64,000 bases of DNA. Origin: Vulcanisaeta souniana JCM 11219. Its GTDB lineage: Archaea > Thermoproteota > Thermoprotei > Thermoproteales > Thermocladiaceae. The translations under genes and the position numbers were made by a program. The stretch is from positions 186,001-250,000 of the forward strand of contig NZ_AP026830.1 of NCBI RefSeq assembly GCF_026000775.1, in the 5' to 3' direction. Of this stretch, positions 1-64,000 are shown piece after piece (position 1 is the first letter of the stretch; each line of letters starts with the position of its first letter). Below the pieces are notes generated by a model. That model had not been told where the DNA came from, made no database searches, and worked only from the letters and a program-made list of their open reading frames with translations.

Positions 1-1707
1 GCCCTCCTCAAGTACCTCATCAATCCTCGGCTCAGAGTTATAGAGCGCTGTTGTGTAAAAGTCGTAGTTACTCGATAACCTCCTTACGTGAGCTGTCCTG
101 CTGCCCATGTCAAGGCTGCGAACCTCGTAAACCCTACCACCATGGAGATAAACGGCACCATCATGAAGCTCCCTCAACGCCGTGGGCAACTCCCTATAGC
201 CCACAACCCTCTTATCATCACTAACTATCTTAACCACGTCACCAATGCCCCTAATGCCATGTATTGCCCTTGCAACCTCGCGACCCCTGTCAGTCACCAT
301 GTAATAATTGCCCCTGGCCTCAACAAGTCCCTCATTAACAAGCAACCTGAGGACCTCCTCGCAGTAATCATCCACTGAACCGACCTTCACGGGTCTCTCG
401 TAAGCCATTAAAAGGCAATGCCTCCTCGCTATCTCATCATTCCTCCACTCCACATACAAGTCCTCGGGCTTTCTTGTGTAAAACTCGTGAGGGTTGGAGC
501 TGTAGTACGTACTCATTGGATCATCACCAAGGACCTGAATCACGTAAGCCCTCTGCCCCCTCCTACCAACCCTACCACTCCTCTGTAGGTACTTTGAGTA
601 GCTGGGTGGTATTGTGGCCATGACGGCTACGTCAATATCACCAACGTCAATACCCATCTCCAGGGTGGGTGTGGATAGTAATACCAGGTACTTGCCCTCC
701 TTGAAGCCGTCCTCAACCTCATGCCTCTCCTCAATCGTGAGCCCAGCCCTATGAACCCTAACCCTATCACCAAACCCAGCCCTATCGGCATGTCTCTTAA
801 CCAACTCCACAAACCTATGGCTATCCGCAAACATGAGGCACTTCATGCCCCTCCTAACGCACATCCTAGCCAACTCAGCGGCCTCCGCAAGCCTACCCCT
901 CCTTATCGGGCTAACCAGCATGTGCCTAGTTAGTCCCCTCCTACCCTCTGGACCCCTGACCAGAACCAAGTCCTCCGCACTAAGCAAATCCCTGGCAAAA
1001 TCAAGTGGGTTACCCACGGTGGCTGTGGAAACAATGAACTGCCAGTCCCTCATGAACCTCCTCACCCTCTTGAGCACGTAGTGGACGTGGGCACCGAAGA
1101 CGCCGTTGTATACGTGAAAATCATCAAGCACCATCACCCTATATCCACGAAGGACGTCCTTAAACTTACTCACGTGGGTCAAGGCCTCACTGACCATGTC
1201 AGGGTTTGTAATGAGTATGTCCGGTGGTGACGAGTAAACCCTGGACCTAACATCACTGGGCGTATCCCCATCATACGGCATTACCGACACATTAATTGCA
1301 GAGAGGTACCTCTGCATCCTAAGTAATTGGTCCCTGGCCAAGGCCTTAGTTGGGTACATGATCATTACCTTAACACCCTCCTTGTCCATCAATGATATTA
1401 ACGGTAGTAGGAAGGCCTCAGTCTTGCCCACGCCTGTCCCAGCCATGATGACCGTGTGCCTACCCCCAGTGATTGCTTGGTAGGCGTCCCATTGAAACTC
1501 ATAAAGCCTATCAACCCCGGCACCCCTCAACTTGCCTATTAACTCCCTCGGTAGGTCAAGGGAGTCCACTGACGGCCCGTAACTCGGCTCCACGGGTTTC
1601 TCCTCATGCACATAAAGAAGAATCCTGGACCTGTCACTACCTAACTCACCTATGAATTCGTCCTCAAGCATGAACTTGGCAACCACCAACCTATCGCTCC
1701 TAATCAT
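1..1707 (-). CDS. DEAD/DEAH-box helicase, YprA/MrfA-like (3' end beyond window)
   Basis: About 569 N-terminal codons of a superfamily 2 helicase are visible; the C-terminus lies left of the window. Reading the minus strand: motif I MAGTGVGKTE near residue 89, motif Ia YPTKALARDQ, motif II LDDFHVYNGVFGAHV near 194, motif III STAT near 226, and motif VI QRSGRVGRRGQ near 372. The run after motif II (hVYxGVFGxHV) is characteristic of the YprA/MrfA family, 3'-5' DNA helicases linked to DNA repair, which usually carry a C-terminal DUF1998 zinc region that cannot be seen here. Motif II reads DDFH instead of DE(A/V)H. ATG at 1707 is the only sensible start, because the nearby ATG at 1720 meets a stop after three codons. 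The upstream unknown gene, on the same strand, ends only 21 bases before this start, so the pair may be co-transcribed. An Lhr-type helicase is less likely. Confidence 0.85.
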   Translation of the reverse strand, partial: MIRSDRLVVAKFMLEDEFIGELGSDRSRILLYVHEEKPVEPSYGPSVDSLDLPRELIGKLRGAGVDRLYEFQWDAYQAITGGRHTVIMAGTGVGKTEAFLLPLISLMDKEGVKVMIMYPTKALARDQLLRMQRYLSAINVSVMPYDGDTPSDVRSRVYSSPPDILITNPDMVSEALTHVSKFKDVLRGYRVMVLDDFHVYNGVFGAHVHYVLKRVRRFMRDWQFIVSTATVGNPLDFARDLLSAEDLVLVRGPEGRRGLTRHMLVSPIRRGRLAEAAELARMCVRRGMKCLMFADSHRFVELVKRHADRAGFGDRVRVHRAGLTIEERHEVEDGFKEGKYLVLLSTPTLEMGIDVGDIDVAVMATIPPSYSKYLQRSGRVGRRGQRAYVIQVLGDDPMSTYYSSNPHEFYTRKPEDLYVEWRNDEIARRHCLLMAYERPVKVGSVDDYCEEVLRLLVNEGLVEARGNYYMVTDRGREVARAIHGIRGIGDVVKIVSDDKRVVGYRELPTALRELHDGAVYLHGGRVYEVRSLDMGSRTAHVRRLSSNYDFYTTALYNSEPRIDEVLEEG

Positions 1708-1728
1708 CCTACCAACTCATGAACAGCA

Positions 1729-2607
1729 CTACTGGAAATTAATAACTTTGGGCGAATCTAATCTCATGTACTTAATTTCATCACTCGCCTTAAGCCTGAG
1801 CACCCTAGGCTCAATCATAACCAACCTATCCCAATGCTTAACAATAGGTCTCAACTTACCACCGCACCTGGGGCACTTCCTAATCTCGCCCTCCATCTCA
1901 AAATCAATATAGCAATTAACGCACCTAAACGCATTAAGTGCCCTATTGTTGTCGAACCCCAGCGAGGTAATGCTCGGTATCTCCATGATCACGATGCCGT
2001 CAACTAAACCTGCCAGTTCCTCAATAGCCTCCCTCCTCAACGAGTCCATATTAAGGGCTACCAGGAACTCCTTATTGCCATAGATCACCCTGACCCTATC
2101 CCTAACTTGCAACACCCAATTCCTTTCAATAACCGCATCCTTAACAATCACACCATACGGCTTAACTGATGATGTGTAGAAATTCCCAGGTTCCACCATT
2201 ATGTAGTTCACGGACTTCTCACCAATACTTTGATTAATCGGTACTACATTGATAAGATCACTGTTAATGTTGATAAAGTCATCAGTGATCAATCCATCAG
2301 CGCCACCGGCCAATGCAGCCTTAATGAAATCGTCAATAGGTTCAGGCAGCGCCGAACCATGAACAAAAACCCTAAGGCCAACCCTCCTAGACCAAGCAAT
2401 CACGCTGGCTAGGGAAATCACTAACCTAAGCCTACCCAGCAACCGCCTAATCGTATCCCCATCAACACCACCAAACTCAACTATAGTCTCTGGAGGTAGG
2501 ACTGGGGTAGCATCTCTAACGTACCTAACGACCTCCAGGCCCTCGAATAACCAGGAACCCGCGAACATGCACCAGGGCAACCCACACCACTTAATGAAGA
2601 TTCTCAC
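1729..2607 (-). CDS. Hypothetical protein with C-terminal zinc ribbon
   Basis: A 292-residue soluble protein that I do not recognise. Near residues 229-250 it has a zinc-ribbon pair, CVNC and CPRC separated by about 15 residues, followed by GGKLRPIVKHW. The first two thirds alternate hydrophobic strands and helices with short Asp-rich loops (for example GGADGLITDDF), suggesting an alpha/beta fold with no evident nucleotide-binding loop. It lies directly upstream of the YprA-like helicase on the same strand with a 21-base gap, so a shared transcript and a nucleic-acid role are possible, but this is inference from position and the zinc ribbon only. Confidence 0.75.
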   Translation of the reverse strand: MRIFIKWCGLPWCMFAGSWLFEGLEVVRYVRDATPVLPPETIVEFGGVDGDTIRRLLGRLRLVISLASVIAWSRRVGLRVFVHGSALPEPIDDFIKAALAGGADGLITDDFININSDLINVVPINQSIGEKSVNYIMVEPGNFYTSSVKPYGVIVKDAVIERNWVLQVRDRVRVIYGNKEFLVALNMDSLRREAIEELAGLVDGIVIMEIPSITSLGFDNNRALNAFRCVNCYIDFEMEGEIRKCPRCGGKLRPIVKHWDRLVMIEPRVLRLKASDEIKYMRLDSPKVINFQ

Positions 2608-2734
2608 AATACGGTAGGCAACAATACACTATTATTAACCTTAACCACATAAGGGAAATAATTAACCCAGGAGGCTTAATCAAATGAAATTGCGTAATCA
2701 CCATACCGTATTACTATTCATGCTGTAGTTAATT

Positions 2735-2743
2735 CTTTAAAAA
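2735..2743 (+). promoter_or_regulatory. TATA box for uridine phosphorylase
   Basis: CTTTAAAAA is centred about 25 bases before the ATG at 2764, the spacing expected between an archaeal TATA box and the start point of a leaderless transcript. Confidence 0.5.
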
Positions 2744-2763
2744 TCACCATCGCCCATTAATCA

Positions 2764-3597
2764 ATGTCCGCGTCAAAACCAAGAGTAGGTACTAAGGTTT
2801 ATCATTTAATGGCTGGCCCTGGCGATGTGGCACCGTACGTCTTAACACCCGGTGACCCTGATAGGGTCCCCAGGATTGCCAAGTACTGGGACAATGCACG
2901 CGCAGTGGCGGCGCATAGGGAGTACGTAACCTACACAGGGACTTATAGGGGTGCGCCAATATCAGCAGTGTCCACGGGGATTGGGGGGCCAGCAACGGCC
3001 ATAGCTATTGAGGAACTATTAACCCTTGGTGCAAACACCTTCATTAGGGTCGGCACAACTGGAGCGCTGCATGATTGGATTGGGGTTGGTGATGTCATAA
3101 TAAATACGGGGGCCGTTAGGTTCGACGGAGCCAGCAATGCATACGCGATGCCCGAGTACCCAGCCATAGCCAGTTATGACGTCGTGCTAGCTCTGGTAAC
3201 AGCCGCGGAATCACTGGGCATTAGGTATCACGTGGGTTTAACGGCATCAACGGCAGACTTCTATGTTGGGCAGGGCAGGCCGGGGTTTAGGGATTACCAA
3301 CCACCCTGGTCTAGGGATATCATTAACACGTTATCCTCAATGAACGTACTCAACTTCGAGATGGAAGCCGCGACTATATACACCATAGCTAATATCCATG
3401 GGGCGAGGGCTGGCGGCATAATGGCTGTCATAGCTAATAGGAAAACTAATGAGTTCGTACCTGATGCCGGAGTTGATGAGGCCATTAAGGTGGCTAATGA
3501 AGCCGTTAGAATACTCCATGAGTGGGACACCATTAAGTCAAGTCTGGGCCTTAAGCACCTAACAATTAGTGTGATTAGGGAATGGATGAGGAGGTGA
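2764..3597 (+). CDS. udp: Uridine phosphorylase
   Basis: Phosphorolysis of uridine to uracil and ribose-1-phosphate in pyrimidine salvage; cytosolic, and hexameric in family members. The 277 residues match the NP-I nucleoside phosphorylase family: phosphate-binding TPGDPDRVPRIAKYWD near the N-terminus, STGIGGPATAIAIEEL, RVGTTGALHD, and the ribose/base loop LNFEMEAATIYTIANI near residue 198. FxVGQGR near 160 resembles the uridine phosphorylase base-recognition loop rather than that of purine enzymes. The ATG is preceded at proper distance by a TATA box. A short open frame follows immediately downstream. Purine nucleoside phosphorylase is the alternative, but the motifs favour uridine. Confidence 0.88.
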   Translation: MSASKPRVGTKVYHLMAGPGDVAPYVLTPGDPDRVPRIAKYWDNARAVAAHREYVTYTGTYRGAPISAVSTGIGGPATAIAIEELLTLGANTFIRVGTTGALHDWIGVGDVIINTGAVRFDGASNAYAMPEYPAIASYDVVLALVTAAESLGIRYHVGLTASTADFYVGQGRPGFRDYQPPWSRDIINTLSSMNVLNFEMEAATIYTIANIHGARAGGIMAVIANRKTNEFVPDAGVDEAIKVANEAVRILHEWDTIKSSLGLKHLTISVIREWMRR

Positions 3598-3805
3598 TTG
3601 GTGTACTGCACTCGAGGAGTTTGATGAGAAGAGACTCTATCCATCGGCCATAGACCCGGCAATAAGGAGGTTCAGGAATGAGACTAGGGCGCGGCAGCCC
3701 GTGGCAATATTAGTGCTTGGCATTGTATCGATAATGCACTCGATATGGATACTGTCAGTAATAGAGGGTTTCCTCAACTTCGTACGTTTTGACAAAAATG
3801 AATGA
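3590..3805 (+). CDS. Possible small one-helix membrane protein, no canonical start
   Basis: The frame is open from a stop at 3587-3589 to TGA at 3803-3805 and would give roughly 70 residues: a charged N-terminal part (EEFDEKRLYPSAID, then RRFRNETRAR) followed by one hydrophobic helix (VAILVLGIVSIMHSIWILSV). Composition looks coding, and it begins at the end of udp behind a GGAGGTGATT ribosome-binding-like sequence. However, no ATG, GTG or TTG lies in frame before mid-protein. Either a one-base indel separates it from the GTG at 3601, initiation is unusual, or it is a dead remnant. The start given is the edge of the open frame, not a proven codon. Confidence 0.3.
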   Translation, partial: GGDWCTALEEFDEKRLYPSAIDPAIRRFRNETRARQPVAILVLGIVSIMHSIWILSVIEGFLNFVRFDKNE

Positions 3806-3835
3806 CAAGCCTCGCCCCCTCAGGGCGGGAGGAGG
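3800..3835 (+). repeat. IS200/IS605-like right-end hairpin scar, copy 1
   Basis: AATGAATGACAAGCCTCGCC continues into a CCTCAGGGCGGGAGGAGG hairpin. The same AATGAATGwCAArCCTCGCCC core recurs, inverted, at 13717-13755. The stem CCTCGCCC / GGGCGGGAGG with a short pyrimidine-rich loop is the look of the subterminal right-end hairpin of crenarchaeal IS200/IS605 (tnpB) elements. No tnpA or tnpB is adjacent, so this looks like an orphan end. It could also act as a transcription terminator between convergent genes. Confidence 0.5.
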
Positions 3836-3845
3836 ATGGTATTGC

Positions 3846-5252
3846 TTATTTCTCACGTAGTAATGATGTGTAGACACCGATGAAGCTCAATACCGCGGCT
3901 ATTACGAGTACTATCCTCAAGCCATCAATGAAGGATTGATAAACAACCAGGTTACCCATCATAACCCCGGTGAATAGGTAAAGACTGGCGTATTTGCCCA
4001 TGTAACTAACGAGGATCGCACTGGCAACGGTGATACTCAGTAATTGCCCCATGAAACGCATTGTACCCAAAACACCACTTGCAACGCCGTACTTATCGGC
4101 TGTGACTGAGCTCATTACGGAGTTCGTGTTAGGCGCCGAGAAGAAGCCAAAGCCTATCCCGAGCACCATTAGGGAGAGAACAATGTAAATGACATACCTA
4201 ATGTTGAGTAGTAGGAGTAATACGAATGCCACGCCTATTAGTCCCATGCCCAGGGCCGCGATTTCCCTGGAGCCATACCTATCCGATAATCTGCCGCTCA
4301 CTGGTGACAATGCAGCCATGAAAACGGGTTCCGAGACTAAGATTAAACCGGCAATAAATGGATTATAGCCAAGGAAGACCTGTAGGTATAGTGAGAATAG
4401 GAACGGCACTGAGTACGTACTTACATAATTAAGTAGGGCTGTTATGTTGCCTGCCATGAACGACACGTTCCCGGTGAACAGGTTTAGGTCAAGCATTGGG
4501 TTGTTAATCCTCCTTTCAATGAGGATGAATATGAACAGAGAAACAAGACCAATAACCAGTAGGTATAGGTAATACAACCAACCGCTTATGGCTGATAGTA
4601 TTAGGTACATTACTATGGATAGTATGGATACCGTGAATGTAATTGCGCCAAGGTAATCAACCCTAATTGCACGTCGAGGTAGTTCAATACCCCTCATTGA
4701 GAACTGAGAGACTATTAACCCAACCACGGTCAACACCGTGGTTATTATAAGCACGAACCTCCAACCAAGGAACTGAGTTATTAAGCCTCCAAAGAATGGC
4801 GCAGAGGTCAGGCCTAGGTACACGGCCATTGCGTTTATGCCAAGGGCGAAGCCCCTCTCACCCTCAGGGAATACTTGGCTTACGATTGCCGCCGAACCCG
4901 GAGACAGTATCGATGAGCCAAAGCCCATGAGCAACGACGCAATTATTAACGCGTATATGTTTGGCGCCAATGAGCCGAACAATGAACCCGTTAGGAATAG
5001 TACGAATCCCAACTTAAACATTCTAACCCTACCATAAATATCACTTAGTCTGCCCAGGGTTATCATCAATGTCGGTAACGGTATTAAATAAACTATTGGT
5101 ACATAGATCAAAACCATCAGGGGCGCGTGGAAGTACTTACCGAGTACGGGGGTTATGAAGGACAACACGGTGGAATTATATGGAGTCTGAAAGGCCGCCA
5201 GTGATGTCGTAAACAGTACCAACCACTTCCTTCCACTGCTTAGTCTGTTCAT
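3846..5252 (-). CDS. MFS transporter, DHA2 (EmrB/QacA-like) drug exporter family
   Basis: A polytopic inner-membrane protein of 468 residues with about 14 hydrophobic segments, the size and topology of the DHA2 group of proton-driven multidrug exporters. The MFS motif A GRLSDIYGRVRMF lies between helices 2 and 3 (near residue 67), and its half-repeat SGRLSDRYGSREI lies in the second half. A motif C-like region follows in the GSSILSPGSAAIVSQVFP stretch. Substrate cannot be told from sequence. The gene is convergent with the small frame at 3590, and the hairpin scar lies between their 3' ends. It is transcribed alone; pcm follows upstream with a 40-base gap on the same strand. Confidence 0.88.
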   Translation of the reverse strand: MNRLSSGRKWLVLFTTSLAAFQTPYNSTVLSFITPVLGKYFHAPLMVLIYVPIVYLIPLPTLMITLGRLSDIYGRVRMFKLGFVLFLTGSLFGSLAPNIYALIIASLLMGFGSSILSPGSAAIVSQVFPEGERGFALGINAMAVYLGLTSAPFFGGLITQFLGWRFVLIITTVLTVVGLIVSQFSMRGIELPRRAIRVDYLGAITFTVSILSIVMYLILSAISGWLYYLYLLVIGLVSLFIFILIERRINNPMLDLNLFTGNVSFMAGNITALLNYVSTYSVPFLFSLYLQVFLGYNPFIAGLILVSEPVFMAALSPVSGRLSDRYGSREIAALGMGLIGVAFVLLLLLNIRYVIYIVLSLMVLGIGFGFFSAPNTNSVMSSVTADKYGVASGVLGTMRFMGQLLSITVASAILVSYMGKYASLYLFTGVMMGNLVVYQSFIDGLRIVLVIAAVLSFIGVYTSLLREK

Positions 5253-5292
5253 TGCGGTCGATTGCTATATTTTTCAATATCGATTTAAAGGT

Positions 5293-5940
5293 TTATTCCT
5301 CACTATACTTCATCTTGACGAAGGACACATACGTCACGGGCCTCATAAGCGGTCTGTCACCTTCCTTGGTAACCACGTAAAGTACCTGCGTCAGTCTCTC
5401 CTCAATAGGTATAACCATTATTCCATTACTCGCCAACTGATCGAGTAACCTGGGTGGTACCTTGGGTGCCGCCGCTGTGACCAAAATCCTATCAAAAGGT
5501 GCTTGGTCAGGTAATCCTCTGGATCCGTCGCCAACAATAACGTGGACCATGTCAAGGTAACCCAACCGAGCCAAGTTCTGAACGGCATAAAGGGCGAGAC
5601 CAGGATAATACTCAATTGTGTATACTATACCGGTCCTCTCCATGGCTTCCGCGCAGACGGCAGCATGATAGCCAGTCCCTGTGCCAATCTCCAAAACCCT
5701 GTGCCCTGGCTTAAGATCGAGTAATTCGCACATAATGGCCACCATATGCGGCGCCGATATTGTCTGGTCATACATTATCTGTAGCGGTGTATCCTCATAA
5801 GCGTAAAGCCTGAGGTAATTAGGCAGGAATTCCTCACGTGGAACACTAAGCATGGCCCTCTCAACCCTATCGCTCTTTATCACACCCTCATCCTTGAGTG
5901 AATTGACCAGTTTCCTCCTTGCCGACGCAAAGTCAATCAT
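5293..5940 (-). CDS. pcm: Protein-L-isoaspartate O-methyltransferase
   Basis: Repairs isoaspartyl residues in aged proteins by S-adenosylmethionine-dependent methylation; cytosolic. The SAM-binding motif I VLEIGTGTGYHAAVCAEA is preceded by the family signature QTISAPHMVAIM, and TAAAPKVPPRLLDQL matches the post-III motif. I choose ATG at 5940 (MIDFASARR, 215 residues, close to the usual 210) over the upstream TTG at 5961, because CTTTTATA lies inside that upstream extension and because bacterial and archaeal homologues begin near this point. It is the upstream neighbour of the exporter gene on the same strand. Confidence 0.92.
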   Translation of the reverse strand: MIDFASARRKLVNSLKDEGVIKSDRVERAMLSVPREEFLPNYLRLYAYEDTPLQIMYDQTISAPHMVAIMCELLDLKPGHRVLEIGTGTGYHAAVCAEAMERTGIVYTIEYYPGLALYAVQNLARLGYLDMVHVIVGDGSRGLPDQAPFDRILVTAAAPKVPPRLLDQLASNGIMVIPIEERLTQVLYVVTKEGDRPLMRPVTYVSFVKMKYSEE

Positions 5941-5995
5941 TGCTGTATAAAAGCTTAACAAGGCCTAAATAATACTTCCTCCTCAAGCAAAATGG

Positions 5996-6376
5996 TCAAT
6001 GGGGAAGATCCATACTTAACCCTTTGGTCAGTGAAACCTTCATCGCCTTGAAACCAAGCCTTAGCCTCACGCCCTCAAGGACATCAAGCGAGAATGAATC
6101 ATCAACAGCCCCATTAAGCGGCTCAACCTTGAGCGTCAGTACCCAACCATTGTAGGACTCCGCTAAATTACGCTCTATGTAAAACGGCACACCATCAACC
6201 CTACCAACCTCTACATAATCACTACCAACGATGAAATCACTAGCCCTATATATCTGTGGTTCCGTTGGTGAGCAGCAACCGTGCCCGAGGATCATAATAA
6301 TATCACCGTACTTCTCCTTCATATTTTTAATCAATTCCTTAACATCATCCCCAAACTCAACACTTACATTCAACAC
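5996..6376 (-). CDS. DUF779 family protein
   Basis: A 126-residue protein that matches DUF779: IIMILGHGCCSPTEPQIY near residue 27 corresponds to the family's Gly-Cys-Cys motif, followed by DFIVGSDYVEVGRVDGVPFYI, the family's second conserved block. DUF779 genes are repeatedly found beside aldehyde dehydrogenases, and the aldehyde dehydrogenase here lies upstream on the same strand, 545 bases away. The paired cysteines could bind a metal, but no activity is established. The start is GTG at 6376; TTTTTTAAG about 25-30 bases upstream serves as a candidate TATA box, so it probably has its own promoter. Confidence 0.8.
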   Translation of the reverse strand: MLNVSVEFGDDVKELIKNMKEKYGDIIMILGHGCCSPTEPQIYRASDFIVGSDYVEVGRVDGVPFYIERNLAESYNGWVLTLKVEPLNGAVDDSFSLDVLEGVRLRLGFKAMKVSLTKGLSMDLPH

Positions 6377-6731
6377 ATTCCCGCATGTTGATGTATAACT
6401 TAAAAAATCTTACTGATCATTCAATGAATAAATTAATAAAATATATTCAATAATTATCCACAAGTAATAACAATAATTTTATGTTTTAATGGAAGGAAAA
6501 GGTGTTGGAGATAACACATGGTTATGATGAAATGAGACCATTAATTACCGCGTCACTCAGCCGGACATATTATGGACACCGTATATGATACGATACCGGC
6601 TATATAAGCGCTGGGCTGTGGCGGATTCACAATTTCTAGAAAAAGACTTGAACTTTTTACTCTGGCTATTCACAAAAAAGTGAATCGAGCAGAATTGAGA
6701 ATTATTAGCATGAATTAATCAAAGGAGACCC
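6377..6731. other. Intergenic region before the DUF779 gene
   Basis: No convincing gene. It holds the likely DUF779 promoter (ATTTTTTAAG on the minus strand near 6400), a short inverted repeat CGTATatgATACG near 6580-6592, TATATAAG near 6600, and ATTCAC-aaaaaa-GTGAAT near 6669-6686. The latter two-arm sequences could be operators, but nothing ties them to a regulator. Confidence 0.4.
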
Positions 6732-6754
6732 TTAATTAACAAAGTAATTAAGGG
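6729..6754. repeat. Perfect 10-bp inverted repeat
   Basis: CCCTTAATTA, six bases, then TAATTAAGGG. It covers the end of the small ORF at 6732-6878 downstream of the aldehyde dehydrogenase. It could be an mRNA 3' hairpin or a dimeric operator; no poly-T run marks it as a typical archaeal terminator. Confidence 0.45.
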
Positions 6755-6878
6755 ACCTCAATAATATGGCTATAACGCCGTAGAGAACATCGAGATCAGA
6801 AATGCTACCCCATGCAATTGCCTGAGTATTTATGCTGGTTGCCATTAAATCAAATACATTAAGCATATCTTCATGCAA
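6732..6878 (-). CDS. Possible small protein (48 aa) after aldehyde dehydrogenase
   Basis: A short frame from TTG at 6878 to TAA at 6732 encodes about 48 residues, starting MHEDMLNVFDLMATS and ending in a hydrophobic YGVIAILLRSLNYF. It begins 43 bases after the aldehyde dehydrogenase stop on the same strand. Its amino-acid composition is protein-like, but there is no homologue I can name and no clear ribosome-binding site. Its stop codon sits inside a 10-base inverted repeat. It may be a small gene or the remnant of a longer one. Confidence 0.25.
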   Translation of the reverse strand: MHEDMLNVFDLMATSINTQAIAWGSISDLDVLYGVIAILLRSLNYFVN

Positions 6879-6921
6879 TCATTTATGCCAGGATTTTACG
6901 ACTCATTTAGTAGGGGCTTGT

Positions 6922-8463
6922 TCATAGCTTGTCGATCTTCATCACGGTCCTCCAGTGTGGCCTATCAAGACTGCCAGTAGTATCTACGTAGACCTGCTTG
7001 ATCTCTAGGAATTCCTCAAGGCCGTATAGGCCCAGTTCACGCCCAATGCCCGACTGCTTGTATCCGCCCCAGATGCCTTCTGTTGGTTGTGTGTAGGCGT
7101 CGTTAATCCATACGGTGCCTGCCTGGAGCTTCCTGGCTACCCTGAGGGCTTTTGCCGGGTCCTTGGTGAATATGGATGCTGTGAGCCCATAAATCACGCT
7201 ATTCGCTATCTCGATGGCCTCCTGCTCTGTCCTGAATGGTATGACCGCTATGACCGGCCCAAATATCTCCTCCTGGGCAAGCCTACTCCTTGGGTCAACG
7301 TTGTCAAAGATCACGGGACTCACGAAGTATCCCTTGTCATAGATGCCGCCGCTTAGTTTACCTCCGTCAAGTGCAACCTTGAACCCCGCCTTCTTACCAA
7401 AGTCTATGTAGCCGAGTACCTTCTCCTCCTGGGCCTTGGACACGAGTGGCCCCATGTCAGTGTTATCGTCAAGTGGGTAGCCAATGACGAGGTCCTTAGC
7501 AACCTCGGCCAACCTATTGACCAACTTCTCATGAACACTCTCGTGAACCAGGACCCTACTAATGGCACCGCAGGCCTGCCCAGCATTCCTGAGACCACCA
7601 AATACGATAGCCCTAACGGTCTCCTCAATACTTGCATCATCAAACACAGCGCCTGGGTTCTTACCACCTAGTTCAAGCCCAATCCTCTTAACACCGGCCG
7701 CGGCCTGCTGCATGATTAATTTACCCGTAGTGGTCTCTCCAGTAAAACTGACATAATCAACCTTGGGGTGCTTAACTAAGTCATTACCAACGGTTGCCCC
7801 TGGTCCATAAATAACACTGACTACGCCCTTGGGAAGCCCCGCCCTAGCCAACGCCCTATAGATCTCCATGGCGCTCATGGGCGTGTAGCTCGCTGGCTTC
7901 CAAATCACGGTACAACCGGTGGCCAGCGCAGGGGCTATCTTCCTCGCTGCCTGGGTCATTGGGAAGTTCCACGGTGAAACGGCGGCAACGACACCCACGG
8001 GTTCCTTGAATATCAGCGAGACATTTCCATTACTGAGGACTATTGAGTCACCGTAAACCTTATCCGCAAGCCCTGCATAGAACTCGAAGACCTCTGCAGC
8101 AGCGAGAACATGAGCCCTTGCTTGCCTAATGGGCATTCCATTCTCGAGGGCTACCGTAACCGCGATCCTATCTGCTTCCTCCCTAAGTATTTCAGCAGTT
8201 TTATATAGGATCCTAAGTCTCTGCCTATAGTTCGTGACCCAACCATACTTATCCTTATCAAAGACTTCCCTGGCTGAGTCAATGGCCTTATTAAGATCAT
8301 CCGTGGAGGCTTCCTCAACCACCGCAATTGTTTGATCAAAGTGCGCTGGGTTCTCCCTGGTGAACGTCTTACCCTTGCTTGAGGATACCTCTTCGCCATC
8401 TATGAATAATTTAACCCTAACGGGTATTTCCAGGGTGAACTTACCGTAGGAAACCGTGGGCAT
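6922..8463 (-). CDS. Aldehyde dehydrogenase (NAD(P)-dependent, ALDH superfamily)
   Basis: Oxidises an aldehyde to the carboxylate. Canonical blocks are in order: SPWNFPMTQAARKIAPALA (cofactor binding), WKPASYTP, FTGETTTGKLIMQQAA, the general-base region LELGGKNPGAVFDDA, the catalytic cysteine in NAGQACGAISRVLVH, and QEEIFGPVIAVIPF near the C-terminus. Substrate is not determined by these motifs; in thermoacidophilic archaea glyceraldehyde, glycolaldehyde or alcohol-derived aldehydes are possible. The frame is open to an ATG at 8514, but ATG at 8463 (about 513 residues) fits the family length better. The DUF779 gene downstream is a typical partner, supporting a role in aldehyde or alcohol oxidation. 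Confidence 0.9.
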   Translation of the reverse strand: MPTVSYGKFTLEIPVRVKLFIDGEEVSSSKGKTFTRENPAHFDQTIAVVEEASTDDLNKAIDSAREVFDKDKYGWVTNYRQRLRILYKTAEILREEADRIAVTVALENGMPIRQARAHVLAAAEVFEFYAGLADKVYGDSIVLSNGNVSLIFKEPVGVVAAVSPWNFPMTQAARKIAPALATGCTVIWKPASYTPMSAMEIYRALARAGLPKGVVSVIYGPGATVGNDLVKHPKVDYVSFTGETTTGKLIMQQAAAGVKRIGLELGGKNPGAVFDDASIEETVRAIVFGGLRNAGQACGAISRVLVHESVHEKLVNRLAEVAKDLVIGYPLDDNTDMGPLVSKAQEEKVLGYIDFGKKAGFKVALDGGKLSGGIYDKGYFVSPVIFDNVDPRSRLAQEEIFGPVIAVIPFRTEQEAIEIANSVIYGLTASIFTKDPAKALRVARKLQAGTVWINDAYTQPTEGIWGGYKQSGIGRELGLYGLEEFLEIKQVYVDTTGSLDRPHWRTVMKIDKL

Positions 8464-8582
8464 TAAAACCAAAGTATAGTCAGTTATTAATAAGTATTGC
8501 CTATTCGTGCTCATTATTCTAAGGCTTTATTGAAACTATATATAATAATTATCAAAGATATTAATAATTAATGAAAAATATT

Positions 8583-8921
8583 TCACTTACCTCCATAATT
8601 GCATTCTAAAATATTTTCTGAAGATGCTGATGTATAATAATTAAATAATGTATCAGCTGGGTTCCTCGATACTATTATCATAACCTCCCTATTACCATCA
8701 GCCATATCAACGAACACATGAACTAATTCCTCGTCGTTACCCCTATAGATCCTCGCCGTAGCACCTCTATAACTACCAGCATGAAGTACGTTATTAACCG
8801 CGTAATTGATTAATTTACTTACGCCATCACAACCATTATCTATCATTAGTATTACCTGGTTGGGATTTAAATCCGTGGCCTTCCTATAATCGTTCCCATA
8901 ATAAATCCATACCAAGGACAT
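8583..8921 (-). CDS. Hypothetical protein (112 aa)
   Basis: A small soluble protein with an ATG start at 8921. It contains VILMIDNGCDGVSKLINYAVNNVL and VHVFVDMADGNREVMIIVSRN, an alternating strand-helix pattern, but no motif that I can assign. It lies 33 bases downstream of the 311-residue unknown gene on the same strand, so the two are probably one transcript. Codon usage resembles that of its neighbours. Confidence 0.65.
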   Translation of the reverse strand: MSLVWIYYGNDYRKATDLNPNQVILMIDNGCDGVSKLINYAVNNVLHAGSYRGATARIYRGNDEELVHVFVDMADGNREVMIIVSRNPADTLFNYYTSASSENILECNYGGK

Positions 8922-8954
8922 TAGGTGAAACCGTAGATAGAGAGAAATTAATAC

Positions 8955-9887
8955 TTAACGGGTGTTGAGCATGAAATTAACGACATTACCAATCAATGAA
9001 CGCTTACCAACAACGCTCTGCGACCTCATCATCACCGAGTTATACCTAGGCCACTTGAAGAACATTATGTAGTCGAACTCGCTTGGAACCACGGCGAACC
9101 CAGCATCCCTCACATACGGCCTACTAACGATCTTGTTGAATGTATCCACATGCACCTCATAATGCGTATACTTATGAATGAGCACTGCGTAGTCCATGCC
9201 ATCCATTAAATAACCCTCCAGTGCAGATAAGCCCCTGTGCACAGTCCTGCTTGGGTCAAGAACCCTGTGGGCTATTAGGTACTTATTACTGGTTATTACT
9301 AGGATATCGATTGGGTTCCTAAAAACCACAGAATTCATTATACCAAGGGACTTAACATTAATCCCAACATGAATAATCTTACCGCCCAGGTAGTGATCAA
9401 ACCTCCTTATGGCTGAGGCTGTTGATCGAACTAAGTCATCATAGGACTCCTCAATGGCCTCCTTCGAGTACGGAACCCTCATCACCATTGGACTTGGATA
9501 AATAACCTCGTCATCCATAGGGAACGAGTCATCATCAAGGTCACATGCAAGGCCTAGGTCTATGCGGTCGGCCAACGTCATCATGTACGGTATCTCAACA
9601 AAACCCTTATCATTAAGAACGGCTATGCCATTGTTTATTAAATCATGAACTAGCGGGTCAATCTCAGAGGACCAGTCGGTGAGGGTAACGGAACCGTCAG
9701 GAAAAACAAGTGCTTGAACGCCCTCCATAAAACCGAGCCTAAGCCACCGACAGAAAACAGCCTTATTGCCTACACCTAACTTCGATATCTTATTAATGAT
9801 CCTTATTAAATTATCATTATTTAAATAATCCTGAGTGGTTATCTGATGGGTTTCCTTTATCGATTTACCTACTTTGTCAAACGGCAT
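8955..9887 (-). CDS. Hypothetical protein (310 aa)
   Basis: I do not recognise this protein. The N-terminal 100 residues (KVGKSIKETHQITTQDYL, then NKAVFCRWLRLGFMEGVQ) look like a mixed helix-strand domain; the centre has HYLGGKIIHVGINVKSLG and IDILVITSNKYLIAHRVLDPS, suggesting an alpha/beta core, and the C-terminus is basic. ATG at 9887 is preferred to the TTG two codons earlier. GTTTATTAG lies about 30 bases upstream as a possible TATA box. The small unknown gene at 8583 follows closely and likely shares its transcript. The divergent neighbour is the BtuF-like gene at 10110. Confidence 0.7.
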   Translation of the reverse strand: MPFDKVGKSIKETHQITTQDYLNNDNLIRIINKISKLGVGNKAVFCRWLRLGFMEGVQALVFPDGSVTLTDWSSEIDPLVHDLINNGIAVLNDKGFVEIPYMMTLADRIDLGLACDLDDDSFPMDDEVIYPSPMVMRVPYSKEAIEESYDDLVRSTASAIRRFDHYLGGKIIHVGINVKSLGIMNSVVFRNPIDILVITSNKYLIAHRVLDPSRTVHRGLSALEGYLMDGMDYAVLIHKYTHYEVHVDTFNKIVSRPYVRDAGFAVVPSEFDYIMFFKWPRYNSVMMRSQSVVGKRSLIGNVVNFMLNTR

Positions 9888-9957
9888 TTTCAATCACGAT
9901 GAAGCCAAAGTACTAATAAACCTTTCCCTTAGTGCTATGATGATGGCTAAGTTAGTG

Positions 9958-9970
9958 ATTGATTATCAAT
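9958..9970. promoter_or_regulatory. Palindrome in divergent intergenic region
   Basis: ATTGATTATCAAT is a perfect odd palindrome lying between the divergent genes at 9887 (minus) and 10110 (plus). A second arm pair, GATTGAT at 9957-9963 and ATCAATC at 9984-9990, overlaps it. This is the form of an operator for a dimeric regulator, but no regulator is identified. Confidence 0.35.
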
Positions 9971-10109
9971 TATGAACCAGTTGATCAATCCCTTATATCT
10001 AATCAGGGGCGAGAAGACCTAATCACCGCATCATTCGAGTCCTGGTCTCATCACTGAAAGGCACAGGCTGGCAACTAAAAATATATTTAACGCATTAATA
10101 CCATTAGTT

Positions 10110-10928
10110 GTGCTATTGACAAGGGCATTAGACGGTGTACCGCATAGAATCATTAGTCTTAATCCCTCAATAAACGAGTTCCTTTTCGTAATGGGCATAG
10201 GTGATAGGGTTGTCGGGACTGATCTATGGAGTTATAGGCCCAGGGAGGCTATGAAGACCTTTAAGGTAGGCTCATTCACTTCGGCGGACCTTGAGGCAAT
10301 CAGGAGATTAAGGCCTGACCTAATAATACTCTCGTACCCAGTCCAGAGACAGTTGGTTGAGCCGTTAAGCAGTACCGCCTCTGTACTCGCTGTGCCAATG
10401 CCCGTGAATCTAAACGCAGTAATGAGTTCCTTCGAAATGGTGGGTAAATTACTCGACGCAGACGAAGAGGCACATAGGGTGATGGATACATACATGGATT
10501 TGCTAAGGCAGTCCACGGATTTAAGGGACGCCTTAGTCGTTCTTTCATTGGGTGACTACGTAATTCCCTGCGAATCCTCCTACATAGCCTCGGCACTCAA
10601 TAGAGTTGGTGTTAAATACATTAGGGGCCTTAAGTGCGTTGAACTGATCACAAATAAGGATGGCGTTTTAAGCATGGTTGATAGGATTAATCCCCAGTTA
10701 ATAATTTATGAGGGGAAGACCAAGGACTATAGACCGCAGGAAATAGAGTGGGTCAACAAACCAGTGCTGTACACGCCAAACGACACGCTCGCCCACTTTG
10801 GACCGAGTTTTCCGCTTGACATTCAATTACTAATTAACACGATCAAGAACGGAGAAAAATTCGTAAAGAACACATCAAGCACTACAAGACCGAGCTTGAG
10901 CGATCCCTGGTATAAACCATACCTATAA
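10110..10928 (+). CDS. BtuF/FepB-like periplasmic-binding-fold protein without signal peptide
   Basis: A 272-residue protein of the helical-backbone metal-receptor fold: PHRIISLNPSINEFLFVMGIGDRVVGTD near the N-terminus and LEAIRRLRPDLIILSYP near residue 65 are the two most conserved blocks of the family, followed by MSSFEMVGKLLDADEEA. Members normally bind cobalamin, siderophores or metals outside the cell for an ABC importer. Here the protein begins straight at the fold after about nine residues, with no signal peptide or lipobox, and no permease or ATPase gene is adjacent. A GTG start at 10110 is supported by ATATATTTAA at about 10081-10090. It may be a cytosolic binding protein or a mis-started exported one. 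Confidence 0.75.
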   Translation: MLLTRALDGVPHRIISLNPSINEFLFVMGIGDRVVGTDLWSYRPREAMKTFKVGSFTSADLEAIRRLRPDLIILSYPVQRQLVEPLSSTASVLAVPMPVNLNAVMSSFEMVGKLLDADEEAHRVMDTYMDLLRQSTDLRDALVVLSLGDYVIPCESSYIASALNRVGVKYIRGLKCVELITNKDGVLSMVDRINPQLIIYEGKTKDYRPQEIEWVNKPVLYTPNDTLAHFGPSFPLDIQLLINTIKNGEKFVKNTSSTTRPSLSDPWYKPYL

Positions 10929-11318
10929 CTATTCCCCGCGTAACTTCCTGAGATTCGGCCTGACGTAATTCTTCCAAACCTCACTTGCCACCTTCTTACC
11001 CACCTTCGTCAATTCATAATAAATACCCCTACCTCGCCTCTCGGGATTGTGCTGCTTGACCTTTAGCCAGGGCTTAACCGATGATGTTACCTTACCCTTA
11101 AGCGAACCCCTGAACTCCTGTAATAAGCCCAGTTGGACCAGGTGTTGGACGGCCTTCTCAACCTCATCCTCAGGCACTATTGGCCGCCAACCAGCTGCCC
11201 CAAGGAGCCTCCTGGCCAGTAGCCAGGGCGTGTCCGGCCCATAGTGGTATATGTGGGCTAGTATCCTCTTCTCCAGATCCGTGAGTTGGTTTACCACCGC
11301 ATTTATGTTATCAGACAT
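10929..11318 (-). CDS. Predicted winged-helix protein
   Basis: A 129-residue protein with a likely winged helix-turn-helix: LTDLEKRILAHIYHYGPDTPWLLARRLLG as helix 1 plus a helix-turn-helix, EDEVEKAVQHLVQLGLLQEF as the recognition helix leading into the wing, then a basic C-terminal GIYYELTKVGKKVASEVW. It resembles archaeal winged-helix families of the DUF2250 sort, but I am not certain of that assignment. It is convergent with the BtuF-like gene with no spacer and lies downstream of gluconate dehydratase on the same strand (38-base gap), so it might regulate that gene; this is inference from position. Confidence 0.65.
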   Translation of the reverse strand: MSDNINAVVNQLTDLEKRILAHIYHYGPDTPWLLARRLLGAAGWRPIVPEDEVEKAVQHLVQLGLLQEFRGSLKGKVTSSVKPWLKVKQHNPERRGRGIYYELTKVGKKVASEVWKNYVRPNLRKLRGE

Positions 11319-11356
11319 TTGAAATTACTACTTCATGTCTAGTTTAAATCAATAAC

Positions 11357-12559
11357 TCAGGATTGCTTGTATCTCTTCCACGTCCCCTTTATGACCCAGA
11401 CAGGCTCCTCCTCATGGAATGGCTCCATACCCTCAAACCTCATCTCAGTGAGGGCCTTCTCATTAACGTCAACACCGAGGCCAGGCCTGTTGGGCACCCT
11501 GTAATAACCATCCTCAAGCTTAATGGCATTATTAATGATATCCCTCTTCCACTGGGGCCAGAATTCGTAAAAGCTCTCCTGAATTAGCAGGTTATATGTA
11601 CTCGCATCAAACTGTAGAGTCGCGGCATGCTGCACGGGCCCGAAGGCATTGTGCGGCGCTAGCTCGATCCCATAGGTCTCGGTCAAAGCCCTAATCCTAC
11701 CCATACCCGTGAAGCCCAGGGCATTGGTTATGTCAGGCTGAAGAACATCCACCAAACCCCTCTCCAGGAGCTGAAGAGCCTCCTCAACGCTGATTATCCT
11801 CTCACCAACCGCAATCCTAACCCCAGGCGCTACTGCCTTTATCTTAGCCAGACCCTCGAAGTTAAGATCAGGATGTACCGGCTCCTCGATAAATAATGGA
11901 TTGAACTGCTCCATGGCCTTAACCATCTTAATAGCCGTATTAACGTTGAAGCGACCATGGGTCTCTATCAATATATCCACGTACTTACCCACAGCCTCCT
12001 TAACAGCCCTAACCCTCTCCACGGCTTCCTCAAGGCCCTCCTCATCCATTTGATCAAAATACGGTCCAAACGGGTCAAACTTCATTGCCCTAAAGCCCAT
12101 GGACACGACCTCCTTAGCCTTCCTTGCGAAGTCATCAGGTGTCACACAGTCGTTGTACCAACCATTCGCATAGGCCTTAATCTTCTCATTGACTAGGCCA
12201 CCCATGAATTGATAAATTGGCGCACTGAGGTACTTACCCAGAAGATCGTGTAGTGCTATATCCACTGCACTATATGCCGTAACCGCCTCAAATGAACGGC
12301 TAATGTAGAACTCATGCTTATACCACTCCCTGAATAGGTACTCAATCCTGAACGGGTCCTTACCAATCATGAACCTCCTAACCTCCTCAATAGCCCTAAC
12401 CACTTGGTTAACCCTAAGCGTGGGTACGGCCTCCCCATAACCAACTTGGCCATCGCCTGTGACGACCCTAACGATTATTGAGACCGAGGCCCAGGGCGAG
12501 GCCCTTGCAGTCGCCAAGTCACTGACAGAGTATATCTCTATGTCCTTAATAGTAACCAT
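11357..12559 (-). CDS. gnaD: D-gluconate dehydratase (enolase superfamily)
   Basis: Dehydrates D-gluconate (and in some archaea galactonate) to 2-keto-3-deoxy sugar acid, the committing step of the branched Entner-Doudoroff pathway. The 400 residues follow the crenarchaeal enzyme closely: GYGEAVPTLRV, YANGWYxDCVTPxxFA, KFDPFGPYFD, LIETHGRFN (metal ligands), FIEEPVHPD (Glu ligand), VGERI, LQPDITN, the catalytic His region LAPHNAFGP, and a C-terminal EEPVWVIKGTWKRY that is nearly a signature of this group. The metal is expected to be Mg2+ held by Asp/Glu at the ends of the barrel strands. KDG kinase and aldolase genes are not in the window. Confidence 0.9.
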   Translation of the reverse strand: MVTIKDIEIYSVSDLATARASPWASVSIIVRVVTGDGQVGYGEAVPTLRVNQVVRAIEEVRRFMIGKDPFRIEYLFREWYKHEFYISRSFEAVTAYSAVDIALHDLLGKYLSAPIYQFMGGLVNEKIKAYANGWYNDCVTPDDFARKAKEVVSMGFRAMKFDPFGPYFDQMDEEGLEEAVERVRAVKEAVGKYVDILIETHGRFNVNTAIKMVKAMEQFNPLFIEEPVHPDLNFEGLAKIKAVAPGVRIAVGERIISVEEALQLLERGLVDVLQPDITNALGFTGMGRIRALTETYGIELAPHNAFGPVQHAATLQFDASTYNLLIQESFYEFWPQWKRDIINNAIKLEDGYYRVPNRPGLGVDVNEKALTEMRFEGMEPFHEEEPVWVIKGTWKRYKQS

Positions 12560-12668
12560 ATAGCTATGATAATAACCTCATTTTTAAGTTTTGGATCTCC
12601 CCAAGAAACCCCACTAAGGATGAAGGAGAATATTTAATAAAAAGTAAAGGATACAGTATAGGATTCAC

Positions 12669-13043
12669 ATGAGTAGCGAGGAAATTAAGAGGAGTATTAG
12701 AGAAAACCCTGAAATCCTCATTGACGCACTTAACGACGCCCTAACAACAAACCCAGACGCCCTACTTAGGGCCTTAATGAACAGACCGGAGGTCCTGATC
12801 AGGGTTTTACTGTTAACGGCTTCATTACCTCTCGTGATACCCACCATATTATTAAGGCTACTTACAGCTCTTGTACTGCCTATGGGTCAGTACGGCGATG
12901 TGGATGCCCTAAGGGCTAGGATCAATGATGTTGAAAAGAGACTTGGTGAACTTGAGAGCAAGATAATAACGAAGGGAGAGGTGGAGATGTTGTTCAAGGA
13001 GTTAATTAGCAAGTACGGCGTTAAGGATCAAAGACCCCTATAA
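12669..13043 (+). CDS. Hypothetical protein with hydrophobic centre and coiled coil (124 aa)
   Basis: The N-terminal 40 residues are helical with repeating short motifs (NPEILIDALN, NPDALLRALM, RPEVLIRVLL). A hydrophobic stretch around residues 45-70 (LLTASLPLVIPTILLRLLTALVLP) may enter the membrane. A C-terminal coiled coil (DVDALRARINDVEKRLGELESKI) follows. No named family is recognised. It has its own ATG at 12669 and is convergent with the next gene, whose 3' end overlaps by 16 bases. Confidence 0.6.
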   Translation: MSSEEIKRSIRENPEILIDALNDALTTNPDALLRALMNRPEVLIRVLLLTASLPLVIPTILLRLLTALVLPMGQYGDVDALRARINDVEKRLGELESKIITKGEVEMLFKELISKYGVKDQRPL

Positions 13044-13417
13044 GGTACCCTATGTGTTGACAGGGCACCAACGAAATCAATGAACCTACTTAATTCATTA
13101 ATCCTTGATCCTATTAGACTGGGATCACACGTGTACTGCGATGTGCACTTTATGAAGAAGTCCCTTAGGTCATCATTAATAATGCCGCTTGGTATGAAGT
13201 CCCGCGCAACCTGCACCGCATGCTCCCAATTCCTGACCCTAATTTCCCTAGCCATTAGGAACGCCCTTACTACGTCATCGAAGGTTGATAAGCCAAGCTT
13301 CATAATGTTATTTAGAGTATTTATGTCCTTTGTCTTCTCGTACGAGTTCATTAAATTCGTGATTATTTGAAGGTTCCTCCGTGCGTTTATTATGAGAGTT
13401 ATTGGTTCTGATTCCAC
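13028..13417 (-). CDS. Hypothetical helical protein (129 aa)
   Basis: An all-helical soluble protein (NARRNLQIITNLMNSYEKTKDI, then FDDVVRAFLMAREIRVRNWEHAVQVARDFI), not recognised. I prefer this strand to the overlapping plus frame at 13080-13370 because its composition is more protein-like and it has a GTG start at 13417 with an AT-rich box (TTAAAAATTAG) about 25 bases upstream. Its 3' end overlaps the convergent gene at 12669-13043 by 16 bases. Confidence 0.55.
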   Translation of the reverse strand: MESEPITLIINARRNLQIITNLMNSYEKTKDINTLNNIMKLGLSTFDDVVRAFLMAREIRVRNWEHAVQVARDFIPSGIINDDLRDFFIKCTSQYTCDPSLIGSRINELSRFIDFVGALSTHRVPYRGL

Positions 13418-13774
13418 ACATTATTGTACTTTATCTAATTTTTAAGGCTTCAGTTATAGAATATCTTTTTCTATAGTTGCTTGAGGATGATACATCTTTG
13501 TTAAGGAATTATTATATAAACAATAAAAACACTAATGGCAGTATAAATACCCTATCCTGGTAAAACTAACGTGCGACATAAACAACGCCACTAAAGTCCA
13601 TAACTCAACACTACATTTAATTCTCCAACTAACAACATGTTGGCTCAGAACACCCATAACCCAACCTCACTCCTCAATACCCAAGCTGTTAGTATATTGC
13701 CTAAGAATAACTGACTCCCTCCCCGCCCTGAAGGGCGAGGTTTGACATTCATTTCATCATTACATTAGGTAATC
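13418..13774. other. Intergenic region with IS605-like scar
   Basis: No gene is supported. It holds the promoter of the gene at 13028-13417 at its left end and the hairpin scar at 13717-13755 at its right end. The middle is AT-rich with no clear reading frame. Confidence 0.5.
13717..13755 (-). repeat. IS200/IS605-like right-end hairpin scar, copy 2
   Basis: On the minus strand this reads AATGAATGTCAAACCTCGCC continuing as CTTCAGGGCGGGGAGGGAG, matching copy 1 at 3800-3835 in both the stem and the AATGAATG flank. It lies just past the stop of the DUF2258-like gene, as copy 1 lies just past its neighbour's stop. No transposase is nearby, so it is either an orphan element end or a dispersed terminator-like hairpin. 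Confidence 0.5.
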
Positions 13775-14224
13775 TCATATAGAACCTATTATGCTCCTTA
13801 TCTTCTCAATCTTCGCCTCTAATTCGCCGCACTTCTCATTGATTATTTTATTAACCTCCTCTTCTGTGTATAATCTCTCAATCCTTAGGTTAGAGAAATT
13901 GAACTTGTTTGTCCTTTGGTCATACGAGACTACGACGCTTATTCTCACGAGGGCCAGTTTATCAATATTCCTCTTTATCATCTCGTCATACACCACCTTA
14001 TTCAACTCAGCAATATCCCTGAGTATCACATCCTCAGGTACTAATTTTGAGAAGGCGGCGAACGCAGCACGTCGCAACTTATCGGCGAACCTCGCTGCAA
14101 CAATGATCCCTGTCCTTAGCTCAACTGTTAATGGGCCTTGGAATGTGAATCCGCTGTATAGTTTTTCGTATTCTGTTGCTCGTTCCTTATCTCGTTCTGC
14201 ATCCTCACTTGGTTTCCAAGACAT
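13775..14224 (-). CDS. DUF2258-like archaeal protein
   Basis: A 149-residue soluble protein conserved in archaea as far as I can judge. The block ELRTGIIVAARFADKLRRAAFAAFSKL near residues 36-62 resembles the DUF2258 core (stretches of the type GxxxAxxxADKxRR). The middle has IDKLALVRISVVVSYDQ and the C-terminus is a coiled coil (EEVNKIINEKCGELEAKIEKI). Function is unknown. It begins with ATG at 14224 and is divergent from the DUF211 gene. Confidence 0.6.
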   Translation of the reverse strand: MSWKPSEDAERDKERATEYEKLYSGFTFQGPLTVELRTGIIVAARFADKLRRAAFAAFSKLVPEDVILRDIAELNKVVYDEMIKRNIDKLALVRISVVVSYDQRTNKFNFSNLRIERLYTEEEVNKIINEKCGELEAKIEKIRSIIGSI

Positions 14225-14325
14225 AATATACTACTATACTAAGTTTCATTTAAAATTTATTTCCCATGCAGGCTAAATACTTAAGTAGGGGTGTGGTTTA
14301 TTGTCTTTGATCTGAGTTGGTTGGG

Positions 14326-14610
14326 TTGCGTAGGGTTGTGCTTGATGTTGATGTGCCAAGTAGTATCTCCACTGTGGAGCTTGCGGATAAGTTGGGTCGA
14401 GTTAGTGGTGTTAAGGCTGTTAACATTACCGTGACTGACACGGATGTCGAGGTCCTAGGCCTGGTGATCGTCATTGAGGGTGATAATATTGATTATAATG
14501 GAGTGAAGGGCGTGATTGAGGACTTGGGCGGCGCGATCAGAAGCGTTGATCAAGTGATTGTTGGTGAGTACATACTTGAGATCAATCCTCAGTTGCTTAA
14601 GGAGAAGTGA
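14326..14610 (+). CDS. DUF211 family protein
   Basis: A small ferredoxin-like-fold protein conserved in archaea, about 95 residues. VVLDVDVPSSISTVELADKL, GRVSGVKAVNITVTDTDVEV and GVKGVIEDLGGAIRSVDQVIVG match the DUF211 pattern, including the acidic surface thought to bind metal ions in the family. The start is uncertain among TTG codons at 14317 and 14326; I choose 14326 (MRRVVLDV) because homologues begin near this point. Its downstream neighbour is a four-helix membrane protein two bases away, so the two almost certainly form one operon and may work together. Confidence 0.82.
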   Translation: MRRVVLDVDVPSSISTVELADKLGRVSGVKAVNITVTDTDVEVLGLVIVIEGDNIDYNGVKGVIEDLGGAIRSVDQVIVGEYILEINPQLLKEK

Positions 14611-14612
14611 CT

Positions 14613-15089
14613 ATGGTAAGTATAGATGGTAGGTACCTAGTGCTTGGTTTTCTGGACAGCGTCTTAACAACCCTTGTACTGGGTGAGTCTATGCGGAGCA
14701 CTATTAAGCTCGTGATCATCGTCACCGTGATAAACCTAGTAACGGCCTTCATGGCTGAGTACGCCGAGGAGAGGAGCTCGTTGAGCCACATCGAGAGAAC
14801 CCTACTCATGAGGAAAGGTTCATTACTAAGAACAAGCCTACATAAGAGGGCCATATATGACGCTTTAATTAAGGGCCTTATCTTCGGTGTTGTATCCTTA
14901 CTTGGCGCCCTAATTACGGATCTTAGTATGTACATAGTTAAGGTGCTTTGGATCCCCGTGGTTCCCGTGATAATGCTCGGCGTGTTTGGCACACTAATGA
15001 GTAGGTACTTCAGGGGCAACGCGATCCTATGGTTAATCCTTTACATAGTACTGGGGATCATAATGTCATTTGTCGGCACAATCATTTGA
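14613..15089 (+). CDS. VIT1/CCC1-like small integral membrane protein
   Basis: A 158-residue membrane protein with about four or five hydrophobic helices. The N-terminal GRYLVLGFLDSVLTTLVLGESM resembles the first helix of the VIT1/CCC1 family of iron and manganese carriers, and a charged cytosolic segment (EYAEERSSLSHIERTLLMRKGSL) follows, as in that family. The match is partial, because the family's usual metal-binding insert is absent. ATG at 14613 is preferred over the GTG at 14607 because GGAG at 14601 lies at a good distance. Its coupling to DUF211, a predicted metal-binding protein, supports a metal-related role by inference. Confidence 0.65.
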   Translation: MVSIDGRYLVLGFLDSVLTTLVLGESMRSTIKLVIIVTVINLVTAFMAEYAEERSSLSHIERTLLMRKGSLLRTSLHKRAIYDALIKGLIFGVVSLLGALITDLSMYIVKVLWIPVVPVIMLGVFGTLMSRYFRGNAILWLILYIVLGIIMSFVGTII

Positions 15090-15118
15090 ATCGGCAATAA
15101 CCATAGCGTATTGATTAT

Positions 15119-15541
15119 CTACTGCGTTGATAAATTGATGGGTTTTCCCTCCTTCAATATTTTACCTCCTAGCTCTGGGCTTACCTTAAGTAATTGATCC
15201 TTGATGGCATCAAGGAATGCCTTGTCCTCCTCCCTATTCCTAAGCTCATCGGGTAACAATATCGGTATTTCCTCCTTAATTGGGTACCAGCGACCGCACT
15301 TAGGACAGTAGAGCACGCCATCCACAACCTCCTTCTTGATGCATTCCTCACAGGGCAGCTCCTGGGGGTTTGGGTGATTCTTTATGTTTACGTTCTTGAG
15401 GGCACAGTACTCCTCACAGAAGGGTTTCTTACTCCACTCATATTTTCGTTCGGGGTATTCCCTCTCCCTGAGCACTATTAATGTTAGTGGGAATGTCTTA
15501 TCATAGGGACACGCCAATACATCCATTAGTCTGTACTTCAC
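15119..15541 (-). CDS. Trm112-like methyltransferase activator
   Basis: Trm112 proteins are zinc-binding partners that stabilise several tRNA, rRNA and protein methyltransferases. Here RLMDVLACPYDKTFPLTLIV opens the protein and GVLYCPKCGRWYPIKEEIPILLPDELR (about residues 75-100) closes the Trm112 domain. Between them an insert carries a second CxxxC-rich set (CEEYC and CEEC), making about 140 residues against 60-130 in other archaea. The start is GTG at 15541. A Trm11-type methyltransferase, the classic Trm112 client, is encoded at 19518. It lies 62 bases before sdhA in coordinate order, downstream of it on the same strand. Confidence 0.85.
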   Translation of the reverse strand: MKYRLMDVLACPYDKTFPLTLIVLREREYPERKYEWSKKPFCEEYCALKNVNIKNHPNPQELPCEECIKKEVVDGVLYCPKCGRWYPIKEEIPILLPDELRNREEDKAFLDAIKDQLLKVSPELGGKILKEGKPINLSTQ

Positions 15542-15603
15542 GAAGAAACAACTGCTAATGCCCCCTTTAATTACTTTTACCTACTAATTTTAACTGCCTT
15601 AGA

Positions 15604-17364
15604 TTAGTATTTCCTTTCCTCAGGTTTCCATCTAGTTATGCGGACGGGCGCATAGCTTATTCTTGGCCCATCAGGTGTGTAGAAGTATAGTGTGTGCTTT
15701 AGCCAGTTAGCATCATCCCTCTTCGGGTAATCAAGCCTGTAGTGGGCACCCCTTGATTCGGTCCTTGTTAGTGCTCCGATGGTTATTAGTTCGGCTTGCT
15801 CGAGTAGGAAGTCAAGTTCGAGTGCATCCCTTAGGTTGGTATTGTAGTACCTGCCCTTGTCCTCAATCCTAATATTCTGGAACCTCTCCCTCAACCTCTT
15901 TATTGCTGAGTATGCCTCCTCCAGTCCGCTCTTGTCCCTGAACACATACACGTATGTGTCCATGGTCCTATTCATCTCCTCCCTAATGGAGTACGGGTTC
16001 TCTGCACCAACCTCCTTATGTAGTAACTTGTTGAATATCCTACTCTCCTCATTAGTAACCTTTGTCACTATGTCACCTGTGTACTCGAGCATTGAATCAG
16101 GAGCTGACATTACGTACTTAGCAGCAGCGGCGCCTGCCAACCTACCCCACACAAGGCAATCACTCAAGGAGTTGCTACCTAACCTGTTTGCTCCATGTAC
16201 ACTGACATTGGCAGCCTCACCGGCAGCCCATAGGTTTGGTACCCTCGTCTTATCCTCATCGAGCATTACCTGACCGTTTAAGTCAACGTGTATACCGCCC
16301 ATCATGTAGTGCATTGCTGGTCTAACGGGTATTGGCTCATCGACCGGATCGATACCCAGCGTCTTAATTACTATCTCCCTAATCATAGGTAATCTCTTAT
16401 TTATCCTCTCCTCACCAAGATGCCTCAAATCAAGTAATACGTAGCAAAGCCCTGATTCCTCATCGGTAAAGCCCCTGCCCTGCAAGCATTCAGTAACTAT
16501 TGACCTACTAACTATATCCCTAGGGGCAAGCTCCATTCTACTTGGAGCATAGTTCTTCATGAACCTCTCACCCTCCTTATTAACCAAGTAACCACCCTCG
16601 CCCCTGGCGCCCTCGGTTATTAGGATACCATTGGGTACTAAAGCCGTTGGGTGGAACTGCGGGAACTCCATGTCCTTAAGTGGTATTCCTGCTCTATAGG
16701 CTAGGGAGAAGCCGTCACCGGTTGATGACCATGCCATTGTCGTGAATTTATAAACCCTACCGTTACCTCCAGTCGCGATTATACCGGCCTTGGCAAGTAT
16801 TGCCTTGAATTCCCCTGTTCTTAGGTCTATGGCTGTGACCCCCCTAAATACGCCATTTACCATTATTAATGACGTAACGAAGTGCTCATGGAGCATTTCA
16901 ATATTATCGAATCTAAGCACATTGTCGTACAATGTACTCATTAGGAAGAAACCACTCTTGTCCTGGGCGAAGGTAGTTCTAGGAATCGACATTCCGCCAA
17001 ATGGTCTCTGTAATATCCTACCCTTCTCATCCCTTGACCAGGGAACACCCAGGTGATCCATGAATATTATTTCCTTGGGTGCCTCACGTACTAGTAATTC
17101 AACGGCATCCTGATCCGCCAGGAAGTCGCTGCCCTTAACCGTATCGTAAGCATGTAAATCAAGGCTATCGCCCGTCTCCTTTGGATAGAGGACTGCGCTT
17201 GCGCCACCCTCGGCGCTGACTGAGTGACTCCTCATTGCATGGACCTTGGATATGACGGCAATTCTTATCTTGCCTTGTGATACCCTGGCGGCTTCAAACG
17301 CCGACCTTAAACCCGCTAGGCCCGAACCAATAATCACTAGATCGTACTTAAGTACTTCAGTCAT
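15604..17364 (-). CDS. sdhA: Succinate dehydrogenase flavoprotein subunit
   Basis: Oxidises succinate to fumarate in the citric-acid cycle, on the cytoplasmic face of the membrane as part of complex II. The 586 residues have the dinucleotide fold IIGSGLAG (residues 11-18), the covalent-flavin histidine in MRSHSVSAEGGASA (His47), substrate and active-site blocks EFPQFHPTALV, TEGARGEGGYLVN, MHYMMGGIHV and GEAANVSVHGANRLGSNSL, and the C-terminal capping domain. The iron-sulfur and membrane subunits (sdhBCD) are not next to it, which is unusual but seen in some crenarchaea. Fumarate reductase cannot be excluded from sequence alone. Confidence 0.93.
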   Translation of the reverse strand: MTEVLKYDLVIIGSGLAGLRSAFEAARVSQGKIRIAVISKVHAMRSHSVSAEGGASAVLYPKETGDSLDLHAYDTVKGSDFLADQDAVELLVREAPKEIIFMDHLGVPWSRDEKGRILQRPFGGMSIPRTTFAQDKSGFFLMSTLYDNVLRFDNIEMLHEHFVTSLIMVNGVFRGVTAIDLRTGEFKAILAKAGIIATGGNGRVYKFTTMAWSSTGDGFSLAYRAGIPLKDMEFPQFHPTALVPNGILITEGARGEGGYLVNKEGERFMKNYAPSRMELAPRDIVSRSIVTECLQGRGFTDEESGLCYVLLDLRHLGEERINKRLPMIREIVIKTLGIDPVDEPIPVRPAMHYMMGGIHVDLNGQVMLDEDKTRVPNLWAAGEAANVSVHGANRLGSNSLSDCLVWGRLAGAAAAKYVMSAPDSMLEYTGDIVTKVTNEESRIFNKLLHKEVGAENPYSIREEMNRTMDTYVYVFRDKSGLEEAYSAIKRLRERFQNIRIEDKGRYYNTNLRDALELDFLLEQAELITIGALTRTESRGAHYRLDYPKRDDANWLKHTLYFYTPDGPRISYAPVRITRWKPEERKY

Positions 17365-17467
17365 ATCCTAATTCGTTTTACATAGGCGATTTATATTTTC
17401 TTCCCCTATTGAGGTTACTGACCTGGGATAAGCATTATTAATACCCTTCTTGTTATGACTTGCCTGA

Positions 17468-18463
17468 ATGTCAATTATAAACGAGGAGGAGTTAGAGAGC
17501 AAGATCAAGGAGTTAAGCGGTGAGGTCCTTAAGATCAGGGAGTTAATCAGTGAGAGGGAGAAGGAAAGGGAGAACCTACGTAATGAGCTGAATAAGGTCA
17601 GGGAGGAGCTGAGCGCTGTAATAAATCAACTCAATAATAAGAGGAATGAGTTGAAGAGTGTTAAGGAGGAGCTAAATAAGTTAAGGAAGAATAGGGATGA
17701 TATTATAAATACTCTGCGGCAGCTTAAGGGGAGAAGGGCGGAACTTTTCCAAAGGGCTAAGGAACTAATAGAGAAGGTGAAGAAGTATAGGGAATTACTG
17801 AAGATGCTTAATGACTTAGTTGGCGGGAAACCCATTGATAAGGATAAACTAAGGGAGCTAATTGATAAGCTTGAATTTGAGCATGAGATATCACCCACAG
17901 ATCCCGAGAAGGAATGGGAGTTCTTTAGGACGATACAGGAGTTGGAGAAGGAATTAAATGCAGCAGAGGTCATCTCAAGGATCAAGGAATACATAAGCAA
18001 CGGTTCCCAGGAGGTTGAGAATATCCGTAAAGAAAGGATGGAACTGGGGCAACAAATGAGGGAACTGTATAATAATGCTCTCATGAACATTAAGAACCAG
18101 ATACAGGATCTCAAGAAGAGGAGGGATTCCGTAGTTAACGAAATCGTTCAACTAAAGAGCCGTAGGGACTCACTTAAGTCTAGGCGTGACGAGTTAAAGA
18201 CAAAGATACTGAGTAAATCAGCGGAGATAAAGGGTTTAAGGGACAAGCTAAGGGAACTAAACGACGAAGTAAATAAGTACCAATTACTCCTGGCAGCTGC
18301 GCGGAAGTCCAAGAACCTGGTGTCCAAGAAGCAGGAGGAGGCGAAAGTCAAGGAGGAACTGAAGAAGAAGGCGGAGGAAGGACTTCAGAAACTAATGAAA
18401 GGCGAGAGGGTATCACTGAATGATTTATTAGGGCTGGGGTTAGAGGAAGATAATGAGAAGTGA
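17468..18463 (+). CDS. Archaeal coiled-coil protein, COG1340
   Basis: A 331-residue protein that is almost entirely coiled coil: continuous heptads from about residue 5 to 90, a central hinge (GGKPIDKDKLRELIDKLEFEH), and a conserved segment SPTDPEKEWEFFRTIQELE near residue 143, followed by another long coiled coil to residue 290. That hinge and the W-E-F block match COG1340, a family found across archaea and sometimes wrongly labelled phosphoserine phosphatase. Role unknown; structural or chromosome-associated functions are often suggested. It is transcribed with the DUF373 gene, whose ATG is four bases after the stop. Confidence 0.85.
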   Translation: MSIINEEELESKIKELSGEVLKIRELISEREKERENLRNELNKVREELSAVINQLNNKRNELKSVKEELNKLRKNRDDIINTLRQLKGRRAELFQRAKELIEKVKKYRELLKMLNDLVGGKPIDKDKLRELIDKLEFEHEISPTDPEKEWEFFRTIQELEKELNAAEVISRIKEYISNGSQEVENIRKERMELGQQMRELYNNALMNIKNQIQDLKKRRDSVVNEIVQLKSRRDSLKSRRDELKTKILSKSAEIKGLRDKLRELNDEVNKYQLLLAAARKSKNLVSKKQEEAKVKEELKKKAEEGLQKLMKGERVSLNDLLGLGLEEDNEK

Positions 18464-18466
18464 GCC

Positions 18467-19576
18467 ATGTCTAGTCTCGTAAGAAGAGTAATTGTGCTCT
18501 GCGTTGATAGGGATAATGACGTAGGTGAGAGACTGGGTGTTCCCACACCGATAATAGGCAGAGGCAACGTACTCAAGGTAGCCACCGAGTACATACTTAG
18601 GTACCCAGATGACTCTGATGCTAATGCTATGTTTGGCGCAGTACAGCTTTACGATACGTTAATCTCAACCCTTGGTGCCGAGAATGTGGAGATCGCTGTT
18701 GTCACAGGGGCCAGCTCCGAGGACGTTACTGCGGACATGAAAATACTTAGCGAGGTTGATAAGATACTCCAGGTGTTTGATGCTGATGGCTTCATAGTGG
18801 TTTCTGATGGGCCATCTGACGAGGTTGTTGTTCCACTCATTCAATCAAGGAGGCCCGTAGTATCGGTTAAGAGGATCGTTGTTAAGCAAACCAAGGGCTT
18901 TGAGGAGTTTGCTGTATTGGCTAGGTACTACGTTGGTAAGTTATTCAATGAGCCTAGGTATAGGAGGTACGCACTTGGTGTACCTGGAGCCCTACTTTTG
19001 ATCTATGGATTATTCTACAGCATATGGCCTTATATACCAGTAATCGTTAGGACTATGATAGTGGCCGGTATAACAATAATACTTGGAACCATATTCACAC
19101 TCTATGGTTTTAATCTTCACGAATCAGTACTGCGCTTCCTCAGGATGTACGAGATAACATTCTTCATTTCCGCACTATCAGTATTCTTCACAATAGTGTA
19201 TTTACTATCCACGTACTACATACTGCACCAAAGCATACCTCTTTGGGGTTCATTGAACCTGTTTGACTTCGTGGGCCTAGTAACGGCAGCCATACTTACA
19301 GTTAACGCATTCGAGGTTTACGTAAAGCACAGGATTAGGCCATTCGGTAGGGTTGCGGCTGACGTACTTTTAACAACCTTCTTGGTAATCGTAGCTGGTA
19401 ACATGACTGGTTACATGCTTGGTAAGGTTGGTACATACACGCTACTTTACGACTTATTGATATATACCGCCATAGGGTTAATAACATTATCAGTATTGGG
19501 TATCCTGAGGAATAGGTATGGCAAGGGTAAGGTTAAGGGTGGAGGTAAGCCAAGACCTAAAGGCTCTGGCATATAG
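18467..19576 (+). CDS. DUF373 family membrane protein
   Basis: A COG2237-type archaeal protein. The cytosolic N-terminal domain has IVLCVDRDNDVGERLGVPTPIIGR, YPDDSDANAMFGAVQLYD and IAVVTGASSEDVTADMK, which are the DUF373 signatures; residues 170-350 form about six membrane helices starting at YALGVPGALLLIYGLFY. The C-terminus is very basic (KGKVKGGGKPRPKGSG). Function unknown. It overlaps the next gene (Trm11-like) by 59 bases and follows COG1340 by four, so the three are likely one operon. Confidence 0.85.
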   Translation: MSSLVRRVIVLCVDRDNDVGERLGVPTPIIGRGNVLKVATEYILRYPDDSDANAMFGAVQLYDTLISTLGAENVEIAVVTGASSEDVTADMKILSEVDKILQVFDADGFIVVSDGPSDEVVVPLIQSRRPVVSVKRIVVKQTKGFEEFAVLARYYVGKLFNEPRYRRYALGVPGALLLIYGLFYSIWPYIPVIVRTMIVAGITIILGTIFTLYGFNLHESVLRFLRMYEITFFISALSVFFTIVYLLSTYYILHQSIPLWGSLNLFDFVGLVTAAILTVNAFEVYVKHRIRPFGRVAADVLLTTFLVIVAGNMTGYMLGKVGTYTLLYDLLIYTAIGLITLSVLGILRNRYGKGKVKGGGKPRPKGSGI

Positions 19577-20294
19577 TGAAATCCTGTCCATAATAGAGTT
19601 ATCCGGAGGATCCGCTGAGCTCATTGACGAATCGAAGGGCCTATTGATGGATTACAATGGTAACCTTGAATCACTAGGTAGGAAGTTATGCAGGGCTGCA
19701 TTAACCAGGCATGTATGGGTTGTGGAGGGTGATGGGGAAAGGAAGTTCCTTGACTTGGATAGGTCTAGGTACAGGGTTTTGAAGTTGGGTAGGAGGAATG
19801 GTTCCGTTAACATTGACTTGCGTATTGCAAGACTGCTTGTTAATCTATCAAGGGCTGACTATGGCTCGGTATTTCTTGATCCATTCGTAGGGTCCGGCTT
19901 AATTGCATATGAAGCTGCAATGATTGGCGCTTACGTAATGGGTATTGATATCAACCTAAGGCCATTGCGCTCAATACAGGGTGAATACATTGATGCCATT
20001 AATTCTGATTCCCTCCTAGGCCCCACTAGGGATGGTGCTGTGGATTCCATAGCCACAGATCCTCCTTATAACAGGTTATCCATAAGCGATATTGACTTGG
20101 ATACGTTTTATAGGAAGCTTGCGGAGGAAGCATACAGGGTTTTAAGAAGCCGTGGCTACATAGCCTTTTCACACCCTACATACGTGGACTCCCTTGACTG
20201 GTTCTTAAACGTGGGTTTTGAGTTGGTGGCTAATGGTTTGCAGTACGTGCATGGTAGTTTAACGAGGATAATATACGTATTTAGAAAACCATAG
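19518..20294 (+). CDS. Trm11/Trm-G10-type tRNA guanosine methyltransferase, shortened N-terminus
   Basis: A class I methyltransferase whose motifs point to N2-methylation of a tRNA guanosine (position 10 in the family): DPFVGSGLIAYEAAMIGAYVMGIDIN (SAM site) and the catalytic ATDPPYNRLSI near residue 190. Archaeal Trm-G10 enzymes are usually about 330 residues with an N-terminal THUMP domain. This one has 258 residues and only about 100 before the catalytic domain, enough for a reduced RNA-binding region. The ATG at 19518 overlaps the DUF373 gene by 59 bases. The predicted partner Trm112 is encoded at 15119. Confidence 0.8.
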   Translation: MARVRLRVEVSQDLKALAYSEILSIIELSGGSAELIDESKGLLMDYNGNLESLGRKLCRAALTRHVWVVEGDGERKFLDLDRSRYRVLKLGRRNGSVNIDLRIARLLVNLSRADYGSVFLDPFVGSGLIAYEAAMIGAYVMGIDINLRPLRSIQGEYIDAINSDSLLGPTRDGAVDSIATDPPYNRLSISDIDLDTFYRKLAEEAYRVLRSRGYIAFSHPTYVDSLDWFLNVGFELVANGLQYVHGSLTRIIYVFRKP

Positions 20295-20385
20295 TATACT
20301 TTATTGCTTATTGAAATGCTCACAAACCAGGCATATCCTTGGTTGAACAAATGAAGAATACAGTGGATCAAGCTTGCCTATTTAG

Positions 20386-20446
20386 TTCCTTATCATGAAC
20401 TGGAGACAAATATTGAATAGCTCGGAGCAACCCTAACGATAAGGAA
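20386..20446. other. Inverted repeat, possible structured RNA
   Basis: TTCCTTATC (20386-20394) and GATAAGGAA (20438-20446) are perfect 9-base arms with 43 bases between, in the gap between two convergent genes. A smaller hairpin AGTTC-n8-GAACT overlaps the first arm. It may be a long hairpin at the 3' ends of both transcripts or a small RNA; nothing identifies a class. Confidence 0.3.
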
Positions 20447-20491
20447 ATAGAGAGCTAAATACACAAGTAGATAGGGAAACGGCCAGGACCT

Positions 20492-21145
20492 CTAGTGTAT
20501 ACCAAGCAGTCTCCTTATGTTTTCTGCAGCCTTGACCGGATCGGGTGCTTGAGTTATTGCCCTTCCCACAATCACAATATCAATATTAGTGCCCTTAATC
20601 CTTTGCGCCATCTTCTCATCTACGCCACCAGCTATTGCAACACCTAAGCCATATTCATCCTTGATCTTAATGGCTTCCTTCACTAAATCCTCCACAGTCA
20701 ATCCCCTACCCTTCTGAACATCAATTCCCAGGTGAAGCCCGACATAATCAGGCCTTAGTCCCGCGTTAAGTAGCTCCTTAACTCTACTGACGGGATCCTT
20801 AACACTGATCATGTCAATTAATGACTTACCATTAAGTTTCCTAGTCTCTGCTATGAAATCACTTATTGTCTCATTAGCAGCCGCACCAAGCACACTCACT
20901 ATGTTAGCCCCGGCATTAATCGCGAGCCTGGCCTCAAGTGATCCAACGTCCATTGTCTTTAGATCCGCCATAATCTCTGCATTAGGACATGAAACCCTCA
21001 AGGCACTAACTATGAAGATCCCTGCCGTCTTTATTAACGGCGTACCAGCCTCTACGATATCCACGGCGCCCGCATCACAGAGCCTACGGGCAAGATCAAC
21101 GGCTAAGCTGGGCTCTACTAGATCAAGCGCGACCTGCAACTTCAA
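20492..21145 (-). CDS. 3-hexulose-6-phosphate synthase (OMP decarboxylase superfamily)
   Basis: In archaea this aldolase works in reverse, converting hexulose-6-phosphate into ribulose-5-phosphate and formaldehyde for pentose supply. LQVALDL opens strand 1, EAGTPLIKTAG and the DxK motif MADLKTMDVGSLEARLAINAGANIVSVLG are diagnostic for HPS over orotidine-5'-phosphate decarboxylase. IAGGVDE and IVIVGRAIT bind phosphate at the C-terminal end. At 217 residues it is a stand-alone form. The start is TTG at 21145. No PHI isomerase lies beside it. A short coiled-coil gene is just upstream on the same strand. Confidence 0.85.
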   Translation of the reverse strand: MKLQVALDLVEPSLAVDLARRLCDAGAVDIVEAGTPLIKTAGIFIVSALRVSCPNAEIMADLKTMDVGSLEARLAINAGANIVSVLGAAANETISDFIAETRKLNGKSLIDMISVKDPVSRVKELLNAGLRPDYVGLHLGIDVQKGRGLTVEDLVKEAIKIKDEYGLGVAIAGGVDEKMAQRIKGTNIDIVIVGRAITQAPDPVKAAENIRRLLGIH

Positions 21146-21152
21146 CTTGTGC

Positions 21153-21593
21153 TCACCAGCTCCTAAATATTATCTTTATTGGAATACCCATTTTGAATTC
21201 GACCATTATTGGCACTTCGGCCTTATCGCCAAGCTTAGCCGTAATGATCTCAAGCACATCCTTAACCCTGGTCAGGGCGGCTAACCTATCCGCCATTGCC
21301 TTCCTACTTTCATCAAGCGTTTCATACTCATCAATTGGCCTTGGGTCAAAGATTATCTTTAGCCCCGTGAGCTCTATTGTTGTGGATAGTGGTAGTTGCT
21401 GTCCCTTCCCGACGATTTCCTCTATCATCTGCAGGAGAGCTATGTACTTATCTGCCTTAACCTTAAGGTCACTCATTAAGCCCTCTATGTCCTTGACCCT
21501 CCTCTCGAGATCACTTATTTGACTATTTACATAATTAAGTAACTCCTTAACGCCCTTGAAGGTCATCAACTCAAGGTCAGGTGTAACTGACAT
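21153..21593 (-). CDS. Hypothetical coiled-coil protein (146 aa)
   Basis: The N-terminal half is a coiled coil (VNSQISDLERRVKDIEGLMSDLKVKADKYIALLQMIEEI); the C-terminal half alternates strands and helix (TTIELTGLKIIFDPRPIDEY, PIMVEFKMGIPIKIIF). No family is recognised, but the ATG start and composition support a real gene. It ends seven bases before the HPS start, suggesting an operon with it. Confidence 0.65.
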   Translation of the reverse strand: MSVTPDLELMTFKGVKELLNYVNSQISDLERRVKDIEGLMSDLKVKADKYIALLQMIEEIVGKGQQLPLSTTIELTGLKIIFDPRPIDEYETLDESRKAMADRLAALTRVKDVLEIITAKLGDKAEVPIMVEFKMGIPIKIIFRSW

Positions 21594-21660
21594 ACCCTAT
21601 TGCTCTTTTATGTCGATAAACTTTAAAAAAATATCGCTTATAAAACCTGGAACTGACAAA

Positions 21661-23034
21661 TTACGTTAACCACCAGGGTCTTGACCAGAGAAACTCCTTA
21701 ACGATGGCCCTCTCACTTTGGTGAAAAACCTCTATATCATTAATTGACTTAACCTTAATGTATTCAGAGCGGGCCAGTGTATTTCCCAGGTGTTTAAGTG
21801 ATACGGTGGATATTATATGCCTAGTGGCATCAATAACGTCGGGAAACCTCCTATTCCTCACTATGAACCAGCGTGTCCCCCTTATAAATGGACCCACTAC
21901 ATCCTGCCTATTAACGTACTTCCTTATGAAACTATCTGCCGCATCTGAATCAACAGGTGGGCCTTCATGCAGTTCATACCTAGGGAGTTCGAGTTCCTCG
22001 AATATCATCATCAGTAGAATTATTGATTTATCGTCACTCCATGCCATTGATCGAACAACCTTAAAACCAAGTTTCCTTAGGTTCCTCACTAATAATGCCA
22101 TTAATCTAGTAACTTCACCCCATACTATGTCTGGGGAAACACCCTCTGGATATGGGGCCCTAATCACCATGGTTGGTAATACCAACTTTAGCTCCATTTC
22201 AACGTATTGAGTTCTTGCGAAGAACTTAATACTTGGGTTTCTAAGGAATTCCCGCGAGGCCGCTATGGCCGTGGCCAACGTATCCCTATTTATTGACGCC
22301 GCTGCATTGCGACTTGGGTCAACTGGGTCTATTATAATGACTGGCGACTTGAACTTCTTCACGGCATCCTTCTCATTATAGGTATTAGTCATGTCTATGA
22401 AGACGTACCTAGTTGACCAATTACTAATGGCCTTTATTGCATTTAGGAAGGAGCCGTAATGTATTATCAAGAGCTCGCTTACATAGCCGCTGAAGCCCCG
22501 TACCTTAATCTCCGCACCATAAATATTCACTGACTTTAGGAACGCCTTCAATAACCTAACATCGATTGTTCTTTGCATGAGTTTGGTTTTTACGAAATCC
22601 GTGTGTAATGGTGTTCTGTCGGCTGCTGTGAATGGGCGCTCACCTGGACTAATGCGTATGCATGGCACTACATCAACCTCGAAATCATTAATTATCAATT
22701 GAATGTAAGGATGCTGGGCATACTTAATACTCCAACTAAGTCTGTATTCAACAGCCACATCTATTAAGTCATTAATTATATCACCACTCCTAATCTTATC
22801 TATGTAGTCCCTAGGCAGAATAATGAATATATCTATATCCCTATCACCGGGTAGCCAGGTATCCTTCGCCACAGAGCCCTGTATCGCCACGGTAAAATCC
22901 CTGTAACCACGTTTCAATAAACCATCAGTGACTAACTTAACCACGGTATTTGCAGTATTAATCACTCTATTCCTTTCCTCGAGGCTTGGTGTGACGATGC
23001 CCACTGCCTCCTTAATAACCTCCTCAATATCCAC
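21661..23034 (-). CDS. cca: CCA tRNA nucleotidyltransferase, archaeal class I
   Basis: Adds or repairs the 3' CCA of tRNAs using CTP and ATP without a template. The nucleotidyltransferase signature IQGSVAKDTWLPGDRDIDIFIILP (near residue 49) gives the catalytic Asp pair, with FEVDVVPCIRI supplying the third carboxylate, followed by the archaeal-type FVKTKL and LRAFLK-like (LLKAFLKSVNIYGAEIKVRGFSGYVSELLI) blocks. The 457 residues match the archaeal class I enzyme. Start GTG at 23034. The tRNA-Asn in this window encodes its own CCA, so this enzyme would serve other tRNAs and repair. Confidence 0.93.
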   Translation of the reverse strand: MDIEEVIKEAVGIVTPSLEERNRVINTANTVVKLVTDGLLKRGYRDFTVAIQGSVAKDTWLPGDRDIDIFIILPRDYIDKIRSGDIINDLIDVAVEYRLSWSIKYAQHPYIQLIINDFEVDVVPCIRISPGERPFTAADRTPLHTDFVKTKLMQRTIDVRLLKAFLKSVNIYGAEIKVRGFSGYVSELLIIHYGSFLNAIKAISNWSTRYVFIDMTNTYNEKDAVKKFKSPVIIIDPVDPSRNAAASINRDTLATAIAASREFLRNPSIKFFARTQYVEMELKLVLPTMVIRAPYPEGVSPDIVWGEVTRLMALLVRNLRKLGFKVVRSMAWSDDKSIILLMMIFEELELPRYELHEGPPVDSDAADSFIRKYVNRQDVVGPFIRGTRWFIVRNRRFPDVIDATRHIISTVSLKHLGNTLARSEYIKVKSINDIEVFHQSERAIVKEFLWSRPWWLT

Positions 23035-23080
23035 GAATTGCTAGCAAAAGGGATACTAAAAATTACTTTCACTAACGACA

Positions 23081-24478
23081 TCATGCAAGAATATAACTAA
23101 GTTTATCCCTGATCTTCAGCAGTAGATTCCTTACTTCGCTAAGGAATTCATCATCTATAATGAAGCCCTGCAATTCATTCATAATCTCATCAACGCTCAT
23201 ATTCATGGGGTTCAAACCAAGACCTGCAAGATAAGCAAGTATTTCAAGTGCAGAGTCTTCGCTTAGTCCTTCCTCCTTAACCACATCCATGATCACCTTA
23301 CCAACAACGTACAGCTTAAGGGTACTGATATCAGTATTAAGTGCGCTGGCGATGTTTTCATAGTTACCCCTACGAAATTCCTCAACGAAGGCGTGGAAGT
23401 CACCATACCTGTCCTTAATGATATTATCGAAATACTTGCTCACAGCCTTAACGTACTTTGAGTATACCCTAACTGCATCATCAATTTCATTAATGCCGTC
23501 TATGGCACCCCTGTAGGACATTACGGCGCCCTCCGTTGTCAATTCATCAATTAAGCCCTCGTTTATCAACTCAAGGAATTTATCGCCAGCCTCCTCATAA
23601 GTCTTCCAGTCACCCTCCTCAATGGCCTTACATAGTAGGTAGAAGGCTGAGCATAGATCGCCCTTTATCTTCACGGCACTCCAGTACTCCTCACTCAAGT
23701 CTCCAACGTTGATTGAAGCATTGCGGCATACATCGTAGTACTGCATCGCCCTGGCAATATCACCGTGGGTGAAGTAATAATTGGCTAAAACCTCGGATGA
23801 ATCCATCATACTGAGGATCTCATTAGCCCTAGCCTCTCTAACGCCTACAGCTTCCCTGAAGTTTACCACAGACGATGCATATAGCTTAGAGGCGTCCTCA
23901 ACCATGTTCTTCTCAATATCATGCTTACCCTCATCATGGAGCCTCGATGCCTTTACCCTAAGGTCCTCAGCCCTGGTTATCTTTGACATGGCTTCCATAA
24001 ACCGAGCCCTTCCGACATCACCAATACCCTCATATATTGCAGATGCTGCGCTGAACCTGGTGATGGCATTATCATAGGCAGCTATTGAGTATAGAGCTAC
24101 CCCAAGTACCTCGTTTATTTTTGCCCCTAATTCACTGTTTATATTGATGTTTATGTTCTCATCAACCGCCATTATGCCAGCCTCCAGCTCCATGCTTATG
24201 AACAACTGAATTAATTCAGGAACACCGGCTAAATCCATGGACCTAAGGACCTTGATGACCCCCTCCTTAATACTTGCACTGTCCAGGTCCTTAATAAACG
24301 AGAAATCATTAACGGCAATCGTGCAATTACCATCCCTACAAGATACCAAGTCCCCAAAGGCGCTATTACTAACTAGGTCCCTAGGCACGGACCCCCTCAA
24401 CAATTGCATAATTACTGACGCCACGGAATTCGCAATACACTCATGGTCCCAATGACACAGGTCAGGAATATTAACCAT
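23081..24478 (-). CDS. Hypothetical TPR-like helical protein
   Basis: About 465 residues, almost wholly helical. The middle has tandem helix pairs with TPR-like spacing (NEVLGVALYSIAAYDNAITRFSAASAIYEGIGDVGRARFME, then VEDASKLYASSVVNFREA, then HGDIARAMQYYDVC). The N-terminus is cysteine-rich (CHWDHEC, CRDGNC), and an acidic Asn-rich spacer DENINININSE occurs near 120. Likely a protein-interaction scaffold; I cannot name a family. I use ATG at 24478 rather than TTG at 24499. It lies 46 bases upstream of cca on the same strand. Confidence 0.65.
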   Translation of the reverse strand: MVNIPDLCHWDHECIANSVASVIMQLLRGSVPRDLVSNSAFGDLVSCRDGNCTIAVNDFSFIKDLDSASIKEGVIKVLRSMDLAGVPELIQLFISMELEAGIMAVDENINININSELGAKINEVLGVALYSIAAYDNAITRFSAASAIYEGIGDVGRARFMEAMSKITRAEDLRVKASRLHDEGKHDIEKNMVEDASKLYASSVVNFREAVGVREARANEILSMMDSSEVLANYYFTHGDIARAMQYYDVCRNASINVGDLSEEYWSAVKIKGDLCSAFYLLCKAIEEGDWKTYEEAGDKFLELINEGLIDELTTEGAVMSYRGAIDGINEIDDAVRVYSKYVKAVSKYFDNIIKDRYGDFHAFVEEFRRGNYENIASALNTDISTLKLYVVGKVIMDVVKEEGLSEDSALEILAYLAGLGLNPMNMSVDEIMNELQGFIIDDEFLSEVRNLLLKIRDKLSYILA

Positions 24479-24813
24479 ACAACTCCTACCATGAAGCAAA
24501 CCTAGTTATTTAATTCCTTACCGCTTCTTGCCTACAGTTTTCTGCATGTAGTTCATTACGTCTTCCCTGATTTCCTACCCACCGAGGAGAGGCCACGGGA
24601 AACTAGGGTGATTGAGAGACACATGAATTTAGGTTCTATTAAGTTTTGAATATCTGATTGTAAGAATTATTGAAAAACTACGGATGCCTTAAAAGATTCA
24701 GCTCAAGGCTGAGATGTCATCTAACCCTAGGAAATGCGTTATTCGCAGTACACGGTACAAGGCAATCCATGATGCGTTAAATTAAAATAATTCATGACTT
24801 ATTACTTAAGTAT
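24479..24813. other. Divergent intergenic region
   Basis: Contains the promoters of the TPR-like gene (minus) and the sugar nucleotidyltransferase (plus). TTAAATTAAAATAA at about 24778-24790 is a candidate TATA region for the ATG at 24814. No reading frame or RNA gene is convincing in the rest. Confidence 0.45.
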
Positions 24814-25932
24814 ATGAAGAGTTATGACGTGGTGATACTAGCTGGTGGATTAGCAACCAGGCTTAGACCCCTTAGTTATTCGCGCCCGAAACCGCTCCTC
24901 CCCGTCCTCGATAAGGAAATCATTGACTGGATCATGGAGTCCATAACAAGGATACCACTGAATAGAGTCTTCATATCAATAAGGTACATGGGTGACTTAA
25001 TTAAGGAGCACATGGAAAACACATGGGCGGAGTTTAAGGATAGGCTCGTATTCGTAACGGAGAGCAAGCCGTTGGGTGACGCAGGTCCAATACCATTGAT
25101 CGACGAGAAGTACGAACTATCGGACACGTTTCTCGTGGTTTACGGCGACATCTTTAGTGACATAAGTACGGTCGAACTCATAAACTTTCATGAGAAGGCA
25201 GGCGGCCTCGCAACAGTAACCCTCACTAAGGTCGATGATGTGTCAAGGTATGGTGTCGCTCAATTAGACGAAAATAATAGAATAATAAATTTCATAGAGA
25301 AGCCTAAGCAGTACGTAGGTTCTAACCTAATTAACGCTGGTTTTTACGTATTCACCAAGGAGACCATTAAATTAATGCCAAGAAACCCAGAGGGACAGAT
25401 TAAACTAGCTACGGATGTAATACCTAGGTTATTAGGGACGGGTAGTGTGTATGGGTATATACACAATGGGCTTTGGTTTGATATAGGGACGCCCGAGGAT
25501 TATCTAAGGGCGAATTTTAGGGTCCTAGCCAATAGGTGCTCAGGTACTAATAATCATTGTATAAACACCGACCTGCACCCCACGGTGACAATACAACCAC
25601 CAGTTTATCTGGGGCCGAACGTGGTGGTTGGGAACAATACCGAGCTCGGCCCTAACGTAATAGTGCATAAAAACACCAAAATAGGTAGCACAACTAAGAT
25701 ACTGAATTCGTTGATTTTTAATGGTTCATCACTATGCGATGGATCATACATATCGGGCGCAATTATAGGTAGTAATACGTACATCGGCAAGTGGGTGAGG
25801 ATTGAGGATGGCTCTGTGATTGGCGATGGAGTTTACGTGAAGGACTATGTATTCATAGCAAAAAACGCAAAGATTGGCCCGTATAGGGAAATAATGGAGT
25901 CGATTTATAAGGACAACGAGATCATACTCTAA
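24814..25932 (+). CDS. Sugar-1-phosphate nucleotidylyltransferase with left-handed beta-helix
   Basis: Activates a sugar-1-phosphate to an NDP-sugar. The N-terminal nucleotidyltransferase domain has VVILAGGLATRLRPLSYSRPKPLLPV with the catalytic Arg, GD at VVYGDIFSD, NAGFYVFTKE and WFDIGTPEDYLRAN. The C-terminal 120 residues are hexapeptide repeats (VYLGPNVVVGNNTELGPNVIV). This layout is that of archaeal mannose-1-phosphate or glucose-1-phosphate nucleotidyltransferases; the sugar is not determined. It stands alone before the S13 gene. A second relative lies at 29763 beside glmS. Confidence 0.85.
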   Translation: MKSYDVVILAGGLATRLRPLSYSRPKPLLPVLDKEIIDWIMESITRIPLNRVFISIRYMGDLIKEHMENTWAEFKDRLVFVTESKPLGDAGPIPLIDEKYELSDTFLVVYGDIFSDISTVELINFHEKAGGLATVTLTKVDDVSRYGVAQLDENNRIINFIEKPKQYVGSNLINAGFYVFTKETIKLMPRNPEGQIKLATDVIPRLLGTGSVYGYIHNGLWFDIGTPEDYLRANFRVLANRCSGTNNHCINTDLHPTVTIQPPVYLGPNVVVGNNTELGPNVIVHKNTKIGSTTKILNSLIFNGSSLCDGSYISGAIIGSNTYIGKWVRIEDGSVIGDGVYVKDYVFIAKNAKIGPYREIMESIYKDNEIIL

Positions 25933-25937
25933 ATTAA

Positions 25938-25947
25938 AATTTAAATA
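25938..25947 (+). promoter_or_regulatory. TATA box for ribosomal protein S13
   Basis: AATTTAAATA is centred about 27 bases before the ATG at 25970, consistent with a leaderless transcript for the ribosomal gene. Confidence 0.5.
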
Positions 25948-25969
25948 CCCGCACAAAGCATGATCCTGA

Positions 25970-26452
25970 ATGTCCCAGGAAATCAAGCAGATAGTAAGGA
26001 TTGGCGATACTGACTTGGATGGGTTTAAGCCGGTGGTTTATGCATTAACTAAGATTAGGGGCATTGGCGTAACCACAGCATATGCCATATGCAGATACCT
26101 GGGTGTAAATCCGTTAATTAGACTCGGGCAACTTGATGACGAGACAATTAGAAAGCTTGACTGGGCTGTGAGGAATCTATATCAATTTGCACCAGGTTGG
26201 TTTGTGAATAGACCCAAGGACCCAGAAACCGGGCGTAATATGCATCTTCTAGGCGCTGACCTGGTATTGGCCGCTAGGAGGGACGTGGATTTAATGAAAA
26301 AACTGAGAAGCTGGAAGGGCATTAGGCATAACCTAGGGCTTAAGGTTAGGGGCCAAAGAACCAGGACAACAGGTAGGTTGGGCCTAACGGTGGGTGTATC
26401 AAAGGGAAAGACAGCCGGCGGAGCCGGTGGCGCTGGAGGAGGAAAGCAGTAG
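25970..26452 (+). CDS. rps13: 30S ribosomal protein S13
   Basis: Small-subunit head protein that contacts the P-site tRNA and 50S subunit. IVRIGDTDLDGFKPVVYALTKIRGIGVTTAYAICRYLGVNP is the archaeal S13 N-terminus, and SWKGIRHNLGLKVRGQRTRTTGRLG is the conserved basic C-terminal part (GxRHxxGLxVRGQRTxTxGR). A Gly-Ala tail (AGGAGGAGGGK) ends the 160 residues. In many archaea S13 precedes S4, S11 and an RNA polymerase gene; here a 217-base gap and a GNAT gene follow instead. Confidence 0.96.
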   Translation: MSQEIKQIVRIGDTDLDGFKPVVYALTKIRGIGVTTAYAICRYLGVNPLIRLGQLDDETIRKLDWAVRNLYQFAPGWFVNRPKDPETGRNMHLLGADLVLAARRDVDLMKKLRSWKGIRHNLGLKVRGQRTRTTGRLGLTVGVSKGKTAGGAGGAGGGKQ

Positions 26453-26669
26453 TTACCTGCCTATTTTTCAAGTAATTATCCGGTTCAATAATACAATATT
26501 CAACGTTAGTTACTTATATATTATTTTTCTGTACTCAATTCTATTGCATGTAATGCTGTTCATGCAGAATCAACATTATGCTTTTGTAGACGGTACTTCT
26601 ACTAGCCACATTTTACACCCGAAGAGAAAGTAATTTAAATCATCAGATAGCGATCATACTCGGTCCAAA

Positions 26670-27164
26670 ATGAGCATCGCAAAATCATTAACTAAACTCG
26701 AATTCAGGGAACTAAAGAATAACGAAAGTAAATTAGTAATCGAGCTCTACAACTCATTAAGCAACGAGAGCATTTACCATAGATTTAGGGGCTTCTTCAG
26801 GGACTTCGAGAGGTATATAACGTCTATATTTTCTGACCCACGTAATGTCATTTATGGAGCATTCATAAACAATGAATTGGTCGGCGTCTTGGAGGCCGTT
26901 TATTTAAGTGATGGCTGTTACGAAATTGCCATTGTTGTTAAGGATAATTACCAGGGTAAGGGCATCGGCACAAGACTCATTGCATTCGCAATGAGTGATC
27001 TAAAGAGAAGGGGCGCTAAAACGCTGGTGGCGCACACTACACCCGATAATTACAGGATACTGGCTATATCCAGGAAATTCCATGGTACTGTAAAGTGCAT
27101 GTACGAGGAGTGCACCACCGTATTTAATTTACAAAGCATAAATGTTGATCAACTCTTAAATTAA
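26670..27164 (+). CDS. GNAT family N-acetyltransferase
   Basis: A 164-residue acetyl-CoA-dependent acetyltransferase. The acetyl-CoA loop is IVVKDNYQGKGIGTRLIAFAMSDLKRRGAKTLVA (Q/R-x-x-G-x-G pattern) near residues 90-120; the N-terminal substrate-binding half has SNESIYHRFRGFF. The C-terminus ends in strands typical of the fold. The substrate is unknown; proximity to S13 and Nep1 makes a ribosomal protein target possible but this is only inference. TAATTTAAAT near 26630-26640 is a likely TATA box. Confidence 0.8.
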   Translation: MSIAKSLTKLEFRELKNNESKLVIELYNSLSNESIYHRFRGFFRDFERYITSIFSDPRNVIYGAFINNELVGVLEAVYLSDGCYEIAIVVKDNYQGKGIGTRLIAFAMSDLKRRGAKTLVAHTTPDNYRILAISRKFHGTVKCMYEECTTVFNLQSINVDQLLN

Positions 27165-27186
27165 GGGAAAGACACCTTAGTGACCT

Positions 27187-27873
27187 GTGAAGGAATTAGT
27201 AATTTTGCTGGCTGAGTCTGCGCTTGAGACAATCCCTAGGGAGTTATTGAATGATCCAGTGATCATTAACGATGCAAGAAAAAGGCGGGAAAACCCCAGG
27301 TATTTAATCCTTGATAGGGCCAGGCACCACAGAGCAATGCTTGGTTTACCTAGAGCCGAGAAACGTGGAAGACCGGATATCGTGCACCAAGCACTGTTAT
27401 TAATCCAGGGCAGTATTCTTGCGTATAATAAATTGGTAAAGACGTATATTCATACTACGAATAACCTAGTGATTTATGTTGATCCGGAAACCCGCGTACC
27501 AAGAAACTACAATAACTTCATTGGCTTAATGAGCCAATTGTTTAGGGAGGGTAAGGTCCCACCTATGGGTAAGCCCCTCTTTAGCATCGTGGGTGGCATT
27601 AACCATGCATTTAATGCTGAGTTGCCTGATCGAAAGATACTGCTTGATGATGTTAGAGGGAGGGAGATACCTATGTCGGTTTTCATAGATTATGTCCTGA
27701 GTTTGAAAAAGCCCCTGGTTATGATTGGTGCCTTTCCCAGAGGTTCATTTGAGGAAAGTACCTATTCCCTGGCAGATGATGTTTTTAGGATCAGTAGGTA
27801 CGTAATGGACACCGCAACAATCCTGTGTAGATTATTAAGTGCGTTAGAGATGAGGCTAGGACTCCTTGCCTAG
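27187..27873 (+). CDS. nep1: rRNA pseudouridine N1-methyltransferase Nep1 (Emg1)
   Basis: A SPOUT-class enzyme that methylates N1 of a pseudouridine in helix 35 of 16S rRNA. The diagnostic block is GRPDIVHQALLLIQGSILA near residue 62, preceded by HHRAMLGLPRAEKRGR; trefoil-knot motifs follow (GKPLFSIVGGINHAFN and PLVMIGAFPRGSFEESTYSLADDVF). The 228-residue length is normal. GTG start at 27187, 22 bases after the GNAT stop, so both are likely co-transcribed. Confidence 0.92.
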   Translation: MKELVILLAESALETIPRELLNDPVIINDARKRRENPRYLILDRARHHRAMLGLPRAEKRGRPDIVHQALLLIQGSILAYNKLVKTYIHTTNNLVIYVDPETRVPRNYNNFIGLMSQLFREGKVPPMGKPLFSIVGGINHAFNAELPDRKILLDDVRGREIPMSVFIDYVLSLKKPLVMIGAFPRGSFEESTYSLADDVFRISRYVMDTATILCRLLSALEMRLGLLA

Positions 27874-27921
27874 CACTCTAAATATTTATTAATTCTTTAG
27901 TGGATTATATTTTGCCTATTT

Positions 27922-29757
27922 ATGTGCGGTATTATTGGTATTACGTCATTGCCAAACAACCTCAGGGAACCTATTGGTAAAGTCGTTAGAAGATGCCTCG
28001 AGAGACTTGAGTATAGGGGCTACGATTCAGTCGGCATTGCCGTGATTAAGAATAACTACATAGAAGTTAGGAAAGGCAAGGGTAAGATTTCAGAGGTAAA
28101 TAGTAGGTTGAACTTTGATGGCGTTGATGGCACAACAGCCATGGGGCACACTAGGTGGGCAACCCACGGCAAGCCAAGTGATGATAATTCCCATCCTCAT
28201 ACTGATTGTTCGGGCACGGTAGCCGTGATCCATAACGGCATAATTTCAAACTTCCTGGAGCTTAAGGAAGAGCTCATTAAGAAGGGCCACGTATTTAAGA
28301 GCGAGACCGACACTGAAATTGTCGCCCATTTGATTGAGGAATATCTCAAGCTTGGTTATAGACCATTCGATGCCTTTAAGGCGGCTCTATCAAAATTGAG
28401 AGGCGCCTATGCATTTGTTGTGGCAATAGCCCAGGAACCCAATAGGCTTTACTTCGCAAGAAATACATCGCCTCTCGTGATTGGCATTGGTAACGGCACT
28501 AACTTCGTTGCCAGCGATATACCAGCCTTCCTGGAGTACACAAATACCGTTATAGTGCTTAGGGATGGGGAGTATGGATATATTGAGCCAGGTAAGGTGT
28601 ATATTGAGAGAAACGGTGTTCCTATAAACATTGAGGAGAGAATTAGGTTAATTAGTTGGACTCCCGAGATGGCTAGCAAGGAGGGCTACCCGCATTTTAT
28701 GCTGAAGGAGATCCATGAACAACCCCTAGCTATTAATTCAACCCTGGCCGGCATTGAAGAGGGGGCATTCAATAAGGTGGTGAATGCAATCCTGGATTCC
28801 AGGAAAATACTCATAATTGGCGCAGGTACTTCATACCACGCTGGGCTTGTTGGTGATTATTTGCTTACCTCAATGCTTGGTTTAGATACTCACACGTTAA
28901 TATCCTCTGAATATAGGAAGTACCTGAACGCAGTTAATGATGGTGATACGGTAATAGCCATAAGTCAGTCGGGGGAGACCATAGATACATTGGTCGCTGT
29001 TAGGGCATTCAAGGAGAGAGGCGCCAAAATAATTGCTATTTCCAATGTAATTGATAGTGCAATACCCAGGGAATCCAATTATGTTTTGTATACCAGGGCA
29101 GGCCCTGAAATTGGTGTGGCGGCTACGAAGACCTTCACAACCCAATTAACAGTGTTAACAATACTCGCCCTTAAGATCGGGGTAGCAACAGGCAAGTTAA
29201 CAACGAATGAGTATAGGAGTGCCATGGATATGATCGGTAAAATACCTGGACTGCTACAGAACGTTATCACTAAGACTGAGGGTAAAGTGAAGGCGCTAAG
29301 TGAACACATGAGCAAAAAGCAAAGCGCTTATTATCTGGGTAGGGGCATTGGTGTACCACTGAGCATGGAGGGTGCCCTGAAGTTGAAGGAGATAGCCTAT
29401 ATACATGCTGAGGCTTATCCTGCCGGTGAGAGCAAGCATGGCCCCATTGCATTGGTCGAAGAGAATTACCCCGTTGTCTTTTCTATTCTGGATGATGATA
29501 ACGCGGATGCCATGCTCGGTAACGTCATGGAGATGAAGGCTAGGGACGCCTACATAATAGGGCTTGTTCCTGATAAGTACGTGGGCAAGTTCAGGGAATT
29601 ACTGAATGTTACCCTGGAGATGCCTAGTATTGACTATAGGGTGGCTCCAGTAATATACATAGTGCCCATGCAATTGCTTGCCTATTACACAGCAGTGGCT
29701 CGGGGGTATGACCCAGATAAACCAAGGAATTTAGCCAAGACAGTGACAGTGGAGTGA
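27922..29757 (+). CDS. glmS: Glutamine-fructose-6-phosphate aminotransferase
   Basis: Makes glucosamine-6-phosphate from fructose-6-phosphate and glutamine, entering UDP-GlcNAc synthesis. Class II glutaminase domain with catalytic Cys2 (MCGIIGI), GHTRWATHGKPSDDNSHPH and GTVAVIHNGIISN; two SIS domains follow (LIIGAGTSYHAGLVGDYL, ISQSGETIDTLVAVR; later YYLGRGIGVPLSMEGALKLKEI and GESKHGPIALVE). The C-terminal end KPRNLAKTVTVE is the family signature. Length 611 is usual. The stop overlaps the frame of the next gene, and a nucleotidyltransferase starts six bases later. Confidence 0.96.
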   Translation: MCGIIGITSLPNNLREPIGKVVRRCLERLEYRGYDSVGIAVIKNNYIEVRKGKGKISEVNSRLNFDGVDGTTAMGHTRWATHGKPSDDNSHPHTDCSGTVAVIHNGIISNFLELKEELIKKGHVFKSETDTEIVAHLIEEYLKLGYRPFDAFKAALSKLRGAYAFVVAIAQEPNRLYFARNTSPLVIGIGNGTNFVASDIPAFLEYTNTVIVLRDGEYGYIEPGKVYIERNGVPINIEERIRLISWTPEMASKEGYPHFMLKEIHEQPLAINSTLAGIEEGAFNKVVNAILDSRKILIIGAGTSYHAGLVGDYLLTSMLGLDTHTLISSEYRKYLNAVNDGDTVIAISQSGETIDTLVAVRAFKERGAKIIAISNVIDSAIPRESNYVLYTRAGPEIGVAATKTFTTQLTVLTILALKIGVATGKLTTNEYRSAMDMIGKIPGLLQNVITKTEGKVKALSEHMSKKQSAYYLGRGIGVPLSMEGALKLKEIAYIHAEAYPAGESKHGPIALVEENYPVVFSILDDDNADAMLGNVMEMKARDAYIIGLVPDKYVGKFRELLNVTLEMPSIDYRVAPVIYIVPMQLLAYYTAVARGYDPDKPRNLAKTVTVE

Positions 29758-29762
29758 TTGGT

Positions 29763-30950
29763 ATGGCATATTCCAGGGAGGTCATTGGGGTTGTTCTGGG
29801 CGGTGGTAGGGGAACTAACATGGAACCATTAACGCCTTACCTTGAGAAACCACTAATAATGGTATTGGGAAAACCACTCATTTACTATCCCGTAAGAAAC
29901 CTGGCATGGCTGGGGTTAAGGAACATCTATATAATATCCAGAAACCCATTGAGGATCAGTAATGAATTAGGGCATTACTTCGATAAGGTTTCCCTGGAGA
30001 GTATTGGACAGAGGGGTGATGATATTAATAGCGCCCTGAAGATGGTTAATGAAATCACGAGTAAAGGTACCACCATAATATCCTTTGGAGACGTGGTACT
30101 GCCGCAAGAAGCCTATGAACTAGCACTAAACAGCCATGTGAACTCGGGGAAGCCAGTAACGGTATTAATGACCCCACTATCTGACTTACAGGGCTATTTC
30201 GAGGTTCAGATAAATGATGACGTCCTAATAAACAAGGTCTCAGAACACAGGGCAGGTTATGCATGGACAGGGGTTCTTATCGCCGAAAAGGAGTTTCTGA
30301 CCTTATTGAGCGAGTTTAATGGCGACATTAACGAGACTCTGAAAAGATTTAAGGGCAACGTCAATACTGCGCTTTGGAGCGGCTGGTTTGTTGACGTTAG
30401 TTACCCATGGGATTTACTGAGCACAATAAGGTACCTAGTTAGTGACTTAAGAGAGACCAGGATTAGTAAGGATGCCGATGTTTCACCAAGGGCAATTATA
30501 GAGGGCCCCGTAATAATTGATGAGGGCGCCAGGATAGATCATGGTGCAATAATTCGAGGGCCTGTGTATATAGGGAGGAATGCATATATTGGCAATAACT
30601 CAATAATCAGGAATAATACGTCACTTGAGGGCGAGGCGGTGATTGGGGCTGATGCCGAAATAACAGAGTCATTGATTGGATATAGGGCTACGGTGGGTAG
30701 AGGCTCGTTCATAGGCAGTTCAGTAATTGGTGATGAGAGCACCGTGGAGCCTGGCGTTGTGACACTGAATGTACTGCCAAGTGGCATCGAGGTTTCGCAT
30801 CTGTCACCCGTCATTGTTAAAGGGAAGCAGTTGGCTAAGTTAGGCGCCATAGTTGGTCCTAAGGCTAGGATAGGGGCCAATACCGTGATATATCCAGGAA
30901 CCATAATCGAACATAGTAAATACATACAACCACTATCAATATTAAAATGA
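29763..30950 (+). CDS. Sugar nucleotidyltransferase (GlmU-like) with altered active-site motif
   Basis: A GlmU-type two-domain protein: nucleotidyltransferase (residues 1-230) then left-handed beta-helix (PRAIIEGPVIIDEGARIDHGAIIRGPVYIGRNAYIG and onward). Its place directly after glmS suggests UDP-GlcNAc formation. The nucleotide loop reads GGGRGTNMEPLTPYLEKPL, with Asn where nearly all relatives have a catalytic Arg (G-T-R-M/L), and the NxGxYxF block is replaced by YAWTGVLIAEKEF, so activity may be altered. WFVDVSYPWDLLSTIRYL resembles archaeal GlmU. I choose ATG at 29763 over the overlapping GTG at 29754. Confidence 0.78.
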   Translation: MAYSREVIGVVLGGGRGTNMEPLTPYLEKPLIMVLGKPLIYYPVRNLAWLGLRNIYIISRNPLRISNELGHYFDKVSLESIGQRGDDINSALKMVNEITSKGTTIISFGDVVLPQEAYELALNSHVNSGKPVTVLMTPLSDLQGYFEVQINDDVLINKVSEHRAGYAWTGVLIAEKEFLTLLSEFNGDINETLKRFKGNVNTALWSGWFVDVSYPWDLLSTIRYLVSDLRETRISKDADVSPRAIIEGPVIIDEGARIDHGAIIRGPVYIGRNAYIGNNSIIRNNTSLEGEAVIGADAEITESLIGYRATVGRGSFIGSSVIGDESTVEPGVVTLNVLPSGIEVSHLSPVIVKGKQLAKLGAIVGPKARIGANTVIYPGTIIEHSKYIQPLSILK

Positions 30951-30957
30951 CTAGCCC

Positions 30958-31869
30958 ATGACGCGCATCGAAATATTCACCTCAAGGAGGGACTACACCC
31001 TAAGCCTAGGCGAGGGCATTGATGTAAGGCCTCAGTGTAACCTTGCTTCATGGTTATGGAGCGCCTATGAACTACTTGGTATTGAAGTTAGGGATTGCAC
31101 CGATAATGATCCATTAATTAGGTATTTAAGTATCCATAAGCAGTTACGGGAAGAAAGAGGCGTAGGAACGGCCATGAAATTGAAGAACGAGTTAATGAAA
31201 ATCAGAAAAGAATTAAGAGATAAATGCCCTGATCAATTATTATGCCTTGCAAATAGGTTGTATGAGTATAATAAAGCTGTTAATACCTTATATGGTTACT
31301 ATCTGAGGATCCGTGAATTAAACCCAGAGGATTTATCGAAGTTATCCATAGCCTTTAATAGATATAACATGCCCATGCTAAGCCTTAGGGTGTTTGATGG
31401 ATTATTACACTCATCATCAAATAACGAGCTGAAGCACCTAACATTCCTATCATTATTTGATCCAGTCATGTGGCCTCTCCATGTTACTATGGATGTGAAG
31501 ATCCTGCAGCACCTTAACTGGGTTCTTATGTACCTCGGTAATCACTATGTGATCCTCATAATGAGCCTGAATCGCGCGTATGTAATCAGTGACTTGAATA
31601 TTAATATTAATGGCGGCAGGATAGTGCTTAGGGGTAATCGTGCAGTTAGGAAGATCATGAATACCCACATATCTACTCAAATAGAATCTGTGAATAATCA
31701 TGGAGTTTTGTTCATGGGTAACTGGAGCGATGATGCCGTTTATTTCGACCTTGACCTTAAACCCAGGGAGGGCTCGATAAAGGGCCTTTCGCTGGATGCA
31801 AATATTTCCCAGTTAATACCCATAATCGTACCACCACATGATTACTTATCAATTAAATACAGTATATGA
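30958..31869 (+). CDS. Hypothetical protein (303 aa)
   Basis: Not recognised. The N-terminal half is helical and Cys-bearing (CLASWLWSAYELL-like region, then RDKCPDQLLCLANRLYEYNKAVNTLYGYY); the second half is mixed, ending in strands and a hydrophobic LIPIIVPPHDYLSIKY. No signal peptide or membrane helix is obvious. It starts with ATG eight bases after the GlmU-like gene and so may belong to the glmS transcript. It is convergent with the PCNA gene. Confidence 0.65.
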   Translation: MTRIEIFTSRRDYTLSLGEGIDVRPQCNLASWLWSAYELLGIEVRDCTDNDPLIRYLSIHKQLREERGVGTAMKLKNELMKIRKELRDKCPDQLLCLANRLYEYNKAVNTLYGYYLRIRELNPEDLSKLSIAFNRYNMPMLSLRVFDGLLHSSSNNELKHLTFLSLFDPVMWPLHVTMDVKILQHLNWVLMYLGNHYVILIMSLNRAYVISDLNININGGRIVLRGNRAVRKIMNTHISTQIESVNNHGVLFMGNWSDDAVYFDLDLKPREGSIKGLSLDANISQLIPIIVPPHDYLSIKYSI

Positions 31870-31913
31870 TACTGTCTCTGAAGAATTGAGCTTATTTTGG
31901 TCTGTTTTTGAAA

Positions 31914-32819
31914 TCATGCCACCCTTGGCGCTAGGTAGAATTGTATTGACCCTATCGCAAAATCCATGGTTAACCTCAGGGGCTTATTATTATCAAATTC
32001 TATGGTGACGGTCTCACTTATTTGTCTCATGGGTCTAATGAAGTCAAGTAGTAATTCCACGGAATACGTCGCATCGTGGGTGCCCTGTACTGTGAATTCG
32101 TAAAATACCTCATCACTGCTTGTGTATGTTGTTTCTATTTCTTTTCCACCCTCACCCTCAGCGATTATTGAGAACGAATCCTCCTTAGCAATGAACTTCA
32201 CTGAATCGGAGATCTCGCTTGCTGAACTCACCACATCCAGGAATGCGCCCATGTCCATCTTAATTCTAACGGAGTACTCAAGCTTGGGCTCGGGAACCTC
32301 CTCCTCGGCTATGTTAATTATTGGAAGCCCAAACCTCCTGTAGAAGCCTCCTTCCCTGCCCTTCTTCGTGTATATTGTTATGAAGAACCTATTCCTGGCA
32401 GTATCAACGCCAAGCTCAACCTTCTCCCTAGCCTTAACCCTTTTTAGGATCTTCTTAACTATGTCAAAGCTAATCCCTACCTTTAGTTCCTTGGTCACGT
32501 TATACTCCTCAAGCCCCGAACCAGGTATGTCGAGTATTACTAAGGAAACCTTACTTGGGTCTATGGACTTCATCTTAATACCCTCAGTATCAATAACTAG
32601 GTTAGACTCCTGGAGCAAATTAGCCAGGGCAGTAAATACATACCTGAATTCCCTACCCTTTGGGAACATTATCCTGTAATACTCCGCCGTTTCAACAACA
32701 CCACCTGCACCGCCCTCCTCCACCTCGCCGGTTTCCCCACCTATCTCCTCTGTTTCTATTCCCTCGGCCTCCTCGTTCTCCTCAGGCTCCTCTCTCTCGG
32801 GTTCTTCATTCTCAACCAT
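31914..32819 (-). CDS. pcn: DNA polymerase sliding clamp PCNA with acidic N-terminal extension
   Basis: Ring-shaped processivity factor for PolB and hub for PIP-box proteins. The clamp proper begins near residue 46 (AEYYRIMFPKGREFRYVFTALANLLQESNLVIDTEGIKMKSIDPSKVSLVILDIPGSG in pieces), with the C-terminal block TVEFD-type VTIEFDNNKPLRLTMDF and GSIQFYLAPRV. Ahead lie about 45 residues rich in Glu and Gly (MVENEEPEREEPEENEEAEG) that normal archaeal PCNA of about 245 residues lacks. The ATG at 32819 is supported by TTTTAAATTAAAA centred about 29 bases upstream. A GTG at residue 33 is the alternative start. Confidence 0.93.
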   Translation of the reverse strand: MVENEEPEREEPEENEEAEGIETEEIGGETGEVEEGGAGGVVETAEYYRIMFPKGREFRYVFTALANLLQESNLVIDTEGIKMKSIDPSKVSLVILDIPGSGLEEYNVTKELKVGISFDIVKKILKRVKAREKVELGVDTARNRFFITIYTKKGREGGFYRRFGLPIINIAEEEVPEPKLEYSVRIKMDMGAFLDVVSSASEISDSVKFIAKEDSFSIIAEGEGGKEIETTYTSSDEVFYEFTVQGTHDATYSVELLLDFIRPMRQISETVTIEFDNNKPLRLTMDFAIGSIQFYLAPRVA

Positions 32820-32937
32820 AATTAAATAAAGTAACTGCGTTTTTAATTTAAAAGGCTTTTATTGCCTAATACCAGGATAATCCTACTAACCACAAGGCAA
32901 AAATATTACTCGCCCAATAAACCATCGCCTATACGCA

Positions 32938-34206
32938 ATGCCTTACCTACTGCTTGGTATAGATGATACTGATTGGGAGGGTGGTGGATGTACAACGTAC
33001 GTAATGTACTCATTCATAAAGTACCTAGACAAGGAAAACCACGTTGATAGTATAGTTGGGCTACCTCGTCTCACTAGGTTGAATCCTTATGTACCATTCA
33101 AGACAAGGGGCAATGCGTCACTCTCAGTGATCATCAGGGTTAGTTCAGAGGATGAAGCCAGGGATCATGTTGAACTCATGGAATCACTGATTGATCAATT
33201 AACAAGGAAGGAAGGTAAGACAAGCCCTGGTATTGCCTATATGGTAATAGATCATGCAGCCGATATCAACGGAAAGCTGGTCTGGTTCTACGGTAAAAGC
33301 GTTAGAGACGTAGTCACCATAGACCTTGCACACAGGGTGGCCAATAGCGTGGGAGCAAAATTAAGAGGCGGTAGGGGAGTCATCGGGGCATTGGCATCGC
33401 TTGGTTTCATGCCAAGGGACGCCACGTACGAGTTCATAGCCTACAGATCTGAAGGTAGCGAGAGACCACCGATTGACGTGAGAGACATTAGACTTTGGAA
33501 TGACACAACAAAACCCTTTACATTCCTAAACCTAGACGGGGAACAAGTACTCATAGAGCCCCACGGCCCCGACCCAGTGCTCTTTGGCATCAGGGGTGAT
33601 TCACCTTATCACGTGCTTGCTATGGGTAATTACCTCGCCAGTAAATACGGTGCTATTGGATGGATAATATACATGACTAATCAGGGCACTGATGAACATA
33701 GGTCTCGCATAAACGAGGGTATTCCTTACATGAACGTGAACTTTATTAGCACGGTAATCAATGAATCCTTTGATGAGAGAGGCCATGCCCACCTAGTACT
33801 CAGTAATAGCCAGGAGATCATTGCATATAGGCACTTGGGAATATCCAGGAACTTATCAGGTTGCATTGGATGCTTGGTCCATGCCTGGGGTGGAGTTAAG
33901 CCCAATGATAAGCTTAACCTCTACATTGAGGGCATGAGGACACTTCATGACAGGTATGTAAAGGTTAAAAACCCAAGATGCCCCGTATGTGGCGGCCCCA
34001 TGGAGTCCATAGGCAGGGCTGGCTTATTAAGATGCAAACGATGTGGCTTTAAAGACAAATTACCCAGGATTATTATGCCTAGGAACAGGTGGTTACTGAT
34101 TAATCCGAGGATGAGCGAGTATAGGCATTTGATGAAGCCCCAGGAACGCATTGGCCTTGAGGGGCTTGCACTCTATATACCTAGGCCATTTCTATGGGTT
34201 TATTGA
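32938..34206 (+). CDS. tiaS: tRNA(Ile2) 2-agmatinylcytidine synthetase TiaS
   Basis: Joins agmatine to C34 of the AUA-reading tRNA-Ile, letting it read AUA. Signature blocks: LLGIDDTDWEGGGCTTYV at the start (kinase-like domain), TRGNASLSVII, SPGIAYMVIDHA, RGGRGVIGALASLGF, YRSEGSERPPID, HGPDPVLFGIRGDSPYHVLAM and TNQGTDEH. A C-terminal zinc ribbon CPVCGGPMESIGRAGLLRCKRCG completes the 422 residues. The agmatine substrate would come from arginine decarboxylase, probably the gene at 59615. Stand-alone transcript, divergent from PCNA. Confidence 0.95.
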   Translation: MPYLLLGIDDTDWEGGGCTTYVMYSFIKYLDKENHVDSIVGLPRLTRLNPYVPFKTRGNASLSVIIRVSSEDEARDHVELMESLIDQLTRKEGKTSPGIAYMVIDHAADINGKLVWFYGKSVRDVVTIDLAHRVANSVGAKLRGGRGVIGALASLGFMPRDATYEFIAYRSEGSERPPIDVRDIRLWNDTTKPFTFLNLDGEQVLIEPHGPDPVLFGIRGDSPYHVLAMGNYLASKYGAIGWIIYMTNQGTDEHRSRINEGIPYMNVNFISTVINESFDERGHAHLVLSNSQEIIAYRHLGISRNLSGCIGCLVHAWGGVKPNDKLNLYIEGMRTLHDRYVKVKNPRCPVCGGPMESIGRAGLLRCKRCGFKDKLPRIIMPRNRWLLINPRMSEYRHLMKPQERIGLEGLALYIPRPFLWVY

Positions 34207-34260
34207 TTACTATAAAGAAAGGTTTTTAACTAATTTAATTACGACAGACAAGAAAGGCCT

Positions 34261-34401
34261 ATGAACGTAGAGGAAGTTATTGAGTCTAGGGTCATAAATT
34301 CCCTTAAAATTAACCTAAAGTTAGGTGGTAATTACGAAGTTAAAATGCAGCGATTAAGGAGATTAATTAGACTCCGGAGACTAGTTAATCTTGGGCTTTA
34401 A
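34261..34401 (+). CDS. Small basic helical protein (46 aa)
   Basis: ATG at 34261 to TAA at 34401. The sequence opens MNVEEVIESRVINSLKINL and ends in a strongly basic helix (MQRLRRLIRLRRLVNLGL). GTTTTTAACTA near 34230 sits at TATA distance from the ATG, which supports expression. Composition suggests a nucleic-acid or membrane-surface binding helix. Family unknown. Confidence 0.45.
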   Translation: MNVEEVIESRVINSLKINLKLGGNYEVKMQRLRRLIRLRRLVNLGL

Positions 34402-34778
34402 ATTCAACCCCATATAGAAAAGTACTAAGTAAGACCGAGAAATTGACTTAATAAAGACCGGCTGAACCCACATCTCTTTACGTGTTTTCTACCTAATCCT
34501 CTCTATGGGCAACCGAACAGACCTCCCTAAAGCCTTGCTTATTTTCTCCCTACTTTTATCGTTTTCCTCAATTCTCATATGCACTTCGCAAAGCCTTGCC
34601 ATAACCCCCTTTCCTAGCAACTCTACGTCTCTTGACCTCCCTCCACGGCATCACAACCTTTATGCGACCTTTATAATTCCTCCCAGTTTCAGGTAAATAC
34701 ATATAATACTTTATCTATCCTTAATGATCTTAATGTCCATCTTCGAAACTTTTAATAACGTAAATACCCAGCGTAAGG
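34402..34778. other. Intergenic region upstream of the Tat-exported protein gene
   Basis: Holds overlapping weak frames on both strands: a minus frame at 34489-34602 listed separately, and a plus frame at 34505-34696 whose N-terminus resembles a signal peptide (ALLIFSLLLSFSSILICTS) but has no promoter. At its right end CTTTTAATAACG near 34750-34761 is the TATA box for the Tat protein. Confidence 0.4.
34489..34602 (-). CDS. Possible small protein (37 aa)
   Basis: ATG at 34602 after a G-rich stretch to TAG at 34489. The residues include RIEENDKSREKISKALGR followed by a basic tail RSVRLPIERIR, which looks protein-like. A plus frame overlaps it. There is no family match; it may be a remnant. Confidence 0.22.
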   Translation of the reverse strand: MARLCEVHMRIEENDKSREKISKALGRSVRLPIERIR

Positions 34779-34781
34779 GTG

Positions 34782-36464
34782 ATGCCCGATAGAAGGGACT
34801 TCCTCAAGCTCCTTGGGGCCCTCGGTCTCGGTGCATTGGGCAGCGCGGTGGTTGATATCCTAACCACCAAGCCCATAATCAAGCCCGCCGAAGCCCCACA
34901 ACAGGTTGTGCAGCCCTATTACTCGGTGATGGTTCAAACACCCCAGGGCCCCAATGGGCCTAGGCCCATGGTTGTCTCAGCCGATGGTGAAGTCATCGTT
35001 GATGAGAATGGCAGAATAGTAAGTGACCTGGGCGTGTACCCAACCGAGGGTGTTAATGAACTAGGCGGCTATACCCAAACCGCCGGGATACAGGAGGCCA
35101 TAGCATACCTCCTAAACACTGGAGGCGGCGTCGCCTTCATTAGGAGAGGCGATTACTACCCGTGCAAGGTAATACACGTCGGCGTTATTAAGAGGCAAGT
35201 CCAAGTTATAATACAGGGCGAGGGGTTAGCCACCAGGATACATCTATATAACAATACTGGGCGCGGCATGGCCTGGGCCTTCACGGTCGGCACGCCTGGT
35301 AATTCACCCACGGCCGACCAGGCGCCGCCGCCTATCTTCAGGGATTTAACCTTCGTGAATGATGTTAACGAGGGGCCTCCAGTGGGTCCAATGGTTACTG
35401 GAGGCTACTATACGGGAGGTGGGGCAGTTGGTAATGGGGTCATTCTAGAGGATATAACCGTAATAGACCCACCCAGTCTAGCCAATAAGCCTGGAACACC
35501 ACCCTCGGGCATAGGTTGGATCTGGTTCAACAATTCCTACGGGATTAGGGTGAGGGGATTCACGTACCTTGGAGCTAACCCGAACAGTAGCGGCTCCACT
35601 GTGATAGTCAGCGATGGCGTGACCTTCACGGAGATCGACGAGTCCTTCTTCATAAGCACAGCAAGGGGTGGCGTGGCTGTATCTTCAGGCACGGGCACTA
35701 TCCAAATAACCAATACCCAAATCCTCGGCTTTAACGTCGGCGTCAACTACGGTAATACCGATGGCAGGAGTAAGTTAATGACGACGAACGTCGTGATAGG
35801 CACCGATAGGGGTGGCGTGGAGGCCTACGGGGCCCAACTCTTTGTAAACACACCAATTTACGTCGACTACGGGTTCATAGACGCGTTAATATGCTGCAGC
35901 AGGCTTGGCGGCGTGATTAAGCTCCTGGATTCAGTAAGCAGGATCAACATTAGTGATTCGGAGGTGCATTCACTGACGATAGAGACCATTACTAAGAATA
36001 GCCCCCAAAGTGACCTACTCCTAACCATTGAGGGTAGTAGAATTACGGGCTCCGGGTCAGGCCCATTAATAAACATACCACAGGAATACGCTACCAATTC
36101 AACAATTAGGGTCAGGTTGATTAATAATGAGATTAGTAAACAAGCGTCAAGTGGAGAATGGCCGCTGGTTACGGTACCTAATAACGTGGTCTTCGAGATG
36201 AGGGGTAACTACGTTAGGATGCTCAACGGGTTTGATGTAATCATTGGGCTTAGCCAGGATTTAACAAGTGGCTTCTACGAATTCTCGGATAATATCATTG
36301 AGGCTGAGGCTCAGCCGATATACCTACTCAACGGTGGTGTGGCGATCAATGCGCCATTCATAGTAAGCGGTAATAAGTTCCTGACGCAGACACAGTTGTA
36401 CAAGACGCCCCCCACGGCACAGGGTGGGTTAATGGTCTCGAATAACCTAAACCTGGTGACCTAA
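34782..36464 (+). CDS. Tat-exported right-handed beta-helix (pectin-lyase-like) protein
   Basis: A twin-arginine signal opens the protein (PDRRDFLKLLGALGLGALGSAV), so it is exported folded, perhaps staying anchored by the hydrophobic helix. The remaining 520 residues are Gly/Asn-rich strands with repeats of the type GTIQITNTQILGFNVGVNYG and SRINISDSEVHSLTIE, typical of parallel beta-helix proteins such as pectate-lyase-like folds; no catalytic Asp/Arg set is apparent. ATG at 34782 is 27 bases after a TATA box and preferred to the GTG just before. The next gene, a surface phosphoesterase, follows after one base, so the two form one exported unit. Confidence 0.75.
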   Translation: MPDRRDFLKLLGALGLGALGSAVVDILTTKPIIKPAEAPQQVVQPYYSVMVQTPQGPNGPRPMVVSADGEVIVDENGRIVSDLGVYPTEGVNELGGYTQTAGIQEAIAYLLNTGGGVAFIRRGDYYPCKVIHVGVIKRQVQVIIQGEGLATRIHLYNNTGRGMAWAFTVGTPGNSPTADQAPPPIFRDLTFVNDVNEGPPVGPMVTGGYYTGGGAVGNGVILEDITVIDPPSLANKPGTPPSGIGWIWFNNSYGIRVRGFTYLGANPNSSGSTVIVSDGVTFTEIDESFFISTARGGVAVSSGTGTIQITNTQILGFNVGVNYGNTDGRSKLMTTNVVIGTDRGGVEAYGAQLFVNTPIYVDYGFIDALICCSRLGGVIKLLDSVSRINISDSEVHSLTIETITKNSPQSDLLLTIEGSRITGSGSGPLINIPQEYATNSTIRVRLINNEISKQASSGEWPLVTVPNNVVFEMRGNYVRMLNGFDVIIGLSQDLTSGFYEFSDNIIEAEAQPIYLLNGGVAINAPFIVSGNKFLTQTQLYKTPPTAQGGLMVSNNLNLVT

Positions 36465-36465
36465 G

Positions 36466-37890
36466 GTGAATAGGGCAATCTTAATAGCCATAATTGTATT
36501 GGTCTCATTAGCCATAGCCTTATTAGCCCTAATACCCCATATCCACCACCCTGCTAGACCAGGAACCTCCACGGCGTTCACGGTAGGTTACACGTCCGCA
36601 ACCGCGACGCCGATTAAGCATGTTGTGATTATAATCCTTGAAAACCACGCCTTCGACAACATATACGGCCTCTACCCCTTCGGAACACCACCGATATTGA
36701 ACAACATAACCCTATCCGTAATGAGGCCCCTCGGAATAAACGCCACCGGGGTTAAGCTACGCTACGCCGATTCGGTAATACTGGAGGATCCCTGGGAGGG
36801 TTACCTGAATTACCACGTTGACTGGGATTTCGGCGCAATGGACGGCTTCGTCAGGGGCTCTGGGCCCCAGTCAATGGTTTACCTATCCTACGAGCAGGTC
36901 CCGCTCCTGTGGGATTACGCTGAAGAGTACGTGTTGACTGATAACTTCTTCTCACCGGACCTAGCCACCACAACGCCTAATAGAATATCCTACCTGGTGG
37001 GTTACCCAGTGCCCATGTTTGGTTCAAGTAAGTGCGTGGTTACATTCAATCAAACCATACTATACCAATTAACCGAGTACAACATTTCATGGGCCTACTT
37101 CGACTACGGCTATAGGCAAAATCAGCCACTGCCACCATACCCACTATCGCTGATAAAGGGCTCGTCAGCCTACAGGAGCCATTATTTCAACACGTCCCAG
37201 TTCCTAATCGATCTAAGGACTGGCAACCTACCCAGCGTCTCATTCCTAATGTTCACCGGCGGTAATGGCTATGACGAACACTCGGCCCTAGACCTACACC
37301 CACCATATAACATAACCCAGGGCCTGGTGAACCTAGCCTACTTCATAGACGCCATTGAGGACAGCCCATATTGGAATAGTACGGTGATCTTCATAACCTT
37401 CGACGAGGGGGGTCTATGACCAGGTACCGCCACCAATAATTTACAACTATGGGTTAAATCCTGGGTGTGAGGATGGTTACCTAAGTAGGCTGGGTCTAGT
37501 GAACTACAATACCCTCGGCGAGAGGGTCCACTGCTGATTATTTCGCCATACGCTAAGGAGGGGTGGATTGATAATTACAGCCTATCAGGCTATACACTGC
37601 TTGCGTTCATCGACTATAACTGGCACCTACCATACCTAACACCCATAGTTGCCAACTCCGACCTCAATGGGCTACTCGCCGCCTTCAACTTCAGCCAAAG
37701 GCCGAGGCCACCAATAATACTAACCCCACTTAACTGGACATACCCAATACCACTCCAGTACCCAGTGCATTATGGTTACGTGGCATTGGTCAAGGGTAAC
37801 TACACCGGCTACACACTACTTTACAGGCTAGGCATAATCAACGCCACGGTGTACCACTACGTGATGCAGTTCAACGACACAAACACCTAA
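36466..37890 (+). pseudogene. Membrane-anchored phospholipase C/acid phosphatase-like phosphoesterase, with two frameshifts
   Basis: A member of the phosphoesterase family PF04185 (phospholipase C, AcpA). The GTG-started N-terminus is a membrane anchor (AILIAIIVLVSLAIALLALI); KHVVIIILENHAFDNIYG is the family's first metal-binding block. The frame ends at TGA 37417-37419 after FITFDEGGL. A second frame continues the family's DEGGG-x-YDxVPPP block as VYDQVPPPIIYNYG until TGA after ERVHC near 37531; the original frame resumes at 37531 with LLIISPYAKEGW and runs to TAA 37888. The breaks sit at a run of six G (37407-37412) and at GTCCACTG near 37526-37533. Together they restore frame, so the ancestral gene was about 475 codons. 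Confidence 0.8.
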
Positions 37891-37986
37891 ACCCTATTAA
37901 TGCGTAATTCACCATTACCCCATCCCAAGGCTAAGATAGTACATACCTTCACCATAGCCCCAAGACACATGAGACGTGCATCTAAA

Positions 37987-38009
37987 CCCACCCTGAAGGG
38001 CAAGGCCCC
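37987..38009 (-). repeat. Degenerate IS605-like hairpin, possible copy 3
   Basis: CCCACCCTGAAGGGCAAGG resembles CCCCGCCCTGAAGGGCGAGG of copy 2 with about three changes, in the same orientation. It follows the broken phosphoesterase gene. The similarity is limited to the hairpin, so this copy is tentative. Confidence 0.3.
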
Positions 38010-38142
38010 TCTCCAGCCCAAGCTCTACAATAACCGAGCATTAATAACGTTAATGAGGTTAGGACAGGGAGGGGTTCTGGCAACTAACTGTGCCCAATTA
38101 ATCCGTTAAGAAGCCAGAAAATGGAACTACTTAGGGGAGGAA

Positions 38143-39093
38143 TCAAAGGCCTAGGCTGGTCCTCTCCCTCATACTCTCGATAAGCCAGATACCCCTCCTC
38201 TCAGCCTCCTCGACCGCTCCCGGCATTGCCCTTATGCAGTAAATGACCTTGATTACCCTGCCAGGGAATTTATCCGGGAACAGTCTCAAAGCCTCACTAA
38301 CCCTCTCATCAATCCTCGCAATCAACCTAGGACCAACTCTCGTCTTAGCCTCGCCGACTATCGTCAATTGCCCATTGGTACCATAAACATCAAACTCAAA
38401 CCTAGAGTCAAGGACAATCCTATCAGTCCTAATATCAACACCCCTCCCCCTAAGCAAGTGGGTAATGACATCATTGGCCTCCTCCTCGATAGAGGCCGTT
38501 AGGTTATCCAAAGTCCTCCTAATGGCACCAACATCCCTCCTAAGCAACCTAACCTCCCTCCAAAGCTTATTATTCTCCTGCCATAGTTTCTCGATATTCT
38601 CATTAATCCTCCTATTCTCCTCCCATAACTTATTCACATCGATCCTAAGGGCTTCCTGGTTTTCCCTTAGTTTTTCCTGTCCTTCCCTAAGCGACCTCAC
38701 CTCTTCCCATAACTTCTCCTGCCCCTCACGTAGGGCCTTAACCTCCTGCCATAGTCTGTTGTTTTCTTGCCATAGTTTTTCTATGTTTTCATTGATTTTC
38801 TTGTTCTCCTCCCATAGTTTGTTTACGTCGGCTCTGAGGGCGTTTTGACCCTCCTGCAATGCCTTAATGGCCTCCCACATTTTCCTATTCTCCTCCCATA
38901 GTTTATTTTGACCATCCCAAAGCCTCTCCTGACCCTCCACAAGCCTCTGAACAGTCCTAGTCAAATCATTAACGGCACTCACCAACTGCCTTAGTGATGA
39001 TTGAATGTCAACAATACCAAGTAGACCCATCACGGCCAGCCTAAACTCCTCATCCTCCCTCAACAAACGCAAAAACTCATCACGAAAAGACAT
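38143..39093 (-). CDS. Repetitive coiled-coil protein with C-terminal nuclease-like domain (DUF3782-like)
   Basis: Residues 40-205 are a long coiled coil built from near-identical units: KLWEENKKINENIEKLWQEN recurs as KLWEENRRINENIEKLWQEN, with ALREGQEKLWEEV and SLREGQEKLRENQ between. The C-terminal 100 residues look like a PD-(D/E)xK nuclease fold: FEFDVYGTNGQLTIVGEAKTRVGP carries D...GEAK, then KVIYCIRAMPGAVEEAERRGIWLI. Such coiled-coil proteins with this C-terminus are expanded in Thermoproteales. The DNA repeats suggest the length changes by slippage or recombination. Target unknown. Confidence 0.75.
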   Translation of the reverse strand: MSFRDEFLRLLREDEEFRLAVMGLLGIVDIQSSLRQLVSAVNDLTRTVQRLVEGQERLWDGQNKLWEENRKMWEAIKALQEGQNALRADVNKLWEENKKINENIEKLWQENNRLWQEVKALREGQEKLWEEVRSLREGQEKLRENQEALRIDVNKLWEENRRINENIEKLWQENNKLWREVRLLRRDVGAIRRTLDNLTASIEEEANDVITHLLRGRGVDIRTDRIVLDSRFEFDVYGTNGQLTIVGEAKTRVGPRLIARIDERVSEALRLFPDKFPGRVIKVIYCIRAMPGAVEEAERRGIWLIESMRERTSLGL

Positions 39094-39583
39094 CCATTAA
39101 TAACTTCACAACCAAAAATAAAAACTCATCGCTTTGCGTTAACGTCAATAAACAACAGACACCTTGCTCTATAATCACCATGGTTTCTAAAGCCATAATT
39201 TTACCATTTAGTGAGAAAAAGGTGATCATAGGCATCAAACAGTATTGGATTTGTTGCTAAGTTCTTATTGAACCTGCTTTTGATTGTTGGTGTTGTGATC
39301 ATGACACTAAATTTGGTGTATTGGACACATAGTTAATGATCAATGCATTGGTATGAGCAACGAAAGCGAGCATCCTCGGTGCTAGGTGCTCCCTGGCCTT
39401 TCAATGTATGTTGTTGCCGTGATTATTAGATTGATCAATAGCAATACGAGAATATGAGAGCCCTAATTTATAATGACCAAAACATGGGAATGGTTATAGG
39501 CATTGTCTAATTAATTCTCGAGAAATGCCAAGTTAGATTGGTTAATTGCCAAAAATACCGAGAATATGTCACATAGGTAGAGG
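39094..39583. other. Intergenic region with possible gene remnant
   Basis: No intact gene. On the plus strand near 39225-39332 one frame encodes a hydrophobic segment (SIGFVAKFLLNLLLIVGVVI then MTLNLVYWTHS and a stop) without a usable start, as if it were the end of a lost membrane protein. An ATG at 39180 leads to a short different frame (MVSKAIILPFSEKKVIIGIK). The rest has no signal I can read. Confidence 0.35.
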
Positions 39584-40354
39584 CTATCTAACTGGTGGTA
39601 GGTGTTTAATTAAAATTAGTAAGTTGTCCAGGAAGGTCGGCAACTCATCTTCATTAATCCACAGTAGCACTGGTAGGTTGAGTCCCTCATTGTACTTGTG
39701 CCTGATACCAATGGGGTATTCAACCATTTTCATTGCTGGTATATCATTCTCTGAATCACCCATGTATATTATTGGTCCCGTTATTTCCATGAGTTCCCTA
39801 AGCTTCGCCACTGCGTAGCCCTTATCAATGGGAATACCCGGATATATGTCCATGAATGGGTGCCCCCTGTACCTAATAACCCTGAATCCCCATTTACTCG
39901 CCATATTAATGACGCTATTTAGTACATCGGAGTTTACCGAACCTTTGTTTCTCCAATCGATTCCTAATCCGCCAATAAAACCACTAACGCGTTTTATCTC
40001 TAGATACGCCTCCCTAAGTTCGCTGTTTTTTATGAGATCCATTAACAACCTGAATTTATCCTGCCATTCAGGTAACTCCTCGTGAATATAATGCGTATTG
40101 CCAGTCCTTATCTCAAGGCCATTTGTGCACGACCAGGCACTGGCGAAGTCAGTCCTTGGAATCAAGAAGTCACAGTCCTTGGTACTTATTACGGCTACTG
40201 GAATGCGCCTACTTATTTCCTTTAATTTCCCATAAATTGACTCGGGGGGTTTGCTCAAGTGCCTCGCCACGTCTATTGGCGCTATTGTACCATCATAGTC
40301 AGTGAATAATGCTGAGACGTCCTTAAATAAATCGATTTTACCATTATTGAACAT
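39584..40354 (-). CDS. HAD phosphatase, trehalose/mannosylglycerate-phosphatase-like
   Basis: A 256-residue HAD hydrolase with motif I LFTDYDGTIAPIDVA, motif II AVISTKDCDF, a C2-type cap with ISRRIPV ahead of it, and motif IV MGDSENDIPAMKM. The cap placement and GDSENDIPAM fit sugar-phosphate phosphatases (trehalose-6-P or mannosyl-3-phosphoglycerate phosphatase type). ATG at 40354 is chosen because the longer frame (to 40555) would overlap the divergent AcnX gene, and because ATTAATTTATG lies about 26 bases upstream. Physiological substrate unknown. Confidence 0.78.
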   Translation of the reverse strand: MFNNGKIDLFKDVSALFTDYDGTIAPIDVARHLSKPPESIYGKLKEISRRIPVAVISTKDCDFLIPRTDFASAWSCTNGLEIRTGNTHYIHEELPEWQDKFRLLMDLIKNSELREAYLEIKRVSGFIGGLGIDWRNKGSVNSDVLNSVINMASKWGFRVIRYRGHPFMDIYPGIPIDKGYAVAKLRELMEITGPIIYMGDSENDIPAMKMVEYPIGIRHKYNEGLNLPVLLWINEDELPTFLDNLLILIKHLPPVR

Positions 40355-40420
40355 TTCGGATTCGCATAAATTAATAACCTTAATAAGATTTATTTTTCCT
40401 ACTCGATTTAAGTTCGCTGA

Positions 40421-41617
40421 ATGTACCTTAGCAAGCATGAAGAGGCTGTACTTAGCGGCGATTATGGAGACGCCGCTGCAAGGGCAATGCAGGTCATTGT
40501 TAGGGTTGGCGACGTACTGAGGGCTGATAGGCTCCTCGAGATAGAGACAGCGCATGTGGCCGGCGTGTCCTATTTAACAATAGGTGATCCGGGACTTGAG
40601 TACCTAGAGGATTTGGCGGAATCTGGGGCTAGGTTTCGTACATTCACGACGGTGAATCCCGTGGGCATGGATATACTCAATAATTGGGGAATTGATAAGG
40701 AGTTCATAGATAGGCAATGGAGGATAATTAATGCACTAAGGAAATTGGGCGCCAGCCTATGGCTCACGTGCACCCCATACGAGAATCTACGCATTAGGCC
40801 GAGGACGTACCATGCATGGGCCGAGTCCAATGCAGTGGCCTACATAAATGCTGTACATGATGCCTGGACAGAGAAGTTGCCGGGCCCCTTCGTAGTCTTA
40901 TCCGCATTGGTTAATAGAGTACCTAGGTACGGACTTTACACCCTAAGTGGTAGAACGCCGACACATATGGTTAGGCTGGAAGGTGACCCATTGATCAGTG
41001 ACCCATTGATCGCGGGGTTACTTGGCAGGAAAGTCGCTGAATTAGTTGGGGATGGGAAACCATACCTAATAGCCAGGTTTAGTGGTAATGCCGTGATCAA
41101 GCAATTACTCGCCAGTTACGCTACATACTCACCCCATGCCTTTATGGTACTTCATGGAATAACACCGAATAGTGATAAGTACATGTCTATGATGGACAAG
41201 CCTGAGACAATAGATGTAAGTATTAAGGAGATGAGGAGGGACAACGTAGAGGGGGGTAATTATGATGTTGATGCTGTGTTTCTCGGTTGCCCTCATTACG
41301 GTATTGAGGAAGTAAACGCAGTTATAAATTACGTAAGAAGCAAGGGAGGCAGGAGGGCAAGTAAGCCGGTGTATATAGCCACGACGCCTTTCGTACTTAG
41401 CCAATTAAGTAGTGAAACGATAAATATGCTTAAGGAGCATAATGTATACTTGGTGTTAAGTACGTGCCCTGTCGTATCACCATTCCTTAGAAGTGTTGGT
41501 GTTAGTACCGTGGCCACGGAGTCCGTGAAGCAAATGTACTACTTACCTAAGATGGTTGGCATTAAGTACGTGAGTTGCAATGGCGTTGAGTGCCTAGATA
41601 TTGCATTTAATGATTAG
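40421..41617 (+). CDS. Aconitase X large subunit, likely phosphomevalonate dehydratase
   Basis: AcnX large subunits dehydrate mevalonate-5-phosphate in the archaeal mevalonate pathway, or hydroxyproline in some bacteria. MYLSKHEEAVLSGDYGDAAARAMQVIVRVGDV and the HVAGVSYLTIGDPGLEYLEDLAE block are hallmarks; later Cys-bearing blocks (FLGCPHYGIEEV, LSTCPVVSPFLR, YVSCNGVECLD) supply Fe-S and active-site residues. Length 398 matches. The small swivel subunit that normally pairs with it is not in the window, so a two-subunit enzyme would need a distant gene. Mevalonate-pathway use is inferred from the archaeal context. Confidence 0.85.
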   Translation: MYLSKHEEAVLSGDYGDAAARAMQVIVRVGDVLRADRLLEIETAHVAGVSYLTIGDPGLEYLEDLAESGARFRTFTTVNPVGMDILNNWGIDKEFIDRQWRIINALRKLGASLWLTCTPYENLRIRPRTYHAWAESNAVAYINAVHDAWTEKLPGPFVVLSALVNRVPRYGLYTLSGRTPTHMVRLEGDPLISDPLIAGLLGRKVAELVGDGKPYLIARFSGNAVIKQLLASYATYSPHAFMVLHGITPNSDKYMSMMDKPETIDVSIKEMRRDNVEGGNYDVDAVFLGCPHYGIEEVNAVINYVRSKGGRRASKPVYIATTPFVLSQLSSETINMLKEHNVYLVLSTCPVVSPFLRSVGVSTVATESVKQMYYLPKMVGIKYVSCNGVECLDIAFND

Positions 41618-41628
41618 GGTGAATTCCC

Positions 41629-42066
41629 ATGAAGTACGTATCTTTTGATATAGATGGCGTGCTTGTAAATTCTGAGGATAGACTAAGTATGTGCATTAAA
41701 CCTAGTAATGAGGTTGATTGGGATTGCTTCCTGGACTGTAGAAAGTTATTCATGGATAAACCAAAGCAAAGAATAATAGAGTTCCTTAGGTTATTAAGGA
41801 ACAGGGGCTTCGGCATAGTAATTGTCACAGGAAGGAGGGAATACATGAGAGAATGCACCATGAATCAACTGAGGGGTTTTGGCGTAATTGGATTTGATGG
41901 ATTATTCATGAGACCTGATGACAATATAGAGCCGGATTCCATGTATAAGTCATGGATGATCCGAAATCTATTGAGGAGGTATGACATACTCGTGCACTTT
42001 GATGATAATGCAAGCACTGTAGCGACCCTGGTAAGTAATGGCATTGATGCCGTGGTGCTCTCATGA
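41629..42066 (+). CDS. HAD hydrolase, polynucleotide-kinase-phosphatase-like
   Basis: A compact 145-residue HAD protein without a large cap: motif I VSFDIDGVLVNSEDRL, motif II IVIVTGRREYMRECTMNQL, then FMRPDDNIEPDSMYKSWMIRNLL and motif IV LVHFDDNAS. The RPDDN-to-YKSWMI segment and HFDDN ending resemble the phosphatase domain of T4 polynucleotide kinase and related enzymes. Substrate is not established; alternatively a nucleotide phosphatase. Starts 11 bases after AcnX and ends 10 bases before the CbiA/CobQ-like gene, so the three are an operon. Confidence 0.75.
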   Translation: MKYVSFDIDGVLVNSEDRLSMCIKPSNEVDWDCFLDCRKLFMDKPKQRIIEFLRLLRNRGFGIVIVTGRREYMRECTMNQLRGFGVIGFDGLFMRPDDNIEPDSMYKSWMIRNLLRRYDILVHFDDNASTVATLVSNGIDAVVLS

Positions 42067-42076
42067 GGGATCAATA

Positions 42077-43474
42077 ATGACCAGGATAGGGGTCCTAAAC
42101 GTAAGGGGTGCAATGCCGCATTATGAACAATTACCATTCAATGTTTACGTAGACAAGCCAGGGATCATCAGGAAGCTTGATGCATTGATATTGCCTCCAG
42201 GTACCCTAGTGGAGTCCCAGGTACTGACACGCTATGATTGGATTAAGAGGGAGGTTTGGGATTTCGCTGAAAATGGCGGTGTGATTATTGGCGTTTGTTC
42301 AGGTGCTCAATTACTATCAAGGGCCGTAAACCTAAACGTTAAGGGACTACCTGGGTACGCTGAAGGACTTGGTATTCTGGATATTACCTTTGAGCCATTG
42401 ATTGTTACGGGACCCGTAAAGGTCAGGATAACTAATGAGACATGGATAACAAGGGATCTCCTAAATACCGAGTTACATGGCTGGCAAGCCCATACATATG
42501 GCAAGGCAAACGTGGAAACAAGCAATACCTGGGTAGTGGGGGTATCCCTGGTATCGAGGTATAACTATAGAAATGCGAAGATCGAGATTCCCACATTAAT
42601 GGTCTCACGGAGATATAGGGTATTCGGTACCATGGTGCATGGTTTGCTGGGTTCGGGATCACCGCTTACAAGGAATTTATTTCACGAGATCGGGATCACC
42701 GATAAAGGAGAAATCAAGAACTACTACAGAGTTATTAATACCAATGGCTGGAAAAGGAAGAGAGATGCGCATGTTAATCCTAGGATCATTACCATCACAT
42801 CAACGATGACTGGCGAGGGGAAGACACTAATAACGAGCGCATTGGCATACTGTCTATCAAGGACTGGTCATTACGTAGGTGTTGCGAAACTCGGTGGTGA
42901 TATTAGGGACCTACATCCGGGGCTCTATATTCTTGGTAAACCGTTTAAGCCCTGGATGAGCATAAGAATGAGGTGGGGGAGCAGGGCATTGGGTTGGTTT
43001 GATTGGCAAAGAACGCTAGGGAAAGCTGTGGAAATCGGGCTGGACACCCTGTTGGTTGAGGGTGTAATGGGCCTATTAACAGGATCCTCCAGAAGACCTA
43101 AGCGTGGCTTCTCATCAACCCTGGACTTCATAAGACAGGTTAATACAGACGTGGTATTGATCGCCTCTGCTCACTATGATGGAGTGGAGGGCGCATTACT
43201 TAGATTAAGAACCAATATTGATTTATTGAATAAAATCAGTAAAGGACCTGGGGTTGTGGTGCTCAATAATGCGTATCATGGAATCCATGAAGATAGGGCA
43301 TTGAGACAGTTTAAAACGGCTATTAATAAACTAGGTATTTCATTGTTTGTGGTTGATTCATTGATGATTTCATCAAAACCGGAGGAACTAATAGACCTGG
43401 AGGACTATAGGGATTCCGCAATTAAGGTATCGGGTAATCTATGTGATGCCTTTATCAATGTATTGAGTAAATAA
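42077..43474 (+). CDS. CbiA/CobQ-like protein with glutamine amidotransferase domain at N-terminus
   Basis: The N-terminal half is a GATase1-type domain: IIGVCSGAQLLS holds the nucleophile Cys near residue 74 and TMVHGLLGSGSP holds the His near 197. The C-terminal half is a CbiA/dethiobiotin-synthetase P-loop domain: ITSTMTGEGKTLITSALAYCL near 237, VEGVMGLLTG (the CbiA/CobB signature EGVMGL), DVVLIASAHYDGVEG. Normal CobQ and CobB have the opposite order, P-loop first. ATG at 42077 (465 residues) is chosen for its spacing after GAGGGATCA. It may amidate a cobyrinate-like or other substrate; no cobamide genes are adjacent. Confidence 0.75.
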   Translation: MTRIGVLNVRGAMPHYEQLPFNVYVDKPGIIRKLDALILPPGTLVESQVLTRYDWIKREVWDFAENGGVIIGVCSGAQLLSRAVNLNVKGLPGYAEGLGILDITFEPLIVTGPVKVRITNETWITRDLLNTELHGWQAHTYGKANVETSNTWVVGVSLVSRYNYRNAKIEIPTLMVSRRYRVFGTMVHGLLGSGSPLTRNLFHEIGITDKGEIKNYYRVINTNGWKRKRDAHVNPRIITITSTMTGEGKTLITSALAYCLSRTGHYVGVAKLGGDIRDLHPGLYILGKPFKPWMSIRMRWGSRALGWFDWQRTLGKAVEIGLDTLLVEGVMGLLTGSSRRPKRGFSSTLDFIRQVNTDVVLIASAHYDGVEGALLRLRTNIDLLNKISKGPGVVVLNNAYHGIHEDRALRQFKTAINKLGISLFVVDSLMISSKPEELIDLEDYRDSAIKVSGNLCDAFINVLSK

Positions 43475-44261
43475 TTACCATTATTGATAGATAATCGTTT
43501 ATCCAATGCATTATAATGTCTGGTATAACGTTACTCGTCAATGCGAATATGAAGCCGGAAATCAATCCATAAATAAATATGTAACTTAGGATGTAGGCTA
43601 CTGTTAATAGGTCATTGACGCCATACATGGCTAAGTAAATGGGTAGGTGCGCTGCCGTGAAGTAAATGGCGCTTATGAGTATCGCTGGTATTGAATGCAT
43701 GATACTTATGGGTTTTGTGGAATTACGTCTTGGTAATAGTTTATTTAAGATAAAACCCCTGAATACTAACTCCTCACTTATTGCTATTGGATATAATGTG
43801 TATATGAGTAGTAGCACATTCGTTAATGATACTTGGGGCAGTATTGCCGTAAGCGGTATTAAACCACTTACTAAAAACCATAGTACAGCGAGCACCAGGA
43901 CTATTGGTATCGTTAATTTACCGAATAGTGGTCTCCAGGAGAGACCAAGCTCATTAACTATTCTATGGACTTCCTTTCTATATGCAATGAGCAGCGCTAC
44001 GATGAGTAGGTATAGATATGGAGCTAAGTCTCCAAGTAGGTATGTCGATGCGAGACTAACGGGGCTTCCTAGGGTGCTATTTAGTGTTTGGATTATTGAT
44101 GAGGAAATATCGTAGTGAGCATTTGTCATTATGTAAGGTTCATACGTAATGAATACCGGGATAAATATTGCGATAAACAGTATTGTGGGCCAAATGATAT
44201 TGCCTATGTAATTACCCATCAAGTTATGAAGCAACACCATGGGTTTAATAATTCTACTCAC
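43455..44261 (-). CDS. CPBP family intramembrane metalloprotease (CAAX protease/bacteriocin-processing)
   Basis: A membrane protein with about eight helices. The catalytic motifs are ISEELVFRGFILNKLLPRR (EExxxR), FTAAHLPIYL (the first metal-binding His) and a C-terminal DIIMHWINDYLSI (second His). The family includes Rce1-like CAAX proteases; in archaea the substrates are unknown. The GTG at 44261 starts an extra N-terminal helix, with ATG at 44240 as an alternative. The 3' end overlaps the convergent CbiA/CobQ-like gene by 20 bases. Confidence 0.82.
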   Translation of the reverse strand: MSRIIKPMVLLHNLMGNYIGNIIWPTILFIAIFIPVFITYEPYIMTNAHYDISSSIIQTLNSTLGSPVSLASTYLLGDLAPYLYLLIVALLIAYRKEVHRIVNELGLSWRPLFGKLTIPIVLVLAVLWFLVSGLIPLTAILPQVSLTNVLLLIYTLYPIAISEELVFRGFILNKLLPRRNSTKPISIMHSIPAILISAIYFTAAHLPIYLAMYGVNDLLTVAYILSYIFIYGLISGFIFALTSNVIPDIIMHWINDYLSIMVIIYSIH

Positions 44262-44327
44262 ATTATAGTATTGAAGCCAGGAAAAGCACTGCTTAATAAG
44301 TTAGTTATTATATCTCTTTATTGAGTA

Positions 44328-46952
44328 ATGAAGAAGAGAGAATACAGGGATGAGGAGGAAGAGGAAGAGGAGGAGTTCGAGGAGGGGATCGAAGAGAATG
44401 AGGAAAAGACCGAGGAGGTTTCCATAAAAGCTGAGACGCCGCAGAATACTCCGCCATCCATAGTGCTCACGGTAACGTATGATGGGAAGGCAGGTAAAGC
44501 TCTCGTTAAATTATACGACCCAGTGAATGATAGGATATACTTCTGGTACGATAACACGGGGCATAAACCATACTTACTCACCAACATTAGGCCTGAGGAG
44601 GTAGTCTCGAAATTATCAAAGGTCATTCTTCATCCAGGGTTCAGCCATATTGAGGTTGTGGAGAAGTATGACCCACTAAACGATAGGAAGGAAATATTCA
44701 CTAAAATAGATGCCAAGGACCCATTAAGTATTGGCGGCAGGGCGGACTCAATAAGGGAGTTACTTCCAAAGACTTGGGAATCAAGGATCAGGTATCACCT
44801 ATGTTATATTTATGATAATGATGTCGTGCCCGGAATGTTCTATAGGATCGAAGATGGAAGGCTAGTCCAAGTGCCCGTGGAGGTACCCAGTGAAATCGAG
44901 AGATTCATAAAGAGGCTGTATTCTAATGATAAGGAGTACCTAGAGGAAGCCGAAAAATGGATACCCCTATTTCAAGCACCCGTGCCGAACATAAAAAGGC
45001 TGTCGCTCGATATCGAGGTATTTACACCGCAGGAAAACAGGATACCGAACCCAAGGGAGGCTAATTACGAGATCATAGCAATAGGTCTCGCCGGTAGCGA
45101 TGGTCTAAGGAAGGTACTCGTACTCAAAAGACCTGGTATGGAGTTACGGCCTGAGGATCTCGATGACCTGCTTTATGATGATATTGAAGTGGAGTTCTTT
45201 GACAGTGAGTATGATATGCTGAGGGAGTTTTTCTCGATCATGCTTCAATACCCAATTTTGATAACATTCAATGGAGACAATTTCGACCTTCCATACATTT
45301 ACCATAGAGCATTGAAGCTCGGCTTCAGGAAGGAGGAGATACCCATAACTGTAGGGAGAAACGAGGCTTCCATAGCCCTTGGAATACATCTTGACCTATA
45401 TAAGTTCTTCAATATAAGGGCAATCGAGGTGTATGCCTTCGGTGGTAAGTATAGGGGTATGGATAGGACGCTTGATACCATAGCCCACGCGATCATCGGC
45501 ATGTCGAAACTAAGCAGGGACAAGACCGTTTCGCAAATGAGCTATGTTGAATTAATAAATTACAACTTTAGAGATGCCTTCCTAGGGCTCTACTTAACTA
45601 CGTATGATGATAACCTAGTACTGAGATTGATATTATTAATGTCAAGGATCTCCAAAACACCACCAGATGACTTAGTTAGGAACCAGATATCAGCATGGAT
45701 CAAGAACATGCTGTATTACGAACATAGGAAGAGGGGTTGGTTAATACCTGAGAAGGAGGACATAATTAAGGCTAAGGGTGATATAGCTACCAGGGCAATT
45801 ATTAAGGGTAAGAAGTACGCGGGTGCCATAGTCCTTGATCCAATGCCTGGCATATTCCCGAGGGTTTATGTTCTGGACTTCGCGAGTATGTATCCATCTG
45901 TGATAAAGCGGTGGAACATCTCGTACGAAACGGTCAAATGCCCAAATGAGAGGGAGCAATCCAATAAACCGATTCCAGAGTTACCTCATTGGGTCTGCAA
46001 CGATAGGAGGGGATTAACGGCATTAATTGTTGGCTTACTCAGGGATTTAAGGGCCTATGTATATAAGAAATTAGCTAAGTCCGCACCCAGTGGTGTACTA
46101 AAGAGCTACTATAATGTTGTACAGAGCGCTCTGAAGGTTTTCATAAATGCATCATACGGTGTACTCGGCGCAGACATATTCCAGCTATACTGTCCACCAG
46201 CGGCGGAGCTGACTACGGCCCTCGCCAGGTACGTACTTTCTAGAACAGTGCTTAGGGCATTGGAACTTGGGTTGGTGCCCATTTACGGCGATACCGATAG
46301 TCTCTTCATATGGAACCCCGATGAGAATAAACTTAAGGAGTTAATTGATTGGGTTGATAAGGAGTTTGGCATTGAGATAGAACTTGATAAGGTCTATAGG
46401 TTAGTTGCCATGAGTGGTAGGAAGAAGAACTACGTCGGCATACTGGAGGATGGTGAGTTGGACATCAAGGGATTAGTGGGTAAGAAGAGGAACACGCCTG
46501 ACTTTGCCAAGGAAGCGTTTAATGAGGTACTAGGTCTCCTTTCTGATATTCAGGGTCTTGAGGACGTTGATAAGGTCGTTGAGGAAGTTAGGAATAAGGT
46601 TAGGGATTATTACAGAAGACTCCAGAGGAGGGAGATACCGCTTAATAAGTTGGCTATAAGGACGGCGCTAACGAAACCCCTTGAGTCATATACTAAGAAT
46701 ACTCCACAACACGTAAAGGCTGCATTGCAGTTGAAGAACCATGGTTATAATGCAAGACCTGGCGATATAATAATATACATAAAAACCACGGGGAAGGACG
46801 GCGTTAAACCAATACAATTGGCCAGGATCGACGAGGTTGATCCAAATAAATACATTGAGTACCTAAGGACTTCATTAGAGCAGGTGCTTGATGCCTTCGG
46901 GATAGAGTTCGAGAGCATAATGGGTTCTTCAATAATAGATAACTATTCATAG
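44328..46952 (+). CDS. polB1: B-family replicative DNA polymerase PolB1
   Basis: Replicative polymerase with 3'-5' proofreading. Exonuclease motif LSLDIEVF near residue 227, ITFNGDNFDLPYI, and YTTYDDNLVL; polymerase motif A DFASMYPSVIKRWN near 514, motif B KVFINASYGVLGA, and motif C YGDTDSLFIW near 651. The 874 residues match crenarchaeal PolB1, except that residues 8-30 are a Glu-rich tail (DEEEEEEEEFEEGIEENEEK). The ATG at 44328 follows a TTATTATATC box. A gene with an acidic C-terminal tail lies convergently at 46970. Confidence 0.96.
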   Translation: MKKREYRDEEEEEEEEFEEGIEENEEKTEEVSIKAETPQNTPPSIVLTVTYDGKAGKALVKLYDPVNDRIYFWYDNTGHKPYLLTNIRPEEVVSKLSKVILHPGFSHIEVVEKYDPLNDRKEIFTKIDAKDPLSIGGRADSIRELLPKTWESRIRYHLCYIYDNDVVPGMFYRIEDGRLVQVPVEVPSEIERFIKRLYSNDKEYLEEAEKWIPLFQAPVPNIKRLSLDIEVFTPQENRIPNPREANYEIIAIGLAGSDGLRKVLVLKRPGMELRPEDLDDLLYDDIEVEFFDSEYDMLREFFSIMLQYPILITFNGDNFDLPYIYHRALKLGFRKEEIPITVGRNEASIALGIHLDLYKFFNIRAIEVYAFGGKYRGMDRTLDTIAHAIIGMSKLSRDKTVSQMSYVELINYNFRDAFLGLYLTTYDDNLVLRLILLMSRISKTPPDDLVRNQISAWIKNMLYYEHRKRGWLIPEKEDIIKAKGDIATRAIIKGKKYAGAIVLDPMPGIFPRVYVLDFASMYPSVIKRWNISYETVKCPNEREQSNKPIPELPHWVCNDRRGLTALIVGLLRDLRAYVYKKLAKSAPSGVLKSYYNVVQSALKVFINASYGVLGADIFQLYCPPAAELTTALARYVLSRTVLRALELGLVPIYGDTDSLFIWNPDENKLKELIDWVDKEFGIEIELDKVYRLVAMSGRKKNYVGILEDGELDIKGLVGKKRNTPDFAKEAFNEVLGLLSDIQGLEDVDKVVEEVRNKVRDYYRRLQRREIPLNKLAIRTALTKPLESYTKNTPQHVKAALQLKNHGYNARPGDIIIYIKTTGKDGVKPIQLARIDEVDPNKYIEYLRTSLEQVLDAFGIEFESIMGSSIIDNYS

Positions 46953-46969
46953 GATGTTATTTAACCAGG

Positions 46970-47416
46970 TCATTCCTCCAGGAATTCCTCACCTTCGCCT
47001 TCGCCCTCGCCCTCAGGTGTTAATGATGCTAATATGTTATTTACCACTTGATTAATTGCTTCATCATTTATGTAGGGCATTATAACGACGAATCTGTCGG
47101 TCTCCATGTCCTCACCCATCCACCTATTGCTATATATTATTTCATAGGTTGGTATCTCAACCTCAGCCTTATTACCAACCCTCTTAACACCGAATTTTTC
47201 AACCCTCTTATAAAGCTCCTTATTTAGAGGAAGGTCCAGGCTAATTGTCTGCGGGACCTTGAGCACTATGAAATCCGACTCGTCAGGGTTCCACTTATCC
47301 AATAGCCTCTTTACATAGTCTTTCACGGTTTCCGTTAGGTTTGATTTCACGATTTCCTTATTTGCAATGCTTTCGTTCTCCACGTAAATAATCGCATTCT
47401 CGCTCTCCTCAGACAT
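46970..47416 (-). CDS. DUF2286-like protein with acidic C-terminal tail
   Basis: A 148-residue protein: coiled start (ESENAIIYVENESIANKEIVK), KDYVKRLLDKWNPDESDFIVLKVPQTISLDLPLNKELYKRV, then IPTYEIIYSNRWMGEDMETDRFVVIMPYINDEA, a pattern I associate with archaeal DUF2286. It ends in EGEGEGEGEEFLEE. In crenarchaea PolB1 works with small partners of which one has an acidic tail; this convergent neighbour (gap 17 bases) is a candidate, but that is inference, not a sequence match I can prove. Confidence 0.55.
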   Translation of the reverse strand: MSEESENAIIYVENESIANKEIVKSNLTETVKDYVKRLLDKWNPDESDFIVLKVPQTISLDLPLNKELYKRVEKFGVKRVGNKAEVEIPTYEIIYSNRWMGEDMETDRFVVIMPYINDEAINQVVNNILASLTPEGEGEGEGEEFLEE

Positions 47417-47491
47417 AGCTCACAGGTACTGTACTGGTAATGTGATTAATAAAAATTGCGGAATGCCGAAAGCACAGTGCATACATAAGGG

Positions 47492-48103
47492 CTACTTACC
47501 TAAGGTCCTTGCCACAATTACTATCCTCTCTATTGCCGTGATGTTAGTCAATACGGCAAGTAGCAAAAGGCCGTAGAAAATCACCGCGTATATGTTGGTT
47601 ATGATGAAAAGAAGCAGAATGAGAAGAATAAGGATCAGTCTTTCCTCCCTCTCGATAAGACCAACGCCCATCATCTTAACACCCAGGGCCTCGGCCCTAG
47701 CCCTGGCATAACTCGTCATTAATGAACCTAGAATAGCAAGCAGTAGAAAGATAGTACCCAGGACAGTTCCATCATTCACTAGCCAAAGATCAACAAGCGC
47801 TATAAAATCAACATACCTATCCAGTGTGGAATCCAGAAAGGCGCCAAGTCTAGATGCCCTGCCCCAGTACCTCGCGACTAAGCCATCGAGCATATCAAAC
47901 GCGCTGGCCAGTATTAGTAATGCGAGTACAAGTACATAGGCCCAGTGTAAATGAAGCCATACAAAGTAAGGTGTTATTAATGCCATGATTAATGACATAA
48001 CCGTTAATGCATTGGGATTCCTAGGTAAAACCTTCACGAGGCCTTTCTCGAGTGCGTTCCTACCAATCCTTTCTATCCTATCCTTAAGCTTACCGAGAAC
48101 CAC
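47492..48103 (-). CDS. Archaetidylinositol-phosphate synthase (CDP-alcohol phosphatidyltransferase)
   Basis: Transfers an alcohol phosphate from CDP-archaeol type lipid, here probably inositol phosphate, in archaeal membrane lipid synthesis. The CDP-alcohol motif DGxxAR(x8)GxxxDxxxD is DMLDGLVARYWGRASRLGAFLDSTLDRYVD (residues about 70-98). About six helices total. GTG start at 48103 overlaps the PadR-like gene by 14 bases, so the two form one transcript and the regulator may control it. The head group is inferred from archaeal relatives. Confidence 0.82.
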   Translation of the reverse strand: MVLGKLKDRIERIGRNALEKGLVKVLPRNPNALTVMSLIMALITPYFVWLHLHWAYVLVLALLILASAFDMLDGLVARYWGRASRLGAFLDSTLDRYVDFIALVDLWLVNDGTVLGTIFLLLAILGSLMTSYARARAEALGVKMMGVGLIEREERLILILLILLLFIITNIYAVIFYGLLLLAVLTNITAIERIVIVARTLGK

Positions 48104-48425
48104 AACTCACACCGCAATTAAAAACCTCTTTAAGAATTAGGGATATGAAGTCCCTAGCCCTTAGCCAGAGTTCCACGGTCTCTGGCCTCAGCTTATACAT
48201 CTTAGATCCATCGCTCATAAAGGTCTCCACTAAGCCATCCCTCTCCATCTTGTAAAGTACCACATAAACACCAACGTTTGTTATATCAATATTAAAGCGC
48301 TCCTTAATCTCCTTGGCTATCTCATAACCATACATCGGTCTCTCCATCAGTAGCTTAACTACATAAATCCACAAATTCTCCTTGGTGAGCTTAGTCATAA
48401 GTCTACCAAGCGCCCTCTGACTCAT
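48090..48425 (-). CDS. PadR-like winged-helix transcriptional regulator
   Basis: A 111-residue regulator with the PadR signature LMERPMYGYEIAKEIKERFNIDITNVGVYVVLYKMERDGLVETF, which includes the helix-turn-helix and wing; the C-terminal helices (RPETVELWLRARDFISLILKEVF) form the dimer. Effector unknown. ATG at 48425, an internal ATG at residue 11 being possible. It precedes and overlaps the lipid synthase gene on the same strand. Confidence 0.82.
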   Translation of the reverse strand: MSQRALGRLMTKLTKENLWIYVVKLLMERPMYGYEIAKEIKERFNIDITNVGVYVVLYKMERDGLVETFMSDGSKMYKLRPETVELWLRARDFISLILKEVFNCGVSCGSR

Positions 48426-48529
48426 TATGCCCTTACCTAAAATACCCAGAGAGCAACTATTTTAAATTGCTATGTTCTGTAGCCGAAATTGAATACGGCA
48501 ATCCCATATTACATAGGCTAATAGAGAAA

Positions 48530-48539
48530 GATTTAATAA
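48530..48539 (+). promoter_or_regulatory. TATA box for glutamate dehydrogenase
   Basis: GATTTAATAA is centred about 26 bases before the ATG at 48561, consistent with a leaderless transcript. Confidence 0.55.
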
Positions 48540-48560
48540 CCCATCATTTACATAGTTTCG

Positions 48561-49826
48561 ATGTCACTAAGGGGAACTACATTCCTAGAAAGTGTCTTAC
48601 AAACTCTAAAGAGAGCTATAGAGCTGGGTGGATACCCACAGGAGGCATATGAAATGCTAAGTAGACCTCAGAGGATAATAACCGTAAATATACCAGTCAG
48701 GATGGATGGTGGAAAAATCCAGGTATTCACGGGCTACAGGGTACAGCACAATAACGCCCTGGGTCCATACAAGGGTGGAATAAGGTTCCACCCAGAAGTT
48801 ACACTCGAGGAGGACATAGCACTGGCCACTGTGATGACCTTCAAGAACTCACTAAATGGGTTACCATACGGTGGCGGTAAGGGCGCCATTGCCGTTGACT
48901 ACAAGAAGCTAAGTAAGAGGGAGCTCGAGGAATTAAGCAGGGGCTACGCAAGGGCCCTGGCGCCCTTCATAGGCCCTGAGGTAGATATACCAGCGCCTGA
49001 TGTTGGTACAGATCCGCAAATAATGGCCTGGATGGTTGATGAGTACAGCAAGATAACAGGCCACAACGTACCTGGAGTATTCACAGCCAAGCCAGTGGTG
49101 CTATGGGGCAACCCAGTTAGGGAGTACTCAACGGGCTTTGGCGTGGCGGTCTGGGCCAGGGAAGCAGCCAAAAAGCTGTGGGGTGGCATTGAGGGCAAGA
49201 CAGTGGCAATCCAGGGATTCGGCAATGTGGGCTACTGGGGAGCATACTGGTTGGAGAAGATGGGTGCTAAGGTTGTTGCGGTAACGGATAGTAGAGGCGG
49301 CGTGTACAACCCAAGCGGTCTTAAGCTGGTTGAGGTCAAGGCTGTAAAGGACAAAACAGGTACGGTAATGAACTATGAGTCATCAGGAACCAGGAAGGTG
49401 ACAAATGACGAAGTCCTTGAATTACCAGTTGATATACTAGTACCGGCTGCCCTGGAGAACGTAATACACAAGGGCAATGCCAATAATATAAAGGCAAAAC
49501 TAATAGTTGAGGGCGCAAACGGGCCAACAACAGCCGATGCTGAGAAGGTACTGCACACAAGGGGTGTTTGGATACTCCCTGACCTAGCGGCTAACGCCGG
49601 CGGTGTCGTAATGTCATACCTAGAATGGGTTGAGGACTTGCAGTGGTATTTCTGGGACGAAGAAGAGACGAGGAACAGGCTGGAGAGGATATTGCTGGAC
49701 ACATTTAACAGGGTAATGAACAGGTGGAACAAGTTGGGTACAAGTCAGGTAACGATAAGGGAAGCTGCGTACGTAGAGGCCGTGGACAGGATATATAACG
49801 CAATGAAGGTTAGGGGCTGGATCTAA
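48561..49826 (+). CDS. gdhA: Glutamate dehydrogenase
   Basis: Interconverts glutamate with 2-oxoglutarate and ammonia; hexameric and cytosolic. N-terminal substrate domain has [44 protein letters not shown] with the catalytic Lys in GGGKG, and [10 protein letters not shown]; the cofactor domain has [30 protein letters not shown]. The dinucleotide loop GFGNVG and the Asp after the second strand (VTDS) hint at NAD, but the preference cannot be settled. Length 421 is usual. Clear TATA box upstream. Confidence 0.96.
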
Positions 49827-49965
49827 TAAATGAACTTGAATTAAAATAAATACAAAAATATAATTTTTCATATTTTTGTATAATTACCCCCAATTAAATT
49901 AAATCAGTTATTTTAAATAAACATACCACCCTTGACTTTAAATTCACATAATTCTAAATATTGTG

Positions 49966-51186
49966 ATGAGAATCGAGAATAACATAGTGATAGATAAGGT
50001 GAGCAAGGATCTAATTATTCTAAGATACAACGATACAACAACGAGGTATTTTGAGGCATTGTGGGAAATACCCGAGGGAGTCACATACAATGCGTATTTA
50101 TTGACCGATGATGATACTACGGTACTTTTCGATACCTGGAAAAAGAACTTAGAGAATGAATTTCTTAATGCCCTAAATTCCATAATTGACATCAGTGACC
50201 TGGACTACGTAGTCATTCACCACATGGAATCAGACCACAGCGGCTCAATAAGGGCTTTGTATGAGAAAAATCCAAGAATTACCTTCATTGGACATCCAAT
50301 GACTAATAAATTAATAAGGAGCCTCTATGGAATTAACCCTAAATTTAAGGCCATTAGGGACGGGGAGACCTTAAGTACGAAGAATTACCAATTAATGTTT
50401 ATTCATGTACCGTGGCTCCACTGGCCTGAGACCATGTTCACATATATACCACAAATAAGGGCCTTATTAACCTGTGATGTCTTTGGCGCCTACACGATAC
50501 CTAAGTCGGTGTTCATCGAGAAACTAGATGATGAATACATATCATCAATGAGAAAGTATTTTGCTAATATCATTGGTTTCTACAGAAATAATGTGACCAA
50601 GAACCTCGATAAGGTATTAACCATGACCAGGGATAATATTGACATGATTGCACCTGCGCATGGAGCCGTGATTAAGGGCAATATTGTAAAAAGATCCATT
50701 GGCCTTTATAGGGAGTTTGCGCTTAAAACGCCAATTAATAGAAAAATAGTGATTGCATACTCCTCAATGTATGGTTTCATTGATAATATAATGAGCCATG
50801 TGACTCATGTGCTTAACGACTGGGGCTTTAACACCAGTGTCTATAGGTTTACGGATAAGGAGAGAGCAAGCATTGGTGATTTAATTGGAGACGTTAATAA
50901 CGTACTTGGTATAATTCTTGGCGTGTCCACATACGACACTGAGCCATTCCCACTAATGGACTTTGTAATTAACCTACTAATAAAGAAACTAAGGGGTGGA
51001 AAGCCAATATTATTAATAACGGACTACGGCTGGGGCGACGTCATACCCAGGCACATAAGGGCAAGACTGGAGAAGGCAGGCTTTACCGTGATAGACACAA
51101 TCAGCGTAAATGGAACACCAACAAAGGAAGACCTAAACAAAATAGACACAGCCATACAAAACTTCAAACAAATAATTACTCAATAA
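49966..51186 (+). CDS. Flavodiiron protein (A-type flavoprotein)
   Basis: Reduces oxygen to water or nitric oxide to nitrous oxide. The N-terminal metallo-beta-lactamase-like domain binds the diiron centre through HMESDH (near residues 86-91), and other ligands appear in HVPWLHWPETM and APAHGAVIKG; the C-terminal flavodoxin domain has IAYSSMYGFIDNIMSHV and LGVSTYDTEPFP. Canonical flavodoxin loops are conserved in spirit. The start is taken as ATG at 49966, just after a GTG. Stand-alone gene; no rubredoxin or NADH oxidase is next to it. The redox partner is unknown. Confidence 0.9.
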   Translation: MRIENNIVIDKVSKDLIILRYNDTTTRYFEALWEIPEGVTYNAYLLTDDDTTVLFDTWKKNLENEFLNALNSIIDISDLDYVVIHHMESDHSGSIRALYEKNPRITFIGHPMTNKLIRSLYGINPKFKAIRDGETLSTKNYQLMFIHVPWLHWPETMFTYIPQIRALLTCDVFGAYTIPKSVFIEKLDDEYISSMRKYFANIIGFYRNNVTKNLDKVLTMTRDNIDMIAPAHGAVIKGNIVKRSIGLYREFALKTPINRKIVIAYSSMYGFIDNIMSHVTHVLNDWGFNTSVYRFTDKERASIGDLIGDVNNVLGIILGVSTYDTEPFPLMDFVINLLIKKLRGGKPILLITDYGWGDVIPRHIRARLEKAGFTVIDTISVNGTPTKEDLNKIDTAIQNFKQIITQ

Positions 51187-51301
51187 AGAGCAATACACTT
51201 AATAATAAAACACTGCCATGGCCTTTTATGCTCATGCGTTGTATAAACTTAAATATAATGTAAATGCCATAGAAACAACGACGAAAAACAAGACGAAAAA
51301 A

Positions 51302-51308
51302 CTTAAAT
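51302..51308 (+). promoter_or_regulatory. TATA box for tRNA-Asn
   Basis: CTTAAAT lies about 26 bases before the tRNA start. A similar AACTTAAAT occurs at about 51246-51254. Confidence 0.45.
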
Positions 51309-51330
51309 CCCTAAAACCAAACAACCCAGC

Positions 51331-51408
51331 GCCGCCGTAGCTCAGCTCGGTCAGAGCGGCGGGCTGTTAACCCGTAGGCCCCGGGTTCAAATCCCGGCGG
51401 CGGCGCCA
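51331..51408 (+). tRNA. tRNA-Asn (GTT), CCA encoded
   Basis: Acceptor GCCGCCG pairs with CGGCGGC; T-arm CCGGG-TTCAAAT-CCCGG; anticodon loop CTGTTAA with anticodon GTT at 51366-51368. The body ends with discriminator G at 51405, and CCA is encoded at 51406-51408. No intron is present. Confidence 0.97.
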
Positions 51409-51885
51409 GCTTCCCATTCAACCCAGCAATCCACGTGGTCGAATCATTCCCGTGCTCCGTATCAGTCGTTCTCGGAAGACTTAGATACGTGCTTGCCAAG
51501 TAATTGCTGATAAAACAATGGTTGATTGTTAGCTCATTGACATTGAGCAGATTGGGAATGAGAAGGGGCGTGAGTTAATCCTTGTATTTAATTTGATCAA
51601 GACCGCAGCATTAATAACAATAGGCACTGGTTAACCTTAACGTGGCTAATGTGTGGGATTGGTGATTCCGTCAATTCCTGGCATACCTCAATGCCATTGC
51701 GGCAGACCCACTTGGTGATCATAAGCAACCACCCAAGGGCATTAAGGGAGATCAAGGTAATGAACGATAGAGACAAACCACCAGAAAAACAAGCATAAGG
51801 ACGAAACAGACAAACGAGAATCAACCCTAAACAAAACAATTCACTATAAATCACAGGGTAAAGAAGAAAAATATCTTGATATTAT

Positions 51886-52050
51886 TTAAATATTTAATTT
51901 ATTATTTTTACGATCTAAAGGCCTCTCCTTATCGAATAGGTAATTCCAAATGTTGTATCCCTGGGCCATAGGTAGCCGTATGTACCCAGGTTGAACTTTA
52001 TTATTGATGTACCCCAGTGAGACAGGCATTGAACCAATTAACGCCCACAT
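51886..52050 (-). CDS. Possible gene remnant (54 aa)
   Basis: An open frame from ATG at 52050 to TAA at 51886, also open for about 15 codons upstream without a start. It reads as the end of a protein (ALIGSMPVSLGYINNKVQPG, then PMAQGYNIWNYLFDKERP and a basic tail). No family. Most likely the 3' part of a truncated gene. Confidence 0.3.
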   Translation of the reverse strand: MWALIGSMPVSLGYINNKVQPGYIRLPMAQGYNIWNYLFDKERPLDRKNNKLNI

Positions 52051-52099
52051 GACTAAAGCAGGACCACAATACTTTGAGATGCCAACTCATCATTATTGT

Positions 52100-52291
52100 T
52101 TATGCCTTGTCGTAGTGTTGCCTTGGTATTTTACGTGGGTTAAGTATTAGGAAGCCCTCCCTGATCCTTGGCGTTGGTGTTATTAGGAGTTTTCCGTTTA
52201 TCAGCGTTAATTCCCTACACCTACGTTGAGGACTGTCCGGGTTTATCTTCACCACACGGGCCCTAATGAACTCAGAAAGGGTAACAACCAA
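52100..52291 (-). CDS. Small hypothetical protein (63 aa)
   Basis: TTG start at 52291, stop at 52100. Reads like a small single-domain protein (VTLSEFIRARVVKINPDSPQ, then RCRELTLINGKLLITPTP). Function unknown; coding character is moderate and no ribosome-binding sequence stands out. It follows nadM on the same strand. Confidence 0.35.
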   Translation of the reverse strand: MVVTLSEFIRARVVKINPDSPQRRCRELTLINGKLLITPTPRIREGFLILNPRKIPRQHYDKA

Positions 52292-52359
52292 CTCACTTTA
52301 TGTCAATTCTTACATAATTATGCTGAAAGTAGCACTTTTATCTTTCTGTTAAGTGCCAT

Positions 52360-52908
52360 TTACCACTTGTGTGGTTCTGCCTCGCCTGTGGTTATTGTTT
52401 TTAGTCTTTCTATTCCGTTTATCCTCCTTATTATTTCGGCTACGGATTTTGGTACGAGTTTTTCCCACTCGGGATTGTCTTTAAGCATTAATTCCCTAAT
52501 CCTCGTGGAGTTGTATTTCTCCCTATCGTAAAGTGGTTGTTGCCTCACCTCAATGCCTGCCTCCCTGAGTAGCATGGCTACGAATGGGTTACCCGTGTAG
52601 GCCACTTGGAATGGTGGTACGTATGACCTCAGGTGCCCGAACCATGCAGCGTTATTCTCAATATTGGGTATTGGCACTATGATGATTCTTGATAGGTCAA
52701 TACTACCCTCCTTTAATGCTTCCCGGAGCATCCATATCCTCTCGCCCACTGTGAATGGATCCTTAATTATGTAATTGAATTGTGCTGAACCGATCACTAT
52801 TACTAACTCATCAACCTCCCTTAGTATGTCCCTTACGGCCCAAACATGCCCCCAGTGCGGTGGTTGAAACCTGCCTGTGAAAAGGCCCCTAATTATTGGC
52901 TTGTTCAT
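52360..52908 (-). CDS. nadM: Nicotinamide-nucleotide adenylyltransferase
   Basis: Adenylates NMN to NAD; archaeal NadM type. The nucleotidyltransferase motif GLFTGRFQPPHWGHVWAVRDIL opens the protein, followed by IGSAQFNYIIKDPFTVGERIWML and VPIPNIENNAAWFGHLRS, and the second signature YNSTRIRELML near residue 135. Length 182 is slightly longer than average. ATG start at 52908, with a gene-poor region downstream. Confidence 0.94.
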   Translation of the reverse strand: MNKPIIRGLFTGRFQPPHWGHVWAVRDILREVDELVIVIGSAQFNYIIKDPFTVGERIWMLREALKEGSIDLSRIIIVPIPNIENNAAWFGHLRSYVPPFQVAYTGNPFVAMLLREAGIEVRQQPLYDREKYNSTRIRELMLKDNPEWEKLVPKSVAEIIRRINGIERLKTITTGEAEPHKW

Positions 52909-53034
52909 CGGTGAGTTAGTATAGTGATGCTGGGCTTTTAAATATGAACGGTTGACCGCACTTGCACAGTTAATTATTAAGAATTCGTTAGTTGACTTAT
53001 GTATTAAATATAATTAAACTATATACTAAGATAG

Positions 53035-53044
53035 TATTTAAATA
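53035..53044 (+). promoter_or_regulatory. TATA box for citrate synthase
   Basis: TATTTAAATA is centred about 28 bases before the ATG at 53068, consistent with a leaderless or nearly leaderless mRNA. Confidence 0.55.
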
Positions 53045-53067
53045 AGTGCCCGTATAACCAACGGTGT

Positions 53068-54264
53068 ATGAGCGAGGAGATTAAGGAAGTTAAGATTGAG
53101 ACCAGTGGTAAGGTCATTCAAAGTCCTTGTGGACCCATAATTCATGGGCTTGAGGACGTTCTCGTTAAGACAACCACAATAAGCGATATTGATGGCAAAA
53201 ACGGTATTTTATGGTACAGGGGCTACAGAATCGATGACTTGGCGAAGTACTCCACATTCGAGGAGGTAGCCTACCTAATACTCTATGGCAAGTTGCCGAA
53301 TAGGAAGGAACTCGAGGACCTTAAGGCATTACTGGCATCATATAGGGACCTACCAAATGATGTTTATACGGTAATGACCACATTAGGTAAGGCCAAGGCC
53401 CACCCGATGCTCGCACTCGAGGCTGGTGTGGCTGCCCTAGGGGCATTTGATGAAAACCCAAGCGACTATAGTAAGGAGGCAAACCTCAAGAGGGCTGTTA
53501 AGTTAACATCCGCATTACCAATAATGATAGCTGCGCATTACAGGGCCAGTAGGGGTCTTGATATTGTTAAGCCCAGGAAGGATCTTAGTCATGCAGCTAA
53601 CTTCCTTTACATGATGTTTGGCAAGGAACCTGACGAAACATCAACTAAGGCAATAGACCTGTACCTAGTGCTCCACATAGACCATGAGGTGCCTGCCTCG
53701 ACCTTTGCGACGCTGGTTGCAATATCAACATGGACTGACCTATACTCAGCAATTGCAGCCGGTATAGCCACACTGAAGGGCCCACTGCACGGCGGCGCCA
53801 ATGAGGCAGCAATGAAGCAGTACCTGGAGATTGGAAAGCCCGAGAATGCTAGGTCATATACGGAGAAACTGCTTGGTGAGGGTAAGAGGTTGATGGGTGT
53901 TGGCCATAGGGTGTATAAGGCCTATGACCCAAGGGCCAGGATATATAAGGAGCTCGTTAGGCAATTAAGTGAGGCTAAGGGTAACATGACTTGGTATAGG
54001 ATTGCCGAGGAGGTAGAGAAGGTGGTTCTCGAGAAACTCGCTTCTAAGAAGCTTTATCCGAACATTGACTTCTGGAGCGGCATAGCCATGTACCTGCTCG
54101 GGATACCCTATGAGTACTACACGCCAATATTCGCAATGTCAAGGGTCGTCGGTTGGTCTGCACACGCTATTGAATACCTAGACCAACATAGGCTGTTTAG
54201 GCCAAGGGCTTGCTATACAGGTCCTCATGACGTGCCTTATGTACCCATCGATAAGAGACAGTGA
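53068..54264 (+). CDS. gltA: Citrate synthase (archaeal/methylcitrate-type)
   Basis: Condenses acetyl-CoA with oxaloacetate. Catalytic His and Asp regions: LHIDHEVPASTFA, KGPLHGGANEAAM, GVGHRVYKAYDPRA and FWSGIAMYLLGIP; the C-terminus HRLFRPRACYTGP fits the archaeal group. N-terminal GLEDVLVKTTTISDIDGKNGILWYRGYRIDDLAKYS is the family pattern. Length 398. 2-Methylcitrate synthase cannot be excluded. With sdhA it is the second citric-acid-cycle gene in the window. Confidence 0.95.
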   Translation: MSEEIKEVKIETSGKVIQSPCGPIIHGLEDVLVKTTTISDIDGKNGILWYRGYRIDDLAKYSTFEEVAYLILYGKLPNRKELEDLKALLASYRDLPNDVYTVMTTLGKAKAHPMLALEAGVAALGAFDENPSDYSKEANLKRAVKLTSALPIMIAAHYRASRGLDIVKPRKDLSHAANFLYMMFGKEPDETSTKAIDLYLVLHIDHEVPASTFATLVAISTWTDLYSAIAAGIATLKGPLHGGANEAAMKQYLEIGKPENARSYTEKLLGEGKRLMGVGHRVYKAYDPRARIYKELVRQLSEAKGNMTWYRIAEEVEKVVLEKLASKKLYPNIDFWSGIAMYLLGIPYEYYTPIFAMSRVVGWSAHAIEYLDQHRLFRPRACYTGPHDVPYVPIDKRQ

Positions 54265-54315
54265 CTCGCATAATCTCTAAAGGTATTAAAATACCATTTA
54301 ATTTTCTTGATTTTA

Positions 54316-54546
54316 ATGGCCAATGATAATGAGTTAATGAGGGAGTTAAGGAACTTGAGTGGTGATTTACGGGGCTTGGCTGCCAAGGCCGTAATTAACT
54401 ACCTATTGGTTGAACTTAGTGAGATCAATTCTGTGAATAGGGAGGAGCTTGAGGAGGTTTTGTTAAATGCAATGAAGTTAATTGAGGTTGAGGAAAGGGA
54501 TATCAATAGGGTTAAGGAGTTGATCACGAGGCTGAGAAGTAAATGA
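54316..54546 (+). CDS. Small hypothetical helical protein, NucS operon (76 aa)
   Basis: ATG at 54316 (a TTG at 54307 is open too). Helical with heptads (LMRELRNLSGDLRGLAAKAVINYL, then REELEEVLLNAMKLIEVEERDINRVKEL). Its stop overlaps the ATG of the next gene (ATGA), so translation is coupled. No family recognised. It is the first gene of the unit ending with nucS. Confidence 0.65.
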   Translation: MANDNELMRELRNLSGDLRGLAAKAVINYLLVELSEINSVNREELEEVLLNAMKLIEVEERDINRVKELITRLRSK

Positions 54547-54917
54547 GCCTTGTTTACTTGATAAAGTGGGAAAAATGCCTTGATAGCCTTTTAAACGCCT
54601 ACAATATGCACATACTTAACATCGGCAGTGACGGCATACTCATAAGTACTGATAATGATAGAGACCTTGTTATTAAGGCAATCGATGAAGGATGCACAGC
54701 GTATGCCAGGTACTATAGGTTCAGGATGATCAAGAGGGGCAAGATCGATAATGTCCTGGACGTGATCAAACCATTTGATCTATGGATCGAGAACGATTTA
54801 CTCAACGTAGTCGTTAACCCACTGAGACTTAGCACCCTTGACATCGCCAGGATACTCTACAAACTAGACTTTGAACTAGAACTGGTTAATGAGGAGGATG
54901 TTGAATTCACAAAGTAA
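54543..54917 (+). CDS. Hypothetical protein, NucS operon (124 aa)
   Basis: Starts at the ATGA overlap with the previous gene. Strand-helix pattern: SLVYLIKWEKCLDSLLNAYNMHILNIGSDGIL, DRDLVIKAIDEGCTAYARYYRF, then LDVIKPFDLWIENDLLNVVVN and a C-terminal acidic end. No family recognised. Followed after 39 bases by nucS. Confidence 0.65.
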   Translation: MSLVYLIKWEKCLDSLLNAYNMHILNIGSDGILISTDNDRDLVIKAIDEGCTAYARYYRFRMIKRGKIDNVLDVIKPFDLWIENDLLNVVVNPLRLSTLDIARILYKLDFELELVNEEDVEFTK

Positions 54918-54956
54918 GAGAAAACTCTTATGCCTAGGTAACGCAGTAGTACTGTA

Positions 54957-55715
54957 ATGGATATAACGGGGTTCATCAACAATGGGGAGCAAACGCCTGA
55001 CCTAGATACCCTAGTCGATCCAGCGCCCGCGGAAGCCCTCAGGCTCATTAACCTCAGGAAGAGCACGCACGTGTTACTTATTTACGGCGATATGGTTGCC
55101 TCGTACGAAGGCAGAGCCAAGTCTCAACTTGAGGATTTAATGCCCAGGCTAGTCATTTCGAAGCCCGACGGGACCTTCATGGTTCATGAATCCAATAAGG
55201 AAAAGCCAAGGTTATGGAACCCTCCACCTTCAAACCTGTATGCTTCGGTTAACCTGGGTGTGCTAACACTTAGGAGTGTTAGGGTTAGTCCTAGGGAGGT
55301 GGTTGTCGTGGATATCCCTGTTATTAGGTTTGTGGGTGCTGTGAGACTTGGTGTTACGTCGAATTATAGGGTGTTTGGTACAGAGGAGGACTTGGTGAAC
55401 GCCATAACCAATAACCCAAGCATCGTTGAGGATGGCCTGCAGGTAATTGCCAGGGAATACCACACAATTGTTGGCGACATTGATATCCTTGGCAGGGACC
55501 CTAGGGGCAACCTCGTGGTTATTGAGTGCAAGCGATCGCAGGCTGGCCCTGAGGCCGTTAATCAACTTAAGCGTTATGTGGAGCACTTGAGCCAGAAGGA
55601 GGGAAAGAACGTGCGGGGGATCCTGGTTGCTCCATCCATTTCATCCGCGGCCTATCATTATCTAAGGCATTACGGTTTAGAGTTTAGGCGTGTTGAACCA
55701 AAGTCGCTTGCCTAG
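54957..55715 (+). CDS. nucS: NucS/EndoMS mismatch-specific endonuclease
   Basis: Cleaves DNA at mismatches in organisms lacking MutS/MutL. The N-terminal dimer domain includes LLIYGDMVASYEGRAKSQLEDLMPRLVISKPDGT and the C-terminal PD-(D/E)xK domain has GDIDILGRDPRGNLVVIECKR (Asp174, Glu190, Lys192). QAGPEAVNQLKRYVEHL follows. Length 252 is standard. The C-terminal PIP-like tail is not obvious (ends RRVEPKSLA). Two small unknown genes precede it and may be co-transcribed. Confidence 0.95.
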   Translation: MDITGFINNGEQTPDLDTLVDPAPAEALRLINLRKSTHVLLIYGDMVASYEGRAKSQLEDLMPRLVISKPDGTFMVHESNKEKPRLWNPPPSNLYASVNLGVLTLRSVRVSPREVVVVDIPVIRFVGAVRLGVTSNYRVFGTEEDLVNAITNNPSIVEDGLQVIAREYHTIVGDIDILGRDPRGNLVVIECKRSQAGPEAVNQLKRYVEHLSQKEGKNVRGILVAPSISSAAYHYLRHYGLEFRRVEPKSLA

Positions 55716-55717
55716 CG

Positions 55718-56269
55718 TCATGATATTGCCGCGAGTAGTATTAGGAAGACTATACTTAGTATGAGGGATGTTATGTACCAACGTAGGGACAAAATGACCA
55801 AGTCCTTGAATAGCCTATTCCTTGCATAGTTTATTAGTAGCAGTATGAAGAGTAGGCCATCGGTTGATGGTATTGCTATAATTAACGATAGTATTATTGT
55901 TTCAGCCATTATGGATGTGGCCTCAGTATTGGGAACTGCGTTTGTTGCTATTCCGTAAAGCGCCCATTGGGTTGCCGTATTCCATATGCCATATAATGGT
56001 ATTAGTGATGGACCTAGACTTGTCATGAAGCCTGTCAATTCATAGGAGAACACCGCTATTTGGGATATTGAGGCTAGGTCATTTCTCTCTGTTTGTTCCT
56101 GGTTAATATCCTGGTTTACTGCGGTTGCGAATTGCTGGCTGGGTTTTACGGCATAACCGAGGAAGTAAGCGGCTAGAAAAAGCAAAAGTAGGACTAGGAA
56201 AAGGTATATTCTGAATCTTCCCAGTTTGCCTATTACTGAGATTCTTACCCTATCTTCCTGCGTTAGCAT
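55718..56269 (-). CDS. Hypothetical membrane protein, 4 helices (183 aa)
   Basis: Four hydrophobic helices: IYLFLVLLLLFLAAYFLGYAV after a short basic start, then a Gln/Asn-rich loop (SQQFATAVNQDINQEQTERND), a pair near 85-135, and a C-terminal LILSIVFLILLAAI. This is faintly like SpoIIM/DUF95 membrane proteins, but too weak for a call. ATG at 56269. Convergent with nucS, two bases apart. Confidence 0.6.
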   Translation of the reverse strand: MLTQEDRVRISVIGKLGRFRIYLFLVLLLLFLAAYFLGYAVKPSQQFATAVNQDINQEQTERNDLASISQIAVFSYELTGFMTSLGPSLIPLYGIWNTATQWALYGIATNAVPNTEATSIMAETIILSLIIAIPSTDGLLFILLLINYARNRLFKDLVILSLRWYITSLILSIVFLILLAAIS

Positions 56270-56317
56270 TGGTGAATCAAAGCTATAGACTTTAAAAATG
56301 ATTACTCTCTCACCAGC

Positions 56318-57013
56318 TCAGGCTTTGAACAGTATATGCTCAACGCCATCCTTATTGGTCCTAATTATGACGCCTTGTTTCTCAAGGCTCCTGAGGGCTA
56401 GGTCTATGTACGTTACCTTAACCTTGAGGACTTCGTCACCATACCACTCAACCATCCTATTAACTATCTCATTCAGCGTCCACTCCCTCTTACCACCCTT
56501 GTATTCCTCAAGTAGTATTCTCTTTATGAAGTTGGTCATGTCCTCAGTGACGTTCCATGGATAAACAAACCAAACCCAATCCCTAACTTCAATGGCCCAG
56601 TAATCAGGCTTGAACTTGGCTACGGTTGATATCCATTGAAGCGCCGCCGTTCTCACCTCTACATTCCTGTTATTACGCTCTATATACTCCCTGGCCAATT
56701 GTATGGAGTCGCCTGTGTCGACAATATCATCGATGACAAGGACCCTCTTTCCACCTAGGTCCACAGAAAGCGGATACTTAATGTATGCCTTCTCGGTAAC
56801 TTGCGCTGTGGAAGGCCAATGAACCACTTGAATGCTTATCAGGTCAGTAATGCCTAGGTAATCGCAGATTAATCTAGCTGGTGCATAACCGCCCCTGGCT
56901 ATTGCAACCACAACATCAGGTAACCACCCTGAATCCCTTATTTTCATTGACAACACTCTGGCCCACTCGGTTATTTCATCCCAACTAACAAGCTTTATTG
57001 GTACCTTAACCAC
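56318..57013 (-). CDS. Phosphoribosyltransferase with C-terminal helix-turn-helix
   Basis: A purine-type phosphoribosyltransferase: AIARGGYAPARLICDYLG, IQVVHWPSTAQVTEKAYI and the PRPP loop VLVIDDIVDTGDSIQLAREYI. These resemble archaeal xanthine/hypoxanthine-guanine enzymes. Residues 165-231 look like an added winged helix (WTLNEIVNRMVEWYGDEVL, LRSLEKQGVIIRTNKDGVEHILF), which suggests a regulatory or fused role. GTG start at 57013. Alternative: adenine or xanthine specificity. Confidence 0.8.
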   Translation of the reverse strand: MVKVPIKLVSWDEITEWARVLSMKIRDSGWLPDVVVAIARGGYAPARLICDYLGITDLISIQVVHWPSTAQVTEKAYIKYPLSVDLGGKRVLVIDDIVDTGDSIQLAREYIERNNRNVEVRTAALQWISTVAKFKPDYWAIEVRDWVWFVYPWNVTEDMTNFIKRILLEEYKGGKREWTLNEIVNRMVEWYGDEVLKVKVTYIDLALRSLEKQGVIIRTNKDGVEHILFKA

Positions 57014-57110
57014 GTTTTCTGATAATTCCTATGACTGATTTATAAATTTCATGTTCACACAGGAACAGCATTAATTTAATACTAGAACAGATTTGGTTTA
57101 GGCCCTATCT

Positions 57111-57980
57111 ATGCCTATTAAGTACTACATGTCACTCGCCGTAGCGGTGGTGGCAATATCCTGGGCCTCAATACTAATACTACTCTCTGGCGCCCAGCCA
57201 ATAGCCGTGGCCTTCTGGAGAACGGCCATAGCAGCTGCGGTTTTATTACCACTATTGATAATGGAGAGGAGAAATAGTGCATACGTACCGACTAAAGTCG
57301 AGGCATTACTCATTGTGGTTAGTGGTGTTGCATTGGCCACGCACTTCATGACTTGGATAGAGAGTCTGTACCTAACCACTGTGGCTGCGAGTACAACGTT
57401 GGTATCCACCTACCCAATATTCACGTTAGCGATGGGACGGTTAATAGGCGAAAGAGCAGGGAGACGCTCAGTGGTTGGTGTATTAGTGGCTTTCCTAGGC
57501 ATTGTGTTAATTACTATTCCCGAATTCTACATAAACCTGAGGGCATTAATGGGTGACTTGCTCGCCCTGGCTGGGGCTGTTTCTGGGGCTGCGTATTTCA
57601 TGATAGGCAGGGTAATTAGGATAAGGGCATCCCTTGCCATGTACACAGTGCCTGTTTACGGCACCGCAGCCCTAATCGCACTACCCATTGGTTTATCACT
57701 GCATGTGAGGCTTTGGCCGTACCCACCATATACATGGTTCTACATAGTAATGATAGTGCTCGGCCCCATGTTACTCGGCCATACATTGTTGAATTACTCA
57801 CTTAGGTACTCAAGGGCCATAACAGTAACAACATCAACCCTGGGCGAACCAATTGGCGCCTCATCATTAGCCTTGTTACTATTTCATCAGATTCCTCAAC
57901 CATTAACGGTGGTTGGTATTGTGGCTACATTGTTCGGAATATACATGGTTATTTCTGAGGAAAGTACTGGAGCTGGTTAA
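57111..57980 (+). CDS. EamA-family (DMT superfamily) permease
   Basis: A ten-helix transporter in two EamA repeats: AISWASILILLSGAQPIAVAFWRTAIAAAVLLPLL in the first and AGAVSGAAYFMIGRVIRI in the second, with the closing SLALLLFHQIPQPLTVVGIVATLFGIYMV. The family exports or imports small metabolites; the substrate is unknown. ATG at 57111. A gap of about 340 bases follows. Confidence 0.85.
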   Translation: MPIKYYMSLAVAVVAISWASILILLSGAQPIAVAFWRTAIAAAVLLPLLIMERRNSAYVPTKVEALLIVVSGVALATHFMTWIESLYLTTVAASTTLVSTYPIFTLAMGRLIGERAGRRSVVGVLVAFLGIVLITIPEFYINLRALMGDLLALAGAVSGAAYFMIGRVIRIRASLAMYTVPVYGTAALIALPIGLSLHVRLWPYPPYTWFYIVMIVLGPMLLGHTLLNYSLRYSRAITVTTSTLGEPIGASSLALLLFHQIPQPLTVVGIVATLFGIYMVISEESTGAG

Positions 57981-58318
57981 TGCCTTTGTCCTATGTGGCC
58001 TCATCATTATTACAAGCTAACCCTACTGAACATGAAAGACCACGATCCCGTCATAGAGGGCAAGGCCCTGGGTGGTTTATTGTAATAGTGATTATGAATG
58101 ATCTGCCTTTAGTTATTTAGGTTGCTCAGACGCGGCATGCTTAGGTAAGTTAATCACTGCATTGCGCTACCCAAGGCACCAGGTTCATTATTGGCGAGGC
58201 GAGTTATTAGTATAATTCAGGTCTAAGCTAAAGGACCCACTGGGGACTTAGTGCAGGGAATACTTAAGTATGGAATAGGTAAATTAAGTAGTTTCTAATT
58301 CACTGGTGCGGGAATGCT
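57981..58318. other. Intergenic region upstream of xpf
   Basis: No gene seen. TACTTAAGTA at about 58261 and AAATTAAGTA at 58281-58290 are candidate promoter boxes for the GTG at 58319. The rest has no readable signal. Confidence 0.45.
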
Positions 58319-59098
58319 GTGGAGTGCACCATAATAGTTGATTCACGGGAGTACGAAACAGCAGAGGAGGTAATTAAGTGGATTAAGAGGTTTGGCTGTA
58401 GTGTCGTTCCTCGTAAATTGGACATTGGCGATTACGTGCTACCCAATAATGCCGGCATTGAACGTAAGAGGGCCATGGACTTCATCTCCTCGATAGTTGA
58501 TGGCAGATTATTTGAACAGGGCAGGGAATTAATTAATGCCTTCAGTAGAGCATACGTGATTGTTGAGGGTGATTTATGGAGAGCCCTTGGCAGGAGGGAG
58601 GTTCATAGGCACTCCATACTTGGTGCATTAAGTACGTTAATTGATATGGGGATAAGGGTGATTTACACGCCTGATGAGGAGGGTACGGCTTATATCATGA
58701 AGTCATTAATAGAGAAGTCAGGTAATAAGGGCATTAAGGCGATACCTGTGAAGAGAGGCGAGACCATAAAGGACGCGCAAATTCAGTTCCTGTCATCTTT
58801 ACCGGGCATAGGGCCGAAGAGAGCCGAGGCCTTGCTGAGGGTGTTTGGAACCCCCCTTGAGGCTTTAAATAACCTGGGGCAGTGGACCAGGAGGGTTGAT
58901 AACATTAATGAGAATTTGGTAGGTCTCGTTAGGAAGGTATTAACCACTAGGTATGGTGAGGAATCCAATAATTCAATAATAACCATTGACGAGGCGGTTA
59001 AGGAAATTAATGAGGGTACTGGTAATAAGGATAATAAAAAGGATGGGGATAGCATTAATAATAAGCGTAATATAATGGATTTTCTCGGTGGTAAATAA
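58319..59098 (+). CDS. xpf: XPF/ERCC4-type structure-specific endonuclease
   Basis: Cuts branched DNA in repair and replication restart. The nuclease domain has VDSREYE, DIGDYVL (Asp38) and the signature IERKRAMDF (residues 47-55); helix-hairpin-helix pair follows with FLSSLPGIGPKRAEALLRVFGT. It lacks a helicase domain, as crenarchaeal XPF usually does. The last residues RNIMDFLGGK resemble a PCNA-interacting tail without the usual first Gln. GTG at 58319. It overlaps the zinc-ribbon gene by one base. Confidence 0.92.
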   Translation: MECTIIVDSREYETAEEVIKWIKRFGCSVVPRKLDIGDYVLPNNAGIERKRAMDFISSIVDGRLFEQGRELINAFSRAYVIVEGDLWRALGRREVHRHSILGALSTLIDMGIRVIYTPDEEGTAYIMKSLIEKSGNKGIKAIPVKRGETIKDAQIQFLSSLPGIGPKRAEALLRVFGTPLEALNNLGQWTRRVDNINENLVGLVRKVLTTRYGEESNNSIITIDEAVKEINEGTGNKDNKKDGDSINNKRNIMDFLGGK

Positions 59099-59277
59099 TG
59101 GTGATCACATGCCCATATTGCGGTATGAATAATTGGACCATGGTTCAATTTCTCAGTAAGAGGGGTAGTGAGAACTTTATTGTGGTGTGCCGTTGTAATA
59201 ATTGCGGTAAGATCTTTTATTTATATAAAACAAAATTCTCAACATTAACATATAAATTAGAAGATACAGGTCTTTAA
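59098..59277 (+). CDS. Small zinc-ribbon protein (59 aa)
   Basis: ATG overlaps the xpf stop (TAATG). Two CxxC-type pairs, TCPYCG near residues 5-8 and CRCNNCG near 31-36, make one zinc ribbon, followed by a basic Lys/Tyr-rich tail (FYLYKTKFSTLTYK). Too small for the frame list. Translational coupling to xpf suggests a DNA or RNA-related role by inference. Unknown family. Confidence 0.7.
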   Translation: MVITCPYCGMNNWTMVQFLSKRGSENFIVVCRCNNCGKIFYLYKTKFSTLTYKLEDTGL

Positions 59278-59316
59278 TACACTTAGTGATATTCATGTGT
59301 AAAAAGAGGAAAAATC

Positions 59317-59325
59317 CTTAAATAC
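59317..59325 (+). promoter_or_regulatory. TATA box for archaeal histone
   Basis: CTTAAATAC is centred about 26 bases before the ATG at 59347. Confidence 0.5.
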
Positions 59326-59346
59326 TTATTTTGAATAGCAACATTG

Positions 59347-59577
59347 ATGCCTGAATTACCACTGGCACCAATAGACAGAATTTTCCATAAGGCGGGTGCT
59401 GAAAGGGTTGGTGAAGATGCAATACAAGCATTGAGAGATATTCTTGAATATATTGGGTTTGATATTGCAACAAAGAGTATAGAATTGGCGAGACATGCGG
59501 GAAGAAAGACGGTAACTGCTGATGATGTTAAGACAGCAATTAGAATTTTAAGATGTATTCCTGCACCTACCTCTTAA
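59347..59577 (+). CDS. Archaeal histone
   Basis: A 76-residue histone-fold protein that wraps DNA in archaeal nucleosome-like particles. PLAPIDRIFHKAGAERVGEDAIQALRDIL forms helix 1 and start of helix 2, ATKSIELARHAGRKTVTADDVKTAIRIL gives helix 2 end, the RKTV loop and helix 3. Both loops carry the expected DNA-contacting Lys/Arg and Thr. Histones are rare in crenarchaea and mostly known from Vulcanisaeta, Caldivirga and Thermofilum types. The true start is ATG 59347 rather than TTG 59344. C-terminal CIPAPTS is a short tail. Confidence 0.94.
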   Translation: MPELPLAPIDRIFHKAGAERVGEDAIQALRDILEYIGFDIATKSIELARHAGRKTVTADDVKTAIRILRCIPAPTS

Positions 59578-59614
59578 TGATACGAAATTAAAGAAATTTT
59601 AAAATAAATTATTG

Positions 59615-60007
59615 TTAATCGCTTGACCTGTCTGCGTGGTTAACGACGTATCTTCTAGGCTTTAGGGCGCTCACTATGTAGTTAAATGCCTTGTCGGGCA
59701 TGCTGTGATCTCCGCAAGTATATACATCAACAGACGCAAACCTGTAGACGGGCCACGTATGTATTGCTATGTGGCTCTCCACGACTAGGGCAAGTACACT
59801 GACTCCCTCCTTATCACCGTTTATGAACTTCCAGGACTTAACCTCAACCAAGTGCACATTGGCTATTTCGGCAGCCTTAATAACCAGTGACCGCAGGAAG
59901 TTTTCATCACTTAAGAGGCTTGGGTCAATACCGTATAGATTACCATACACGTGCTTACCAATCACCCCATTTGACCTTTCATATTCCAGCTGGGATGTTG
60001 TGGACAT
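59615..60007 (-). CDS. Pyruvoyl-dependent S-adenosylmethionine or arginine decarboxylase proenzyme
   Basis: A 130-residue AdoMetDC-fold protein. Self-cleavage at the Ser of LVVESHIAIHTWP makes the pyruvoyl cofactor; VDVYTCGDHSMPDKAFNYIV and the C-terminal KPRRYVVNHADRSSD complete the fold. Crenarchaea have two paralogues, one for AdoMet (spermidine) and one for arginine (agmatine). The opening VIGKHVYGNLYGIDPSLL and C-terminal NHADRS look to me more like the arginine enzyme, which would supply TiaS, but I cannot settle it from memory. Confidence 0.85.
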   Translation of the reverse strand: MSTTSQLEYERSNGVIGKHVYGNLYGIDPSLLSDENFLRSLVIKAAEIANVHLVEVKSWKFINGDKEGVSVLALVVESHIAIHTWPVYRFASVDVYTCGDHSMPDKAFNYIVSALKPRRYVVNHADRSSD

Positions 60008-60081
60008 GGCTTTATGTTCTAAAACCCGTTAATACATACCTTTTTAAAATCTTTTTCCTTTAGATAAAGAGAATATTGATC

Positions 60082-60540
60082 ATGACCGCACCCTATGTAC
60101 CTACGCCACGTGACATAGCCATCGAAATGCTTAAACTAGCTAATGTGAGGCCTGGTGAGATTGTTGTTGATCCGGGTGCTGGCGAGTGCGGTATTGTTAC
60201 GTTAGCTGTTACGGTGTTTAATACAATTGGTATTGGTATTGAGATTAACCCAGCGCTGGTTAGATCCTGCATTGAGTCCTTCGAGAAGTTGGGATTGAGG
60301 GGTAGGGCCTACGTTGTTTGGGGTGATCTATTTGATTTTGATTATTCAATAGCCGATGTAGTGACCTTATACCTAGGTAGTGACATTAATGGGAAGCTAA
60401 GACCTAAGTTAATGAGAGAGCTCAGGCATGGTTCTCGTATTGTTAGTCATGACTTCGAAGTACCTGGCTTAAAGCCCATTAAGTCAGTAATTATTAAGGG
60501 TCCATTTAGGGAGCATAGGGTTTATTTATACATTGTTTAG
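60082..60540 (+). CDS. Archaeal protein lysine methyltransferase (aKMT-like)
   Basis: A short class I methyltransferase: PTPRDIAIEMLKLANVRPGEIVVDPGAGECGIVTLAVTVF (motif I DPGAGECG), GIGIEINPALVRSC, ADVVTLYLGSDINGKLRPKLMRELRHGSRIVSHDF. The LYLGSDIN...RELxxGxRIVSHDF block is a match to crenarchaeal aKMT, which methylates lysines on chromatin proteins and others. Length 152 is close to the usual 160. ATG at 60082 is preferred to the TTG at 60076. The histone gene is 0.5 kb away, an attractive but unproven target. dph2 starts two bases later. Confidence 0.82.
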   Translation: MTAPYVPTPRDIAIEMLKLANVRPGEIVVDPGAGECGIVTLAVTVFNTIGIGIEINPALVRSCIESFEKLGLRGRAYVVWGDLFDFDYSIADVVTLYLGSDINGKLRPKLMRELRHGSRIVSHDFEVPGLKPIKSVIIKGPFREHRVYLYIV

Positions 60541-60542
60541 TT

Positions 60543-61592
60543 ATGGCCATCATGAATAACGATGGAGAATTAACGGAAATAATGGAAGGTTCTTTCCTAT
60601 TGCCGCTTAGGAATATTGAGGAATTAGCCAATGAGTATGGAAAGGGCGGTAAGTTGCTTATCGAGACTCCCCTTGGCTTTAAGGGCGTTGGGTTGGAACT
60701 GGCTCGGTATCTATCCAATAAGGGCTTCAATGTCTATTTAAGTGGTCGTAATGTGTGGGGTGCCTGCGACTTCTCTATGGTTAGTGATTACCGGCTCATT
60801 ATTCACCTGGGTCATGCATTACCACTTAATATATTTCGTATTATAAATAATAACCTTAGGGTCATTGGGCAGAAGCATAATGGTGATGTAATAAGCGTCG
60901 AGATTGGTAATAATTCTCACGTAGTCTTTGCACCTGTTTATTATAAACCGCAGCCCGAGTTATTAGTCAGGCTTAGAGAAACCGCTGGAGGGATCGTTGA
61001 GACTAACCCTGGTATGCTCGTTGCGTATGCATCGCCGTATAGGTTGTATGCCAGCGAAATTGCGGGTATGTTTGATCTACCTATTGCACAGGGTCCCATG
61101 ACTGGCTGCTTCATTCAGTTTCCAATATCAAGCCCAGTACTATTCGTAGGCTCTGGTTACTTCTACCCATTAACATTTAAGCTGTTAAGGCCGAGAACAA
61201 CGGTTTACCTATTGGATGTCTTTAGGAACATGGTTGAGGACGTGGAGCACGTATACCGCAGGTACTTAGCAATGAAAGTCAGGATGCTTGATGAATTCAG
61301 AAACGCTAAGCTTGTGGGTATTGTAATATCAAGGAAGCCGGGTCAACTTAGGCAGGATTTAGTTAACCCATTAATCAAAAAAATGAGGGAGTTGGGTAAG
61401 GACTTCGTTATTATTGAACTGGATGAAGTTTCACCTGACTTTATTAATAACCTGCCCGTAGATGCTGTGATAAACACTGCATGCCCGAGGGTGGGTATTG
61501 ATGATCTAGACAGGTTCATTAAGCCTGTTGTTAATGCTGGTGATATCCTTAAGACAAACACCCTTGACTTAAACAACCTACTGGTTTGGTAG
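60543..61592 (+). CDS. dph2: Diphthamide biosynthesis protein Dph2
   Basis: Radical-SAM-type enzyme that adds the 3-amino-3-carboxypropyl group to the histidine of elongation factor 2. Three conserved cysteines bind the 4Fe-4S cluster: WGACDFS, MTGCFIQF, and NTACPRVGIDDL. Other family blocks are LIHLGHALPL and ISRKPGQLR. Length 349 is slightly long for an archaeal homologue. ATG at 60543, two bases after the methyltransferase stop; the two form an operon. Confidence 0.92.
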   Translation: MAIMNNDGELTEIMEGSFLLPLRNIEELANEYGKGGKLLIETPLGFKGVGLELARYLSNKGFNVYLSGRNVWGACDFSMVSDYRLIIHLGHALPLNIFRIINNNLRVIGQKHNGDVISVEIGNNSHVVFAPVYYKPQPELLVRLRETAGGIVETNPGMLVAYASPYRLYASEIAGMFDLPIAQGPMTGCFIQFPISSPVLFVGSGYFYPLTFKLLRPRTTVYLLDVFRNMVEDVEHVYRRYLAMKVRMLDEFRNAKLVGIVISRKPGQLRQDLVNPLIKKMRELGKDFVIIELDEVSPDFINNLPVDAVINTACPRVGIDDLDRFIKPVVNAGDILKTNTLDLNNLLVW

Positions 61593-61771
61593 TGAGTTTT
61601 AGTTCGGTAGGTATTTCAAGGGTTTTCTCCATGCTTCCTTTCCCTGCCTTGTCGTTGGCTTCATTCTTTAGTAAAGGGAGTGTTAAGGTATTGACCCAGG
61701 TAAACCCGCACTACTCATTTACTCAGGGTGTTTTAAGTTATTCATGTAATCACCGGCACTAATAACGGCTG

Positions 61772-61804
61772 AGGAATACCCAACAAGCCGCAGTCGCTAT
61801 TCCT
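61772..61804. other. Inverted repeat upstream of thermosome gene
   Basis: AGGAATA (61772-61778) and TATTCCT (61798-61804) are perfect 7-base arms with 19 bases between, 20 bases before the thsB TATA box. It could be an operator for heat-shock control or a 5' untranscribed hairpin. Nothing confirms either. Confidence 0.35.
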
Positions 61805-61823
61805 GGTGCTGTGAAAAGAAAGG

Positions 61824-61831
61824 TTTTTATA
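61824..61831 (+). promoter_or_regulatory. TATA box for thermosome gene
   Basis: TTTTTATA lies 26 bases before the ATG at 61854, preceded by AAAGG as a possible BRE. Consistent with a leaderless, strong promoter. Confidence 0.55.
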
Positions 61832-61853
61832 GAAGTGCTTTACGGACTCGCCG

Positions 61854-63533
61854 ATGAGTAGCGGTACACAGGCGTATCTCGCACAGATCGGTGGAGTACC
61901 AGTCTTAGTTCTAAAGGAAGGCACACAGAGGGCCTTTGGTAAGGAGGCAATGAGGATAAACATAATGGTTGCAAAGGCTGTTGCCGAGGTCATGAAATCA
62001 ACACTTGGCCCTAAGGGCATGGATAAGATGCTGATTGACAGTCTTGGTGACATAACAATTACCAATGACGGAGCCACAATACTTGATGAAATGGATGTAC
62101 AGCACCCAATCGGTAAGTTACTAGTTGAGATCTCTAAGACGCAGGACGACGAGGTCGGCGATGGAACAACAACTGCCGTCATACTAGCCGGTGCACTGCT
62201 TGAGGAGGCTGAGAAATTACTCGACAAGAACATACACCCCACCGTGGTAGTTTCAGGATTTAAGAAGGCACTTGATGTGGCCATGGAGCACCTAAGGAAA
62301 ATAGCCATTCCTGTAAAGAGGGATGACGTGGCCACACTAAAGAAGGTGGCGTCCACGGCAATGCACGGTAAGATAAGCGAGACCGTTAAGGACTACTTCG
62401 CGGAGTTAGCCGTTAAGGCAATGCTACAGGTCGCTGAGGAGAGGAACGGAAAATGGGTTGCTGATCTAGATAATGTGCAGATCGTTAAGAAGCACGGTGG
62501 TGCTCTCGAGGACACCCAATTAGTTTATGGTATAGTTGTTGACAAGGAAGTAGTGCATGCGGCAATGCCTAAGAGGGTTGTTAATGCCAAGATTGCTTTA
62601 CTCGATGCGCCACTTGAGGTTGAGAAGCCAGAGATTGATGCAGAGATCAGGATCAATGATCCTAATCAGATAAGGGCGTTCCTAGAGGAGGAGGAGAACA
62701 TACTAAAGTCCTATGTTGATAAGTTCAAGGCCCTTGGAGTGAACGCAGTCTTCACAACAAAGGGCATTGATGATATGGCCCAGTACTACCTTGCCAAGGC
62801 AGGTATCCTGGCTGTCAGGAGGGTTAAGAGAAGCGATATTGAGAAGCTCGTTAGGGCAACTGGCGGTAGATTAGTGACTAACATTGAGGATATGACCGAG
62901 GCAGATCTTGGCTTTGCCGGTTTAATTGAGGAGAGGAGGATTGGAGACGAGAAGATGGTGTTTGTTGAACAGTGCAAGAATCCGAAGGCCGTCAGTATAC
63001 TGATTAGGGGCGGCTTCGAGAGGCTTGTCGATGAGGCCGAGAGGAACTTAACCGATGCGCTTAGTGTGGTGTCTGATGTTATTGAAGAACCCTACGTAGT
63101 GCCTGGCGGTGGAGCACCTGAGGTGGAGGTTGCTAAGGTTGTTAGGCAATTCGCGGCCAAGGTTAGTGGTAGGGAGCAGTACGCAGTGGAGGCCTTTGCC
63201 AATGCCGTTGAGGTAATTCCAAAGACACTCGCTGAGAATGCTGGCCTAGACGCAGTTGATGTATTGACTGAGCTTAGGCACATACATGAGAGTAGGGAAG
63301 ACGGGTGGAAGTACGGTATTAATGCCTTCACTGGAAAGGTATCTGACATGTGGGCTATTGATGTAATAGAACCACTTTCCGTCAAGTTACAGGCACTTAA
63401 GGCCGCTGTTGAGGCCACAACAATGGTACTTAGGATTGATGAGATAATCGCCGCAAGTAAAGTGGAGAGTGGAAAGAAGGAGGAGGGTAAGGAGGGCGGC
63501 GAGATCGGAGGCTCTCCAGGTTCATTTGAGTAA
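61854..63533 (+). CDS. thsB: Thermosome subunit (group II chaperonin)
   Basis: ATP-driven protein-folding chaperonin. VMKSTLGPKGMDKMLIDSLGDITITNDGATILDEMDVQHP, the nucleotide loop DDEVGDGTTTAVILAGALLEEAE, LDAPLEVEKPEIDAEIRI, the lid region and PYVVPGGGAPEVEVA near the C-terminus are all normal. The 559-residue length and the Glu/Gly tail (EEGKEGGEIGGSPGS) are typical. Which paralogue (alpha or beta) cannot be settled. Preceded by a good TATA box. The 3' end overlaps the convergent membrane protein gene by 12 bases. Confidence 0.96.
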   Translation: MSSGTQAYLAQIGGVPVLVLKEGTQRAFGKEAMRINIMVAKAVAEVMKSTLGPKGMDKMLIDSLGDITITNDGATILDEMDVQHPIGKLLVEISKTQDDEVGDGTTTAVILAGALLEEAEKLLDKNIHPTVVVSGFKKALDVAMEHLRKIAIPVKRDDVATLKKVASTAMHGKISETVKDYFAELAVKAMLQVAEERNGKWVADLDNVQIVKKHGGALEDTQLVYGIVVDKEVVHAAMPKRVVNAKIALLDAPLEVEKPEIDAEIRINDPNQIRAFLEEEENILKSYVDKFKALGVNAVFTTKGIDDMAQYYLAKAGILAVRRVKRSDIEKLVRATGGRLVTNIEDMTEADLGFAGLIEERRIGDEKMVFVEQCKNPKAVSILIRGGFERLVDEAERNLTDALSVVSDVIEEPYVVPGGGAPEVEVAKVVRQFAAKVSGREQYAVEAFANAVEVIPKTLAENAGLDAVDVLTELRHIHESREDGWKYGINAFTGKVSDMWAIDVIEPLSVKLQALKAAVEATTMVLRIDEIIAASKVESGKKEEGKEGGEIGGSPGSFE

Positions 63534-64000
63534 TAAAAATAAACTTATTAAAATACTTAAAATAGCCACCGTAAAAAATACAGGCACATTTACGTTAATC
63601 TCAAAATCCCTCTTAATTATCCTTAGGAAGGAAAATAATGCCATTGATGTCATTGACTGTATCATTACGACAAATAATACGTTCCAGTGAATACCTAGGA
63701 ATTGTAGGGACTTCGCTACTGCGGGTACGGCAAACAATAATACGTAGTAACCAAGCATTATTGTTCTAACACCCCTACTTAACGCACTGGTCGTTGCCTT
63801 ATCACTTGAATACCTAATTGCAAGTATGTACCTGGAAAGGCCAACCTCTGCCTTCGATAAATCACCCTCTAGTTCCTTAGATAATAGGAAGTCCAATAAA
63901 TCATAGCGGGCATTGTTCAATACCCTTAGTAGATAGAGCCATCTTTGGGCGCTATCTGCACCAAGTACACTCATTATTAATGAGCCATCGCCACCCAAAA
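63522..64000 (-). CDS. Hypothetical membrane protein (5' end probably beyond window)
   Basis: About 158 residues are visible. A soluble N-terminal part (RWLYLLRVLNNARYDLLDFLLSKELEGDLSKAEVGLSRYIL) precedes three hydrophobic helices (IMLGYYVLLFAVPAVAKSL; VLFVVMIQSMTSMALF; VPVFFTVAILSILISLFLL). The frame opens with TTG at 63998, two bases from the edge, so the start could be further right. It is convergent with thsB with a 12-base overlap. No family recognised. Confidence 0.55.
   Translation of the reverse strand, partial: LGGDGSLIMSVLGADSAQRWLYLLRVLNNARYDLLDFLLSKELEGDLSKAEVGLSRYILAIRYSSDKATTSALSRGVRTIMLGYYVLLFAVPAVAKSLQFLGIHWNVLFVVMIQSMTSMALFSFLRIIKRDFEINVNVPVFFTVAILSILISLFLLLK

Follow-up and report, generated by a model that had tools for sequence, protein, structure and literature searches.

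REV, a CbiA/CobQ-type amidotransferase encoded in the 64-kb stretch of Vulcanisaeta DNA analysed here (“the window”), has its glutaminase domain first and its P-loop synthetase domain second, the opposite of the order found in CobB and CobQ, but the standard one for its own archaeal family. Judged by sequence, REV is a mosaic of a CobQ-like glutaminase and a CobB-like synthetase, and we consider it likely that it is a glutamine- and ATP-dependent amidotransferase acting on the a and c acetates of cobyrinate, i.e., that it performs the CbiA step. A first-pass annotation of this DNA, which noticed the reversed order and took the neighboring genes to mean that the substrate might not be a corrinoid, was half right: CobB and CobQ do have the opposite order, but the context of the family points to corrinoids.

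The reading frame of REV is intact and real, and lies 10 bp downstream of a HAD gene, itself 3′ of AcnX (Table 1). The start is the ATG at 42077, as had been chosen at first pass, because the homologues begin at the same “M..IGVL”; a longer alternative starting at 42038 was rejected on the same grounds. Full-length copies, 56–87% identical, are found in nine other Vulcanisaeta genomes, and fragments in a tenth. In the Vulcanisaeta distributa JCM 11216 draft (L156, L027), the glutaminase-first gene and several neighbors are broken by stops; sequencing errors are likelier than pseudogenes, because many genes are affected.

Table 1. Features of REV and of the two genes upstream, in window coordinates.
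Feature	Position	Strand	Remarks
AcnX large subunit	40421..41617	+	Only full AcnX of the genome
Small HAD-family phosphatase, 145 aa	41629..42066	+	Pfam HAD_PNKP, E = 7.4e-12
REV, glutaminase-first CbiA/CobQ-type amidotransferase	42077..43474	+	465 aa
N-terminal class I glutaminase domain, residues 1–215	42077..42721	+	Pfam GATase_3, Foldseek; CobQ glutaminase closest
Cys74 codon, nucleophile in GVCSG	42296..42298	+	Invariant in 48 homologues; corresponds to GatD C94 (PMC5871853)
His188 codon (VHG), HG dyad like GatD H189-G190	42638..42640	+	Invariant in 48 homologues (PMC5871853)
C-terminal P-loop amidoligase domain, residues 235–465	42779..43471	+	Pfam CbiA; CobB synthetase closest; dethiobiotin synthetase fold
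Walker A G248-K249-T250 (TGEGKT)	42818..42826	+	Invariant in 48 homologues
K271-x-G-G-D275-x-R277-D278, where CobB has K-x-G-P-D-[YF]-I-D	42887..42910	+	Family motif
E328-G-V-M-G-L-L-T-G336, counterpart of CobB EGVMGL(F/Y)DG	43058..43084	+	E328-G329 invariant

Both domains are recognized by Pfam: GATase_3 matches residues 32–193 (E = 5.9e-10, above cut-off), and CbiA matches residues 238–330 (E = 1.6e-5), the latter falling just short of its cut-off (25.3 bits, 25.4 needed), which is marginal alone. Despite this score there is little doubt about the two-domain make-up, given the homologue profile, the invariant residues, and the predicted structure. The residues C74, H188, K249, T250, K271, D275, R277, D278, E328, G329, and M331 are invariant in the 48 aligned homologues. 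The AlphaFold2 model of REV has a mean pLDDT of 92.9 and a pTM of 0.92, and a Foldseek search with it returns class I glutaminases (HisH, PdxT, GatD) as well as dethiobiotin synthetase folds. The first half has the G-x-C-x-G nucleophile elbow and His-Gly dyad of the CobB/CobQ/GatD-type glutaminases, and the second the Walker A and dethiobiotin-synthetase fold of the CbiA/BioD-type amidoligases. In GatD, the catalytic residues are likewise a Cys/His dyad in which the histidine is followed by glycine (PMC5871853). The initial assignment of the cysteine in GVCSGAQ and the histidine in VHGLLG as glutaminase residues agrees with the invariance of C74 and H188, and the idea that either the P-loop or the Cys motif arose by chance was rejected, since HMM matches, invariant residues, and a confident fold support both domains.

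The order of the two domains, a glutaminase followed by a CbiA-type P-loop, follows from the same Pfam matches, conserved residues, and predicted fold, and the contrast drawn at first pass with canonical CobB and CobQ stands. Of the ORFs fetched, 93 belong to the family and have the glutaminase first, and the 57 canonical archaeal ORFs (CobB/CobQ/CfbB/DsrN) are without exception P-loop-first, both counts being of distinct sequences, some of which come from the same species group. The synthase domain has been described as N-terminal in CobB and CobQ (PMC5871853). That archaeal CobQ might already be glutaminase-first is ruled out by the P-loop-first order of canonical CobQ, and that the Cys domain might fail to align to GATase domains by its GATase_3 match. 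Proteins of the same order, for which the first-pass annotation proposed a scan and a check of whether they sit near AcnX, do form a widespread archaeal family, but in the AcnX loci fetched from 20 relatives outside Vulcanisaeta no such gene adjoins AcnX.

Reversed order is thus not peculiar to REV: proteins with the glutaminase in front turned up, in a genome scan and in a named scan, in Vulcanisaeta, Bathyarchaeota, Methanobacteriaceae, Methanococci, and a small number of other archaea, and the family is already modelled as NCBIfam NF004921/PRK06278. This model aligns end to end, residues 3–454 of REV to model positions 2–448 (E = 1.7e-70), with a score of 238 bits, which is under the curated equivalog cut-off of 354. 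REV is a divergent branch of the PRK06278 clade, outside the equivalog as curated. It shares with its relatives both domains, their reversed order, the full-length alignment, and a single clade per domain tree (support 100/100 for the glutaminase and 95 for the P-loop, in unrooted trees of three ingroup clades whose only outgroups have long branches). It differs from them in scoring below the cut-off, in having no C-terminal tail of the kind seen in many other members, and in lying outside a corrin operon, next to AcnX and HAD. A literature search for the glutaminase-first family, its domain order, or the name PRK06278 returned no papers, nor was there reported biochemistry for any member in the literature searched.

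The glutaminase-first protein is also a mosaic, which seems to be a new point. By profile comparison, the glutaminase domain of REV is closest to CobQ (E = 1.8e-16, compared with 9.8e-7 for CobB), while the P-loop domain is closest to CobB (E = 4.3e-29, compared with 6.3e-16 for CobQ). BLAST gives the same picture, with CobQ the best relative of 67/70 glutaminase domains and CobB that of all 70 P-loop domains; here “closest to” is a statement of similarity only, because the domain trees could not be rooted. The mosaic points to a possible origin of the reversed order: in a cobQ-cobB tandem fusion, the inner piece would consist of the CobQ glutaminase followed by the CobB synthetase, and loss of the outer domains would leave a protein such as REV. 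A simple circular swap of CobB is not favoured, as the two domains resemble different relatives.

The sequence motifs also set REV apart from the canonical enzymes. The KxGPD(Y/F)IDPxxH of CobB is replaced in the REV family by KxG(G/P)DxRDxxPxLY. In REV itself, KLGGDIRDL stands in place of the canonical K-x-G-P-D-[YF]-I-D-P, so that K, G, D, and D are kept, with R277 for isoleucine and G274 for proline; the stretch K271-x-G-G-D275-x-R277-D278 is a putative substrate/Mg site. The CobB/CbiA model NF002204 matches only the P-loop domain (36.6 bits, cut-off 254), the CobQ/CbiP model NF001989 only the glutaminase domain (46.5 bits, cut-off 273), and the model for CfbB, the Ni-sirohydrochlorin a,c-diamide synthase (NF033195), gives 12.1 bits against a cut-off of 560. 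REV shares a CobB-type P-loop synthetase with CobB/CbiA, CfbB, and DsrN, and the same glutaminase and ATP amidoligase chemistry is expected of it, but its order is opposite, its substrate motif changed, and its glutaminase more CobQ-like. No linkage to dsr/sulfate genes of the DsrN kind was recognised near REV at the loci examined. CobQ/CbiP has the most similar glutaminase; in comparison with it, REV has the opposite order, a CobB-like synthetase, and no K-x-Q-N motif. In MurT-GatD, which amidates lipid II, glutaminase and synthetase are separate subunits, unlike the single two-domain protein seen here, and MurT is a Mur ligase rather than a P-loop synthetase of the CbiA type. The GatD glutaminase fold with its Cys/His-Gly dyad is common to both systems (PMC5871853).

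Bathyarchaeota provide a corrin context. Cbi genes adjoin the glutaminase-first gene in 30 of 33 Bathyarchaeota-type loci, a set grouped partly by gene order and including a few MAGs whose titles say no more than Crenarchaeota, Nitrososphaerota, archaeon, or Methanomethylicota. The operon has CysG, HemB, HemL, HemC, CobA, and HemD on one side of the gene and HemA, CbiX-C, CbiD, CbiE, CbiT, and CbiG on the other. In 15 genomes of group f11, which we take as Bathyarchaeota, the glutaminase-first protein is the sole CobB/CobQ-type protein, and CbiB is present in the 13 tested. Neither CobQ/CbiP nor canonical CobB was detected by GATase_3 in these 15 genomes or in five further loci (L076, L078, L079, L081, L082), which have the corrin-ring operon and CbiB. 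Bathyarchaeota thus appear to lack CobQ, so that the glutaminase-first protein is the only enzyme known there that could make the later ring amidations, and its standing there as sole enzyme of its kind, with CobQ missing, seems to be new as well. Either all six amides come from the glutaminase-first enzyme, or they come from an enzyme that is yet to be found. We put forward the former tentatively, as a reading less likely than not: the Bathyarchaeota enzyme may carry out the a and c as well as the b, d, e, and g amidations, the work of CbiA plus CbiP, with the Vulcanisaeta and methanogen proteins having kept only a and c.

Most methanogen genomes with a glutaminase-first protein additionally encode a canonical protein of CobQ size and a single canonical CobB; in 3/3 tested, this CobB scores above the cut-off for CfbB. 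CbiG or CobQ is close to the glutaminase-first gene in four methanogen loci.

In the source genome, CbiG, CbiE, CbiX-CbiC, CbiH, CbiD, CbiT, CbiL, and CbiF lie in one cluster (≈637.6–644.3 kb), in which no CbiA is found. CobQ (above cut-off) is encoded at ≈976 kb, and there is one canonical CobB, at 2343.6 kb (G000:C1:2343590). The latter falls in a clade (100/100) with homologues that adjoin a sulfite reductase subunit (dsrA) and DsrC, and on the basis of gene context and tree it is probably DsrN-like, serving siroheme amidation. DsrN is a CbiA homologue that amidates siroheme, and archaeal DsrN forms a clade of its own (PMC10504309). At ≈2337.6–2345.0 kb (L133:3635-10952), an AprA-like FAD flavoprotein, ATP sulfurylase, a DUF6955 protein, a tetrapyrrole methylase, and the canonical CobB stand in a row, probably forming a cluster for sulfate reduction that includes a siroheme-amidating pair of its own.

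REV is thus the leftover CbiA candidate, because the corrin cluster is without CbiA, CobQ is separate, and the sole canonical CobB lies with sulfate genes. A second hint of this role lies in complementary occurrence: in Vulcanisaeta genomes, REV is accompanied by no more than one canonical CobB, while REV is missing from six genomes, drawn from two sister genera, that each carry a pair of canonical CobBs. In the sister genus g2, the second canonical CobB lies within a run resembling aromatic-amino-acid (shikimate) biosynthesis genes, as judged by eye from the translations (L140:8247-9581). In another sister genus (g3), REV occurs in three genomes with CbiC and CbiD (the copy in G016 being cut by a contig end), and the two draft genomes without strong CbiC are also without REV, although one of them (G022) has a partial CbiD.

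In the reaction we propose, the N-terminal domain would hydrolyse glutamine through Cys74 and His188, and the ammonia would pass to the C-terminal P-loop domain, which would use ATP to activate a side-chain carboxylate and then amidate it. The substrate would be cobyrinate, at its a and c acetate side chains, and in Vulcanisaeta REV would fill the CbiA slot, the one canonical CobB being tied to sulfite/sulfate reduction. For archaea in which the canonical CobB is occupied with F430 (CfbB) or, probably, with siroheme (DsrN-like), REV offers a concrete candidate for the CbiA step. Against the cobyrinate reading count the sub-cut-off score, the altered motif, the lack of an adjoining corrin gene, and two Vulcanisaeta genomes (G004 and G011), each 99% complete, that keep REV while true CbiC and CbiD are missing, G011 having only a weak partial CbiC match. 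De novo corrin synthesis cannot be the only use of REV, because these two genomes retain it. Both keep CobQ, CbiB, and canonical CobB, an apparent loss of corrin-ring synthesis with the late pathway retained, which suggests salvage of incompletely amidated corrinoids.

These two genomes would also suit a protein that amidates another tetrapyrrole, e.g., a siroheme or sirohydrochlorin derivative, with the canonical CobB of Vulcanisaeta doing the corrin step; DsrN and CfbB do use the same chemistry on siroheme and Ni-sirohydrochlorin (PMC10504309, PMC7242693). We regard this as unlikely, however, since the sulfate genes and the dsr-linked clade belong to the canonical CobB and not to REV, the Bathyarchaeota proteins lie in corrin operons, and methanogens have CfbB for the Ni-sirohydrochlorin step. 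Less probable by far than the CbiA role, and the most improbable of the readings considered, is a function as CobQ (b, d, e, and g amidations) or a mixed role: the similarity of the glutaminase to that of CobQ, by profile and BLAST alike, and the complete lack of CobQ in Bathyarchaeota speak for it, but Vulcanisaeta has a normal CobQ, as do most of the methanogen genomes examined, and the synthetase domain, which binds the substrate, is CobB-like in every case compared and without K-x-Q-N.

The remaining alternative, raised at first pass, is a non-tetrapyrrole substrate linked to AcnX and HAD, perhaps an acid of the isoprenoid pathway. As had been described, the genes for AcnX and the HAD phosphatase directly precede REV in the same orientation, no cobamide gene was recognised near REV in the window, and no corrin gene adjoins the Vulcanisaeta copy. 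The order AcnX-HAD-REV is kept across the Vulcanisaeta genomes examined, with gaps of 10–12 bp in the window, and this idea too would accommodate the two genomes without corrin-ring genes. In these archaea AcnX is nevertheless the one mevalonate-pathway dehydratase, and it is nearly universal: it was matched in 20/20 relatives searched outside the genus (19 above cut-off), and at their AcnX loci neither HAD nor REV lies within ≈1.5 kb. Elsewhere REV is unlinked to AcnX, in Bathyarchaeota being linked to corrin genes instead, and the residues at its catalytic and motif positions are shared by the family as a whole. We therefore consider an AcnX-linked substrate very unlikely and set AcnX aside as evidence of a functional partner, it being a single-copy housekeeping gene whose linkage is confined to the genus. 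The trio is a Vulcanisaeta arrangement that gives little functional guidance, because the linkage is absent from the AcnX loci fetched outside Vulcanisaeta; the argument from neighborhood for a non-corrinoid substrate fails on this point, on the corrin operons of the relatives, and on the corrin pathway of the source genome itself. Domain order and neighborhood alone mislead in the case of REV, and the CbiA step remains our preferred assignment.

The AcnX upstream of REV is the probable large subunit of mevalonate-5-phosphate dehydratase, its closest solved relative being 7cnr; the small subunit has its own gene 1.8 Mb away (G000:C1:2013848-2014072), as would fit this enzyme, and in G014 the two genes are neighbors. 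The HAD phosphatase resembles the phosphatase domain of PNKP and, among the loci fetched, occurs only in Vulcanisaeta. Further upstream in the window, on the minus strand (38143–39093), a 316-residue protein with only weak coiled-coil matches in Pfam has a long coiled coil built from LWEEN-type heptad repeats; the domain after it looks nuclease-like by eye.
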